NCBI GenBank assembly: GCA_025517465.1
Contig: JAOPKE010000014.1
Coordinates: 1 to 41,706, forward strand
From: Halobacteria archaeon HArc-gm2
Lineage (GTDB): Archaea; Halobacteriota; Halobacteria; Halobacteriales; Haloarculaceae
Length of the DNA: 41,706 nucleotides
Direction: 5' to 3'
Shown here: positions 1 to 41,706 of the stretch, piece by piece
How the letters are laid out: every line of letters starts with the position of its first letter
How positions within the stretch are numbered: the first letter of the stretch is position 1
Position numbers and translations under genes: made by a program
The notes under the pieces: model-generated
Told to the model about the DNA's origin: nothing
The model's database searches: none
What the model saw: the letters and a program-made list of their open reading frames with translations, nothing else

Positions 1-57
1 CGCAGCGTTAGATACTCGTGAAAATCACGCACCGACAGACCGATCCTACAGAGCAGA

Positions 58-220
58 ATGAAAGGGCGAGGCACGCTCGACGACGCACGGCGACGCAAGC
101 ACTGGAGTGAGCGGAGCGAACGAAGGGCGCAGCGAGCCGCGCGAGGCGAGCGGGCCGAGGGCTTTCGAGGTGTTCGCAGTCGTACTGGCGACTGTACCAG
201 AGCTAGCCGAAGGCTTTCCA
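58..220. repeat. Solitary arm of the composite dispersed repeat
   Basis: The stretch opens with TGAAAGGGCGAGG, contains CAAGCAC and ends with CCGAGGGCTTTC, followed by a variant CCGAAGGCTTTC near 209-220. The same landmarks in the same order occur in the arms of the larger repeat at 13908-14380 and, inverted, at 41355-41706. The core that separates the two arms in the full copies is not seen here, so this looks like a solo arm or a remnant. No gene is supported in positions 1-302; the short open frames here are GC-rich shadows. Confidence 0.6.
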
Positions 221-302
221 CAGACACCCCCGAAAATCGCCACACAGAACAGAGATTTCACACCATGTGACGAGCGTCCGACGCAGCTTTTTGTAGCCGC
301 CC

Positions 303-587
303 GTGGTACTCACTAGCGTGTCCTCGAACGCTTCGACCGCCGAGAGCGGGGTCTCGGCCGAATCAGCCACCATCCCAGGCATCGCCACCGACGAACGCAA
401 CACCAACACCCGGACACAGTTCGACGTCGAACGGGAGATCCTCTGTAACTACATCGAGGAACTGGAGCGGGAACTCGTCCGCGAACGCCAGCGGAGAGAC
501 CAGGTCGTCGACCACTACGAGCAGTTGCTGGACGCCGAGCGACAGACGGAACAGAAATCGATGAGCTTGCTGGAGCGACTCTTCTGA
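303..587 (+). CDS. Hypothetical coiled-coil small protein
   Basis: A 94-residue protein of unknown function. The first 40 residues are Ser/Thr/Ala-rich and low complexity. Residues about 41-90 are highly charged and heptad-like (rich in E, R, L and Q), so they are predicted to form a single coiled coil, ending in LLERLF. The GTG at 303 gives the longest product; a second GTG at 318 is equally possible because no clear TATA spacing decides between them. The protein has no signal peptide or membrane segment. It may be a multimerising or scaffold protein, but nothing visible gives it a specific role. Confidence 0.55.
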   Translation: MVLTSVSSNASTAESGVSAESATIPGIATDERNTNTRTQFDVEREILCNYIEELERELVRERQRRDQVVDHYEQLLDAERQTEQKSMSLLERLF

Positions 588-816
588 CTGGCCGTCGAAC
601 GATTTTACCGGAAGATCCAACTCTCGTCACCGGGCGTAGTGAGCGAACCACTGTCCAGTGACGAGGCCGAAGAAGCCCGTGGCGAAATCGGCGGATGTCT
701 TCCCAGTACTGTTGTTGAGGGTTTCCAGTTTTGAGAAGCCGGACAAAAATTCTCGTAAAGTAAGAGCGGAGCGATTCGATTGCTACCCTAGAGTCGGTGG
801 AAGCAAGAGCATCCGA

Positions 817-1311
817 TCAAAACGGACCCTGGAAAGATCGCTTGGTCCTGGAAAGGAGGTTTACCACCTCAACTGGTAATGGAAAGGTATCGAGGGGAAC
901 CGTTCTATCTTTTAGCACCAATAGGACTTTCGAGTTCACCAAAATACCACCGGCAATAGCCACAAGAAGCCAAACCCAGTGTGCTCTGAATAAGTAAAAA
1001 AGTACCATTGCTAAACCAACAGTCCCCGATGAAAACGTGAAGAACGCTATCTCGTAGTATTCAACACACAGTTCTTCTGATAAAATGTAGAATCCGAACC
1101 CTACCGTTCCCATCAGTAGTCCCAATACTGCGTATACGATAACGACGATATGTGTCTGTGGGAGTGTTAGAAGAAACGAAAATAATGCGATAGAGTTGGA
1201 AAACACGGTTAGACGACTTATATAGTGCTGTTCAACGAAAAAGCCGATGAGCAGAAGCGATAGTATTGGGAGATAGGTCGTGAGCCATTCTAGGAATAGA
1301 CTCAATTGCAT
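817..1311 (-). CDS. Hypothetical multi-pass membrane protein, AT-rich
   Basis: A 164-residue protein with about five hydrophobic segments (roughly 5-26, 35-50, 54-77, 86-106 and 110-131) and a short basic C-terminal tail. No family is recognised. Base composition is far more AT-rich than the surroundings: codons such as AAA, AAT, TTA and ATA are frequent, while neighbouring genes almost always end codons in G or C. The protein also lacks the acidic bias of its neighbours. Both facts suggest recent horizontal acquisition. The ATG at 1311 is the first start in the frame. It lies downstream of serA on the same strand but has its own AT-rich upstream region. Confidence 0.6.
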   Translation of the reverse strand: MQLSLFLEWLTTYLPILSLLLIGFFVEQHYISRLTVFSNSIALFSFLLTLPQTHIVVIVYAVLGLLMGTVGFGFYILSEELCVEYYEIAFFTFSSGTVGLAMVLFYLFRAHWVWLLVAIAGGILVNSKVLLVLKDRTVPLDTFPLPVEVVNLLSRTKRSFQGPF

Positions 1312-1453
1312 AACCCTTCATTTTCTTTGAAGGACTTTATCCTTATTCCGAGGATCTGTCAACAGACCACCTGGAATTGTAGCTATTCAGGGACTTAACG
1401 GGGGAGCGAGTCAACGAAACAGTTTGAGCCTTAGTTTCGAGATCGTGATCCAG

Positions 1454-1465
1454 CTTATATAACCG
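1454..1465. promoter_or_regulatory. TATA-like element between serA and the AT-rich gene
   Basis: The sequence CTTATATAACC lies just past the serA stop codon. On the minus strand it reads TTATATAAG and could serve a transcript entering the membrane-protein gene about 145 bp downstream. On the plus strand it would fire antisense into serA. Orientation cannot be decided from the sequence. Confidence 0.3.
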
Positions 1466-1470
1466 CTCTT

Positions 1471-3057
1471 TCAGGCGCCGTTGAGCGAGATGTGCTTCGT
1501 CTCGATGATGCGCTCGTCGTCGTTGAGTCGGGCGAGCACCTCGTCGGTGGGCTCCTCGTCGAGGTTGTACACCGAAAGCGCTTCACCACCGATGGTGCCG
1601 CGGCCGTTGAACATCCCCGCGATGTTGATGCCGCCCTCGCCCAGCACCGTTCCGATGAAGCCGATGACGCCGGGGGCGTCCTCGTTGCGGGCGACGAGCA
1701 TGTGACCGTGGGGGATGGCGTCGACGCGGTAGCCGTCGATGCGGACGATGCGCTCGTCGTCGCCGGCGAACTGGGTGCCGCTGACCTTGACGCTCTCCTC
1801 GCCGTCGCCGACTTCGACGGTGATGAGGCTCTGGAAGTCCTCGGCCTGGTTGGTCTTGGTCTCGGTGACCTCGATGCCGCGGTTCTCGGCGATGCCCTGG
1901 GCGTTGACGCCGTTGACGCTGCCGACGAGGGGTTCGAGGACGCCCTTGAGCGCGCTGGCGGTGACGAGTTCGACGTCTTCCTCGGCGATGTCGCCGGCGT
2001 AGGTGACGTTGACGTTCTCGACGCGGCCGTCGAACAGCTGGACGGCGACCTTGCCGGCGGTCTCCGTCAGGCCGATGTAGGGCCGGATGCGGCCGAAGAC
2101 GGCCTCGTCGACGGAGGGCGCGTTGAGTGCGTTGACGACCGGTTCGTCCTCGAAGGCGGCCAGAATCTGGTCGGCCGTGGAGGTGGCGACGCCCACCTGG
2201 GCGGCCTCCGTCGAGGCGCCGAGGTGGGGCGTCACGATGATGTCGTCGACGTCCAGCAGCGGGCTGTCCGCGGGGAGGGGCTCCTCCGCGAAGACGTCGA
2301 TGGCGGCGCCCTTGAGGACGCCGTCCTCGACGGCCTCGGCGAGGGCAGGCTCGTCGATGATACCGCCGCGGGCGCAGTTGACGACGTAGCCGCCCTCCAG
2401 CTGGGCGAGTTCCGCCTCGCCGATCATGTCCTCCGTTTCGGGCGTGAGCGGCGTGTGGATGGTGAGGAAGTCGGCGGCGGCGAGACAGTCGTCGAGGTCC
2501 TCGACGAGTTCGGCGTTGAACTGCTCGGCGCGCTCCTCGCTGATGTAGGGGTCGAACGTGACGACGTCCATCCCCAGATTACCGAGGCGCTTGGCGACTT
2601 CCTGGCCGACGCGGCCGAAGCCGACGACGCCGAGCGTCTTGTTGTTGACCTCGGTGCCGAGGTAGTCGCCCTTGGCCCACTCGCCGTCCTTCAGGCGGTC
2701 GTGGGCCTGCGGGATAGAGCGGGCGGTGGCGAAGGCCATCGCGACGGAGTGTTCGGCGGCGGCGCGAACGTTGCCCTCCGGCGCGTTGGCGACGATGACG
2801 CCGTGGTCGGTGGCGGCGTCGATGTCGATGTTGTCGACGCCGATGCCGGCCCGGCCGACGATGACGAGGTCCGGCGCGGCGGCCAGGACTTCCTCGGTGA
2901 CTTCGGTGCCCGAACGGACGATCAGCGCGTTGGCGTCGGCGACTGCGTCCAGCAGTGCCTCTCCTTCCACGTCGTAGGCAGTCTCGACGTCGTGGCCCGC
3001 CTCCCGCAGGCGGTCCAGACCCGCGTCAGCGATCGGATCGGTAACGAGTACGTTCAT
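1471..3057 (-). CDS. serA: D-3-phosphoglycerate dehydrogenase
   Basis: Catalyses the first committed step of serine synthesis, oxidising 3-phosphoglycerate to 3-phosphohydroxypyruvate with NAD. The 528 residues match the long form of the enzyme: a substrate/nucleotide-binding part at about 1-315 with the Rossmann signature GFGRVG at 146-151, catalytic Arg230 (NCARGG), Glu259 (DVFAEEP) and His278 (TPHLGAS), then an intervening regulatory domain and a C-terminal ACT domain at about 455-528, normally the site of serine feedback inhibition. The ATG at 3057 is preceded by a TATA-like GTTATCCC about 26 nt upstream, fitting a leaderless transcript. serB, the last step of the pathway, lies about 29 kb away. 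Confidence 0.97.
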   Translation of the reverse strand: MNVLVTDPIADAGLDRLREAGHDVETAYDVEGEALLDAVADANALIVRSGTEVTEEVLAAAPDLVIVGRAGIGVDNIDIDAATDHGVIVANAPEGNVRAAAEHSVAMAFATARSIPQAHDRLKDGEWAKGDYLGTEVNNKTLGVVGFGRVGQEVAKRLGNLGMDVVTFDPYISEERAEQFNAELVEDLDDCLAAADFLTIHTPLTPETEDMIGEAELAQLEGGYVVNCARGGIIDEPALAEAVEDGVLKGAAIDVFAEEPLPADSPLLDVDDIIVTPHLGASTEAAQVGVATSTADQILAAFEDEPVVNALNAPSVDEAVFGRIRPYIGLTETAGKVAVQLFDGRVENVNVTYAGDIAEEDVELVTASALKGVLEPLVGSVNGVNAQGIAENRGIEVTETKTNQAEDFQSLITVEVGDGEESVKVSGTQFAGDDERIVRIDGYRVDAIPHGHMLVARNEDAPGVIGFIGTVLGEGGINIAGMFNGRGTIGGEALSVYNLDEEPTDEVLARLNDDERIIETKHISLNGA

Positions 3058-3079
3058 GTGCGTGGAATCTGTGGGGGAA

Positions 3080-3090
3080 GGGATAACGCT
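3080..3090 (-). promoter_or_regulatory. TATA box of serA
   Basis: On the minus strand GCGTTATCCC sits about 26 nt before the serA ATG, the spacing expected when transcription starts at or next to the start codon, as is usual for haloarchaeal leaderless mRNAs. Confidence 0.45.
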
Positions 3091-3099
3091 TGTTTTTCG

Positions 3100-3264
3100 G
3101 CCGGGGCTGAGCGCAGCGAAGGCCCGGCGAACGGGCGAGCGGGAGCGAACGCAGTGAGCGACACGCGAGCCGGCTGGGGCCGAACGGAGTGAGGAACCTC
3201 CGAAGGGCGAACGGGGAGGAACGACCCGTGAGCAGCGAGGCGCCGAGCGGAGCGAGGAGCCTCG
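3100..3264. repeat. Hairpins with GA...GA caps upstream of serA
   Basis: Two well-formed hairpins frame this stretch. The first pairs GCCGGGGCT (3100-3108) with AGGCCCGGC (3120-3128), 8 of 9 pairs, around the cap GAGCGCAGCGA. The second pairs CGAGGCGCC (3236-3244) with GGAGCCTCG (3256-3264), 8 of 9 pairs, around GAGCGGAGCGA. Between them are two more cap sequences, GAACGCAGTGA (3147-3157) and GAACGGAGTGA (3182-3192), with only short flanking pairing. The 3058-3414 interval has no supported gene. Confidence 0.7.
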
Positions 3265-3414
3265 ACAATACGAGCGGGAGCGGAGCGGTCGCAGAGCGAC
3301 CGCGTTTGCTCGAACGGAGAACTCCCGGGAAGGAACGCGACGTGTGCCTGGCGACGGCCGTCGCTCCGCTGGCAGCGCCCCACAGCGGAGTGGTAACCGA
3401 TGGGATGGACCGAC

Positions 3415-5616
3415 TCACTCGACGTCGGCCCGGTCGAAGAGGTCAGTCAACAGCGATCCCTCGGCCTTGCGGAGGTGGGCGTGTAGCGTCGGGGCAGTGA
3501 TGTCGAGCGAGTCGGCGACGTCTTCGGCCGTCGAATCCCGGGGCCAGTTGAAGTAGCCGGCGCGGTACGCGGCCTCGATGACCTCCCGCTGGCGGTCGGT
3601 GAGACCGGCCAGTCCCGCGTCCCGGATGCCGGCGGGTTCCTCCAGCGGGCCGGTGCGCTCTCGCTTGGCGACGACGACGGCGTCGGGGTACTGCCGGTCG
3701 AGGTGGTCGGTCAGGGCCCGAACGTTCGCGTCGGCGGGAACCTCGACCTCGTAGGTGGCCCGGTCGTCGTCCGTCCGGGCGGCCTGGACCGCGCTGCCGA
3801 ACTCCAGGAGGGTACCGAGGAGCGACTCCCCCGCCACGGACCACTCCACGAGCCCGTCGGTCTCGCCGTCGCGAATGGTCCGGACCGACCCGGGAACGCG
3901 AGAGTCGAGCGCCGCCGACACCATCGCACCGGGCGCGCCCGTGACGTGCACGTACGCGAGGTGGTCCTCGGCGGTTGCAGGGACGAATCCGGAGACGGTG
4001 AGGTCGGCGCCGGTGGCGGCCGCAGTCGCGGCGAGGGGGTCCGACTCGGCAGGGTGTTCGAGTTCGAGTTCGATGATGGACTCCGCCGACAGCAGGCGTC
4101 GGGTCTCGACTGCGTTGATGGCGTGGCCGATGCTCTCCCCGAGTTCTCCGAGGACGGCGCGTTCCCGGTCGCTCACGTCAGCGCGCTCGGTGTCCAGCCC
4201 GAGCACGCCGTACACCGTGCGGCCGTAGCCGACCGGGACGACGACCCAGGTACCGTCGTCGGTCTCGGCCGTGGGGACGGCGCCTTCGTCTTCTGCCCGG
4301 GACACGCGGCCCAGGACGTCGCCGTCGAGGGCGTCGTCGAGCGCTGGTGGGGCGGGGCCGGTGTGGTCGCCGGCGACAGTCCATCTGTCGGCGTCGCCGG
4401 TCCAGGTCGCGACGTCCGCGATACAGGCCGTCCGGTAGAGGTCGGACTCCACCACGCGGTCGGAGACGGTGCGCTCGATCCGCTCGCGGGAGGGGGCCGA
4501 GACGAGCGCCTGATTCACGCCTCGAATGACGGCGTTCAGGTCGTTGAGCGTGGCGAGTTCGTCGCGGTGGGCGGCCAGCTCGCGCTCGCGCTCGAACCGG
4601 GCGGTCACGTCGTAGTAGACGAGCGTGTTCCCGATCTGGCGGTCGTGGCGGTCGACGATCGGCGATATGCGGACCTCGTAGACGCTGTCTTCGAGTTCGA
4701 TCTCCGCCAGGGCGTCCTCGGCGCCGAAGTCGATCCGCGACTCGTCGACGAACGACCGGGCCGGTTTGCCCAGCGCCGCCCCCGGGTCGTAGCCCAGTAT
4801 CTCGCCGGCAACGGCGTTACTGTAGACGATTCGGTGGGCGTTGTCGACGATGACGACGCCGGCGTCGAGCTGTGAGATCGCGGCGTTGCGACCGAGCTGG
4901 CGCGTCGCGGGCACGAGGTCGAACAGCTGGCGGCGAAACAGGGCGTAGCCGAACGCGAGGCCGGTGACGGTGAAGGCGTAGGGCGTCAGGTCGATCGTCT
5001 GGCCGGGTTCGAGGAACACGATGTCGAGGACGTTCGCGACGAACGGCGTCGCGATCCCGAGCAAGAGGAGGACGGACTGGTCGGTGTACAGGTAATCGGA
5101 GACGAAGACGAGTCGGACGAGCAGGGCGACGGCCACGGCTATCAGCACGTACGTGTAGAGCGTGTGGACCCAGAAGCCCGGACCGTAGGTGAACTCGACG
5201 AGCGCGAGGCCGTCGACGTCGAGGACCCGGACCTCGGTCCACATCAGACGGTGCCACGGATTCGTCCAGAACGCGAGGACGGAGAGAGTCGGAAAGACCC
5301 CCAGCAGCGCGACGCTCCGGCGCGTCACGTACTGGTCGTGGCCGGTGTAGGCCAGCGCGAAGAGGAACAGCCAGAGGTGCAGCGTCGTCCCGATCCACTG
5401 GACGTCCTCCCAGAACAGCCGCCAGGCGGGCTGAGGCGTCAACAGGGCGATGGCGTACCCACCCGACCAGATCGACAGCGAGACCATCAGGAGGGCGAAC
5501 GGCACGGCACCCGGTTCGCGCCGATGCCGGGAGGCGTAGCCCGCGAGCGCTGACATGATACCCGTGCAGGCGACCAACAGCGCGACGAAGAGCCAGCCCC
5601 TAGTGGTGACTACCAT
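3415..5616 (-). CDS. Membrane-bound PAS/GAF sensor with bacterio-opsin-activator HTH
   Basis: A 733-residue regulator. Residues 1-220 carry about seven hydrophobic segments typical of the histidine-kinase N-terminal 7TM sensor. A PAS domain follows (about 240-345; 'DAGVVIVDNAHRIVYSN'), then a GAF-like domain (about 355-510), a Bat-type region (about 520-665) and an HTH_10 DNA-binding domain (about 672-725; 'LTDRQREVIEAAYRAGYF'). No histidine-kinase or ATPase domain is present, so the likely mode is direct signal-dependent DNA binding while tethered to the membrane. Bat is the family prototype, controlling bacterio-opsin, but no opsin gene is in this window. ATG at 5616. Targets are unknown. 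Confidence 0.88.
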   Translation of the reverse strand: MVVTTRGWLFVALLVACTGIMSALAGYASRHRREPGAVPFALLMVSLSIWSGGYAIALLTPQPAWRLFWEDVQWIGTTLHLWLFLFALAYTGHDQYVTRRSVALLGVFPTLSVLAFWTNPWHRLMWTEVRVLDVDGLALVEFTYGPGFWVHTLYTYVLIAVAVALLVRLVFVSDYLYTDQSVLLLLGIATPFVANVLDIVFLEPGQTIDLTPYAFTVTGLAFGYALFRRQLFDLVPATRQLGRNAAISQLDAGVVIVDNAHRIVYSNAVAGEILGYDPGAALGKPARSFVDESRIDFGAEDALAEIELEDSVYEVRISPIVDRHDRQIGNTLVYYDVTARFERERELAAHRDELATLNDLNAVIRGVNQALVSAPSRERIERTVSDRVVESDLYRTACIADVATWTGDADRWTVAGDHTGPAPPALDDALDGDVLGRVSRAEDEGAVPTAETDDGTWVVVPVGYGRTVYGVLGLDTERADVSDRERAVLGELGESIGHAINAVETRRLLSAESIIELELEHPAESDPLAATAAATGADLTVSGFVPATAEDHLAYVHVTGAPGAMVSAALDSRVPGSVRTIRDGETDGLVEWSVAGESLLGTLLEFGSAVQAARTDDDRATYEVEVPADANVRALTDHLDRQYPDAVVVAKRERTGPLEEPAGIRDAGLAGLTDRQREVIEAAYRAGYFNWPRDSTAEDVADSLDITAPTLHAHLRKAEGSLLTDLFDRADVE

Positions 5617-5877
5617 GGTTCGACCTCGGCGTGTGTGTCAGTTTCGTCCCGATCGTTCCGTCCATAGTGATCGCTCGTATTGAGGATTGCGCGAGTGGTG
5701 AAATAATTTGGCCAATTATCGGTCTCAATCACGGTAGCACATCCAGCAGCGGATTCGACGTCGCTGCAGTACGTCGGTTCAGACCATCGACGGGCGTGAA
5801 CCGGCGTACCGCCGGCGAGGGGCGCCCTCGAATAGCCCTCCTCCGGCAGGGCGACACCGTATGCGAGGACGCGGGGA

Positions 5878-7455
5878 TCACGACCTGACTTCGAGCCCAC
5901 CGGTCGTCCTGCTGCTCATGCCGACGCCGCCCCCGAGCCAAGCGAGAAACGGGTTGTTCCCGGTGAGAAATGGGTTGTTGCCGGTGAGAAACGGATTGTT
6001 GCCAGTGAGAAATGGATTGTTCCCGGTGAGAAACGGGTTGTTCCCGGTGTCGAACAGGGGGACGCGCTGGATTCCCGCAGCGATGACCACGTCGTCCGGC
6101 GACACGCGGGCGAGATTGACGACAGTGACCCAGGGATGGGCCTCGCCAGAGACGACACCGACGAACGTCGCGGTCTCGGCCGACTGGCCCAGGATCGAGT
6201 GGCCGTCGGCCCAGTTCGAGATCGGTTCCGGCGGGCTCTCGGAACCGCCCTGCGACTCCGATTCGAGATCCACCGCCGTCGGTCCGGCGATCCACTCCAC
6301 GGATCCGGCGTCCGTGGCCCCGGCGGTTCGGAGCATCTCGCGGGCGGCGTCGTGACGGAGGAGCTCCCCGAAGGGCATCTCCGTCAGTGGATTGCCGGAC
6401 TGGCCGGCGAGCGACGCGTTCGGCGTCGCGAGGGTGGCGAATCCGTACGACTGCCCGCCCATCGGCGCCGGAAAAGTCGTCGTGTCCGCCGCGTCCAATC
6501 GGTCGCTCCCCGTCGCGACGTCTCCGGGGACGACGTAGACGGTGTTCGGATCGGTTGAGTCGAACGTGTCACCCGACTCGATCCGCTCGCCGGGTGACTC
6601 CGATTCAGACCGGCCAAACGCGTTCGCCTGGGAGAACGCCTTCGACTCGCCGTGCAACACCACGACGCGGAGGTCCCTCGGGTCCTCGGGCGCCCGCTGC
6701 GACCCAGGATACCACGGCGACCCCGAGTCCCACTTCGACCCCGGATACCACTTCGAGTCCGGGAACCACGCCGGACCGGGAACCTCGAACCCGCTCGCCT
6801 GGACGGTCACCTCGTCGGCGTCAATCGCGCTCCCGTCGAACATCGCGAGAGTCAGGGCCGCGGGGACCGTCGATTCGCCGAACGCCTGCTCCGGGATCAG
6901 GAGGGTCGCCTTCGACGGGTCCGCGAAGACCGACGCATCGCTTCCCACCGCGAGCCGGTCGAGTCCGAAGTCGGCGGCGTTGCCAAGCGCCGGTATCGAC
7001 CGCCGAGTCCCCGTCTGGTCGGAGAGCGCCCCGACGCCACCACCGCCTCCGAGTGTCGCCGCCTGCTGAGCGCCGGGTACGGAGCCGTCGGGAGCGCGCA
7101 GCGTCGCAGACCCGGATCCAGGCGTGGAGAGGGTAGCGAGGGCGGCTTCGAGGAGCGTCGGCTCCGACAGTGGCGAACGTCCGTAGACGGCGATCCGGTT
7201 CGTGATGGTGACCTCGCGGTCGACCGAGTCGATGGTCCGGACGACCGTCGGCGACTCCCGCGCCACCTCGGTCATTCCGAGTTCCGTCTGGGCACCGTCG
7301 GGGAGTATCACCGGATCGGCCTCGAACTCCGTACCGGCGAGCTCGCCACAGCCGGCTATCCCGGCGGTCGCACCGACGCCACAGGCGGCCAGAAACGCCC
7401 GACGTGATCGTTTCCACTGTGCTCCGGTCCGCGTCGCCCTGTCTTTTCGTCGCAT
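5878..7455 (-). CDS. Tat-exported lipoprotein with TGNNPFL repeats (DUF6517-like)
   Basis: A 525-residue surface protein. The N-terminus has a twin-arginine motif (SRRAFLAA) and a lipobox ending at Cys36 (IAGC), so it is predicted to be folded before export and lipid-anchored. Residues 41-92 resemble the start of the haloarchaeal DUF6517 lipoproteins (an assignment from memory). Two internal repeats stand out: a six-residue Trp repeat W-x-x-x-S-x, four times at about 230-253, and a seven-residue TGNNPFL repeat, five times at 470-504. A Gly-rich tail follows. The function is unknown; the repeats suggest a binding or assembly surface. It lies upstream of the HTH regulator on the same strand with a 261-bp gap. 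Confidence 0.8.
   Translation of the reverse strand: MRRKDRATRTGAQWKRSRRAFLAACGVGATAGIAGCGELAGTEFEADPVILPDGAQTELGMTEVARESPTVVRTIDSVDREVTITNRIAVYGRSPLSEPTLLEAALATLSTPGSGSATLRAPDGSVPGAQQAATLGGGGGVGALSDQTGTRRSIPALGNAADFGLDRLAVGSDASVFADPSKATLLIPEQAFGESTVPAALTLAMFDGSAIDADEVTVQASGFEVPGPAWFPDSKWYPGSKWDSGSPWYPGSQRAPEDPRDLRVVVLHGESKAFSQANAFGRSESESPGERIESGDTFDSTDPNTVYVVPGDVATGSDRLDAADTTTFPAPMGGQSYGFATLATPNASLAGQSGNPLTEMPFGELLRHDAAREMLRTAGATDAGSVEWIAGPTAVDLESESQGGSESPPEPISNWADGHSILGQSAETATFVGVVSGEAHPWVTVVNLARVSPDDVVIAAGIQRVPLFDTGNNPFLTGNNPFLTGNNPFLTGNNPFLTGNNPFLAWLGGGVGMSSRTTGGLEVRS
5944..6048 (-). repeat. Five tandem 21-bp units encoding TGNNPFL
   Basis: Five adjacent 21-bp copies with only a few synonymous differences (AAC/AAT and similar) encode an invariant heptapeptide. 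The differences are silent, so the peptide appears to be under selection rather than the DNA being a fresh expansion. It lies in frame inside the lipoprotein gene. Confidence 0.95.
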
Positions 7456-7854
7456 AGGTGGAGCCTAACTGGGACGGTTGTAAATCGCGACGCTACGTAC
7501 CTCGTGTCCCGTCCCACTCCGGTTGCCGTCGTGCGGTTCAGTAGCGAGAGCGGCAGGTCGGCGACGTCGACAGCAGAGCGGTCGCCGGGAGGCAACCTAT
7601 GGCGACTGCCACGTCGCGTTACCAGCGGAACCAGACCCGGCCTCCCCATCCGTCCGCGCTTCGGAGACCAGTCCATACCCGAACGGGACGACGCCGAGGA
7701 CGCGAACGGTAACCGGCATCGCCACGCCCACGGCGGTAGGCGGTCGGCGCGTCCAGTCGTCGGTCTCGCAGCGCGATCGCGCCGCTGCGACTACCCGAAT
7801 CTACCCGTCAGTACCGGTCAGTCGTCGAAAAAATTCGATCGCTCAGAGACGAAC
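7456..7854. other. Intergenic stretch without a supported gene
   Basis: About 400 bp between the lipoprotein start and the microprotein stop. Open frames occur on both strands, but none has a promoter at a sensible distance, acidic composition or a recognisable motif. On the minus strand around 7620-7800 one frame reads a short hydrophobic run and then stops; it could be a decayed gene end, but this is not strong enough to call. Confidence 0.4.
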
Positions 7855-8022
7855 CTACCGCCAGGCCGGTAGCGAGGCGGCGTCGTCGAGGGGGAGCGTC
7901 AGATAGGCGCCGTCCGTCGTTACGTCGGCGATGATGAGCGTATCCTCCTGGCCGGCTTCGACGGAAGCCATGACGTCTGCATCGGTTGCCGCCTCGGTCT
8001 TTGCTACCGTGTTCGACTCCAT
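7855..8022 (-). CDS. Small acidic protein, DUF7556-like
   Basis: A 55-residue protein starting MESNTVAKTEAATDADVM and ending SLPAWR. It is acidic, has no membrane segment, and resembles a small conserved haloarchaeal family I recall as DUF7556; the function is unknown. A strong TATA box (TTATATATG on the minus strand, about 8041-8051) lies about 20-27 nt before the ATG at 8022, which supports a leaderless gene. It is separate from the longer frame that overlaps it in another phase. Confidence 0.72.
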   Translation of the reverse strand: MESNTVAKTEAATDADVMASVEAGQEDTLIIADVTTDGAYLTLPLDDAASLPAWR

Positions 8023-8040
8023 GTATGACAATGTGTAACA

Positions 8041-8051
8041 CCCATATATAA
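8041..8051 (-). promoter_or_regulatory. TATA box of the 55-residue protein gene
   Basis: On the minus strand TCTTATATATGG is a near-ideal archaeal TATA element located about 20-27 nt from the ATG at 8022. It is the clearest promoter element in this part of the window. Confidence 0.65.
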
Positions 8052-8314
8052 GAATACCGGAATCCCGGGACGGGGGTAAGTTTTGCGTCGGACGAACGAC
8101 TGACTCAACGGCATATTGCGGTAATATATGCCCACAACGGGCTTCAGTACCGTCGTGTGAAGTGGTAACAAACCAGAATGTCGCTCACGCGCGCTCGGGA
8201 ACTATCTTGATAGGGCCGCGGATCCGGTCGCGGTGCGGTCTGCAGTGGCGGTTTCGGTGCGGTGACGGTGCAGTGGCGGCGCGGTCGGCACCAGCGCAGC
8301 ACCCGGTTGCGAAC

Positions 8315-8391
8315 GAGCGAAGCGAGTGAACGACCGGTCTTTTTTGGTCCACGTTTTTCGAGGAGTGGTTCGCGAGCAGCGCGAGCCAACC
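8315..8391. repeat. Two GA...GA cap hairpins upstream of the CBS gene
   Basis: The cap GAGCGAAGCGA (8315-8325) is flanked by imperfectly paired arms, with an outer match between CCGG at 8303-8306 and CCGG at 8334-8337. The second cap GAGCAGCGCGA (8374-8384) is flanked by GGTTCGC (8367-8373) and GCCAACC (8385-8391), 6 of 7 paired. The T-rich stretches TTTTTT and GTTTTT between them could act as a transcription terminator. The surrounding 8052-8450 interval contains no supported gene. Confidence 0.55.
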
Positions 8392-8450
8392 CGACGACGA
8401 AAAAGGTGGGAACGGTTAGGACTTTGTACGTGGGGGCGGTGAATCGCAAC

Positions 8451-9296
8451 ATGAACGTCGCAGACGCCATGACGCCCCGCTCGGAGGTCGTGACTGTCGA
8501 GATCCCGGGCACCCGCGCCGACGTGCTGGAGTACCTCCAGGAGCGCAAGTTCTCTTCGGTTCCGATCATCAAGCAGACCGACGACGGCGAACAGTTCCGC
8601 GGGCTGGTCTCCCGCGAGTCGCTGATCGAACAGCCCGACGAGGACCAGCTGGCGCTGCTCATCGAGGAGACGCCAACCGTCACCGCCGACGCGAGCATCG
8701 AACACGTCGCGGCCGTGATGGCCGCCGAGGGAGCACGCCGGGTCCCCGTCGTCGACGGGAAGCTCGAGGGGATCATCACCGTCACCGACGTCATCCGCGC
8801 GATCGCGACCGGCAACGCCGACGGCGACACGAACGTCGGCGAACTCGCCCGGCGGTACGTCAACTGCGTCTACGCCGGGACGCCCCTGCCCGTCGCCGAG
8901 CAGGAGCTGTTCCACGCCGACGTCCCCTACGGCGTCGTCCTGGACGACGACGGGGAGACCTGCGGGATGATCACCGAGGTCGACATCATCGACGTCGCTC
9001 GCGTCGTCGAAGGAGAGGCCCAGACGGGTGACTCGATGGCCGGGGACGACGACGACTGGAAGTGGGAGTCGATCAAGGCGGTCGGGAGCCGGTACATGCC
9101 GACGCGGAACGTCGAGATCCCCAGCACGCCGGTCCGGGAGCTCATGACCGCGGATCTCGTCACCATCGGCGAGCGCCGCACCGCACGCGATGCGGCCCAG
9201 ATCATGATCGAGGACGACATCGAGCAGATCCCGCTCGTCTCGGGCGACCAGCTCGTCGGCATCGTCCGCGACATGGACCTCCTGGAGGGCCTATGA
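8451..9296 (+). CDS. Protein with tandem CBS domains
   Basis: A 281-residue cytoplasmic protein made of four consecutive CBS repeats (about 1-55, 70-125, 135-190 and 220-281). 'MNVADAMTPRSEVVTV' and 'PVRELMTADLVTIGERRTARDA' are typical CBS openings. CBS pairs bind adenosyl ligands (AMP, ATP, SAM) and act as energy or ionic sensors; no catalytic or channel domain is attached, so the partner is unknown. The ATG at 8451 is chosen because upstream sequence in frame is basic and unlike a haloarchaeal protein. The stop overlaps the glyS start (ATGA), so the two genes are probably co-transcribed and translationally coupled. Confidence 0.9.
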   Translation: MNVADAMTPRSEVVTVEIPGTRADVLEYLQERKFSSVPIIKQTDDGEQFRGLVSRESLIEQPDEDQLALLIEETPTVTADASIEHVAAVMAAEGARRVPVVDGKLEGIITVTDVIRAIATGNADGDTNVGELARRYVNCVYAGTPLPVAEQELFHADVPYGVVLDDDGETCGMITEVDIIDVARVVEGEAQTGDSMAGDDDDWKWESIKAVGSRYMPTRNVEIPSTPVRELMTADLVTIGERRTARDAAQIMIEDDIEQIPLVSGDQLVGIVRDMDLLEGL

Positions 9297-11203
9297 CGGA
9301 CGACGCCGAGCGGCGGGCGTCGTCGACCGAAGGGAGCGACGCCGAAGGAGCGAGCGGCGGAGCCGCGAGCAGCGAGGGGTCGTCGAACGGCGAGCGGGAG
9401 CAGCCGGAGGGTGCGACACGCGAGCGAGACGCGGACGGCCAGACACTCGTCGAACTTGCGAAGCGACGGGGCTTCTTCCTCCAGTCGGCTGGCGCCTACG
9501 GCGGCGTCTCGGGCTTCTACACCTTCGGCCCGCAGGGCGCCGCGCTGAAACAGGCCATCGAGGACACCTGGCGCGACCGCTTTACCATCCGGGAGGGGAA
9601 CGTGGAGGTCGACGCCCCGACAGTGATGCCCGAGGCCGTCTTCGAGGCCTCCGGGCACCTCGACGGCTTCGACGACATGCTCGTCGAGTGCCCGGAGTGT
9701 GGCGAGAGCCACCGCGCCGACCACGTCGTCGAGGACAACACGGACCTGGAGGACGCCGAGGCCCTGCCCGTCGAGGAGGTCGAGGAGCTCATCGCCGAGT
9801 ACGAACTCGTCTGCCCGAACTGCGGCGCCGGCCTCGCCGGCCAGGCCGTCGAGGACTTCAACCTGATGTTCGCGACGAACATCGGTCCCGGCGACTCCTC
9901 GCCGGGCTACCTGCGACCCGAGACCGCCCAGGGCATCTTCGTCGAGTTCCCCCAGCTGGCCGAGTACGCCCGGAACCAGCTCCCCTTCGGCGTCACCCAG
10001 ATCGGTCGGGCCTACCGCAACGAGATCTCCCCCAGGAAGTCGCTCCTGCGGGTCCGGGAGTTCACCCAGGCCGAACTGGAGCTGTTCATCGACCCGGAGG
10101 AAGACGAACCCGACCTCGGTCCCGTCGCGGACGTGACGGCGCCGTTTTACCCCGCGACCGAGCAGGAAGCCGACGACGGCGATCCCTACGAGGCCACTAT
10201 CGGCGAGATGGTGGAGGACGGCGTCATCGCCAAGCCGTGGATCGCCTACTACCTCGGCGTCGCGAAGGAGTGGTACGAGCGGATCGGCGTCGACATGGAC
10301 CGGTTCCGGTTCCGCCAGCACCTCTCGGGCGAGCGGGCTCACTACGCCGCGGACTGCTGGGACGCCGAGGCCGAAGTCGACGGGGACTGGATCGAACTCG
10401 GCGGCTTCGCCTACCGCTCTGACTACGACCTCTCGAAACACGACGAGTACTCCGACGACGACTTCACGGTGTTCAAACAGTACGACGAGCCCATCACGAC
10501 CGAAAAAGCGCTCGTCGACCCGGACATGAGCTACCTCGGGCCGGAGTTCGGCGGCGCGGCGCAGGACGTCGCCGACGCGCTGGCGGACCTGGCCGATCGG
10601 AACCCCGCGGCGTTCGAGGAGGCCGGAGAAGACGGCGAGGTCTCCGTCGAGGTCGACGGTGAGGAGTACACCCTCCCCGTCTCCCAGACCGACTTCCGGG
10701 TCGAGGAGGTCACCGAGTCGGGCGAGCACATCACGCCCCACGTGGTCGAACCCTCGCTCGGTATCGACCGGGCGCTGTACACCGTCCTCGACCACACCTA
10801 CCGCGCGGACGAGGTCGACGGCGAGGAGCGGGCGTTCCTCGAACTGCCCGCCGAAGTGGCCCCGACGACCGTCGGCGTCTTCCCGCTCATGGACAAGGAC
10901 GGCCTGGGCGAGAAGGCACAGGATGTCGCTCGCGAACTGCGCGAGGCCGGTCTCTCGGTCACCTACGACGACGCCGGCGCCATCGGCCGGCGCTACCGGC
11001 GGCAGGACGAGGTCGGCACGCCGTTCTGCGTCACCGTCGACTACACCACCCTCGGGGAGGGTCGGGACGACGAGGATGGGGAACCGGGGACGGTCACCGT
11101 CCGCGAGCGCGACACCACCGCACAGCAGCGGATTCCGGCCGAAGACCTTGTCGAGACCCTGACCGCCCTCCGGGACGGCGACCTGTCGTTCGACGACCTC
11201 TGA
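9293..11203 (+). CDS. glyS: Glycyl-tRNA synthetase
   Basis: Class II aminoacyl-tRNA synthetase of the archaeal/eukaryotic dimeric type, charging tRNA-Gly. The 636 residues contain the entry segment 'LVELAKRRGFFLQSAGAYGG', a zinc-ribbon-like insert (Cys133, Cys136, Cys174, Cys177), motif 2 'GRAYRNEISPRKSLLRVREF', the HYAADCWD glycine-site region and a C-terminal anticodon-binding domain with 'GRRYRRQDEVGTPFCVTVDY'. The first ~50 residues are a low-complexity Ser/Gly/Glu extension placed between MTDDAE and the usual start of the fold. The DNA encoding it resembles the intergenic GAGCG repeats and forms a hairpin at 9316-9343. The start overlaps the CBS stop. Confidence 0.95.
   Translation: MTDDAERRASSTEGSDAEGASGGAASSEGSSNGEREQPEGATRERDADGQTLVELAKRRGFFLQSAGAYGGVSGFYTFGPQGAALKQAIEDTWRDRFTIREGNVEVDAPTVMPEAVFEASGHLDGFDDMLVECPECGESHRADHVVEDNTDLEDAEALPVEEVEELIAEYELVCPNCGAGLAGQAVEDFNLMFATNIGPGDSSPGYLRPETAQGIFVEFPQLAEYARNQLPFGVTQIGRAYRNEISPRKSLLRVREFTQAELELFIDPEEDEPDLGPVADVTAPFYPATEQEADDGDPYEATIGEMVEDGVIAKPWIAYYLGVAKEWYERIGVDMDRFRFRQHLSGERAHYAADCWDAEAEVDGDWIELGGFAYRSDYDLSKHDEYSDDDFTVFKQYDEPITTEKALVDPDMSYLGPEFGGAAQDVADALADLADRNPAAFEEAGEDGEVSVEVDGEEYTLPVSQTDFRVEEVTESGEHITPHVVEPSLGIDRALYTVLDHTYRADEVDGEERAFLELPAEVAPTTVGVFPLMDKDGLGEKAQDVARELREAGLSVTYDDAGAIGRRYRRQDEVGTPFCVTVDYTTLGEGRDDEDGEPGTVTVRERDTTAQQRIPAEDLVETLTALRDGDLSFDDL
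9316..9343. repeat. GA...GA cap hairpin inside glyS
   Basis: GGCGTCGTC (9316-9324) pairs with GCGACGCC (9336-9343) over eight base pairs with one bulged T at 9323, around the 11-nt cap GACCGAAGGGA. It has the same architecture as the intergenic hairpins of this window, but lies within the coding sequence of the low-complexity N-terminus of glycyl-tRNA synthetase. Confidence 0.6.
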
Positions 11204-11311
11204 TAGTGGTGGTTGTAATTCGTTCCCAACGTTTATCCGTCGACGGTCGATTCAGCCCTGAGACACACTCGATAGCGTCTACCCGACGAAAATGGTTACA
11301 ACCACCACTAT
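11203..11311. repeat. Element with 16-bp perfect terminal inverted repeats, copy 1
   Basis: ATAGTGGTGGTTGTAA (11203-11218) is matched by its exact reverse complement at 11296-11311, with 77 bp between. The left end begins on the last base of the glyS stop codon; the right end lies 6 bp before the ATG of the next gene. An identical pair of 16-mers is found at 30172-30253 around a different, shorter interior. The element must carry the promoter of the following gene or be read through. Confidence 0.85.
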
Positions 11312-11317
11312 GAGGCG

Positions 11318-11896
11318 ATGGCCGAGGAACTGAAGCGTCGGCTGGTCCACGCCAGCGGCACCCTGGTCCCGCTCATCGCCGTCGTCGACCCCTCCCGGTG
11401 GGAACTCGTCCAGGGGGTGCTCGTCGCCGGTGCGGTCGTCGCCGTCCTGCTCGAAATCGTTCGTCTGTACGTCGGCCTCGACTGGGTCGTCTACGACCGC
11501 CTGACCAGAGAGTACGAACAGGACAACCTGGCGGGCTACGCGCTTGCGCTGATCAGCATGGGCGTCGTCGCCGTCGCCTTCGACCAGTCAGTCGCCATCC
11601 CGGCCATCCTGATGCTCACCATCGGTGACCCGATCAGCGGCCTGCTGGGCTCTGGCGAACTGCGGACCGCCAAGCAGGCCTACGTCCTGCTGACGATGTT
11701 CGGCGTCTGTCTGCTCATCGCGGCGGGGCTGGGTGTCCCGACCGTGCCCGCGGTGCTGGGCGCGCTGGCCGCGACGGCCGCCGACGGGCTCAAACCCGTC
11801 GTCGCGGGCTACGTCATCGACGACAACCTCACCATCCCGCTGGCGGCGGCCGTCGCGATCGCGGCGGGGATCCGGTATCTCCCGTCTATCGCCTGA
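11318..11896 (+). CDS. Polyprenol/dolichol kinase-like membrane protein
   Basis: A 192-residue integral membrane protein with about six hydrophobic segments, resembling the SEC59/DGK1/VTE5 family of CTP-dependent lipid kinases. The N-terminal ELKRRLVHASGT (RK-x-x-H-type motif), the DPISGLLG segment and the late AATAADGLKP segment correspond to conserved family positions. Family members phosphorylate dolichol, phytol or diacylglycerol; in a haloarchaeon a role in recycling a polyprenyl carrier for glycosylation or lipid synthesis is plausible, but the substrate is not shown by sequence. The ATG at 11318 follows directly on the inverted-repeat element. Confidence 0.78.
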   Translation: MAEELKRRLVHASGTLVPLIAVVDPSRWELVQGVLVAGAVVAVLLEIVRLYVGLDWVVYDRLTREYEQDNLAGYALALISMGVVAVAFDQSVAIPAILMLTIGDPISGLLGSGELRTAKQAYVLLTMFGVCLLIAAGLGVPTVPAVLGALAATAADGLKPVVAGYVIDDNLTIPLAAAVAIAAGIRYLPSIA

Positions 11897-11907
11897 TCGC
11901 CCGGTCC

Positions 11908-13110
11908 TCACTCGCCGGTCACGTCGGCCACGAGCGGCGCGAGCGAGTCCGTCAGCCGGTCTGCGTGCTGGATCATGACGGTGCCGAGGACGCTCATCGC
12001 GAGGACGTAGCCGACGGTGAACGCCGGGACGACGTCCGCGAGGGTACCGCCCGCGCCTGCGGCAAGCGTCGCGATGACCAGCGAGAACTCCGCTCGCGGA
12101 ACGAGGCCGATACCGGTCCGGAGCGACCTGGTGGGCGAGAGGTCGTAGACGCGGCCACCGATGGTACCGCTGACGAGCTTGGTTCCGGTGGTGAGGACGA
12201 CGGCGACCGCGAGCAGGGCGGCGACGCCGGCCAGCACGGTGACGTCCGTCGTCAGCCCGATGGCGAAGAAGAAGACGGCGGCGAACAGGTCCCGGACCGG
12301 GGCGACGACGTCCTCGATTCGGTCGGTGTGGGGCGTCTGGCTGAACGCGGTCCCGACGAAGAAGGCGGCGACGGCCTCGCTGACGCCCGTCGCGAGCGCC
12401 GCGCCGGCGACGAGCGTCGTCGCGCCGAGCACGTGCAACAGGAACAGTTCGTCGTTCGGCAGGTCGAAGGCCCGCTCGACATAGTCGGTTCCGTACCAGG
12501 CCACGGCGGCAATGGCCCCGAGGAAGGCGAAGGCCCGGGCGACGTCCATCGCTGCGCCGGCCAGGTCACCCGAGCCGGTCAGCAGCGCCGCGACGAGGGC
12601 GAGGTACACCGCGATGACGATGTCCTCGAAGACGAGCGTCCCGAGGATCGGTTCGGCCTCCGGGTTCGCGACCCAGCCCCGGTCGATGATCGACTTCGTG
12701 ACGACGGCCGACGAGGAGATGTAGACGACGCCGGCGATCAGCAGCGTCTCCAGGGGCGTCCGACCGAAGAGGACGCCCAGGGCGACGCCGGCGCCGAAGT
12801 TCAGCAGGAAGTCCACGGAACCCGCCTTGGTGATCCGCTTCCGGTCGGCCAGCAGCTGGCCGACGCTGAACTCCAGCCCGAGGAAGAAGAGCAGGAAGAC
12901 GATGCCGAGTTCGGCGGCGACCGCGATGAACTCGCCGTACGCGACGAGCTGGAGCGAGACGCCCAGCACCTCCGTGGGCCACTCCGGGCCGACGAGGATG
13001 CCGGCGACGATGTAGGCGGGGATCACCGACAGGCCGACGCGGTTGGCAGCCAGGCCGGCGAGCGCGACCGCTGCCAGGGCGATCCCGATCTCGACGAGTG
13101 ACGCCGCCAT
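11908..13110 (-). CDS. Cation:proton antiporter (KefB/KhtU-like)
   Basis: A 400-residue membrane transporter of the CPA2 family with about 12 hydrophobic segments and the conserved motifs GLEFSVGQLL, the SSSAVVTKSI half-helix segment and LVFEDIVIAVYLA. It is predicted to exchange K+ or Na+ for protons at the cell membrane. The true start is the ATG at 13110 (MAASLVEIG); sequence further upstream in this frame belongs to the preceding gene in another phase. The start overlaps by one base the stop of the regulatory-subunit gene. The pair resembles bacterial KhtT-KhtU, in which the soluble subunit gates the antiporter. Unlike KefB/KefC it has no fused RCK domain. Confidence 0.9.
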   Translation of the reverse strand: MAASLVEIGIALAAVALAGLAANRVGLSVIPAYIVAGILVGPEWPTEVLGVSLQLVAYGEFIAVAAELGIVFLLFFLGLEFSVGQLLADRKRITKAGSVDFLLNFGAGVALGVLFGRTPLETLLIAGVVYISSSAVVTKSIIDRGWVANPEAEPILGTLVFEDIVIAVYLALVAALLTGSGDLAGAAMDVARAFAFLGAIAAVAWYGTDYVERAFDLPNDELFLLHVLGATTLVAGAALATGVSEAVAAFFVGTAFSQTPHTDRIEDVVAPVRDLFAAVFFFAIGLTTDVTVLAGVAALLAVAVVLTTGTKLVSGTIGGRVYDLSPTRSLRTGIGLVPRAEFSLVIATLAAGAGGTLADVVPAFTVGYVLAMSVLGTVMIQHADRLTDSLAPLVADVTGE

Positions 13111-13589
13111 CAGTCCTCGACCAGGTCCGACAGGGCCGAGTGCTCCTCGCGCGAGCCCAGGGTGACGAGCACGTCGCCGGTCTCGATGGTCGCGTCGGGA
13201 CCGGGATTGGGGATCGTCTCCTCGCCCCGCTGGATCGCCATCACGGACACCCCGGTCCGGCTGCGGATGTCGCAGTCGGCGATGCTCTGGCCGACGACCG
13301 GTGCGTCCGCCCCGACCTCGGTCCACTCGATGATCGACTCCCCCAGCGGCACCTCCACCTCGTCGAGTTCCACCGGCTGGAAGTACGCCCCCTCCAGAAT
13401 GGAGCCGAGCTGGCGGGCCTGCTTGCCGGTCAGCGAGAAGAGCTGTTCGCTGTCGGCGTCCGGGTCCGGCCGTCTGTAGACGTCCCGCTTTCCGTCGTGG
13501 TGGATGATCACCACCAGGCGCTCGTCCCCGTCGATTTCGAGTTCGAACTTGTGTCCGACCCCGGGGACCTCCGTCTCGTAGATAGTCAC
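13110..13589 (-). CDS. TrkA-C domain regulatory subunit (KhtT-like)
   Basis: A 159-residue soluble protein. The N-terminal half (VTIYETEVPGVGHKFELEI) matches the KhtT/YhaU N-domain and the last ~80 residues form a TrkA-C (RCK-C) ligand-binding domain ('VVGQSIADCDIRSRTGVSVM ... TGDVLVTLGS'). It probably senses a nucleotide or pH and controls the antiporter encoded immediately downstream with a one-base overlap. The GTG at 13589 is chosen over an upstream ATG because the TATA box CTTAATAAC (13611-13619) lies 22 nt before it, and because residues upstream of it are low complexity. Confidence 0.85.
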   Translation of the reverse strand: MTIYETEVPGVGHKFELEIDGDERLVVIIHHDGKRDVYRRPDPDADSEQLFSLTGKQARQLGSILEGAYFQPVELDEVEVPLGESIIEWTEVGADAPVVGQSIADCDIRSRTGVSVMAIQRGEETIPNPGPDATIETGDVLVTLGSREEHSALSDLVED

Positions 13590-13610
13590 GTTTCGAGGTT
13601 CGTACCGCCC

Positions 13611-13665
13611 GTTATTAAGCGACGAGGTCCCTCCAGCGGTCCCACCGGCCCCAGCAAGCTTAAGC
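13611..13665. promoter_or_regulatory. Divergent promoter region
   Basis: Two TATA-like elements point away from each other: CTTAATAAC on the minus strand (13611-13619), 22 nt before the KhtT-like GTG, and GCTTAAGC on the plus strand (13659-13665), about 25 nt before the ATG at 13689. Both distances fit leaderless transcription, and both decide the start codons chosen here. Confidence 0.55.
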
Positions 13666-13688
13666 CCGCGAATCACGACTCGGCGCAT

Positions 13689-13826
13689 ATGCTCGTCGAG
13701 GTGCTCGTCGGTGCCGCCGTCAGTCTTCTCCTGCTCGTCGTTATAATCGGGTACGCGATCCGCCGGAGCCCACAGCTGTTCGTCGCCGAACGACTGGCCG
13801 AGAAGGTGTACGAGGACGACGAGTAG
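13689..13826 (+). CDS. Small single-pass membrane protein
   Basis: A 45-residue protein: a hydrophobic helix at about 4-24, a positively charged IRR stop-transfer and an acidic amphipathic tail ending VYEDDE. No family name is known to me. A TATA element about 25 nt upstream and divergent placement from the antiporter operon support it as a real gene. A regulatory or accessory role at the membrane is possible but unproven. Confidence 0.65.
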   Translation: MLVEVLVGAAVSLLLLVVIIGYAIRRSPQLFVAERLAEKVYEDDE

Positions 13827-13907
13827 GTGTTGTTGGTGAGGTGTGGTTGCTAGTTACAGTGTGTAGAGGTATCCTATGGGAGTTCGAGTTATCGACGCGA
13901 CTGGAGA

Positions 13908-14380
13908 CGACAACACGTTGAAAGCCCTCAGCCCGGTCGCCTCGGGTGACTCGCTGCGCGCCTCACTCCGTTCGGTGCTTGCGTCGTCAGCCGTCGGCGA
14001 TCGGTCCTCGCCCTTTCATTCCTCCAGGGAAACCGTGACGCTCGCGCGATGAAACGCGCTCGCGATTGACTCCCCACTCCTCCCCGGATTCGGCGCGGAC
14101 GCGCCGAATCACGCTTCCTGACCGCTCCGCACTCCTCCCCGGATTCGGCGCGGACGCGCCGAATCACGCTTCCTGACCGCTCCGTAACCGTCCGGCCGGG
14201 AGCGAGTAGCCGAGCGAAAGTGAGGCTCTCGCGACCAGGGGAAGGGCAGGGCTGCGGTGCCGTGCCTGGTGGACTGAAAGGGCGAGGCGGACTCCGGGAA
14301 CCCCGGACCCGCAAGCACCCACGGCGCGCAGCGGGTCCGCGGGACCGGAGTGCGCCGAGGGCTTTCTGGTTGTTGTTGTC
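13908..14380. repeat. Composite dispersed repeat with inverted arms, full copy
   Basis: About 470 bp. The ends are an imperfect inverted repeat: CGACAAC-x-GAAAGCCCTC on the left and GAGGGCTTTC-x-GTTGTCG on the right. Each arm carries, reading inward from the end, the landmarks GAAAGCCCTC, GTGCTTG and CGCCCTTTCA. Between the arms lies a core with GCGCTCGCGATTGACTCCCC, a duplicated 55-bp unit and the block GACCAGGGGAAGGGCAGGGC. The core blocks recur in the copy at 41355-41706. No reading frame here is convincing. Short hairpins of the GA...GA cap type occur inside (13958-13978 and 14208-14227). Confidence 0.8.
14075..14184. repeat. Two perfect 55-bp tandem units with internal palindrome
   Basis: Positions 14075-14129 are repeated exactly at 14130-14184. 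Each unit contains GATTCGGCGC-GGAC-GCGCCGAATC, a 10-bp stem with a 4-nt loop. The perfect identity suggests a recent duplication within the composite repeat. Confidence 0.95.
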
Positions 14381-14485
14381 GCTGTTCGTTTCACCAACTC
14401 GACCGAGAGTTATCCATTCAAGTCTCACACCCAATGATTCGAGCGGAACCCGTCCCCCTAGCTCCACTTCCGCCACGCTACGCGA

Positions 14486-14496
14486 ACCCTTAAACT
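14486..14496 (+). promoter_or_regulatory. TATA box of hef
   Basis: CCCTTAAACT lies about 26 nt before the hef ATG at 14521, the leaderless spacing seen at other genes of the window. Confidence 0.5.
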
Positions 14497-14520
14497 GAGA
14501 GAGGGCGAACGACCGAGCGG

Positions 14521-17115
14521 ATGGCCCAGTCCGACGCCGAGTACGAGGGCGAGTACGTCGAGCACCCGCGCATCACGCCGGAGATGCTCGAGAAGCGCCG
14601 CTACCAGACCGAACTGGCCGAGGCGGCGCTGCGCGACCACACCCTCGTCTGTCTCCCGACCGGACTGGGCAAGACGACCGTGAGCCTGCGGGTGACCGCG
14701 GAGCGACTCGAAGACGCGGCCTGGAAGTCGCTCCTGCTCGCCCCGACCAAGCCGCTCGTCCAGCAACACGCCGAGTTCTACCGCGAGGCGCTGACGATTC
14801 CCGACGACGAAATCGTCGTCTTCACCGGCGACGTCCGCCCGGACTCGCGGGCCGACCTCTGGGAGGACGCCCGGGTCGTCATCGCGACGCCGCAGGTCGT
14901 CGAGAACGACCTGGTGGGCAACCGCATCTCCCTGGAAAACGTCGTCCACTGCACCTTCGACGAGTGCCACCGGGCCTCGGGCGACTACGCCTACAACTAC
15001 ATCGCCGAACGCTACCACGCCGACGCCGACGACCCGCTCGTCACCGGGATGTCCGCCTCGCCCGGCGGCGACGAGGAGGAGATTCTGGAGGTCTGTGAGA
15101 ACCTCGGGCTGAACGAGGTGACGGTGATGACCGAGGCCGACGCCGACGTCGACGAGTTCACTCACGACACCGACGTCCAGTGGGAGCGGGTCCAGCTCCC
15201 CGACGAGGTCATCGAGATCCGCGACGCGATCAACGAGGTCGTCAGGGACCGCCTGACCAAGCTGAAGGAACTGGGCGTCGCCTCCTCGACCTCGCCGGAC
15301 GTCTCCGAGCGCGACATCCAGGGGATGCAGGCGGAGCTCCGGAAGTTGATGGACAACGACCAGTCCGAGGGGTACAGCGGGATGAGCCTGCTGGCCGAGA
15401 TCCGCAAACTCCGGACCGCGGTCACCTACGTCGAGACCCAGAGCGTCGAGGCGCTGAACCGCTACTTCGACCGCCAGCGCGAGGCCGCCCGCTCGTCCGG
15501 TGCGTCGAAGGCCGACCAGCGACTCGTCAGCGAGCCGAAGGTCAAGGAGGCGATGCGGAAGGCCGACTCCTACGACGATCTGCACCCGAAGTTCCGCCAG
15601 ACGCGCATGCTGCTGGCCCAGACGCTGGGCATCGAGAACGGCGAGCGCGTCATCGTCTTCACCGAGTCCCGCGACACCGCCGAGACGCTCGTCGAGTTCC
15701 TCTCGAACCACTTCGCGGTCCAGAAGTTCGTCGGCCAGAGCGACACCGACGGCAGCGAGGGGATGACCCAGACCGAGCAACAGGAGACCCTCGACCGGTT
15801 CCGCGCCGGCGAGTTCGAGGTCCTGGTGTCGACCTCCGTCGCCGAAGAGGGTCTGGACGTCCCCGAAGTCGACCTCGTCCTGTTCTACGAACCCGTCCCG
15901 ACCGCCATCCGCTCCATCCAGCGCAAGGGGCGGACCGGGCGCCAGACGTCGGGCAAGGTCCACGTCCTGCTGGCCGAGGACACCCGCGACGAGGCGTACT
16001 TCTGGAAGTCCCGACAGGACGAGAAGCGGATGGAACGCGAGCTCCGGGAGCTGAAGTCCGCCGCCGACGAGATCAAGTCGGAACTCGTCGACGACCAGGC
16101 CGGGCTGGACGAATACGAATCCCAGAGCGATGGAGACGAGTCCGCGGCCGAAGGGAGCAGTGACGGGGCCGATGGCGGTAGTAAGGAGGGCCCTACTGAC
16201 GACGAAAATGCCACCGTTTCAGGTGGAACCGATGATGCTCCAGAACGCCCTATCGACACCCATACAGGCCGGGACGCAGACGAAGGAAAGGGGATGGCGA
16301 ACGGCGGCTCGAAGGAGGGCGACGGGCAGGCCGGCCTCGACGCGTTCGCCGGGACCGACCGGGCGGCGGAGTCGAACGCGCCGGACGTCGGTGGCGAGGC
16401 TGACGGTGCTGACGAGGCAGCGGCGGAAGGGACCTACCCCGAACCACACGCCGACGGCGAGGAGTCGGTCGAGATCGTCGCCGACCAGCGCGAACTCGAC
16501 TCGACCATCGCGCGAGACCTCTCGACGCGGGACGGGATCGAGACCAGGCTCGAGACGCTGGCCGTCGGCGACTACATCCTCTCCGACAGGGTCTCGGTCG
16601 AACGGAAGACCGTCAGCGACTTCCTCGACACGCTCACGGGCGGGGACCGCTCGATGTTCGAGCAGGTCGGCGACGCCGCCCGCAACTACGCCCGGCCGGT
16701 CGTCGTCATCGAGGGCGGGGACCTCTACGGGGCGCGCAACGTCCATCACAAGGCCATCCAGGGGGCGCTGGCCTCGCTGGCCGTCGACTTCGGCGCGAGC
16801 ATCCTCCGGACGACCGACGAGACGGAGACCGCGGACCTACTGGAGACCATCGCCCGCCGCGAGCAGGAGACCGGTGACCGGGAGGTCGACGTCCACGGCG
16901 AGAAGCAGTCCCGGACGCTCCCCGAACAACAGGAGTACGTCGTCTCCTCCGTCGCGGAGGTCGGCCCGGTCACCGCCCGGACGCTGCTCGACCACTTCGG
17001 CAGCGTCGAGGCGGTGATGACTGCCGGCGAGGACGACCTGATGGACGTCGACGGCGTCGGCGAGGTGACCGCCACGCGCATCCGCGAAGTCGTCGCTAGC
17101 GGCTACGAAAGGTAA
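14521..17115 (+). CDS. hef: Hef, XPF-family helicase/structure-specific endonuclease
   Basis: An 864-residue fusion of a superfamily-2 helicase and an XPF nuclease that acts on stalled replication forks and branched DNA. The helicase has Walker A PTGLGKTT (46-53), DECH (147-150), SASPG (178-182) and motif VI 'SIQRKGRTGR'. A long acidic, Gly/Ser-rich linker (about 535-650) follows. The ERCC4 nuclease begins at about 651 ('ADQRELDSTIARDLSTRDG') and has the ERK catalytic triplet at 694-696 within VSVERKTVSDFLDTL. A helix-hairpin-helix pair closes the protein (about 809-864). All catalytic motifs are intact. The linker contains a short stretch of lower GC (about 16165-16290). Confidence 0.96.
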   Translation: MAQSDAEYEGEYVEHPRITPEMLEKRRYQTELAEAALRDHTLVCLPTGLGKTTVSLRVTAERLEDAAWKSLLLAPTKPLVQQHAEFYREALTIPDDEIVVFTGDVRPDSRADLWEDARVVIATPQVVENDLVGNRISLENVVHCTFDECHRASGDYAYNYIAERYHADADDPLVTGMSASPGGDEEEILEVCENLGLNEVTVMTEADADVDEFTHDTDVQWERVQLPDEVIEIRDAINEVVRDRLTKLKELGVASSTSPDVSERDIQGMQAELRKLMDNDQSEGYSGMSLLAEIRKLRTAVTYVETQSVEALNRYFDRQREAARSSGASKADQRLVSEPKVKEAMRKADSYDDLHPKFRQTRMLLAQTLGIENGERVIVFTESRDTAETLVEFLSNHFAVQKFVGQSDTDGSEGMTQTEQQETLDRFRAGEFEVLVSTSVAEEGLDVPEVDLVLFYEPVPTAIRSIQRKGRTGRQTSGKVHVLLAEDTRDEAYFWKSRQDEKRMERELRELKSAADEIKSELVDDQAGLDEYESQSDGDESAAEGSSDGADGGSKEGPTDDENATVSGGTDDAPERPIDTHTGRDADEGKGMANGGSKEGDGQAGLDAFAGTDRAAESNAPDVGGEADGADEAAAEGTYPEPHADGEESVEIVADQRELDSTIARDLSTRDGIETRLETLAVGDYILSDRVSVERKTVSDFLDTLTGGDRSMFEQVGDAARNYARPVVVIEGGDLYGARNVHHKAIQGALASLAVDFGASILRTTDETETADLLETIARREQETGDREVDVHGEKQSRTLPEQQEYVVSSVAEVGPVTARTLLDHFGSVEAVMTAGEDDLMDVDGVGEVTATRIREVVASGYER

Positions 17116-17178
17116 ATTAGGCTACTGTTGTGGCAAGTTTAATGGTCGTTCAGTATAGACAAATATCGGGGGTCAGGT

Positions 17179-17736
17179 GTGAGTACACCGACGTATCAAG
17201 TGGGGGAATCGTTCGAATTCGCACTGCCGGATACAGGTGCGGGTGGAGAAACGCGTACGGCGACGGAACTGGCGGGGAGTCACGACTACGTCGTCGCCGT
17301 ACTGTTACGTGATCACTACTGTCCGCGGTCCCGCCAGCTCGTGCAGTCGCTGGCCGCTGCCTACGAGGAGCTCGCCGGCCGTTCGACGGCCGTCGTGCCC
17401 GTCCTGCCGGACTGCCCGGAACGGGCGTCTATCTGGCAGCGGCGATACGACCTGCCGTTCGGCCTGCTCACCGATCCGAAATCGGTGGCAGACGACGGCA
17501 ACGCGTTCGACGCGTTCGAGCCGTTCCAGCGGCTCCTCCCGGAGTGTCCCGGGTCGGTGCTGTTCGAGTCCGACGGCGACCAGCTCCGGTTCGCCCGGAC
17601 GGTCCAGACCGACAGGGCGAGCGACGCGTCCGCGGTGGACGCCGTGCTCGCGGCCATCGACGACCACGCGACCGACAGCGTCGTCGACCCGGTCGGCACC
17701 GGTCCGGACGCGGAAGCGGCCGGCGACGGTTTCTGA
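17179..17736 (+). CDS. Redoxin (peroxiredoxin-like) domain protein
   Basis: A 185-residue thioredoxin-fold protein. The opening 'YQVGESFEFALPDTGAGGET' and the segment 'VVAVLLRDHYCPRSRQLVQS' place it among AhpC/TSA-like redoxins, with Cys48 as the likely reactive thiol. There is no CxxC pair, and the residue four after Cys is not a second Cys, so any resolving thiol must come from elsewhere. The C-terminal 50 residues are acidic and variable. The GTG at 17179 has a TATA-like TATAGAC about 25 nt upstream. It may reduce peroxides, but the substrate is not defined by sequence. Confidence 0.7.
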   Translation: MSTPTYQVGESFEFALPDTGAGGETRTATELAGSHDYVVAVLLRDHYCPRSRQLVQSLAAAYEELAGRSTAVVPVLPDCPERASIWQRRYDLPFGLLTDPKSVADDGNAFDAFEPFQRLLPECPGSVLFESDGDQLRFARTVQTDRASDASAVDAVLAAIDDHATDSVVDPVGTGPDAEAAGDGF

Positions 17737-17803
17737 AGCCGGTGACGACGCCGACCGACCGCGGTCCCGGACCGCCGTCGGTGCGTCGGCTCCGTTCGAA
17801 TCG

Positions 17804-18583
17804 CTAGTACCCAGTCGCCTCGAGCGTCTCGGCCGCCTCGCGCGCGGTTTCGAGGTGCTCGCGGGTCTGGCGTGGCGTCTCCGCCGCCGCCGCGAGCCGC
17901 GCGTGGCGCTCGACGGTCTGGGCGAGGACGACCTGTGCCTGGCCGAGGTGCTGACCGACGGCGTCGCTCGACGGCGTCCCGGTCGGTTCGTCCACGCCGA
18001 CGTCGACCGACTGCGACCCCGGCCTCGACGGCCCCTGGTCGGTGTTCGCTGACGCCGAGGGGGCGGCCGACGGGACCTGCTGGACGGTCTCGTCAGCGCC
18101 GCGGTCCTGACCGGGAGCCTCCTGCGGTTCGTCTGCAGACTGATCCGCGATGGCCTCGCGCGCCTGATCCGCGGCCGACCGGTCGGCTCCCGGCCGGTTC
18201 GATTCGGTCGTCTCGTCGCTCCCGAACTGGACGGTGGCGTCGTCACTCGGACTGGTCACCTCGATGTTGTCGGGTCGGGCCTCGCCGTTCGCCGCGGGAC
18301 GGTCGCCCGATTCGGCCGTCTCCGCAGCGCCCTCCTCGGCAGCCTCCTCGCCCGCGGACCCACCGCCGTCGCCACGGTCGACCGGCTTCTGGCAGGTCGG
18401 ACAGAACTCCTGGCCGTCGTAGCGGAAGATCGGGTCGCCGCAGTCCCCGCAGTGGGCGTTGGTCATCGTCGCGCCCTTCAGGAGGAGTTCGCTCATCTGT
18501 TCGGTCGTCTTCCGCCGCTCCTCGTCCTGCTCGTACTTCTCGCGTAACTTCTCGCGTTCGGCTTCCTTGTCGAAGTCGCTCAT
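17804..18583 (-). CDS. Zinc-ribbon protein of the Sjogren/scleroderma autoantigen-1 type
   Basis: A 259-residue protein. Residues 1-40 form a charged helix (DKEAEREKLREKYEQDEERR), followed by a compact zinc ribbon with Cys45, Cys48, Cys61 and Cys64 (HCGDCGDPIFRYDGQEFCPT), the hallmark of this archaeal family. Residues 70-200 are acidic and probably disordered; the last 50 residues form an Ala/Glu/Arg-rich helix. The biochemical role is unknown; nucleic-acid or protein binding is suggested only by the ribbon. It is divergent from the small membrane protein gene at 18659. Confidence 0.8.
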   Translation of the reverse strand: MSDFDKEAEREKLREKYEQDEERRKTTEQMSELLLKGATMTNAHCGDCGDPIFRYDGQEFCPTCQKPVDRGDGGGSAGEEAAEEGAAETAESGDRPAANGEARPDNIEVTSPSDDATVQFGSDETTESNRPGADRSAADQAREAIADQSADEPQEAPGQDRGADETVQQVPSAAPSASANTDQGPSRPGSQSVDVGVDEPTGTPSSDAVGQHLGQAQVVLAQTVERHARLAAAAETPRQTREHLETAREAAETLEATGY

Positions 18584-18658
18584 ACGGAACGTGTGGCCGC
18601 GCGGGAGAAAAGGGTTTGCGGGAGAAGGTTCATCGGCCCGTTCGCCGTAGGACCGATC

Positions 18659-18904
18659 ATGTCACTCGTCGGTGCCGTCATCGTCTTCCTCGTCGGCTAC
18701 GTCTCCGGGCGGGTCACCCTGTGGCTCGCCGGCCTCGCTGCAGTCGTCGCGCTCGTCCTCGCAGTCCTCGGACTGGCCGCCCCGGCGGCCGTGACGAACG
18801 TCGTCGACGGCGTCCTCGCGGCCTACTACGTCGGGAACGAACTGCTCTTCCTCTCCGGGTTCCTGTTCGGCGTCGCCCACGACCAGTACGAAGGCGAAGA
18901 GTAG
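18659..18904 (+). CDS. Small membrane protein
   Basis: An 81-residue protein with two or three hydrophobic segments (about 3-16, 21-45 and 58-71) and an acidic C-terminus (DQYEGEE). No family recognised. The ATG at 18659 starts directly with a hydrophobic helix; longer in-frame versions would add a basic segment that overlaps the promoter of the divergent gene. It ends about 110 bp before mdh on the same strand. Confidence 0.6.
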   Translation: MSLVGAVIVFLVGYVSGRVTLWLAGLAAVVALVLAVLGLAAPAAVTNVVDGVLAAYYVGNELLFLSGFLFGVAHDQYEGEE

Positions 18905-19013
18905 GGCAGCTGGTCGCGACCCACTCGCGGACGGAGCGAACCCCGCCAGCGGCCGTGCGAGGTGGTGACACTCCGACAGCCTTTTCGTCCGTCCGGGCGC
19001 CATGTGACACGTT

Positions 19014-19931
19014 ATGACGAAGGTAACAGTCGTCGGCGCGGCGGGAACCGTCGGTGCCGCCGCGGGGTACAACATCGCCCTGCGCGACATCGCGGACGAA
19101 CTCGTCTACGTCGACATCCCGGACCAGGAGGACGTGACCGTCGGACAGGCCGCGGACGCCAACCACGGGGTCGCCTACGACTCCAACACGACGGTCAGGC
19201 AGGGCACCTACGAGGACACCGCCGGCTCCGACGTCGTGGTCATCACGGCTGGCATCCCGCGCCAGCCCGGCCAGACCCGCATCGACCTGGCGGGCGACAA
19301 CGCCCCCATCATGGACGACATCGGTTCGTCCATCGCCGAGCACAACGACGGCGACTACGTCACCATCACCACGTCGAACCCCGTCGACCTGCTCAACCGC
19401 CACCTCTACGAGACGGGCGACCGCTCGCGCGAGCAGGTCATCGGCTTCGGCGGCCGTCTGGACTCGGCCCGCTTCCGCTACGTCCTCTCCGAACGCTTCG
19501 ACGTCCCCGTGCAGAACGTCGAGGCGACCATCCTCGGCGAGCACGGCGACGCCCAGGTCCCCGTCTTCTCGAAGGTCCGTATCGACGGCGCCGACCCCGA
19601 GTTCGACCAGGACGAGCGCGAGGAGATCCTCGAGGACCTCCAGGAGTCGGCGATGAACGTCATCGAGCGCAAGGGCGCCACCGAGTGGGGCCCCGCGACC
19701 GGCGTCGCCCACATGGTCGAGGCCGTCGTCCGCGACACGGGCGAGGTGCTCCCGGGTTCGGTCGTCCTCGACGGCGAGTACGGCCACGAGGACACCGCCT
19801 TCGGCGTCCCCGTCAAGCTCGGCTCGAACGGCGTCGAGGAAGTCGTCGACTGGGAACTCGACGACTACGAGGAGGAGCTGATGTCCGAGGCGGCCGACAA
19901 GCTCGCCGAACAGTACGAGAAGATCAGCTGA
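19014..19931 (+). CDS. mdh: Malate dehydrogenase, LDH-like halophilic type
   Basis: Interconverts malate and oxaloacetate with NAD in the citric acid cycle. The 305 residues have the Rossmann signature [11 protein letters not shown] (8-18), the active-site loop IPRQPGQTR (81-89) with the arginine typical of malate rather than lactate specificity, the SNPVD segment (121-125) and the catalytic histidine in GEHGD (175-179). Glutamate and aspartate are abundant, as in the well-studied Haloarcula marismortui enzyme, a salt-dependent tetramer. The ATG at 19014 is preceded by an AT-poor region with only a weak TATA candidate. Confidence 0.96.
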
Positions 19932-19984
19932 CTACGTTGCGAGGGCGTCGATCGGTCGTCGCACGAACGGCCGAGCCGTCGATT

Positions 19985-20437
19985 TTATCTGAACGACTGG
20001 ACGTCGTATCGTCGCGCGATCGCTTCGCCGGCGCGCCACAGCACACCGAGCGCCAGCGCACCGACTCCGAGAGCCAGTGACCCCATAGTACCGTAGTACG
20101 GAATTCGAGCGGAGTCCAGGCCCATCACCAGGCTGACGACTGGAACGGCGACGATCCCGAGCGTACCGACCGTCGATGTGAGAAAGCAGTACCGCTGTCC
20201 CCGAGAGAACGCGATACCCCATCGCTCACCGGCCGGAATACGCAAACCGACACCGGTGACGAGCAAGCCGAGCCAGCCGAGGAGGGCGGCGAGCGCGACT
20301 GCGAACCCGGCCGTGTGACTCTCCGGACCCGAATCGATCCCGACGAGCCAGAACAGGCCGACGGCGACGACGAGCGCGACGACCCCGAATCCCGCCACCG
20401 TAAGCTGGGCCCCGCTACTTGCCTCTCTCGCGTCCAT
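19985..20437 (-). CDS. Hypothetical four-helix membrane protein
   Basis: A 150-residue protein with four hydrophobic segments (about 14-35, 43-66, 83-105 and 115-135) and a basic C-terminus ending in RRYDVQSFR. No family recognised. It is transcribed towards mdh on the opposite strand, with the genes ending about 50 bp apart. Some codons are less GC-biased than in the neighbouring enzymes. Confidence 0.65.
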   Translation of the reverse strand: MDAREASSGAQLTVAGFGVVALVVAVGLFWLVGIDSGPESHTAGFAVALAALLGWLGLLVTGVGLRIPAGERWGIAFSRGQRYCFLTSTVGTLGIVAVPVVSLVMGLDSARIPYYGTMGSLALGVGALALGVLWRAGEAIARRYDVQSFR

Positions 20438-20547
20438 AATTCGTGACTAACCGGCGATGTAACAATCCTTCCGGTGCGGAGGCAACGTTCGAAAAACCGC
20501 CTAATCGGCGGCAATAGCCAACGCGAACCGGCAGCCGAGCCTCCGGA

Positions 20548-20667
20548 TCAGCCAGCGCCGTCGTCGGAGACCAGCCGATCCGCGTCGTCGCGGTCCAGCA
20601 GGTCGTCGGCGAGGTCGTCACCGAGGAGCGCGGCCCACTCTTCGAGATGTCGAGGCTCTCGGTGCAT
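20548..20667 (-). CDS. Small acidic protein
   Basis: A 39-residue product beginning MHREPRHLEEWAALLGDD and ending in SDDGAG; about a third of its residues are Asp or Glu. The sequence CACAACCACC precedes the ATG at 20667, and a good TATA box (TTATATT on the minus strand, 20693-20701) lies about 25 nt upstream. Composition and promoter support a real microprotein; the function is unknown. The start region resembles the inverted-repeat ends at 11296 and 30238 (ACAACCACC), possibly by chance. Confidence 0.5.
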   Translation of the reverse strand: MHREPRHLEEWAALLGDDLADDLLDRDDADRLVSDDGAG

Positions 20668-20691
20668 GGTGGTTGTGTCGAACGACTGGAT

Positions 20692-20702
20692 CGAATATAA
20701 CG
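20692..20702 (-). promoter_or_regulatory. TATA box of the 39-residue gene
   Basis: CGTTATATTCG on the minus strand, about 25 nt before the ATG at 20667. Confidence 0.55.
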
Positions 20703-20745
20703 ATTGTGCCCGCAGCGGAAGGCCGGCGGGCGAGATGACGACCCG

Positions 20746-21168
20746 TTAGCGATCAGTCACCGTCGGATACGTTCCCGTTACGGCCCGGAGTACGTACTCG
20801 GCGACGCCGAGAGCAGTCGTCGCCCCGAGTGCGAGCAACAGCGCGAAGAGATTCCCCACGTACGGGCTCCCAAGCGAGGACGACTGCGGTTGGAGTATCT
20901 CGAACGAGAGGGCCGCGAGGACGACGATGGGTGTCACGAGTCGATACTCCGCCCACGCGTACGCGACGAGGCTCGCAATTTGGGTCGAGAGAACGATTAC
21001 CAAGAGATACACGACACTCGTCCCGACTGGCGATTCCGTGAACGACGCTACCGGGTCCTGGATCGCCTGCGTCGTCAGCACGATGCCAGCGACTGCCCCA
21101 TAGAGGACTCCGAAACGGAGCGCCGGCCGCGTACTATCGGAGTCGATCCGTGAGAGATGGAGGGTCAC
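20746..21168 (-). CDS. Hypothetical membrane protein, YRLVTP-type
   Basis: A 140-residue membrane protein with about four hydrophobic segments. The GTG at 21168 (VTLHLSRIDSD) is preferred over an ATG 90 nt upstream because an AT-rich TATA-like TTTTTTATT sits about 27 nt before it and the extra residues are basic. The segment 'AWAEYRLVTPIVV' matches 'LVRYRLVTPTIWS' in the next gene on the same strand, so the two are probably distant paralogues. No function is known. Confidence 0.6.
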   Translation of the reverse strand: MTLHLSRIDSDSTRPALRFGVLYGAVAGIVLTTQAIQDPVASFTESPVGTSVVYLLVIVLSTQIASLVAYAWAEYRLVTPIVVLAALSFEILQPQSSSLGSPYVGNLFALLLALGATTALGVAEYVLRAVTGTYPTVTDR

Positions 21169-21312
21169 TACGGATTCCGTTTCACAAGTGACTCGAATAA
21201 AAAATTGGCGTCGGCGGCGCACACGAAACGCTGGCGTCGAATCATCAGTCCAGGCCACTCAGATGGTTGTGACTCGGACCACGCTGGAACGGCCAAACTT
21301 CCGGTGGCGTCG

Positions 21313-21717
21313 TTAGATGAGTGGGTCGTTAGAAATAACCGGGAGTTCGTGGCGAGCGAGCAATTCTATGGCTGCGAGCGCTCCTGTCACACCGAGCGCG
21401 ATGAACTGTACGGGTGGGAACATGTAGAAGCCGGCAAAGGGTTCCATGCTGTGCTGGTCGACGAGCGCGTATCGGGTCAATATCGCACTCCAGATCGTCG
21501 GAGTAACGAGCCGATATCGCACCAGCAAGTACGCCGGTACTGCGCCCATCGCGAACAGGCCTACTCTGAGTACGACCGCGAGAACCGCGGTCAGAACGCC
21601 ATCGAGTTCGAACGTCGCAGCGCTGAGCAAGACGTACCTCGCAACGTGCAGAGCGACTACGTTGGCGAGACCTGCGAATAGTGAAATAACTACGTACCTG
21701 TCGAATTTTATACCCAT
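21313..21717 (-). CDS. Hypothetical membrane protein, YRLVTP-type paralogue
   Basis: A 134-residue protein with about four hydrophobic segments (about 7-32, 40-67, 75-88 and 97-120). It shares the YRLVTP motif and overall helix layout with the neighbouring 140-residue protein. It lies downstream of the oapABC/arvABC operon on the same strand with a 62-bp gap and might be read through from it. Codon use is less GC-rich than in the operon. Function unknown. Confidence 0.65.
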   Translation of the reverse strand: MGIKFDRYVVISLFAGLANVVALHVARYVLLSAATFELDGVLTAVLAVVLRVGLFAMGAVPAYLLVRYRLVTPTIWSAILTRYALVDQHSMEPFAGFYMFPPVQFIALGVTGALAAIELLARHELPVISNDPLI

Positions 21718-21779
21718 CTTCCACGATACAACCAGAGACCGGCTGAAAGGAAGTTCGATACCGGTAAATCAGGACGGAC

Positions 21780-22544
21780 TCAGTCCCGGAAGTTCTCGGG
21801 GACCTGAATCGAGTAGCGGCCGTCTTCCTGGAGCGCGACGATGTACTCCTCGCGGTCGTACAGCTCCATCAGGTTGAGCTCGTACTGGCCGGGGCTGAGC
21901 ACCTTGATGCTCTCGAACTGGTCGTTCAGTTCGGCCCGCAGCTCTTCGAGGTCGGGACGGTCGCGGGATTCGGACGACTTTTCGTCCGACGTTTCTTCGG
22001 CCATCGACCGACTGTCGGCCGCGGTGGCCTGGCCGGCCTGGCCGGCGGGCACCGACGCCTCGGCCGCGGATTCGCGCTCGGTGGTCGTCGAGGCCGCAGC
22101 GCCATCGTCGGATTCGTCGTCGGTCCGGACGGGCTGGAACCGGTGTTCCGTGTCGCCGGTGGTCCCGGAGGGGAGTTCGTCGGGCGAGACGATGTCGCTC
22201 CGGGCGCTGGCCTGGGCGGTGTCCTCTTGCGTAGTCGGAACGCCGTCGTCCCCGCCGAGAGGGCCCGAGTCGGGCGCGCCCACCGACGGTTCCTCGTCGT
22301 CGGAGCCGCTCATCAGGTCGCGGACAGTCGCGGCGGTCTTGCCGACCGTGCGTGCGACGGAAGAGGAACCCGCCGGGTCCGGTGGATCCGTGGGCTCCGG
22401 TGGTTCAGCGGTCGTGTCGACGGATGCCTCGGACCCGGCGGGTTTGAACTGGAACTTGTTGCCGCCGCAGTTCGGACAGCCCGAGAGCATCTCCTTGGAC
22501 CCGTCGTCGAACACGCGCGAACAGTCCGTACACTGGTGTGGCAT
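21780..22544 (-). CDS. oapC: OapC/ArvC zinc-ribbon protein
   Basis: A 254-residue protein: an N-terminal rubredoxin-like zinc ribbon (CTDC at 5-8, CPNC at 23-26), a long acidic disordered middle (about 45-195), and a folded C-terminal domain (about 200-254; 'LSPGQYELNLMELYDREEYI'). It is the third gene of the origin-linked operon. These proteins were named origin-associated proteins from conserved linkage to oriC1; more recent work on Haloferax links the GTPase and partners to extracellular vesicle formation (Arv). The start overlaps the oapB stop by one base, showing tight coupling. Confidence 0.88.
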   Translation of the reverse strand: MPHQCTDCSRVFDDGSKEMLSGCPNCGGNKFQFKPAGSEASVDTTAEPPEPTDPPDPAGSSSVARTVGKTAATVRDLMSGSDDEEPSVGAPDSGPLGGDDGVPTTQEDTAQASARSDIVSPDELPSGTTGDTEHRFQPVRTDDESDDGAAASTTTERESAAEASVPAGQAGQATAADSRSMAEETSDEKSSESRDRPDLEELRAELNDQFESIKVLSPGQYELNLMELYDREEYIVALQEDGRYSIQVPENFRD

Positions 22545-22927
22545 TATTTCCGGGAGACGAGCGCGCTGATGAGGGTTTCGTCCTTGTGCAACGTCTCGAT
22601 CTGGTTGGCCGGGCCGATGACGGTGAGCTTCTTCGTGGACTCGTCGTTACCCATCAGTCGCTCGAAGATGCCGCTCTTCGAGGAGCTGGACTTGGGGTAG
22701 GTCTCGATCTCGATGCCGTTGAACTCGTCGGGGCTGATCTCCGTCATCGTCACCTCGATGAGCCGGGACTCCTCGTCGGGGGAGAGGCCCTCCTCGAGGA
22801 CGACGATGTTGCCGTCGCGGACGCCGTCGAGGATCATCCGGATCTTCTCCATGGACGTCAGTCCGTCCATGCGTTCGCCGCTGATGAGGTCGATCTGGAC
22901 GCCCTCTTTTGATTTCATTTCTGCCAT
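22544..22927 (-). CDS. oapB: OapB/ArvB, DUF2073 protein
   Basis: A 127-residue soluble protein of the archaeal DUF2073 family. Conserved features include 'KEGVQIDLISGERMDG', 'KIRMILDGVRDGNIVVLEEG' and 'EFNGIEIETYP'. It lies between the GTPase (3-nt gap) and the zinc-ribbon gene (one-base overlap), so the three are almost certainly one transcript. The usual interpretation is a GTPase partner, but the sequence alone does not show a catalytic site. Confidence 0.92.
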   Translation of the reverse strand: MAEMKSKEGVQIDLISGERMDGLTSMEKIRMILDGVRDGNIVVLEEGLSPDEESRLIEVTMTEISPDEFNGIEIETYPKSSSSKSGIFERLMGNDESTKKLTVIGPANQIETLHKDETLISALVSRK

Positions 22928-22930
22928 GTG

Positions 22931-23575
22931 CTATCCTCCGAAGTACTCCGCGATCTTGTCGTAGACCTCGTCCATGTTGTCGCCCTCCAGCGCCGAGAGC
23001 GGAATCGTCTCGTGCTGTGGGAACGCGTTCGAGATGCGCTGGACGCTGGAGTCTTCGAGGTCCGTCTTGTTCGCGAGAATCAGGACCGGGAGGTCCTGGC
23101 TCTCGATGATACCGATGAGCATCGTGTTTACCTGCGTGAACGGATCGGTCGAGGAGTCGAGCACGTAGATGACGCCGTCGACGTCCTCGCGGAGCCAGTG
23201 CATCGCCTCGGCGACGCCCTCGGTGGCCTCGCGGGAGCGACGCACGGCGTCGTCTTTCTCCATATCGTGGTCGAGGAACTCCTCGTAGTCGACCTTCGTC
23301 GTCACGCCGGGCGTGTCGACGATGTCGATGGTGACGGTCTTGCCGTCCCGTTCGATTTCCACGTCCTCCTTCCGGCGGGCGCGCCGGGTCTCGTGGGGAA
23401 CGTGGCTCTCCGGACCGACGGCGTCGCCGGTCCAGTCGCGAGCGATGCGATTGGCCAGGGTCGTTTTCCCAGCGTTCGGCGGGCCGTAGATGCCGATGCG
23501 CTTGGGGTCCTCTTCCGAGAACAGGCTCGATGCAGCCCGTGATATACTGTCTCTGAGGTTTGTTAGCAGTCCCAT
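22931..23575 (-). CDS. oapA: OapA/ArvA Era-like small GTPase
   Basis: A 214-residue GTP-binding protein. G1 is GPPNAGKTT (31-39), G3 DTPG (87-90), G4 NKTD (169-172) and G5 SAL (194-196). The first ~20 residues (MGLLTNLRDSISRAASSLFS) form an amphipathic helix suited to membrane association. In haloarchaea this GTPase is encoded next to oriC1 and, from published Haloferax work as I recall it, is needed for extracellular vesicle formation. It heads the operon. GGAGG seven nt before the ATG is a good ribosome-binding site, unusual among the leaderless genes here. Confidence 0.93.
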   Translation of the reverse strand: MGLLTNLRDSISRAASSLFSEEDPKRIGIYGPPNAGKTTLANRIARDWTGDAVGPESHVPHETRRARRKEDVEIERDGKTVTIDIVDTPGVTTKVDYEEFLDHDMEKDDAVRRSREATEGVAEAMHWLREDVDGVIYVLDSSTDPFTQVNTMLIGIIESQDLPVLILANKTDLEDSSVQRISNAFPQHETIPLSALEGDNMDEVYDKIAEYFGG

Positions 23576-23582
23576 CCTCTAT

Positions 23583-23646
23583 CCTCCCGCCGAACGTGCG
23601 TATTCGGTGGTGTAAGCGTTGTACACAGTCGTACTCACTTAAGCCT
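23583..23646 (-). promoter_or_regulatory. Promoter and Shine-Dalgarno of the oapABC/arvABC operon
   Basis: On the minus strand a TATA-like GCTTAAGTG (23637-23645) and a GGAGG (23583-23587) precede the ATG at 23575. The long leader and ribosome-binding site set this operon apart from its leaderless neighbours. The leader borders the origin region. Confidence 0.5.
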
Positions 23647-23882
23647 ACGTCAGACAACTGTAACAATTCTTATTCTATCGTCGATCGCGGACTGCTCTGA
23701 TTCCCGCCCTACCGGCCGTTCTCGCTGGATAGGAGTATTTTCCTGTCAAGAACTCGTCCCAAGAAAGATGACGTCTGATCGCCATGGAGGCTGAACGACT
23801 CGTTAGTTTCCGTTCGTCTGCTTTCAGCTGGGGAACAGATACCACGAGCACGAACGTGATGTGAGAGTGGACAGGGAAGAGC

Positions 23883-23954
23883 GCTGTTGAAACGGGGGAT
23901 GCTGTGGAAACGGGGGGCGCTGTGGAAATGAGAGATGCAATGAAAATGGGAGGT
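23883..23954 (+). repeat. Four 18-bp direct repeats, mini-ORB-like
   Basis: Four consecutive 18-bp units begin GCTGTTGAAACGGGGG, GCTGTGGAAACGGGGG, GCTGTGGAAATGAGAG and GCAATGAAAATGGGAG. The consensus TGTGGAAACGGGGG is the inner half of an origin recognition box. A further TGTGGAAACGAAGG follows at 23986-23999. Translating the stretch yields a meaningless repetitive peptide, so it is read as an iteron array. Confidence 0.75.
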
Positions 23955-24270
23955 GAGGGTGGTCCGGGAACGAGCTTGTGAGTAGTGTGGAAACGAAGGT
24001 GTGACGGAGCGAGCCGTGACGGGGAACGACTGACGCCTCTCGTCGGCATCGAAGCGAGATCTCGAGGAATCGTCCGTCCCGCATTCGGGACAGGAACGAG
24101 ACAACGAGTGCCCCCCAACCCCTTCGTTTCGACTGGAGTGGAACAACCCCACGAATCCGTGAGGGACGGAATTCCCGGACAGAGAGCGGTAGAAACGGCA
24201 GTTTCGACGACAGAGCGGTCCAACACCGTCTGTTTCGACTCTAGCTAGTATCTAGGCACCGCCACCTCCA

Positions 24271-24335
24271 CCAATCATTCTTTTTTCTCTAGTACGGGTT
24301 TGGTTTTTCACGGGTTATAATAAATCTTTCCTAGC
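24271..24335. other. AT-rich putative duplex unwinding element
   Basis: A run containing TTCTTTTTTCTCTAG and TTATAATAAATC, by far the most AT-rich tract in this region, positioned midway between the two divergent origin recognition boxes. Confidence 0.7.
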
Positions 24336-24728
24336 TGTCGGCAGCATCTCTCTGAGGGTCGTCCCCGTCGATATCTCGTTCCAGTTGAAACGAAGGGGTT
24401 GGGGGGTCGGTTCAAGTGGAATCGACTGCCCATCCGTCTCCCCAGACGGAACTGTAGGACAGCCATCACCACTGGTTGGTCATCCCAGTCGAAATAGGCG
24501 CTGTAGAAAGCCGATATCGAACTCCGGCTGTCCATCGGTGGACTCACTCACGACGAGACGGGGGGAAGCGTCCGGACCGAAAACGGCTCGGACCGAAATA
24601 TTTAATATTCCTTCACCCACCGTTTCTGCTGGTTCAACTGGACGGGCCTCGCACGTCGAAATCCGGCAGAGCCGGTCAATCACGGCCTCTCTGGCCCGTC
24701 CTGGTATTGCGCACGAGAATTTCCACTT

Positions 24729-24741
24729 GAAACGAAGGGGT
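24729..24741 (+). promoter_or_regulatory. Origin recognition box next to the orc1 start
   Basis: GAAACGAAGGGGT preceded by TTTCCACTT ends 14 nt before the orc1 ATG. Its position over the expected core promoter suggests that Orc1 bound here represses its own gene. An AT-rich AATATTTAATATT at 24596-24611 could be a distant TATA element giving a leader of over 100 nt. Confidence 0.7.
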
Positions 24742-24755
24742 TTGCGTTCCACACC

Positions 24756-26336
24756 ATGACAGATACGGGCGACCAATCGGATCCGGACGATGGCGGTAGC
24801 GACGGTCCATCGAACGGTCCGGACGGAACCGGAGTCGACGACGCGGACAGCGTCAGTGAAGACGAGCTGACCGAGGCGTCCGTCGGGACCGACCTCGACG
24901 ACGTCGTCCTGGACGAACTCGACGCCGACGGTGACGGCGATTCGGGTGAGGCCTCCCGGGGTCTGTTCGACGACCTCCTCTCGGGGGAACCGATCTTCGA
25001 GAACAAGGAAGTGCTGCGGCCCTCCTACACGCCGCACAAGCTCCCCCATCGCGAGGAACAGATCAACAAGATGGCGACGATCCTGGTCACCGCTCTCCGA
25101 GGGGACTCGCCGTCGAACATCCTGATCTACGGAAAGACCGGCACCGGCAAGACCGCGAGTGCCAAGTTCGTCAGCGAGGAACTCGAGACGACCTCCCAGA
25201 AGTACGAGGTCCCCTGCGAGGTCGAGTACATCAACTGCGAGGTGACCGACACCCAGTACCGCGTCCTCGCACAGCTCGCGAACAAGTTCATCGAGAAGAA
25301 CGGGGCGGTCATCGACGACCGCGTCGACGAACTCGAAGACCTTCGCGAGCGCGCACGCGAAGACGAATCGGTACTGGCCGACTCGGCGTTCGACGACGTC
25401 GAGGCCGTGACCGAGGAGATCGACGACCTCGAGTCCGACAGGGAGGGGTTCGAGGAGGTACCGATGACCGGGTGGCCCACCGACCGGGTGTACAGTTCGT
25501 TCTTCGACGCCGTCGACTACCACGAACGCGTCGTCGTCATCATGCTCGACGAGATCGACAAGCTCGTCGAGAAGTCGGGCGACGACACGCTGTACAACCT
25601 CTCGCGGATGAACTCTCAGCTGGAGAACTCCCGGGTCTCGATCATGGGCATCTCGAACGACCTCAAGTTCACCGACTTCCTGGACCCCCGCGTCAAGTCC
25701 AGCCTCGGCGAGGAGGAGATCGTCTTCCCGCCCTACGACGCCAACCAGCTCCGGGACATCCTCGACCACCGTTCTGACGTCTCGTTCAAGGACGACGCGC
25801 TGTCGGACGACGTCATCCCGCTGTGTGCCGCCTTCGCCGCCCAGGAACACGGTGACGCCCGCCGTGCCCTCGACCTGCTCCGGACTGCCGGCGAACTCGC
25901 GGAGCGCGACCAGACGGACCTCGTCCAGGAGGCCCACGTCCGCAAGGCCCAGGAGAAGATCGAACTCGACCGCGTCGTCGAGGTCGTCCGCACCCTCCCG
26001 ACGCAGTCGAAGATCGTCCTCTTCGCGATCATGCTGCTCGAGAAGAACGGCGTCCGCAACATCAACACCGGCGAGGTGTACAACATCTACAAGCGCCTCT
26101 GCGAGGAGATCGACGCCGACATCCTCACCCAGCGCCGGGTCACCGACCTCATCTCCGAACTCGACATGCTCGGCATCGTCAACGCCGTCGTCGTCTCGAA
26201 GGGCCGGTACGGCCGGACCAAGGAGATCAGCCTCTCGGTTCCACTCGAAGAGACGGAGGCCGTGTTGCTCTCTGACTCCAGGCTCGGTGACATCGACGAC
26301 GCCGAACCGTTCGTCCAGGCCCGCTTCGACAACTGA
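24756..26336 (+). CDS. orc1: Orc1/Cdc6 replication initiator
   Basis: Initiator ATPase that binds origin recognition boxes and loads the replicative helicase. The 526 residues begin with an acidic disordered tail (about 1-72), then an AAA+ domain with Walker A GKTGTGKT (126-133), Walker B LDEID (264-268) and 'SRMNSQLENSRVSIMGISND' sensor 1 region, and end with a winged-helix DNA-binding domain (about 420-526). It lies directly beside the origin it is expected to activate, as in other haloarchaea where Orc1 and oriC1 form a unit. ATG at 24756. All ATPase motifs are intact. Confidence 0.97.
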   Translation: MTDTGDQSDPDDGGSDGPSNGPDGTGVDDADSVSEDELTEASVGTDLDDVVLDELDADGDGDSGEASRGLFDDLLSGEPIFENKEVLRPSYTPHKLPHREEQINKMATILVTALRGDSPSNILIYGKTGTGKTASAKFVSEELETTSQKYEVPCEVEYINCEVTDTQYRVLAQLANKFIEKNGAVIDDRVDELEDLRERAREDESVLADSAFDDVEAVTEEIDDLESDREGFEEVPMTGWPTDRVYSSFFDAVDYHERVVVIMLDEIDKLVEKSGDDTLYNLSRMNSQLENSRVSIMGISNDLKFTDFLDPRVKSSLGEEEIVFPPYDANQLRDILDHRSDVSFKDDALSDDVIPLCAAFAAQEHGDARRALDLLRTAGELAERDQTDLVQEAHVRKAQEKIELDRVVEVVRTLPTQSKIVLFAIMLLEKNGVRNINTGEVYNIYKRLCEEIDADILTQRRVTDLISELDMLGIVNAVVVSKGRYGRTKEISLSVPLEETEAVLLSDSRLGDIDDAEPFVQARFDN

Positions 26337-26365
26337 TACTGTCGGTCGTAAGCCCGTACCGGCGT

Positions 26366-26505
26366 CCGGCCGAACCGCGTGAGGCCGGGCTCGATAGACG
26401 AACGGAGTGAGTCTATCGGCGTCCTGTCGAGCGTAGCGAGACAGGGCTCATCGGATGAGCAGCGCGAATCCGATGGCGTCCCGACGAGCATGGCGAGTCC
26501 GTCGG
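26366..26505. repeat. Array of GA...GA cap hairpins behind orc1
   Basis: Five hairpin units follow one another 30 bp after the orc1 stop. Stems and caps: CCGGCC/GGCCGG around GAACCGCGTGA (26366-26388); CGATAGAC/GTCTATCG around GAACGGAGTGA (26392-26418); CCTGTC/GACAGG around GAGCGTAGCGA (26423-26445); CATCGGAT/ATCCGATG around GAGCAGCGCGA (26449-26475); and a weak unit with GAGCATGGCGA (26486-26496). GGCGTC or GGCGTT separates the units. Stems differ completely between units yet pair perfectly in the first four. Confidence 0.9.
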
Positions 26506-26562
26506 CGTTCGTCGTGACCGGAGCCGTCGAACCCCGGAAAACAGTTACGACCGACACTACGA

Positions 26563-26575
26563 ACCCCTTCGTTTC
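26563..26575 (-). promoter_or_regulatory. Origin recognition box downstream of orc1
   Basis: The exact 13-mer GAAACGAAGGGGT in minus orientation, preceded by GTCGACGT... on that strand (half dyad ACGT). It lies between the hairpin array and the sec11 stop codon and extends the set of Orc1-type sites to the far side of the initiator gene. Confidence 0.75.
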
Positions 26576-26622
26576 ACGTCGAGATATTCGACCGGTGGCG
26601 ACGTCGAACCCCCCGCAAAATC

Positions 26623-27279
26623 CTATAGCAGTTCGCACGCGCCGGGCCGGGTGGCGGCGCCCGTCGCGCTCAGCCTGATACAGCCGAGCCACGGGACTCT
26701 GACCTCTGCTGTTCCGATGACCCAGCTCGCCTTGACCGGTCCGGAGAGGTTCGTCACCTGGTCGTACTGGCCGTTGTAGTCGCCCTTGGTGATGAAACCA
26801 GATTCGTTCGCCGGGCAGTTGTTGAGTTCCTCGCAACTGTCGGCCGCGCCGACGTACTCGGGATTTGCCTCGTCGTACCAGTTCTCGCCGTCCTCTACCC
26901 AGAACATCGCCCGGTGGATTATCGGCGTGGTCTGGTTGTTCCCGTCCGGCGCGTAGACGATGACGTCACCCGGCTTCTGGAACTTCGAGTAGCCCGCCGA
27001 CTGGGCGGCGTGGGCCGTGACGACGCCCGTCTCGCCCTGCTGGACCTCGCCGGCGAACCGCTCTTCCTCCATCACGAAGACGAGATCGCCAACGTGGATG
27101 TTGGGGCTCATGCTCTTGGACTCGATGGCGACCAGCGGCGGCCAGACGCCGCTGACGGCGAAGAGCAACAGCCCCACGAGGACGACGGCGGAGATACTGC
27201 TCAGGAGGTCGGTCACGTAGGCTTTCCAGGACGGATCGTCGGGCTGGTCCGGCGGGTTCGGACCGCGCGCCTCGCTCAT
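26623..27279 (-). CDS. sec11: Signal peptidase I (archaeal Sec11 type)
   Basis: Membrane-bound protease that removes Sec signal peptides outside the cell membrane. The 218 residues have a transmembrane helix at about 27-46, the catalytic serine Ser56 in KSMSPNIHVGDLV, and the histidine of 'TTPIIHRAMFW', which in archaeal and eukaryotic Sec11 replaces the bacterial lysine; a GFITKGD motif follows. The ATG at 27279 is chosen because the TATA-like TTGATACG lies 27 nt upstream at the same spacing as in the paralogue. An alternative TTG six bases upstream is less likely. It is followed by the orc1-side recognition box and faces orc1. Confidence 0.93.
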   Translation of the reverse strand: MSEARGPNPPDQPDDPSWKAYVTDLLSSISAVVLVGLLLFAVSGVWPPLVAIESKSMSPNIHVGDLVFVMEEERFAGEVQQGETGVVTAHAAQSAGYSKFQKPGDVIVYAPDGNNQTTPIIHRAMFWVEDGENWYDEANPEYVGAADSCEELNNCPANESGFITKGDYNGQYDQVTNLSGPVKASWVIGTAEVRVPWLGCIRLSATGAATRPGACELL

Positions 27280-27300
27280 CGTCAAAAGGTGGGTCGGAAG

Positions 27301-27320
27301 TCCGTATCAACCTTCTGTCT
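27301..27320 (-). promoter_or_regulatory. Promoter of sec11, shared with its paralogue
   Basis: On the minus strand AGACAGAAGGTTGATACG. TTGA ends 27 nt before the ATG at 27279. The paralogous gene has AGACAGAAGATTGAACAG at exactly the same 27-nt distance from its GTG. Confidence 0.6.
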
Positions 27321-27391
27321 CGTCGTGGATGGGTCCGCGATGGATCCGCGATGCTCGACCCTATTTCCAGTGGAACCAGTCCCTCGGTAGT

Positions 27392-28063
27392 TCAGACGAC
27401 GGGCAGCTCGCAGGCATCGGGTCGCGTCTCCGGCCCGCTCGCGCGCAACCGGAGACACCCGAGCCACGGCAGACGGGCCTCTGCGGTCCCGACGATCCAC
27501 TCGGGTCTGACCGGTTCGAACATTCCCTGGGCCTGGTCGTAGCCGGGGTTCGTCCGGGCGTTGTCGCCCTTGGTGACGAAGCCGGCGTGGGGCGCTGGAC
27601 AGTTACGGAGTTCCGCACAGCTCTGGGCGTCACCCACGAATTCGGGGTTCGCCTCGTCGTACCAGTTCTCGTCGTCCTCCACCCAGAACATCGCCCGGTG
27701 GATCACCGGCGTCGCGTCGTCGTTCCCGTCCGGCGCGAAGACGACGACGTCGCCCGGACCGTCGAACGTCGCGTACCCGTTGTCGGCGGCCGTCCTCGCG
27801 GTGACGACGCCCGTCTCGCCGTGGGCGCCGTCTCCGGGGAACCTCGCCTCGTCCATCACGAAGACGAGGTCACCGACGGCCATGTTCGGTTCCATGCTCT
27901 CGCTCTCGACGGCGACCATCGGCGGCCAGACGCCGCTAATCGCGAACAGGAACAGGACGACTAGCCCGACGGACAGCACGCTGCTCGCCAGGTCCGCCAG
28001 GTACACCTGCCAGGATGGCTTCGAAGACCCGGCAGACGCCCCCGTCCCGTCGGACTCGCTCAC
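27392..28063 (-). CDS. Signal peptidase I paralogue
   Basis: A 223-residue second Sec11-type protease, clearly a tandem paralogue of the 218-residue neighbour: one transmembrane helix at about 26-46, catalytic Ser56 in ESMEPNMAVGDLV, the histidine in 'TPVIHRAMFWVEDD' and a GFVTKGD motif. The GTG at 28063 is chosen over the ATG at 28075: with it the promoter motif is 27 nt upstream, identical to the neighbour, and the proteins both begin MSE. A 112-bp gap and an independent promoter separate the two genes. Whether the two differ in substrate range cannot be told. Confidence 0.88.
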   Translation of the reverse strand: MSESDGTGASAGSSKPSWQVYLADLASSVLSVGLVVLFLFAISGVWPPMVAVESESMEPNMAVGDLVFVMDEARFPGDGAHGETGVVTARTAADNGYATFDGPGDVVVFAPDGNDDATPVIHRAMFWVEDDENWYDEANPEFVGDAQSCAELRNCPAPHAGFVTKGDNARTNPGYDQAQGMFEPVRPEWIVGTAEARLPWLGCLRLRASGPETRPDACELPVV

Positions 28064-28084
28064 GGTCGAAACCATCGACGGACT

Positions 28085-28105
28085 GACTGTTCAATCTTCT
28101 GTCTC
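28085..28105 (-). promoter_or_regulatory. Promoter of the sec11 paralogue
   Basis: AGACAGAAGATTGAACAG on the minus strand, with TTGA ending 27 nt before the GTG at 28063. Conservation with the sec11 promoter decides the start codon. Confidence 0.6.
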
Positions 28106-28156
28106 CTGGTTCGTCGGTCCGCTACGTTTTTTGGGCCGTCCCGCGGACCAGTAGCT

Positions 28157-29797
28157 GTGCCTCTGGAGACGCCGGCGCGGATCGTGAAGCAACTCGCCCG
28201 CCGGGGCTACAACGCCGAGCGGGAAGCGGTGACGTTGCTGGCGGACGAGCCGGACTCCGACGCCGCGCTGGAACGCGCACTGGAAACGCTGCCCGACGAC
28301 GCGCTGAAGCTCACGACGGATCACGTCCGGGAGTCGATCGAGACCGAAGGACGTGACGGGGATGGGTCGGAAATCCCCGATGGAGACCGATCGACCCGGG
28401 ACGGTGACCGCCCCGTCGGCGAAAACCCCCCTACTTCGACTGGAGACGACGACAGATCGTCGGGAGACGGCGGTGGCGGTTCTCCACCTGAAACGAAGGG
28501 GTCTGGCGAGGAAGTTGCGGCTGCGGCTACGACCCCGACTGCGGCCGCGGACGGGGCGGCCGAGCCGATCAGTCGGAACACCGACCCGTCGAAGCGGTCG
28601 ATCACCGTCGAGAACGACATGACCGGTCAGTCGACCGGGACCGGCGAGTACGGCGACTTCGTGAAGGTGTTCCGGGACCGGTACGAGAAGCTCTCGAAGC
28701 AGTTGCGCGGCCGCGTCAACCACCGGCCGACGGACGCCCTGGAGTCGATGGGCGGCGGGAGCGACGCCGCCATCGTCGGGATGGTCTCCGACGTCCGCTC
28801 GACGGCGAGCGGCCACTGGCTGGTCGAACTCGAAGACACGAACGGCACCTTCCCGTGCCTGATCATGAAAGACCGGAAGTGGGCCGACCAGGTCCAGGAG
28901 TTGCTGTTCGACGAGGTCATCGCGGTGGAGGGGACGCTGGCCGACGACGCGGGCATCCTCTTCGTCGACTCGATGCACTTTCCCGACGTCCCACGGACGT
29001 TCAAACCCTCGACGGCGGACCGACACGTGCAGGCGGCGCTCATCTCGGACGTCCACGTCGGCAGCCAGGAGTTCATGGAGGACGCCTGGCACCGCTTCGC
29101 CGACTGGCTCCACACCGAGGAGGCCGCCCGCATCGAGTACCTCCTCATCGCCGGCGACATGGTCGAGGGCGTCGGCGTCTACCCCGACCAGGACGAGGAA
29201 CTCGACGTCGTCGACATCTTCGACCAGTACCGCGCGTTCAGCGAGTACCTGAAGGAGGTCCCTGGCGACATCGAGATCCGGATGATCCCCGGCAACCACG
29301 ACGCCGTCCGCCTCGCCGAACCCCAGCCGGCCTTCGACGAGGAGCTCCGGGACATCATGACGGCCCACGACGCGCAGGTCCACTCGAACCCCGCCATGGT
29401 CACCGTCGAGGGCGTCACCATCCTGATGTACCACGGCGTCTCGCTGGACGAGGTCATCGCCGAACTCCCAGACGACAAGGCCAGCTACGACGAGCCCCAC
29501 AAGGCGATGTACCAGCTCCTCAAGAAACGCCACGTCGCGCCCCAGTACGGGGGCCACACCCGCCTCGCGCCAGAGGACCGGGACTACCTCGTGATGGAGG
29601 ACGTCCCCGACGTGTTCCACACCGGCCACGTCCACAAGCTGGGCTGGGGGAAGTACCACAACGTCCTCGCGCTGAATTCGGGGTGCTGGCAGTCCCAGAC
29701 CGACTTCCAGAAGTCCGTCAACATCGACCCCGACTCGGGGTACGCCCCGATTCTGGATTTGGATACGCTCGACATGACGGTCCGCAAGTTCAGTTGA
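28157..29797 (+). CDS. polD1: DNA polymerase D small subunit (DP1)
   Basis: Proofreading 3'-5' exonuclease subunit of the archaeal replicative polymerase D, partner of DP2, which is not in this window. The 546 residues have an N-terminal helical domain (1-70), an acidic disordered linker (about 71-155), an OB fold (about 185-285) and a calcineurin-like phosphoesterase domain with ISDVHVGS (Asp298, His300), AGDMVEG, GNHD (379-382), MYHGVS and GHVHK. All metal-binding motifs are present, so the exonuclease should be active. The GTG at 28157 follows a T-rich GTTTTTTGG about 25-30 nt upstream. The linker coding region carries two origin-recognition-like sequences. Confidence 0.96.
   Translation: MPLETPARIVKQLARRGYNAEREAVTLLADEPDSDAALERALETLPDDALKLTTDHVRESIETEGRDGDGSEIPDGDRSTRDGDRPVGENPPTSTGDDDRSSGDGGGGSPPETKGSGEEVAAAATTPTAAADGAAEPISRNTDPSKRSITVENDMTGQSTGTGEYGDFVKVFRDRYEKLSKQLRGRVNHRPTDALESMGGGSDAAIVGMVSDVRSTASGHWLVELEDTNGTFPCLIMKDRKWADQVQELLFDEVIAVEGTLADDAGILFVDSMHFPDVPRTFKPSTADRHVQAALISDVHVGSQEFMEDAWHRFADWLHTEEAARIEYLLIAGDMVEGVGVYPDQDEELDVVDIFDQYRAFSEYLKEVPGDIEIRMIPGNHDAVRLAEPQPAFDEELRDIMTAHDAQVHSNPAMVTVEGVTILMYHGVSLDEVIAELPDDKASYDEPHKAMYQLLKKRHVAPQYGGHTRLAPEDRDYLVMEDVPDVFHTGHVHKLGWGKYHNVLALNSGCWQSQTDFQKSVNIDPDSGYAPILDLDTLDMTVRKFS
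28424..28502. promoter_or_regulatory. Origin-recognition-like boxes inside the PolD small-subunit gene
   Basis: A perfect GAAACGAAGGGGT on the plus strand at 28490-28502, preceded by TCTCCACCT, and a degenerate box on the minus strand at 28424-28444 sharing TTCGACTGGAG with the box at 24118. They are in opposite orientations 50 bp apart and encode residues 89-97 and 109-117 of the disordered linker. Confidence 0.6.
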
Positions 29798-29887
29798 CGG
29801 GTGCGTTGCTCTCGCAGGGATCGTCGTCACAGCTACAGTAGAAAGGCAGATTTAGGACCCGAGGGTCGTACGGTTCACACAGTCGTC

Positions 29888-30172
29888 ATGTTCGGGCCGA
29901 CCGCGCCGACTCATCCGATTCTCCACGCGCTCGGGCTGATCGTCCTCGGAGTGCTTGCCTCCATGCTCCTGCTGTACGTAACGCCCCTGGTGGCGATATT
30001 TCTCCTGCATCGCGGCTGGTCCTGGTATCTCTCACCCGAGTCGCGACGGGAGAAAGCGGGTCTCGTGCTCCTGGTGGGTGGAATCGCGTTGCTATACCTC
30101 TCCTACGTCGTATATGCGGGCCTCCTCCGGACGCCCGAGTTCACCGACGGACTGGCCCGCGGGATGGCCTGA
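29888..30172 (+). CDS. Hypothetical two-to-three-helix membrane protein
   Basis: A 94-residue protein with hydrophobic segments at about 13-40 and 57-78 and a hydrophilic loop SPESRREK between them. The ATG at 29888 is chosen because the upstream in-frame residues are basic and overlap a TATA-like GATTTAGG about 30-35 nt upstream. The stop codon (TGA) merges with the left end of the second inverted-repeat element. No family recognised. Confidence 0.6.
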   Translation: MFGPTAPTHPILHALGLIVLGVLASMLLLYVTPLVAIFLLHRGWSWYLSPESRREKAGLVLLVGGIALLYLSYVVYAGLLRTPEFTDGLARGMA

Positions 30173-30253
30173 TAGTGGTGGTTGTAACTTTTTACCGGCG
30201 TTCGCCGGTACCGGCCACGACGAACGCCGGTAAGTGCTTACAACCACCACTAT
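30172..30253. repeat. Element with 16-bp perfect terminal inverted repeats, copy 2
   Basis: ATAGTGGTGGTTGTAA at 30172-30187 and its exact reverse complement at 30238-30253, identical to the ends of the element at 11203-11311. Inside is a second, nested perfect inverted repeat: TTACCGGCGTTCG (30192-30204) with CGAACGCCGGTAA (30221-30233). The left end begins on the last base of a TGA stop codon, exactly as in copy 1. The interior is unrelated to that of copy 1 in length and sequence. Confidence 0.88.
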
Positions 30254-30364
30254 GAGTTCGTCTCCTCACCTCGAACCCCACCTCTTCAACTCGAACCCGT
30301 TCGCAGTTGTCCCGAATACTGGCCGGTATCGCCGACACGTGGCACGGTCGGCCGGCGTCGCGGG

Positions 30365-30373
30365 TAGTTAAGG
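30365..30373 (+). promoter_or_regulatory. TATA box of metY
   Basis: TAGTTAAGG, about 28 nt before the metY ATG at 30402. Confidence 0.5.
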
Positions 30374-30401
30374 GAACTGCGCCCATGTACTGGCCTGTAC
30401 A

Positions 30402-31697
30402 ATGAGCGACCCAGAGCGCGGATTCGAGACGAACGCCTTGCACGTCGGACAGGAGACGCCGGAGTCCCACGCCAGTGCTCGCGCCCCACCCATCTATCAG
30501 ACCACGTCGTACGTCTTCGAGGACGCCGAGGACGCGGCCTCGCAGTTCGCCCTGGAGAAGCCGGGGCACATCTACTCGCGGCTGATGAACCCGACGAACA
30601 ACGTCCTCCAGGAGCGCATCGCCGCGCTCGAAGGGGGCGTCGGCGCCGTCGCGACGTCCTCGGGGATGGCCGCGCTCAACCTCGCGACGTTCCTGCTGGC
30701 CGACGCTGGCGACAACATCGTCACCGCGTCGTCGCTGTACGGCGGGACCTACACCTACTTCACCCACACCGCACCGCGGAACGGCGTCGAGGCGCGCTTC
30801 GTCGACACGCTCGACTACGAGGCCTACGAGGAAGCCATCGACGACGACACCGCGTACGTCCACTTCGAGACCATCGGGAACCCGTCGCTGGTGACGCCCG
30901 ACATCGAGCGACTGGCCGACATCGCTCACGACAACGGCGTCCCGCTGTTCGTCGACAACACCTTCGCGACGCCGTACCTCTGCAACCCGCTCGAACACGG
31001 CGCCGACGTCGTCTGGAACTCCACGACGAAGTGGATCCACGGCCACGGGACCACGGTGGGCGGCGTCCTCGTCGACGGCGGGAGCTTCCCCTGGGGCGAC
31101 CACGCCGAGAAATTCCCCGAGATCGCCCAGGAGAACCCCGCGTATCACGGCGTCAACTTCCACGAGACGTTCGGTCCGGCGGGGCTCACCTACGCCGCCA
31201 TCGCCCGCGGGCTGCGCGACATGGGGAACCAGCAGGCCCCCTTCGACGCCTGGCAGACCATCCAGGGCCTGGAGACGCTCCCGGTTCGGATGGAGCGCCA
31301 CTGCGAGAACGCGCTGGCCGTCGCGGAGTTCCTGGAGGACCACGACGACGTCTCCTGGGTCACCTATCCCGGCCTGGAGTCCCACGAGACCCACGACACC
31401 GCCAGCGAGTACCTCGACGGGGGGTACGGTGGCATGATCACCTTCGGCCTCGAAGAAGGCTACGACGCCGCCCGGTCGACCGTCGAGTCCACCGAGGTCG
31501 CCTCGCTGCTGGCCAACGTCGGCGACGCGAAGACGCTCATCATCCACCCGGCCTCCACCACCCACCAGCAGCTCACGGACGAGGAGAAGCAGGCCGCCGG
31601 CGTCACCGACGACCTGGTGCGCCTCTCCGTCGGGCTGGAATCGGCCGACGACATCGTTTCGGACCTCGACCAGGCCATCGAACAGGCGACGAACTAG
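30402..31697 (+). CDS. metY: O-acetylhomoserine sulfhydrylase family enzyme
   Basis: A 431-residue PLP-dependent enzyme of the Cys/Met metabolism family. The schiff-base lysine is Lys210 in NSTTKWIHGHG. Other signatures are 'SRLMNPTNNVLQERIAALEGG', 'SSLYGGTYTYFTHT' and 'LLANVGDAKTLIIHPASTTH'. Length and sequence favour O-acetyl(or succinyl)homoserine sulfhydrylase, giving homocysteine for methionine synthesis, over cystathionine synthases/lyases. The start follows a TATA box at leaderless spacing, and the inverted-repeat element lies about 150 bp upstream. A homoserine acetyltransferase gene, often adjacent, is not seen here. Confidence 0.93.
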   Translation: MSDPERGFETNALHVGQETPESHASARAPPIYQTTSYVFEDAEDAASQFALEKPGHIYSRLMNPTNNVLQERIAALEGGVGAVATSSGMAALNLATFLLADAGDNIVTASSLYGGTYTYFTHTAPRNGVEARFVDTLDYEAYEEAIDDDTAYVHFETIGNPSLVTPDIERLADIAHDNGVPLFVDNTFATPYLCNPLEHGADVVWNSTTKWIHGHGTTVGGVLVDGGSFPWGDHAEKFPEIAQENPAYHGVNFHETFGPAGLTYAAIARGLRDMGNQQAPFDAWQTIQGLETLPVRMERHCENALAVAEFLEDHDDVSWVTYPGLESHETHDTASEYLDGGYGGMITFGLEEGYDAARSTVESTEVASLLANVGDAKTLIIHPASTTHQQLTDEEKQAAGVTDDLVRLSVGLESADDIVSDLDQAIEQATN

Positions 31698-31786
31698 CCG
31701 CCGCGACTCCGTCACGACGGGGTTCCGTCGCGACCGATTCCCGCGACGACAAAACTTATCCGCGACTGTCCGGCAGTTCACGCTGA

Positions 31787-32122
31787 ATGTCCCCCACCGC
31801 CACCTCCAGCCAGCCCGCTCCACCGCTCGGAATCAAAATAGTCTGCGTGCTCGCGGCCGTCGGCGCCGCGTTCGGACTCCTCGGTTCGCTCGTGATGCTC
31901 GCCGCCGCGCCCCTCCTCGGCGTACTCGCGCTCGCACTCACGACCGCCCAGGCCGTCACAGTGTACGGGCTCTGGCACCTCCGGTCCTGGGCCTGGTGGG
32001 CCGGACTAGTCGTCTACGGACTCGGCGGCCTGTCACACCTCGCCGACCTGAACGTGGTCGGCTTCCTCGTCAGCGCGCTCGTCGTGGGCTATCTCCTGGC
32101 GAGGCGTCGGCTGTTCCGATAG
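31787..32122 (+). CDS. Hypothetical four-helix membrane protein
   Basis: A 111-residue protein with hydrophobic segments at about 16-33, 37-55, 62-82 and 86-104, a Ser/Thr/Pro-rich N-terminus and a basic C-terminal tail (RRRLFR). Tryptophan-rich 'YGLWHLRSWAWWAGLVVYG' is characteristic of small haloarchaeal membrane proteins of unknown function. It is convergent with serB, ending about 36 bp from its stop. Confidence 0.65.
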   Translation: MSPTATSSQPAPPLGIKIVCVLAAVGAAFGLLGSLVMLAAAPLLGVLALALTTAQAVTVYGLWHLRSWAWWAGLVVYGLGGLSHLADLNVVGFLVSALVVGYLLARRRLFR

Positions 32123-32157
32123 GAGTCGAGATCGCGCTCAGCCCCACGGTTCGACCG

Positions 32158-32790
32158 TTACAGAATGCCCTCCGCTTCCAGCAGGTCCCCCAGTTCTTCC
32201 ATCGTCACGACGGTCTCGTGGCAGGCCGGCTCCACGGCCGGTTTCGGGTCGAAGCCGATGGCCAGACTCGCCACCTGGAGCATCGGGAGGTCGTTGGCAC
32301 CGTCGCCGACGGCGACCGTCTCGGTCGGGTCCGCGTCGACGACGCTGGTGACGACTTCCAGCGAGTTGTCCTTCGTCCCCGTGATGTGGGGTCCGCGGAC
32401 GTCGCCGGTCAACTGGCCGTCCTCGACGAGCAGTCGATTGGCGACGATGGAGTCGACGGTGACGCCCTCGTGTTCCAGTGCGGCCGCGACGCCGCGCTCG
32501 AACCCGCCGGTGAGGATGGTGACGTAGTGGCCGGCGTCGCGGAGCGCCGCGATGACGTCGGCGGCCCCGGGTCGCAGGCGGACCTCGTCGAAGGCCGCCT
32601 GGGCCAGGTCGTCGTCCAGGTCGGCCAGCAGCTCACAGCGCTGGCGGAGGCTCTCGGCGTACTCGAGCTCGTCGTTCATCGCCCGCTCGGTGATGTCTGC
32701 CATGTCGTCGGCCGTGCCGTTCTGGCTCCCCAGCAGGACCGTCATCTCGGAGTCCGAGAGCGTCCCGTCGAAGTCGAACGCGATTAGCAT
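32158..32790 (-). CDS. serB: Phosphoserine phosphatase
   Basis: Final step of serine synthesis, hydrolysing O-phosphoserine. The 210-residue HAD-superfamily enzyme begins MLIAFDFDGTLSDSE, with the nucleophile and acid/base in DFDGT (7-11). Motif II lies in 'VTILTGGFERGV' and motif IV in 'AVGDGANDLPML', which coordinates magnesium. The family also contains related small-molecule phosphatases, but the GDGANDLPML signature fits SerB. It may be translationally coupled to a short upstream frame whose stop overlaps this ATG. Confidence 0.92.
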   Translation of the reverse strand: MLIAFDFDGTLSDSEMTVLLGSQNGTADDMADITERAMNDELEYAESLRQRCELLADLDDDLAQAAFDEVRLRPGAADVIAALRDAGHYVTILTGGFERGVAAALEHEGVTVDSIVANRLLVEDGQLTGDVRGPHITGTKDNSLEVVTSVVDADPTETVAVGDGANDLPMLQVASLAIGFDPKPAVEPACHETVVTMEELGDLLEAEGIL

Positions 32791-33053
32791 TGACGCGGAG
32801 TTGCCCCTCGGGGGTCACAAAGCCCCCGGTTTCGGGTGGAGCGACGCGACCCGGGCGCTCGGTAGTCGTCGGACTCCGCGGTCTCGTCGGCGACGGGGAC
32901 GTAGCACCCGTATCCTTCGGTCCGGGCGGTGGGTTGGTAGCCAGTGCCATCGCGTTCGAACATCGGTCCGTCGCCGGGTGGCCCTCGGTGGGCGCGACCG
33001 GCGATCACGAATTCGTCGAGGGATACGACCGCTGGTTCCTCGAGTTCGACCAC
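32784..33053 (-). CDS. Possible small protein between esterase and serB
   Basis: An 89-residue frame starting with GTG at 33053. Its first ~65 residues have GC-rich third positions and a fairly acidic composition (MVELEEPAVVSLDEF ... VPVADETAESDDY); the last 25 residues are basic and look non-coding. The stop codon TAA overlaps the serB start (ATGCTAA), and the frame begins 37 bp after the esterase stop, so it could be a middle gene of an operon or a decayed gene. No family recognised; the call is weak. Confidence 0.3.
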   Translation of the reverse strand: MVELEEPAVVSLDEFVIAGRAHRGPPGDGPMFERDGTGYQPTARTEGYGCYVPVADETAESDDYRAPGSRRSTRNRGLCDPRGATPRQC

Positions 33054-33089
33054 TGTGGCTCGTATCGGCGGTGAGCGCGGGCCGTCTGC

Positions 33090-34505
33090 TCACCCGGTGT
33101 AGGGGAACGACGCCGCGGAGACGTCGCGAACGAAGACGAGCCCGTCGAGCACTTCGCCGGGCGGCTCCGGCAGTGGTCGGGCGCCGTTCTCCGGAGCGCT
33201 GGGTGTCGTGACCTGTATCGTCGAGGCCCCTGCTATCCACTCGTCGAGTACGGACCGCTCGCGCGCCGCCTCGAAGTCGAGAAACAGCGGCGACGAGGAG
33301 GCGTCAGCGAGCGTCGATTCGAGCGTCCCGTCCAGGAGACCGCCCGTCTCGAACGTCTCGAACTCGGTCTTCGCGTGGTTGGCCGGCACCGCGAACGACC
33401 CCGACCCGAACAGCAGTCCCAGCGAGTAGTAGTCCGAGCCGAACTCGTCGGCCAGGTGCTGGCCCATCCGCGTTCCCGGCTTACTCGCCGGTGCGGCGTT
33501 CCCCATCGTGTGGTTCGCGCTCCCCATCACGACGGCCCGGTCCGCGCCCGTCCACTCCCGGAGCCACGCCACGTTGTCGGCCATCGCCCTGTCGCGTATC
33601 TCTTTGCCAGCCGGAAACTCCTCGGTGGCGAACTTCTCCATGAACCGGAGCCCCTGCTCCAGCGTCCAGACGTGTCGCTGTGCGAGTTCCAACGCGGACT
33701 CGGAGCCCTGTTCGACGTACTCGCCCTCTTTCGTCTCCAGTCGGGTCCGGAGGTCCTCGATCAGGGCGACCTGCGAGTCGGTCATGTACGCAGACGCGGA
33801 CCCGTGGGACCGCGTGGTGAGCGGCTCCAGCGAGTCGGCTATCTCGGTCAGGTAGTCCGGGTCGACGCGCTCGAGGTAGGTGCGGAGCGCCCTCGCGTTC
33901 ACGTCGTAGAACTGGGCGTCGTACCCTCGCACGGCGACGCGGTCGTCCCGCGGTCGCCCCTCGTTGAACGCACGGAGCCACGCCAGCATCTCCCGGACCT
34001 GGTCCGACCCCCAGAAGTGGAACTCGAGGGCGGACAGCGCCGATTCGAGATCGCCCTCGCCCTCGGTGACGTACGCGTTCACGGGCGCGAACTCGCCGAG
34101 GGTCCCCTCCATCGCGATCAGGCGATAGCCGTGGTCGCTCACGAGTCTTCGGACGAGCAGGCGGGGAATCGACTTGAACTCGCTGACGCCGTGGGAGGCC
34201 TCACCGATGCCCACGATGGCAGATTCCGCGAGCCGATTTGCGACGGCGTCGAGGTTCTCGGCCGAGGCGGTCAGTTCGAACGGGACCGCCTCCCGCTCGA
34301 TGGCGTCGAGGAGTTCGCTCGACGCCGCCGTTTCGGTCGTCGGTGCGTCCGACGTGGTCGCGTCAGTGCTGGTGGTGGACGTCGAGTTCGGTGCCGTTTC
34401 TCCCGCACCGTCGTCACCGCCGATGCATCCCGAGAGCGCACTGGCTCCGAGTGCCCCGGCCAGCGCCGCGAACTCGCGCCGCGAAACGTCGCTTTCCCGT
34501 CTCAT
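33090..34505 (-). CDS. Erythromycin-esterase-like Tat lipoprotein
   Basis: A 471-residue secreted protein. MRRESDVSRREF is a twin-arginine signal, with a lipobox at LSGC (Cys27) and a Thr/Ser linker to about 60, so it should be lipid-anchored outside the cell. The rest belongs to the erythromycin esterase (EreA/B) superfamily: GIGEASHGVSEF near 110, 'HFWGSDQVREMLAWLRAFN', 'GYDAQFYDVN' and 'ADRAVVMGSANHTMGN', which provide the conserved Glu and His residues. Archaeal members have unknown substrates, so macrolide hydrolysis should not be assumed. The ATG at 34505 is chosen because it begins the Tat signal. Confidence 0.85.
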   Translation of the reverse strand: MRRESDVSRREFAALAGALGASALSGCIGGDDGAGETAPNSTSTTSTDATTSDAPTTETAASSELLDAIEREAVPFELTASAENLDAVANRLAESAIVGIGEASHGVSEFKSIPRLLVRRLVSDHGYRLIAMEGTLGEFAPVNAYVTEGEGDLESALSALEFHFWGSDQVREMLAWLRAFNEGRPRDDRVAVRGYDAQFYDVNARALRTYLERVDPDYLTEIADSLEPLTTRSHGSASAYMTDSQVALIEDLRTRLETKEGEYVEQGSESALELAQRHVWTLEQGLRFMEKFATEEFPAGKEIRDRAMADNVAWLREWTGADRAVVMGSANHTMGNAAPASKPGTRMGQHLADEFGSDYYSLGLLFGSGSFAVPANHAKTEFETFETGGLLDGTLESTLADASSSPLFLDFEAARERSVLDEWIAGASTIQVTTPSAPENGARPLPEPPGEVLDGLVFVRDVSAASFPYTG

Positions 34506-34554
34506 GAGTGATCGCCTCACGCTTCGGCGAGCGAGCGAAAGAAGCCCTTCGCAG

Positions 34555-34573
34555 GTTTCCACGTCGTGGAAAC
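34555..34573. promoter_or_regulatory. Palindrome upstream of the esterase-like gene
   Basis: GTTTCCAC-GTC-GTGGAAAC, a perfect 8-bp dyad centred about 59 bp before the ATG at 34505. It resembles the dyad half of an origin recognition box (TTTCCAC) but lacks the G-rich tail. An operator is possible. Confidence 0.35.
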
Positions 34574-34697
34574 GATGGCACGGATCACCGCGTTTATCCG
34601 CCCACTGTCCGAAGCCAGGCGCCGAACCGTCCCGGAGTTGCGCGCCACTCCCATCGGTTTTCGTGGAGGGCCGTCCGGCGGTGGACCGTCCGGAACC

Positions 34698-36878
34698 CTA
34701 CGGCGTCGGTGGGCTGCCGTCGTAACCGTCGACGTCGCTGTAGAAGTTCAGCATCGCGAACTTCAGCTTGTCCGGGTCGATGTCGATCATCTCCCGGCGT
34801 TCCTCCGGCGGGAAGGTGCCACGGACGGCGTAGTCGCGCATCTCCATCTCCGCCTCTTGCGTGTAACGTTTGTCGAGCAGGATGCGGGCGCCGAAGTCCT
34901 CCGGCGAGCGAACCACCCGGCCCAGGGCCTGCCGGGTCTTGCGGACCGTCGGGATCTCGACCGCGTATCGCCAGCCGGCCTCCTCGTCGTTCTCCGTATC
35001 GAACGCCGTCTCGTAGGCCTCCTGGACGGCGTCCATCCGGTCGTCCAGGTGGGGGTAGGGGACGCCGACGACGACGACGGTGCGGGCGTCGTCGCCGTCG
35101 TAGCTCACGCCCTCGCCCAGGGTGCCCCACAGCGAGGTGAACAGCACCGCGTCGTCGTCGTCGACGAACGACTCCCGCATGTCGTGGGCCGATTCGCCCG
35201 GCCGGTCCAGGTAGGTCGTCCCGTCGACGTCGACGCGCTCGTGGTAGCGTTCGGCCTCGGCGTAGCTCGGGAAGAACGCCAGGGTGTTGCCGGGCGTCAT
35301 CCGGGCGGCGTCTTCCAGCACGCCGCCGATGGTGTCCTGGGTCGCCGGGTCGTCGCGCTCGCTGGCGAACAGTGCCGGGCCGGAGACGGCGTAGGTGCGC
35401 CGGCGTTCTTCGGGGAACTGCGCGCCGTAGGCCATCGTCTCCACCTCGTCGAGCCCGAGGACGTCTGCGGTCACGTCGAAGGGGCGCAACGTCGCGCTCA
35501 TCAGGACGGCGGCGTGCAGCTCCTCGAACAGGTCCGTCGTCACGTTCGAGGGGATGCAGGTGTACAGCTCCGCGCGGCCGTACACCTCGCCGGTGCCCTC
35601 GTCACGCCGGACCGAGACTACCGGATACTGGCCGAGGTCGTCGCTCTCGGCGAGCCAGTCCGATAGAAACTGAGCGGCCTGGAGCGTCTGGCACTCCTCG
35701 CGCGTGCTCGTCTCGCCGTTCTTGAACGCTTCCTCGTACTCCTCGTCCAGGTCGCGACCCAGTTCGACGGCCTGGTCGAGTTCCTCGTGGAACCCCGGGC
35801 CGGAGTACGCCTGGAGGAACGCCAGCGTCAGGTCGTCGCGGCGGTCCTCGTTCGCGATGGGAAGGTCCTCCCAGTGTTCGTCGACGGCCTCCCGCTGCCC
35901 GAACCCGAAGGCGTCGTCGTAGGCCTGGCGAATCGCCCGGAGGAACGTCGCGATCACGTTGTGAGCGGCCTCCGAGCGGGCGTCGTCCGTGTCGGCGAGT
36001 TCGTCGACGGCGCTCTCCAGCGTCGTCTCGGTGAGCGTCCGCCGGGCGTGGTCCCGGGCCGCGTCTTCGACGTTGTGGGCCTCGTCGAAGACGGCGATGA
36101 CGTCCTCCGGGTCCCGGCCGAGCCAGCGGAAGAACTGCTCGCGGATGCCCGGGTTCAGGAGGTGGTGGTAGTTGCAGACGACGAGGTCCACGCCCTCCAT
36201 CCCCTCCTTGAGCAGTTCGTAGCCACAGAGGCCGCGCTCGTGGGCGTACTCGTAGACGTCGTCGGGCGTCCGGACGTCGTCGTTGAGCCAGGCGTAGAAG
36301 TCCGTCGTGTCGGTCGTGAGGTTGCGGTAGTAGTGGTCGCAGGTCGACCGCTCGGTCTCCAGTTCTTCGATCTCCTCCTGGAGGTGCTGGAGTTCGTCGA
36401 CGACGGAACTGCGGGCCTCGGCCGCTTCGTCGCTGCCCTCCTGCATCTCCTCGAGGAGGTCCGCCTGGCGCTGTTCGAGTTCGGCGGCGTCCTGTTCGGC
36501 CTCGGCCAGGTCGCGGGTCGTGTCACGCAGCGCCTGGCACTCCTCGTAGTCGACGTCGATGTGGCACATCGACCCCTTGCCGCGGAAGACGACGGCGCGC
36601 AGCCGCTCTCGTTCGGTGATGGCCCTGGCGTCCTCGACGAACTGGCGCATCTGCTGGTGGACGTTGGTCGTGATGACGACGGTCTTGTTGGCGTGTCTGG
36701 CGTACTCCAGGGCCGGGACGAGCGACGCCAGCGTCTTCCCGGTGCCACAGGCCCCCTCGAAGAGCACGTCGCGACCGTCGGTCAGCGCCTCGTGGATGGT
36801 GGCCATCGCCTCGCGCTGGTGGTCGTACGGCTCCTCGTAGGGGAAAAACCGCAGGTAGTCGTCGTCGGTCGTCGCCAC
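34698..36878 (-). CDS. XPD/DinG-type ATP-dependent DNA helicase
   Basis: A 726-residue 5'-3' superfamily-2 helicase. Walker A is EGACGTGKT (41-49), DEAH 265-268, and four cysteines (105, 114, 180 and 218) are placed to ligate the 4Fe-4S cluster of the XPD family. Between Cys114 and Cys180 lies a highly charged coiled coil (about 122-178). C-terminal motifs include 'LMSATLRPFDVTADVLGLDE', 'FTSLWGTLGEGVSYDG' and 'RQALGRVVRSPEDFG'. It probably acts in excision repair or in unwinding of DNA structures. The GTG at 36878 lies nine nt from a perfect 20-bp palindrome. Confidence 0.9.
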   Translation of the reverse strand: MATTDDDYLRFFPYEEPYDHQREAMATIHEALTDGRDVLFEGACGTGKTLASLVPALEYARHANKTVVITTNVHQQMRQFVEDARAITERERLRAVVFRGKGSMCHIDVDYEECQALRDTTRDLAEAEQDAAELEQRQADLLEEMQEGSDEAAEARSSVVDELQHLQEEIEELETERSTCDHYYRNLTTDTTDFYAWLNDDVRTPDDVYEYAHERGLCGYELLKEGMEGVDLVVCNYHHLLNPGIREQFFRWLGRDPEDVIAVFDEAHNVEDAARDHARRTLTETTLESAVDELADTDDARSEAAHNVIATFLRAIRQAYDDAFGFGQREAVDEHWEDLPIANEDRRDDLTLAFLQAYSGPGFHEELDQAVELGRDLDEEYEEAFKNGETSTREECQTLQAAQFLSDWLAESDDLGQYPVVSVRRDEGTGEVYGRAELYTCIPSNVTTDLFEELHAAVLMSATLRPFDVTADVLGLDEVETMAYGAQFPEERRRTYAVSGPALFASERDDPATQDTIGGVLEDAARMTPGNTLAFFPSYAEAERYHERVDVDGTTYLDRPGESAHDMRESFVDDDDAVLFTSLWGTLGEGVSYDGDDARTVVVVGVPYPHLDDRMDAVQEAYETAFDTENDEEAGWRYAVEIPTVRKTRQALGRVVRSPEDFGARILLDKRYTQEAEMEMRDYAVRGTFPPEERREMIDIDPDKLKFAMLNFYSDVDGYDGSPPTP

Positions 36879-36887
36879 GAGGATAGG

Positions 36888-36907
36888 TTTGACCGCTATC
36901 GGTCAAA
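36888..36907. promoter_or_regulatory. Perfect palindrome at the XPD-like helicase promoter
   Basis: TTTGACCG-CTAT-CGGTCAAA, an 8-bp perfect inverted repeat with a 4-bp spacer, 10-29 bp before the GTG start. It covers the position where the TATA box and transcription start would be, so a bound dimeric regulator would block transcription. Confidence 0.5.
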
Positions 36908-36952
36908 AGGGTTCGGCACGGGGCGGAGGTGATACCACCCCAGCGGGGGCTG

Positions 36953-37927
36953 CTACAGCGTCTCCGTCTCGAGGTAGACCCGGTCGATCCCCTCCTGTAC
37001 CCCCCGGAGGGCCTCCTGGATGTCCGTGATCCGGGCGTCGATGTCCTCGGCGTCGAGATCGGGCTCGAAGGCGACGTCGCCGGTGACGAGGATCTGGCCG
37101 GGCCCGAAGTAGACCGTGCGGAAGTCGAGGACCTCGGCCACGCCGGGGTGGTCCGCGATGATCGCTCGTAGCTCGTCCTCCTCGTCCTTCGGGAGGCTCT
37201 CGCCCAGCAGGAGCCGCTTGTTCTCCCAGGCGAGCGCGACGGCGAAGCTCATCAGCATGATCCCGATCAGCAGCGCCGAGACCCGGTCGAAGAAGGGGTT
37301 CCCGGTCTGCTGTTCGAGGAAGAGGCCGACCAGCGCGATGACGATGCCGAGCAGGGCGATGGTGTCCTCGGTCAGCGCGGTCAGCGTGGTCGTGTCGCTC
37401 GTCTTGCGGAACGCCTCGCGGTAGCCGCTCCAGTCGTTGGCGTTCATCTGGCGTTGCATCTCCGCGCGAGCCTTGTAGAGTGCCCAGGTCTCGAAGACGA
37501 ACGCGCCGAGGAGGACGGTGTAGTTCACCCAGAGCGGGTCGAGCCACGCGGGCGGGGTGAAGCTGATCCAGAGGAATTCGACGGCCTCGCCGGGGTGTGG
37601 GCCGCCGCCGTGACCGCCGCTCGTGAGCTGGCTGTAGCCGTGTTTCAGGCTCTCCCAGCCGGCGATGCCGAACAGGAACACGGACACCAGGAAGCTGTAG
37701 AAGAACTGCGACTTCCCGTACCCGAAGGGGTGCTGGCGGTCGCGCGCCCGGTCGCTGTACCGGATCCCGATCAGGAGGAACACCTGGTTGCCCGTGTCGG
37801 AGAGGCTGTGGTACGTCTCCGACAGCATCGCGGCGCTGCCGGTGAGGAGGAATCCGAAGAACTTGAGGACGGCGATGGCCCCGTTGGCGACGAGCGCCGC
37901 GAGGACGACCGATTTGCTTCCTGCCAT
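36953..37927 (-). CDS. Cation diffusion facilitator transporter
   Basis: A 324-residue membrane transporter of the CDF family exporting divalent metals (Zn, Co, Mn or Fe) in exchange for protons. Six hydrophobic segments lie in the first 230 residues; the metal site is indicated by ETYHSLSDTGNQ in helix 2 (His40, Asp44) and by 'ALTEDTIALLG' in helix 5. A long loop with GGHGGGPHPG may assist metal capture. Residues about 240-324 form the cytoplasmic dimerisation domain. The ATG at 37927 (MAGSKSVVLAALVANG) is chosen; upstream in-frame sequence is antisense to the phosphoesterase gene. Confidence 0.92.
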   Translation of the reverse strand: MAGSKSVVLAALVANGAIAVLKFFGFLLTGSAAMLSETYHSLSDTGNQVFLLIGIRYSDRARDRQHPFGYGKSQFFYSFLVSVFLFGIAGWESLKHGYSQLTSGGHGGGPHPGEAVEFLWISFTPPAWLDPLWVNYTVLLGAFVFETWALYKARAEMQRQMNANDWSGYREAFRKTSDTTTLTALTEDTIALLGIVIALVGLFLEQQTGNPFFDRVSALLIGIMLMSFAVALAWENKRLLLGESLPKDEEDELRAIIADHPGVAEVLDFRTVYFGPGQILVTGDVAFEPDLDAEDIDARITDIQEALRGVQEGIDRVYLETETL

Positions 37928-37993
37928 CGCCGGGACGACTCGCGGCCGGACCAAAGGGGTTCGGGATTTAACGCCGGAGCGACAAGCCCGAGT

Positions 37994-38503
37994 ATGCTCG
38001 CTATCGTCTCCGACACCCACGGCACCGACGGCCATCGACTCGAGGGTCGCACCCTCGAAGCCGTTCGCGAGGCCGACACCGTCGTCCACGCCGGCGACTT
38101 CACCACCGAGGCCGTCTACGACGCGTTCGCGGCCGAGTCGAACGACCTGGTGGCAGTCCACGGGAACAACGACGACCCGTCGCTGGTCGAGCGGCTGTCG
38201 TCCGTCGAGACGCTGGAGTGGCAGGGCTGGCGGTTCGTGGTCGTTCACGGCCACGAACACTCGGAGACGTCACTGTCGATGCTCGCGCGACAAGAGAACG
38301 CTGACGTCGTCGTGGTCGGTCACTCGCATCGGCCGGAACTGGGGGAACTGGCCGGTCGAGTGCTGGTCAATCCGGGGAGTCACGCCGACCCGCGTCAGTT
38401 TCGGCCGGGACACGCCGAGGCCACTGCCACTGCCGAGAGACTGGTGGTTCGGTCGCATCGACCGGGTGAGGGGGTCGTTGGGGAGGTGAGCCGTCCGTCG
38501 TGA
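37994..38503 (+). CDS. YfcE/MJ0936-type metallophosphoesterase
   Basis: A 169-residue dimetal phosphodiesterase of the calcineurin-like superfamily. The signature SDTHG (Asp7, His9), HAGDF (Asp35 region), GNND (58-61), GHEH and GHSHRPEL is complete. Family members hydrolyse phosphodiesters in vitro, with physiological substrates mostly unknown. A TATA-like GATTTAAC lies about 25 nt before the ATG at 37994, which decides this start. It is divergent from the CDF transporter with a 66-bp shared promoter region. The last ~20 residues are basic and poorly conserved in look. Confidence 0.88.
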   Translation: MLAIVSDTHGTDGHRLEGRTLEAVREADTVVHAGDFTTEAVYDAFAAESNDLVAVHGNNDDPSLVERLSSVETLEWQGWRFVVVHGHEHSETSLSMLARQENADVVVVGHSHRPELGELAGRVLVNPGSHADPRQFRPGHAEATATAERLVVRSHRPGEGVVGEVSRPS

Positions 38504-38736
38504 GCGCGACAGCACAGGCGTGTACTGTCAGTCCCGGAGCGCGGTCCAACGCCCGGGACGGCGGTCGGTCGTGTCCGGTCGGGTGTGTGTCCGGTCGGGG
38601 GTCGGTCCGGCCGCGGAGGGCCGAAGCGAGTCGGCGCATTCACTTCTAGGTAACCGAATCAAAAAATACCCACTGTAAACTCAAATGGCCGTTTTACAGA
38701 ACTCGATTCGTCGGATCGGTACGTCAAGTCGCCGTT

Positions 38737-39426
38737 TCACCGATCGACGTACCAGATCGCGAAGACGAACGCGAGCACGACGGCGCCGCCCGCGAAGAAG
38801 GCGAGTCCGGGCGGGAGAATCGTCGCCACGGCGGACTGGGCCGACCCGGCCGCGCTGGCGGCCGTCTCCGTCGCGACGTCCGTCGCCTGCGCGGAGACGC
38901 CGCTCGGGGACGTCCCGTTGGTGAGGTAGCTCGGGTCAGGCGTCGTCCCGCCGGCGCTCCCGCGCTCGACCGACGGCCCGAAGAACGTCTCGAGCCCCCG
39001 GCCGAACAGCTGCTGGACGAGCAAACTGGCGACCGCGAGCGCGCCGACGCCCCCCAGCAGGCTCGTCAGGGCACTCCGGACGCCGGAGGTCTCCTGTTCC
39101 CCGCCGGCACAGATGACCAGCGGCTGGTTCGCGGGCGCGTACACGTCCATCTCCCGGCCCTTCTCCGAGTAGGCCGTGTCGACGACTTCGACCGCACCCG
39201 CGGTTTCGAGCTTCTCGAGGTGGTACTGGGCGTTCTGGAGCGAGGTGTCGACGCGGTCGGCGAGTTCGCCCGGCGGCGCGGGCGTCTCGTTGAGTTCGGC
39301 GAGCAGTTTCCGCGCAGTCCCCGCCGAGAGCGCCGCGAGCACGTCGTCGGCGTCCTCGCTATCGACACCGATCACCCGGGGCTCCGCGTCGGGCGCCGTC
39401 GGGTCCCTGGAGGGAAGGAGTGACAT
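38737..39426 (-). CDS. Winged-helix regulator with membrane anchor
   Basis: A 229-residue regulator. Residues about 26-100 form an ArsR-like winged helix ('VLAALSAGTARKLLAELNET ... LQNAQYHLEKLETAGAVEVVDTAYSEKGREMDVY'). Two hydrophobic segments follow (about 125-146 and 205-227), separated by a Ser/Thr/Gly-rich, presumably extracellular stretch. It appears to be a membrane-tethered transcription factor whose outer loop could sense the envelope. The ligand and targets are unknown. ATG at 39426, with TTTAAC just upstream. Confidence 0.8.
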   Translation of the reverse strand: MSLLPSRDPTAPDAEPRVIGVDSEDADDVLAALSAGTARKLLAELNETPAPPGELADRVDTSLQNAQYHLEKLETAGAVEVVDTAYSEKGREMDVYAPANQPLVICAGGEQETSGVRSALTSLLGGVGALAVASLLVQQLFGRGLETFFGPSVERGSAGGTTPDPSYLTNGTSPSGVSAQATDVATETAASAAGSAQSAVATILPPGLAFFAGGAVVLAFVFAIWYVDR

Positions 39427-39617
39427 GGTTAAAGGATATGTTCTACTCCGGTATTAGTCTTGGTGCCGATCACTCAAAGAGCCGTTTGACTAACCCTGTT
39501 CCGGCCACAGTTAGTTCATCGCGGCCGATCTCGAAAATTCGCCGCCATCTCGCGTTCCCAGCCGCCGTGTCCGCCAACCCCGTAACGACTTTGAACGCCG
39601 CCGGTGAAAGACGGGAT

Positions 39618-39740
39618 ATGCAGGAGTGGATCACCTACGGCATCCTCGCTGCCCTACTGATGCTGTTTTTCTTCTTCTACCTCATGATCCGCCGGACCGT
39701 CCAGGGGTTCAAGGAAGGGATGCGCGGGAACCGCAAGTAG
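39618..39740 (+). CDS. Small single-pass membrane protein
   Basis: A 40-residue product, MQEWITYGILAAL then a phenylalanine-rich helix (LLMLFFFFYLMI) and a basic tail (RRTVQGFKEGMRGNRK). Small, positively charged single-pass proteins of this layout are common in haloarchaea but have no known function. The ATG at 39618 begins the helix; the longer frame upstream would extend into the regulator promoter. It ends 38 bp before the aminopeptidase gene on the same strand and may be co-transcribed with it. Confidence 0.6.
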   Translation: MQEWITYGILAALLMLFFFFYLMIRRTVQGFKEGMRGNRK

Positions 39741-39778
39741 ACGAAACTGGTTAGTGAGCGACGGCGGTCACCTCACGT

Positions 39779-40867
39779 ATGGACCCCCGGATACGCAACC
39801 ACGCCGAAATCGTCGTGAACCACTCCGTCTCGCTCGAACCCGGCGACGACGTGCTCGTGGTCGCGCCCCCCGTCGCCGAGGACCTGGTCGTCGCCATCCA
39901 CGAACTGATCGGCGACGTCGGCGCGAACCCCGTCACCATGTTCGACAGCGATCGCGCAGAACGGGCCTTCCTCCGCGCCGGCGACGACGAGTTCGAGACG
40001 CCGGCCCACGAACTCGCCCTCATCGAGGAGACGGACGCGTACATCTCGGTCCGCGCGGACGACAACGTCACCGAGACCAGCGACGTCGACCCGGCGACGA
40101 ACGCCGCGTACCGGCAGGCCAACCAGCCCGTCCTCGAAGAGCGCCTCTCGAAGCGCTGGTGCGGTACCCAGTTCCCCGCGCCGGCCAACGCCCAGCTGGC
40201 CGAGATGAGCACCGAGGGCTACGAGAACTTCGTCTGGGACGCTATCAACAAGGACTGGGACGCCGTCCGCGAACACCAGGCCCAGATGGTCGAGATCCTG
40301 GACCCCGCCGACGAGGTGCGTATCGTCTCGGGCGACACCACCGACGTGACCATGCGCATCGACGGCAACCCGACGCTCAACGACTACGGCGAGAAGAATC
40401 TCCCCGGCGGCGAGGTGTTCACCGCCCCCGTCGCCGACAGCGTCGAGGGCGAGGTGCTGTTCGACAAGCCCCTCTACCACCAGGGACGCGAAGTGACGGA
40501 GGCCTACCTCCGCTTCGAGGACGGCAAAGTCGTCGAGCACTCCGCGGCCAAGAACGAGGACGTCCTGACGCAGGTGCTGGAGACCGACGATGGGGCGCGT
40601 TACCTTGGCGAACTCGGCATCGGGATGAACCGCGACATCGACCGGTTCACCTACAACATGCTGTTCGACGAGAAGATGGGCGATACCGTCCACATGGCGG
40701 TCGGCCGCGCCTACGAGGACACCGTCGGCGAGGCCAACGAGCGCAACGACTCGGCCGTCCACGTCGACATGATCGTGGACATGTCGGAGGATTCCTACAT
40801 CGAGGTGGACGGCGAGGTCGTGCAGCGGAACGGGACGTTCGTCTTTGAGGACGGTTTCGAGGAGTAG
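39779..40867 (+). CDS. Aminopeptidase, M29 family
   Basis: A 362-residue cobalt/zinc-dependent aminopeptidase of the thermophilic M29 family (AmpS/AmpT-like), removing N-terminal residues from peptides. Recognisable elements are the N-terminal domain with 'LEPGDDVLVVAPPVAEDLV', 'GGEVFTAPVADSVEGEVLFD', 'YHQGREVTEAYLRFEDGKVV', 'YLGELGIGMNRDI' and the C-terminal 'FDEKMGDTVHMAVGRAYEDT' followed by 'SAVHVDMIVDM', which supply the metal-binding Glu, His and Asp residues. Cytosolic, with no signal peptide. The stop codon is followed at once by a 9-bp perfect hairpin. Confidence 0.9.
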   Translation: MDPRIRNHAEIVVNHSVSLEPGDDVLVVAPPVAEDLVVAIHELIGDVGANPVTMFDSDRAERAFLRAGDDEFETPAHELALIEETDAYISVRADDNVTETSDVDPATNAAYRQANQPVLEERLSKRWCGTQFPAPANAQLAEMSTEGYENFVWDAINKDWDAVREHQAQMVEILDPADEVRIVSGDTTDVTMRIDGNPTLNDYGEKNLPGGEVFTAPVADSVEGEVLFDKPLYHQGREVTEAYLRFEDGKVVEHSAAKNEDVLTQVLETDDGARYLGELGIGMNRDIDRFTYNMLFDEKMGDTVHMAVGRAYEDTVGEANERNDSAVHVDMIVDMSEDSYIEVDGEVVQRNGTFVFEDGFEE

Positions 40868-40927
40868 GGAGATTCCGACCGCCGGGAGGAATCTCCGTAA
40901 AGACGAACGGCGAGTGGAGCGAGCCGT
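40868..40927. repeat. Two GA...GA cap hairpins behind the aminopeptidase
   Basis: The first hairpin starts on the base after the stop codon: GGAGATTCC (40868-40876) and GGAATCTCC (40888-40896), 9 of 9 pairs, around the 11-nt cap GACCGCCGGGA. The second pairs ACGGC (40907-40911) with GCCGT (40923-40927) around GAGTGGAGCGA. Neither is followed by a T-run, so simple termination is not the obvious role. Confidence 0.8.
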
Positions 40928-40999
40928 GAGAACGGGTTCGAAGCCTGGTTCGGTCGCAACGACCGCCAGCTACTCCTGTCACCGAGCCGTTGGTCGATT

Positions 41000-41323
41000 A
41001 TGGCCATCGGCCAGTTCGAACTCGCCGTCCGGGTCCTGATGGGACTGTTCGTCGTCGTGGCGCCGACGCTGCTGTTTCTCGGCCTCTGGAAGGGGCTCAC
41101 GTACCTGCGGGACGACGAATTGATCGAGCGAGCGCGGCGGATGGAAGGGCGCTCCAGCCCGTCGCCGGACCCGACTGGCATCGCCGCGTTCCCGGCGTCG
41201 GCGTTCGACGGAGACGAGGGGGAGGAGGCCCAGGAGACCGTCGTCTGCGATGCCTGTGGGACGGCGAACCGGGCCGGTGTTCGGTTCTGCCGGGAGTGCT
41301 TCGGGCGGATCCCGGACGAGTAG
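41000..41323 (+). CDS. Membrane-anchored zinc-ribbon protein
   Basis: A 107-residue protein with one transmembrane helix (about 8-35), a cytoplasmic charged linker and a C-terminal zinc ribbon with CDAC and CREC (pattern CxxC-x12-CxxC) in the last 25 residues. The layout recalls the small haloarchaeal zinc-ribbon families (DUF7577-like, from memory). Function unknown. The ATG at 41000 is preceded by GGTCGATT, a weak promoter match. Confidence 0.75.
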   Translation: MAIGQFELAVRVLMGLFVVVAPTLLFLGLWKGLTYLRDDELIERARRMEGRSSPSPDPTGIAAFPASAFDGDEGEEAQETVVCDACGTANRAGVRFCRECFGRIPDE

Positions 41324-41354
41324 CTGGATCACTGAGTATTGACGGCCTGATAGA

Positions 41355-41706
41355 GGACAACAACACCCCGAAAGCCCTCGGCGCGCTCTCTGGAGTCGGA
41401 ATAGAGACCGCTAACAACATTCAGAAAGCCCTCGGCGCGCTCGACTCGCGCGGACCCGCTGCGCTCCTCACTCCGTTGCGGTGCTTACGGGTCCGTGCTT
41501 CGCCGACCACGACTCGCCCTTTCAGTCCTCCAGGCCCAGCCTTGCTCGCGCAGCCTCACTCCGTTCGGCACGCGCTCGCGATTGACTCCCCACCCCACCC
41601 CGGTCGCGCCTGGCGGCGCGACACGCTTCCTTCCGCAACCGCGCGGCGCTCGGCCGGGAGCGCGTTTCATCGCGCGACCAGGGGAAGGGCAGGGCTGCGG
41701 TGCCTG
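41355..41706. repeat. Composite dispersed repeat, copy cut by the window end
   Basis: Begins GGACAACAAC-x-GAAAGCCCTCGGCGCGCTC. The terminal motif is repeated at 41413-41446, so the left end is duplicated. Then come GTGCTTAC, CGCCCTTTCAGTCCTCCAGG, the core block GCGCTCGCGATTGACTCCCC and, at the right edge, GACCAGGGGAAGGGCAGGGC. The last shared block is identical to 14233-14262 over about 30 bp. The inverted right arm must lie beyond the window. No gene is supported here. Confidence 0.8.

What the first reader, a model, noticed from the sequence alone, without database searches (positions are those of the whole stretch)
26366..26505. Hairpin array behind orc1 with covarying stems and a fixed GA...GA cap
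Four consecutive hairpins have unrelated stems that pair perfectly (6, 8, 6 and 8 bp), and a fifth is weak. All have an 11-nt cap of the form GA-N-C-NNN-G-N-GA. Inside the cap, position 3 pairs with position 9 and changes with it (A:T, A:T, G:C, G:C, G:C), and C4 pairs with G8. Opposed GA/GA dinucleotides can form tandem sheared G.A pairs, so each unit reads as stem, G.A platform, two pairs and a triloop. Several triloops fit GNA, and d(GC-GNA-GC) mini-hairpins are known to be unusually stable. Compensatory change in tandem units implies selection on structure in RNA or extruded single-stranded DNA. The place, between orc1 and an Orc1 box, raises a possible role in origin function or 3'-end formation of orc1 mRNA.
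Basis: partly seen in the sequence, partly recalled or inferred. Interest (0 to 1): 0.85.

Follow-up and report, generated by a model that had tools for sequence, protein, structure and literature searches.

The report
Nested mobile hairpin repeats beside orc1
The hairpin array behind this salt-loving archaeon's orc1 gene is real, but it is a 57-base double-hairpin repeat, found across the haloarchaea, that sits inside a small transposon-like element which landed on orc1's stop codon; it is probably not part of the replication origin.

Summary
In detail: four perfectly paired hairpins (6, 8, 6, 8 bp) plus a weak fifth share the GA-N-C-NNN-G-N-GA cap, and pairs covary strongly. The array is the swollen core of a MITE (26337-26559) with 15-bp inverted ends. 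Minimal copies are 80 bp and several longer copies are 80 + n x 57 bp. Of 54 copies in the part of the genome surveyed, 42 have perfect 3-bp target duplications, always TGA/TCA; in 41 of 53 the TGA is a neighbour's stop codon, here orc1's. The sister species has a decayed copy without the array; four other congeners have none. The repeating 57-bp unit (two hairpins, GGCTC spacer, GGYGT end) also occurs without the MITE, 3' of GGYGT-like pentamers, including inside coding genes and tRNA ends, with empty sites in relatives. A covariance model finds it in 103 of 116 haloarchaeal genomes. G-U pairs are nearly absent, the cap matches stable DNA mini-hairpins, and orientation to genes shows no bias, so DNA-level folding is favoured. 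Best reading: REP/PATE-like single-strand-DNA units nested in a MITE. The mobilising enzyme is unknown; no Y1 transposase locus examined carries such ends.

The parts
26334..26336 (+). orc1 stop codon TGA = left target-site duplication of the MITE (right copy degenerate, CGA 26560-26562)
   Evidence: 41 of 53 copies abut a neighbour's TGA stop codon
26337..26559 (+). whole MITE copy, 223 bp = 80-bp minimal element + 57 + 57 + 29
   Evidence: minimal copies 80 bp, longer copies 137, 194, 308, 365 bp
26337..26351 (+). left terminal inverted repeat TACTGTCGGTCGTAA
   Evidence: 14/15 match to the reverse complement of the right end; family consensus TAGTGGTGGTTGTAA
26352..26365 (+). left core ending in GGCGT, the pentamer after which units are inserted
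26366..26422 (+). 57-bp unit 1: hairpin I CCGGCC-GAACCGCGTGA-GGCCGG, GCT spacer, hairpin II CGATAGAC-GAACGGAGTGA-GTCTATCG, end GGCGT
   Evidence: model E 5e-13
26423..26479 (+). 57-bp unit 2: hairpin I CCTGTC-GAGCGTAGCGA-GACAGG, hairpin II CATCGGAT-GAGCAGCGCGA-ATCCGATG, end GGCGT
26480..26508 (+). 29-bp chimeric remnant of a unit (weak fifth hairpin): 5' arm of a type I hairpin, 3' arm of a type II hairpin
   Evidence: comparison with C1:903115 copy and unit list
26509..26544 (+). right core of the MITE
   Evidence: matches minimal copies
26545..26559 (+). right terminal inverted repeat TTACGACCGACACTA
30173..30252 (-). second copy in the window: minimal 80-bp MITE without array, TGA duplication, directly after the stop codon of the + strand ORF ending 30172
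11204..11310 (.). third copy in the window: 107-bp MITE with the same ends and a different core, TGA duplication, directly after a stop codon

Best explanation
Two repeats are nested. (1) A non-autonomous transposon (MITE, minimal 80 bp, 15-bp inverted ends, 3-bp TGA/TCA target duplication) inserted into the TGA stop codon of orc1 in a recent ancestor; the duplication re-creates the stop codon, so orc1 stays intact [shown by comparison]. (2) Into the GGCGT of its core came 57-bp units, each made of two strand-specific capped hairpins and ending in GGYGT [unit anatomy and location shown]. Because each unit brings its own GGYGT end, further units can be added there in the same direction, giving tandem arrays [inferred]; the fifth hairpin is a deletion between units [inferred from a near-identical copy]. 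The unit is a class-wide haloarchaeal element that works like an IS200/IS605-end or REP/PATE-type palindrome: folded as single-stranded DNA, recognised by its cap and feet rather than by stem sequence, and joined 3' of a GGYGT-like pentamer without target duplication [inferred; mobilising enzyme not found; I give this last step about 0.4].
For: MITE: 54 copies in the surveyed part of the genome, 42 with perfect direct TGA or TCA duplications and none with inverted ones; TIR pattern 112 ends against 3 control matches; TGA is the stop codon in 41/53 against 24% expected from CTGA[GC] sites (p 5e-16). orc1 site: no element in G001, G002, G004, G005; decayed, array-less copy in sister G006. Length series 80, 137, 194, 308, 365. 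Unit independent of the MITE: arrays without its ends at C12:477804, C18:135037, C14:355892, C1:833828 and in H. urmianum. Model finds it in 103/116 haloarchaeal genomes, 0 matches in 485 kb of loci from other archaea. Left flanking pentamer over 74 non-redundant sites: G63 G48 C46 G56 T63 of 74; unit ends CGGYGT. Empty against filled sites: sucD 3'-end fragment; IS605 TnpB, GGCGT|unit ending GGTGT, in Halovenus, Natrialbaceae AArc-T1-2 and Halalkaliarchaeum against five empty relatives. DNA-level folding: G-U cells 9 of 551 paired against 116 double changes and 7 of 681 against 168; cap context.
Against: No transposase with matching ends was found: the one Y1 transposase in the genome and 11 other haloarchaeal IS200/IS605 loci carry no capped hairpins except units lying inside TnpB; no autonomous element with the MITE ends was seen. 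Stem sequences vary far more than in IS200/IS605 ends or bacterial REPs. Several unit sites depart from GGYGT. Hairpin II is imperfect in 30 of 64 units, many of them apparent arm hybrids, so decay and recombination are common. The window copy's right duplication is degenerate (CGA).
Confidence: 0.68

Rival explanations
1. The hairpins act as RNA: they form the 3' ends of mRNAs (terminator, processing signal or stabiliser) and are kept by selection on RNA structure.
For: Strong RNA fold of the + strand (z -3.3; units -29 against about -23.5 kcal/mol for the other strand); elements lie directly behind stop codons; clusters enriched between convergent genes, 12/34 against 16% (p 0.004); hairpins precede about 500 3' ends in Haloferax volcanii and one tested hairpin terminated 59% of transcripts (PMC7237163).
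Against: Orientation relative to genes unbiased (6 sense, 11 antisense); units also lie in coding sequences and divergent regions; no U-tract follows; G-U pairs nearly absent; stop-codon location is explained by the MITE's TGA target.
Confidence: 0.15
2. No function and no dedicated mobility: stable cap sequences promote fold-back and template switching during replication, which makes arms perfectly complementary, while slippage and gene conversion between GGYGT repeats spread and shuffle modules.
For: A limited set of stems is reused in mosaic combinations (18 type I and 23 type II 5' arms in 64 units); hybrid hairpins are frequent; strict Watson-Crick pairing without G-U is what copying one arm from the other would give; orthologous arrays differ by whole units.
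Against: Does not by itself explain new insertions at GGYGT sites in unrelated genes with clean empty sites, the conserved cap, spacer and length over a whole class, or the fixed strand orientation within clusters (16 of 18).
Confidence: 0.3
3. The array is a functional part of the orc1-linked replication origin (between orc1 and an Orc1 box).
For: It lies between orc1 and an Orc1-box-like site at 26563 (-).
Against: Dispersed repeat; absent behind orc1 in four congeners; the sister species has no array there; dozens of arrays of the same type elsewhere.
Confidence: 0.02

Closest known systems
MITEs, including the minisatellite-bearing BrickBuilt MITE of Porphyromonas gingivalis (PMC4596501) and haloarchaeal MITEs and SMRs of Haloquadratum (PMC3119063)
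   Same: Short, non-coding, inverted ends, many copies, target duplication; BrickBuilt also carries a tandem repeat array inside a MITE.
   Different: 3-bp TGA duplication placed at stop codons; the array is a structured two-hairpin unit that also lives outside the MITE.
PATEs and IS200/IS605 ends (PMC3119063, PMC6006769)
   Same: Two hairpins of about 23 and 27 nt, strand-specific, no target duplication, a short fixed oligonucleotide left of the element and a similar one at its right end.
   Different: Stem sequences vary freely; no TnpA with such ends found; 57 bp with nothing else inside.
Bacterial REPs: GTAG- and CGTC-tagged palindromes (PMC3733652, PMC8266576)
   Same: Small intergenic palindromes in high copy, favouring gene 3' ends and convergent regions, sometimes inside genes; CGTC REPs also lack a known transposase, and the haloarchaeal feet read GGCGTC/GGTGTC.
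   Different: No GTAG; not the 8-9 bp stem with 4-5 nt loop of CGTC families; head-to-tail pairs instead of head-to-head dimers; seen here only in haloarchaea.
d(GCGNAGC) DNA mini-hairpins and d(Y-GA-R) tandem sheared G.A pairs (own knowledge; mini-hairpin use in PMC4686876)
   Same: The commonest caps (GAGCGAAGCGA, GAGCGGAGCGA) contain GCGNAGC between opposed GA dinucleotides in Y-GA-R context.
   Different: A physical motif, not a genomic element; many array caps have other triloops (TGC, ATG, AGC).

Membership tests
MITE | terminal inverted repeats | tested here: met
   15 bp, 14/15 in the window copy; 112 TIR matches against 3 control
MITE | target-site duplication | tested here: met
   42/54 perfect 3-bp TGA/TCA; window copy TGA/CGA degenerate
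MITE | insertion polymorphism (filled and empty sites) | tested here: met
   orc1 site filled in G000 and decayed in G006, empty in G001, G002, G004, G005
MITE | ends shared with an autonomous transposon | tested here: inconclusive
   none seen in the own genome; other genomes and other transposase families not searched
IS200/IS605-type or PATE element (the 57-bp unit) | strand-specific subterminal hairpins of 20-25 nt | tested here: met
   23 and 27 nt hairpins, covariation
IS200/IS605-type or PATE element (the 57-bp unit) | insertion 3' of a short fixed sequence, no target duplication, similar right-end sequence | tested here: met
   flank consensus GGCGT, unit end CGGYGT; empty sites
IS200/IS605-type or PATE element (the 57-bp unit) | Y1 transposase loci bounded by the same hairpins | tested here: not met
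   12 haloarchaeal IS200/IS605 loci; capped hairpins only as units inside TnpB
IS200/IS605-type or PATE element (the 57-bp unit) | guide sequences pairing with the cleavage sites | not tested
   no structure or biochemical data
GTAG REP | GTAG at the hairpin foot and a TnpA-REP gene | tested here: not met
   foot is GGYGT; the only PF01797 protein is a 137-aa IS200-type TnpA
CGTC REP | CGTC/TGTC tag, 8-9 bp stem starting with A-T pairs, 4-5 nt loop, head-to-head dimers | tested here: not met
   tag resembles (GGCGTC/GGTGTC) but stems are 6 and 8 bp of varied sequence, the cap is 11 nt, and units are head to tail
intrinsic terminator / 3'-end signal | sense orientation downstream of genes and a T-tract | tested here: not met
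   6 sense, 11 antisense clusters; no T-tract after the array (sequence)

The most novel reading that the evidence does not exclude
Haloarchaea carry a class-wide, previously undescribed family of single-strand-DNA recombination units whose identity is kept as a folded shape (two GA-capped hairpins with free stem sequence) and which are inserted 3' of GGYGT by an unknown enzyme, an archaeal counterpart of REP systems.
Probability: 0.3. Interest if true: 0.85.

Novelty: new variant of a known kind. Interest (0 to 1): 0.6.

Why it matters
A double-hairpin repeat kept by shape rather than sequence occurs in about nine of ten haloarchaeal genomes sampled and differs between sister species. It offers a natural catalogue of independent stems on one fixed cap for asking whether the fold acts in DNA or RNA, and it points to an unknown mobilising activity. 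It also warns against reading hairpin arrays next to orc1 as origin parts, and covariation in such repeats as proof of a functional RNA.

Tried and rejected
An apparent replication-strand bias in a hit list was an artefact of the truncated list: complete scanning of 960 kb shows both strands. Origin function: rejected on relatives. Known RNA family: none in Rfam. IS200/IS605 as direct parent: the ends of 12 loci lack the cap. DDE parent in the own genome: the PF01609 hits do not show the MITE ends. Literature: text searches for the cap sequences and for haloarchaeal repeats, REPs and MITEs found no description of this unit, but the library lacks most subscription journals.

Full report
Observation. 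The four hairpins at 26366-26479 pair perfectly (6, 8, 6, 8 bp), all with caps GA-N-C-NNN-G-N-GA, and a fifth is weak. The + strand folds better than every shuffle (z -3.3). In 960 kb of the same genome, caps flanked by stems of 5 bp or more number 66, against 0, 7 and 2 for three control caps, and 63 of the 66 are intergenic. So the structure is real and part of a genome-wide set.

What the array sits in. Copies of the flanks showed a dispersed element with inverted ends. A catalogue of 54 copies (contig C1, parts of C2 and C3, the window and fetched sites) gives a minimal 80-bp form and longer forms of 137, 194, 308 and 365 bp, that is 80 + n x 57; the window copy is 223 = 80 + 57 + 57 + 29. 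In 42 copies the flanks are perfect 3-bp direct repeats, 17 TGA and 25 TCA (the same site read on the other strand), never TGA facing TCA, so this is a true target duplication. In 41 of 53 copies the TGA is the stop codon of the neighbouring gene, far above the 24% expected from CTGA[GC] sites in intergenic DNA and at stop codons. In the window the TGA is orc1's stop codon. Two more copies lie in the window, at 11204-11310 and 30173-30252.

History at orc1. Among six congeners, G001, G002, G004 and G005 have no element after orc1. G006, whose Orc1 is 98% identical, has a decayed copy at the same TGA without the array; G003 could not be read there. The element therefore entered in a recent ancestor, and the array was gained in this lineage or lost in the sister. 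The genus is Halomicrobium: G005 coordinates coincide with a Halomicrobium urmianum plasmid record.

The 57-bp unit. Hairpin I (6 bp), GCT spacer, hairpin II (8 bp), end GGYGT. On 64 distinct units the leading covarying columns are predicted pairs. Pair counts on 32 units give 95.7% paired, 116 double-changed cells against 31 in shuffles and 3-8 in slid versions. On 44 matches, nearly all from other species, 97.7% paired, 168 double changes against 51 (that alignment was fitted to the model and leans towards it). One-sided G-U change is almost absent: 9 of 551 and 7 of 681 paired cells. RNA helices normally show more G-U (own knowledge), so pairing is probably kept, or copied from arm to arm, at the DNA level. 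Caps lie in Y-GA-R context (57 of 66) and 46 of 66 triloops are GNA, as in the very stable d(GCGNAGC) hairpin (own knowledge). Energy models do not show a clear DNA strand preference, but they are not built for this triloop.

Spread. The unit model finds matches at E <= 0.001 in 103 of 116 haloarchaeal genomes (53 in the own genome) and none in 485 kb of loci from other archaea. Units occur outside the MITE. Over 74 non-redundant places the five bases to the left read G63 G48 C46 G56 T63 of 74, and the unit ends in CGGYGT. Filled and empty sites show that the left pentamer belongs to the host: in an IS605 TnpB gene GGCGT is followed by a unit (ending GGTGT in Halovenus) in three species and by nothing in five; in a duplicated sucD 3' end the sister species lacks the unit; an epimerase-like gene fragment carries units after GGCAT in several species, and some tRNA genes carry them at GCCGGTGT.

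Mechanism. The anatomy matches what is described for IS200/IS605 ends: hairpins of 20-25 nt on one strand, a fixed short sequence left of the element and a similar one at its right end (PMC6006769). It also recalls PATEs of Haloquadratum (PMC3119063) and CGTC-tagged REPs, which likewise lack a known transposase (PMC3733652). But the Y1 transposase loci examined do not carry the capped hairpin, and archaea are reported to have only the IS200-type TnpA subclass (PMC6006769). I therefore place the unit as working like such an element, not as a proven member. Slippage, module shuffling and template switching clearly could add to array evolution: hybrid hairpins are common (hairpin II fully paired in 34 of 64 units), and the fifth hairpin in the window looks like one.

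Function. Orientation relative to genes is unbiased (6 sense, 11 antisense), with some preference for convergent regions. This argues against a transcript-strand signal as the main reason for conservation, although individual copies may affect mRNA ends. A MITE carrying a minisatellite has a precedent in Porphyromonas gingivalis (PMC4596501).

Limits. Genome-wide hairpin counts are extrapolated from C1. The class-wide search used strict filters and scored few candidates per genome, so copy numbers are lower bounds. Covariation tests do not correct for relatedness beyond shuffles and slid controls.

Noticed in passing
window 24118 (-), 24385 (+), 24727 (+), 26563 (-), 28488 (+): Orc1-box-like sites (GTGAAACGAAGGGGT, 0-2 mismatches) on both sides of orc1, as expected for an origin; congeners G001, G002 and G004 have a similar site directly behind orc1 without the element.
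   Followed up: partly
window 40868-40896: Isolated hairpin GGAGATTCC-GACCGCCGGGA-GGAATCTCC with the same cap form.
   Followed up: no
G000:C1:790180-790460 (L130 about 10180-10460): Duplicate of the 3' end of a sucD-like gene directly behind the intact gene, with a 59-bp hairpin unit inside; G001 and G002 have the same duplicate with a different array, G006 has none.
   Followed up: partly
L290, L288, L289, L294, L297: Hairpin units inside (partial) copies of an epimerase-like gene, after TACGGCAT, in several species; in L290 the 3'-end fragment with its unit is repeated.
   Followed up: no
L296, L301, L312, L302, L305, L314: Units at tRNA ends or inside tRNA-like sequence (for example GCCGGTGT-unit-GCCGGTGT-AGCTCAG); possible att-like use of tRNA genes.
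   Followed up: no
L098, L083, L105, L135, L275: Related units share the right flank ACTGAAAGGGCGAGG or a close variant, suggesting a larger repeat that includes the unit.
   Followed up: no
G000:C1:364051 and C1:766937: Two capped hairpins are followed by the same sequence GAAGGAAGTTTTTAGCGTAGATTTTT or nearly so, a possible terminator-like repeat.
   Followed up: no
window 26623-27285 and 27392-28075 (-): Two similar neighbouring genes on the minus strand that look like signal-peptidase-type paralogues, downstream of and convergent with orc1.
   Followed up: no
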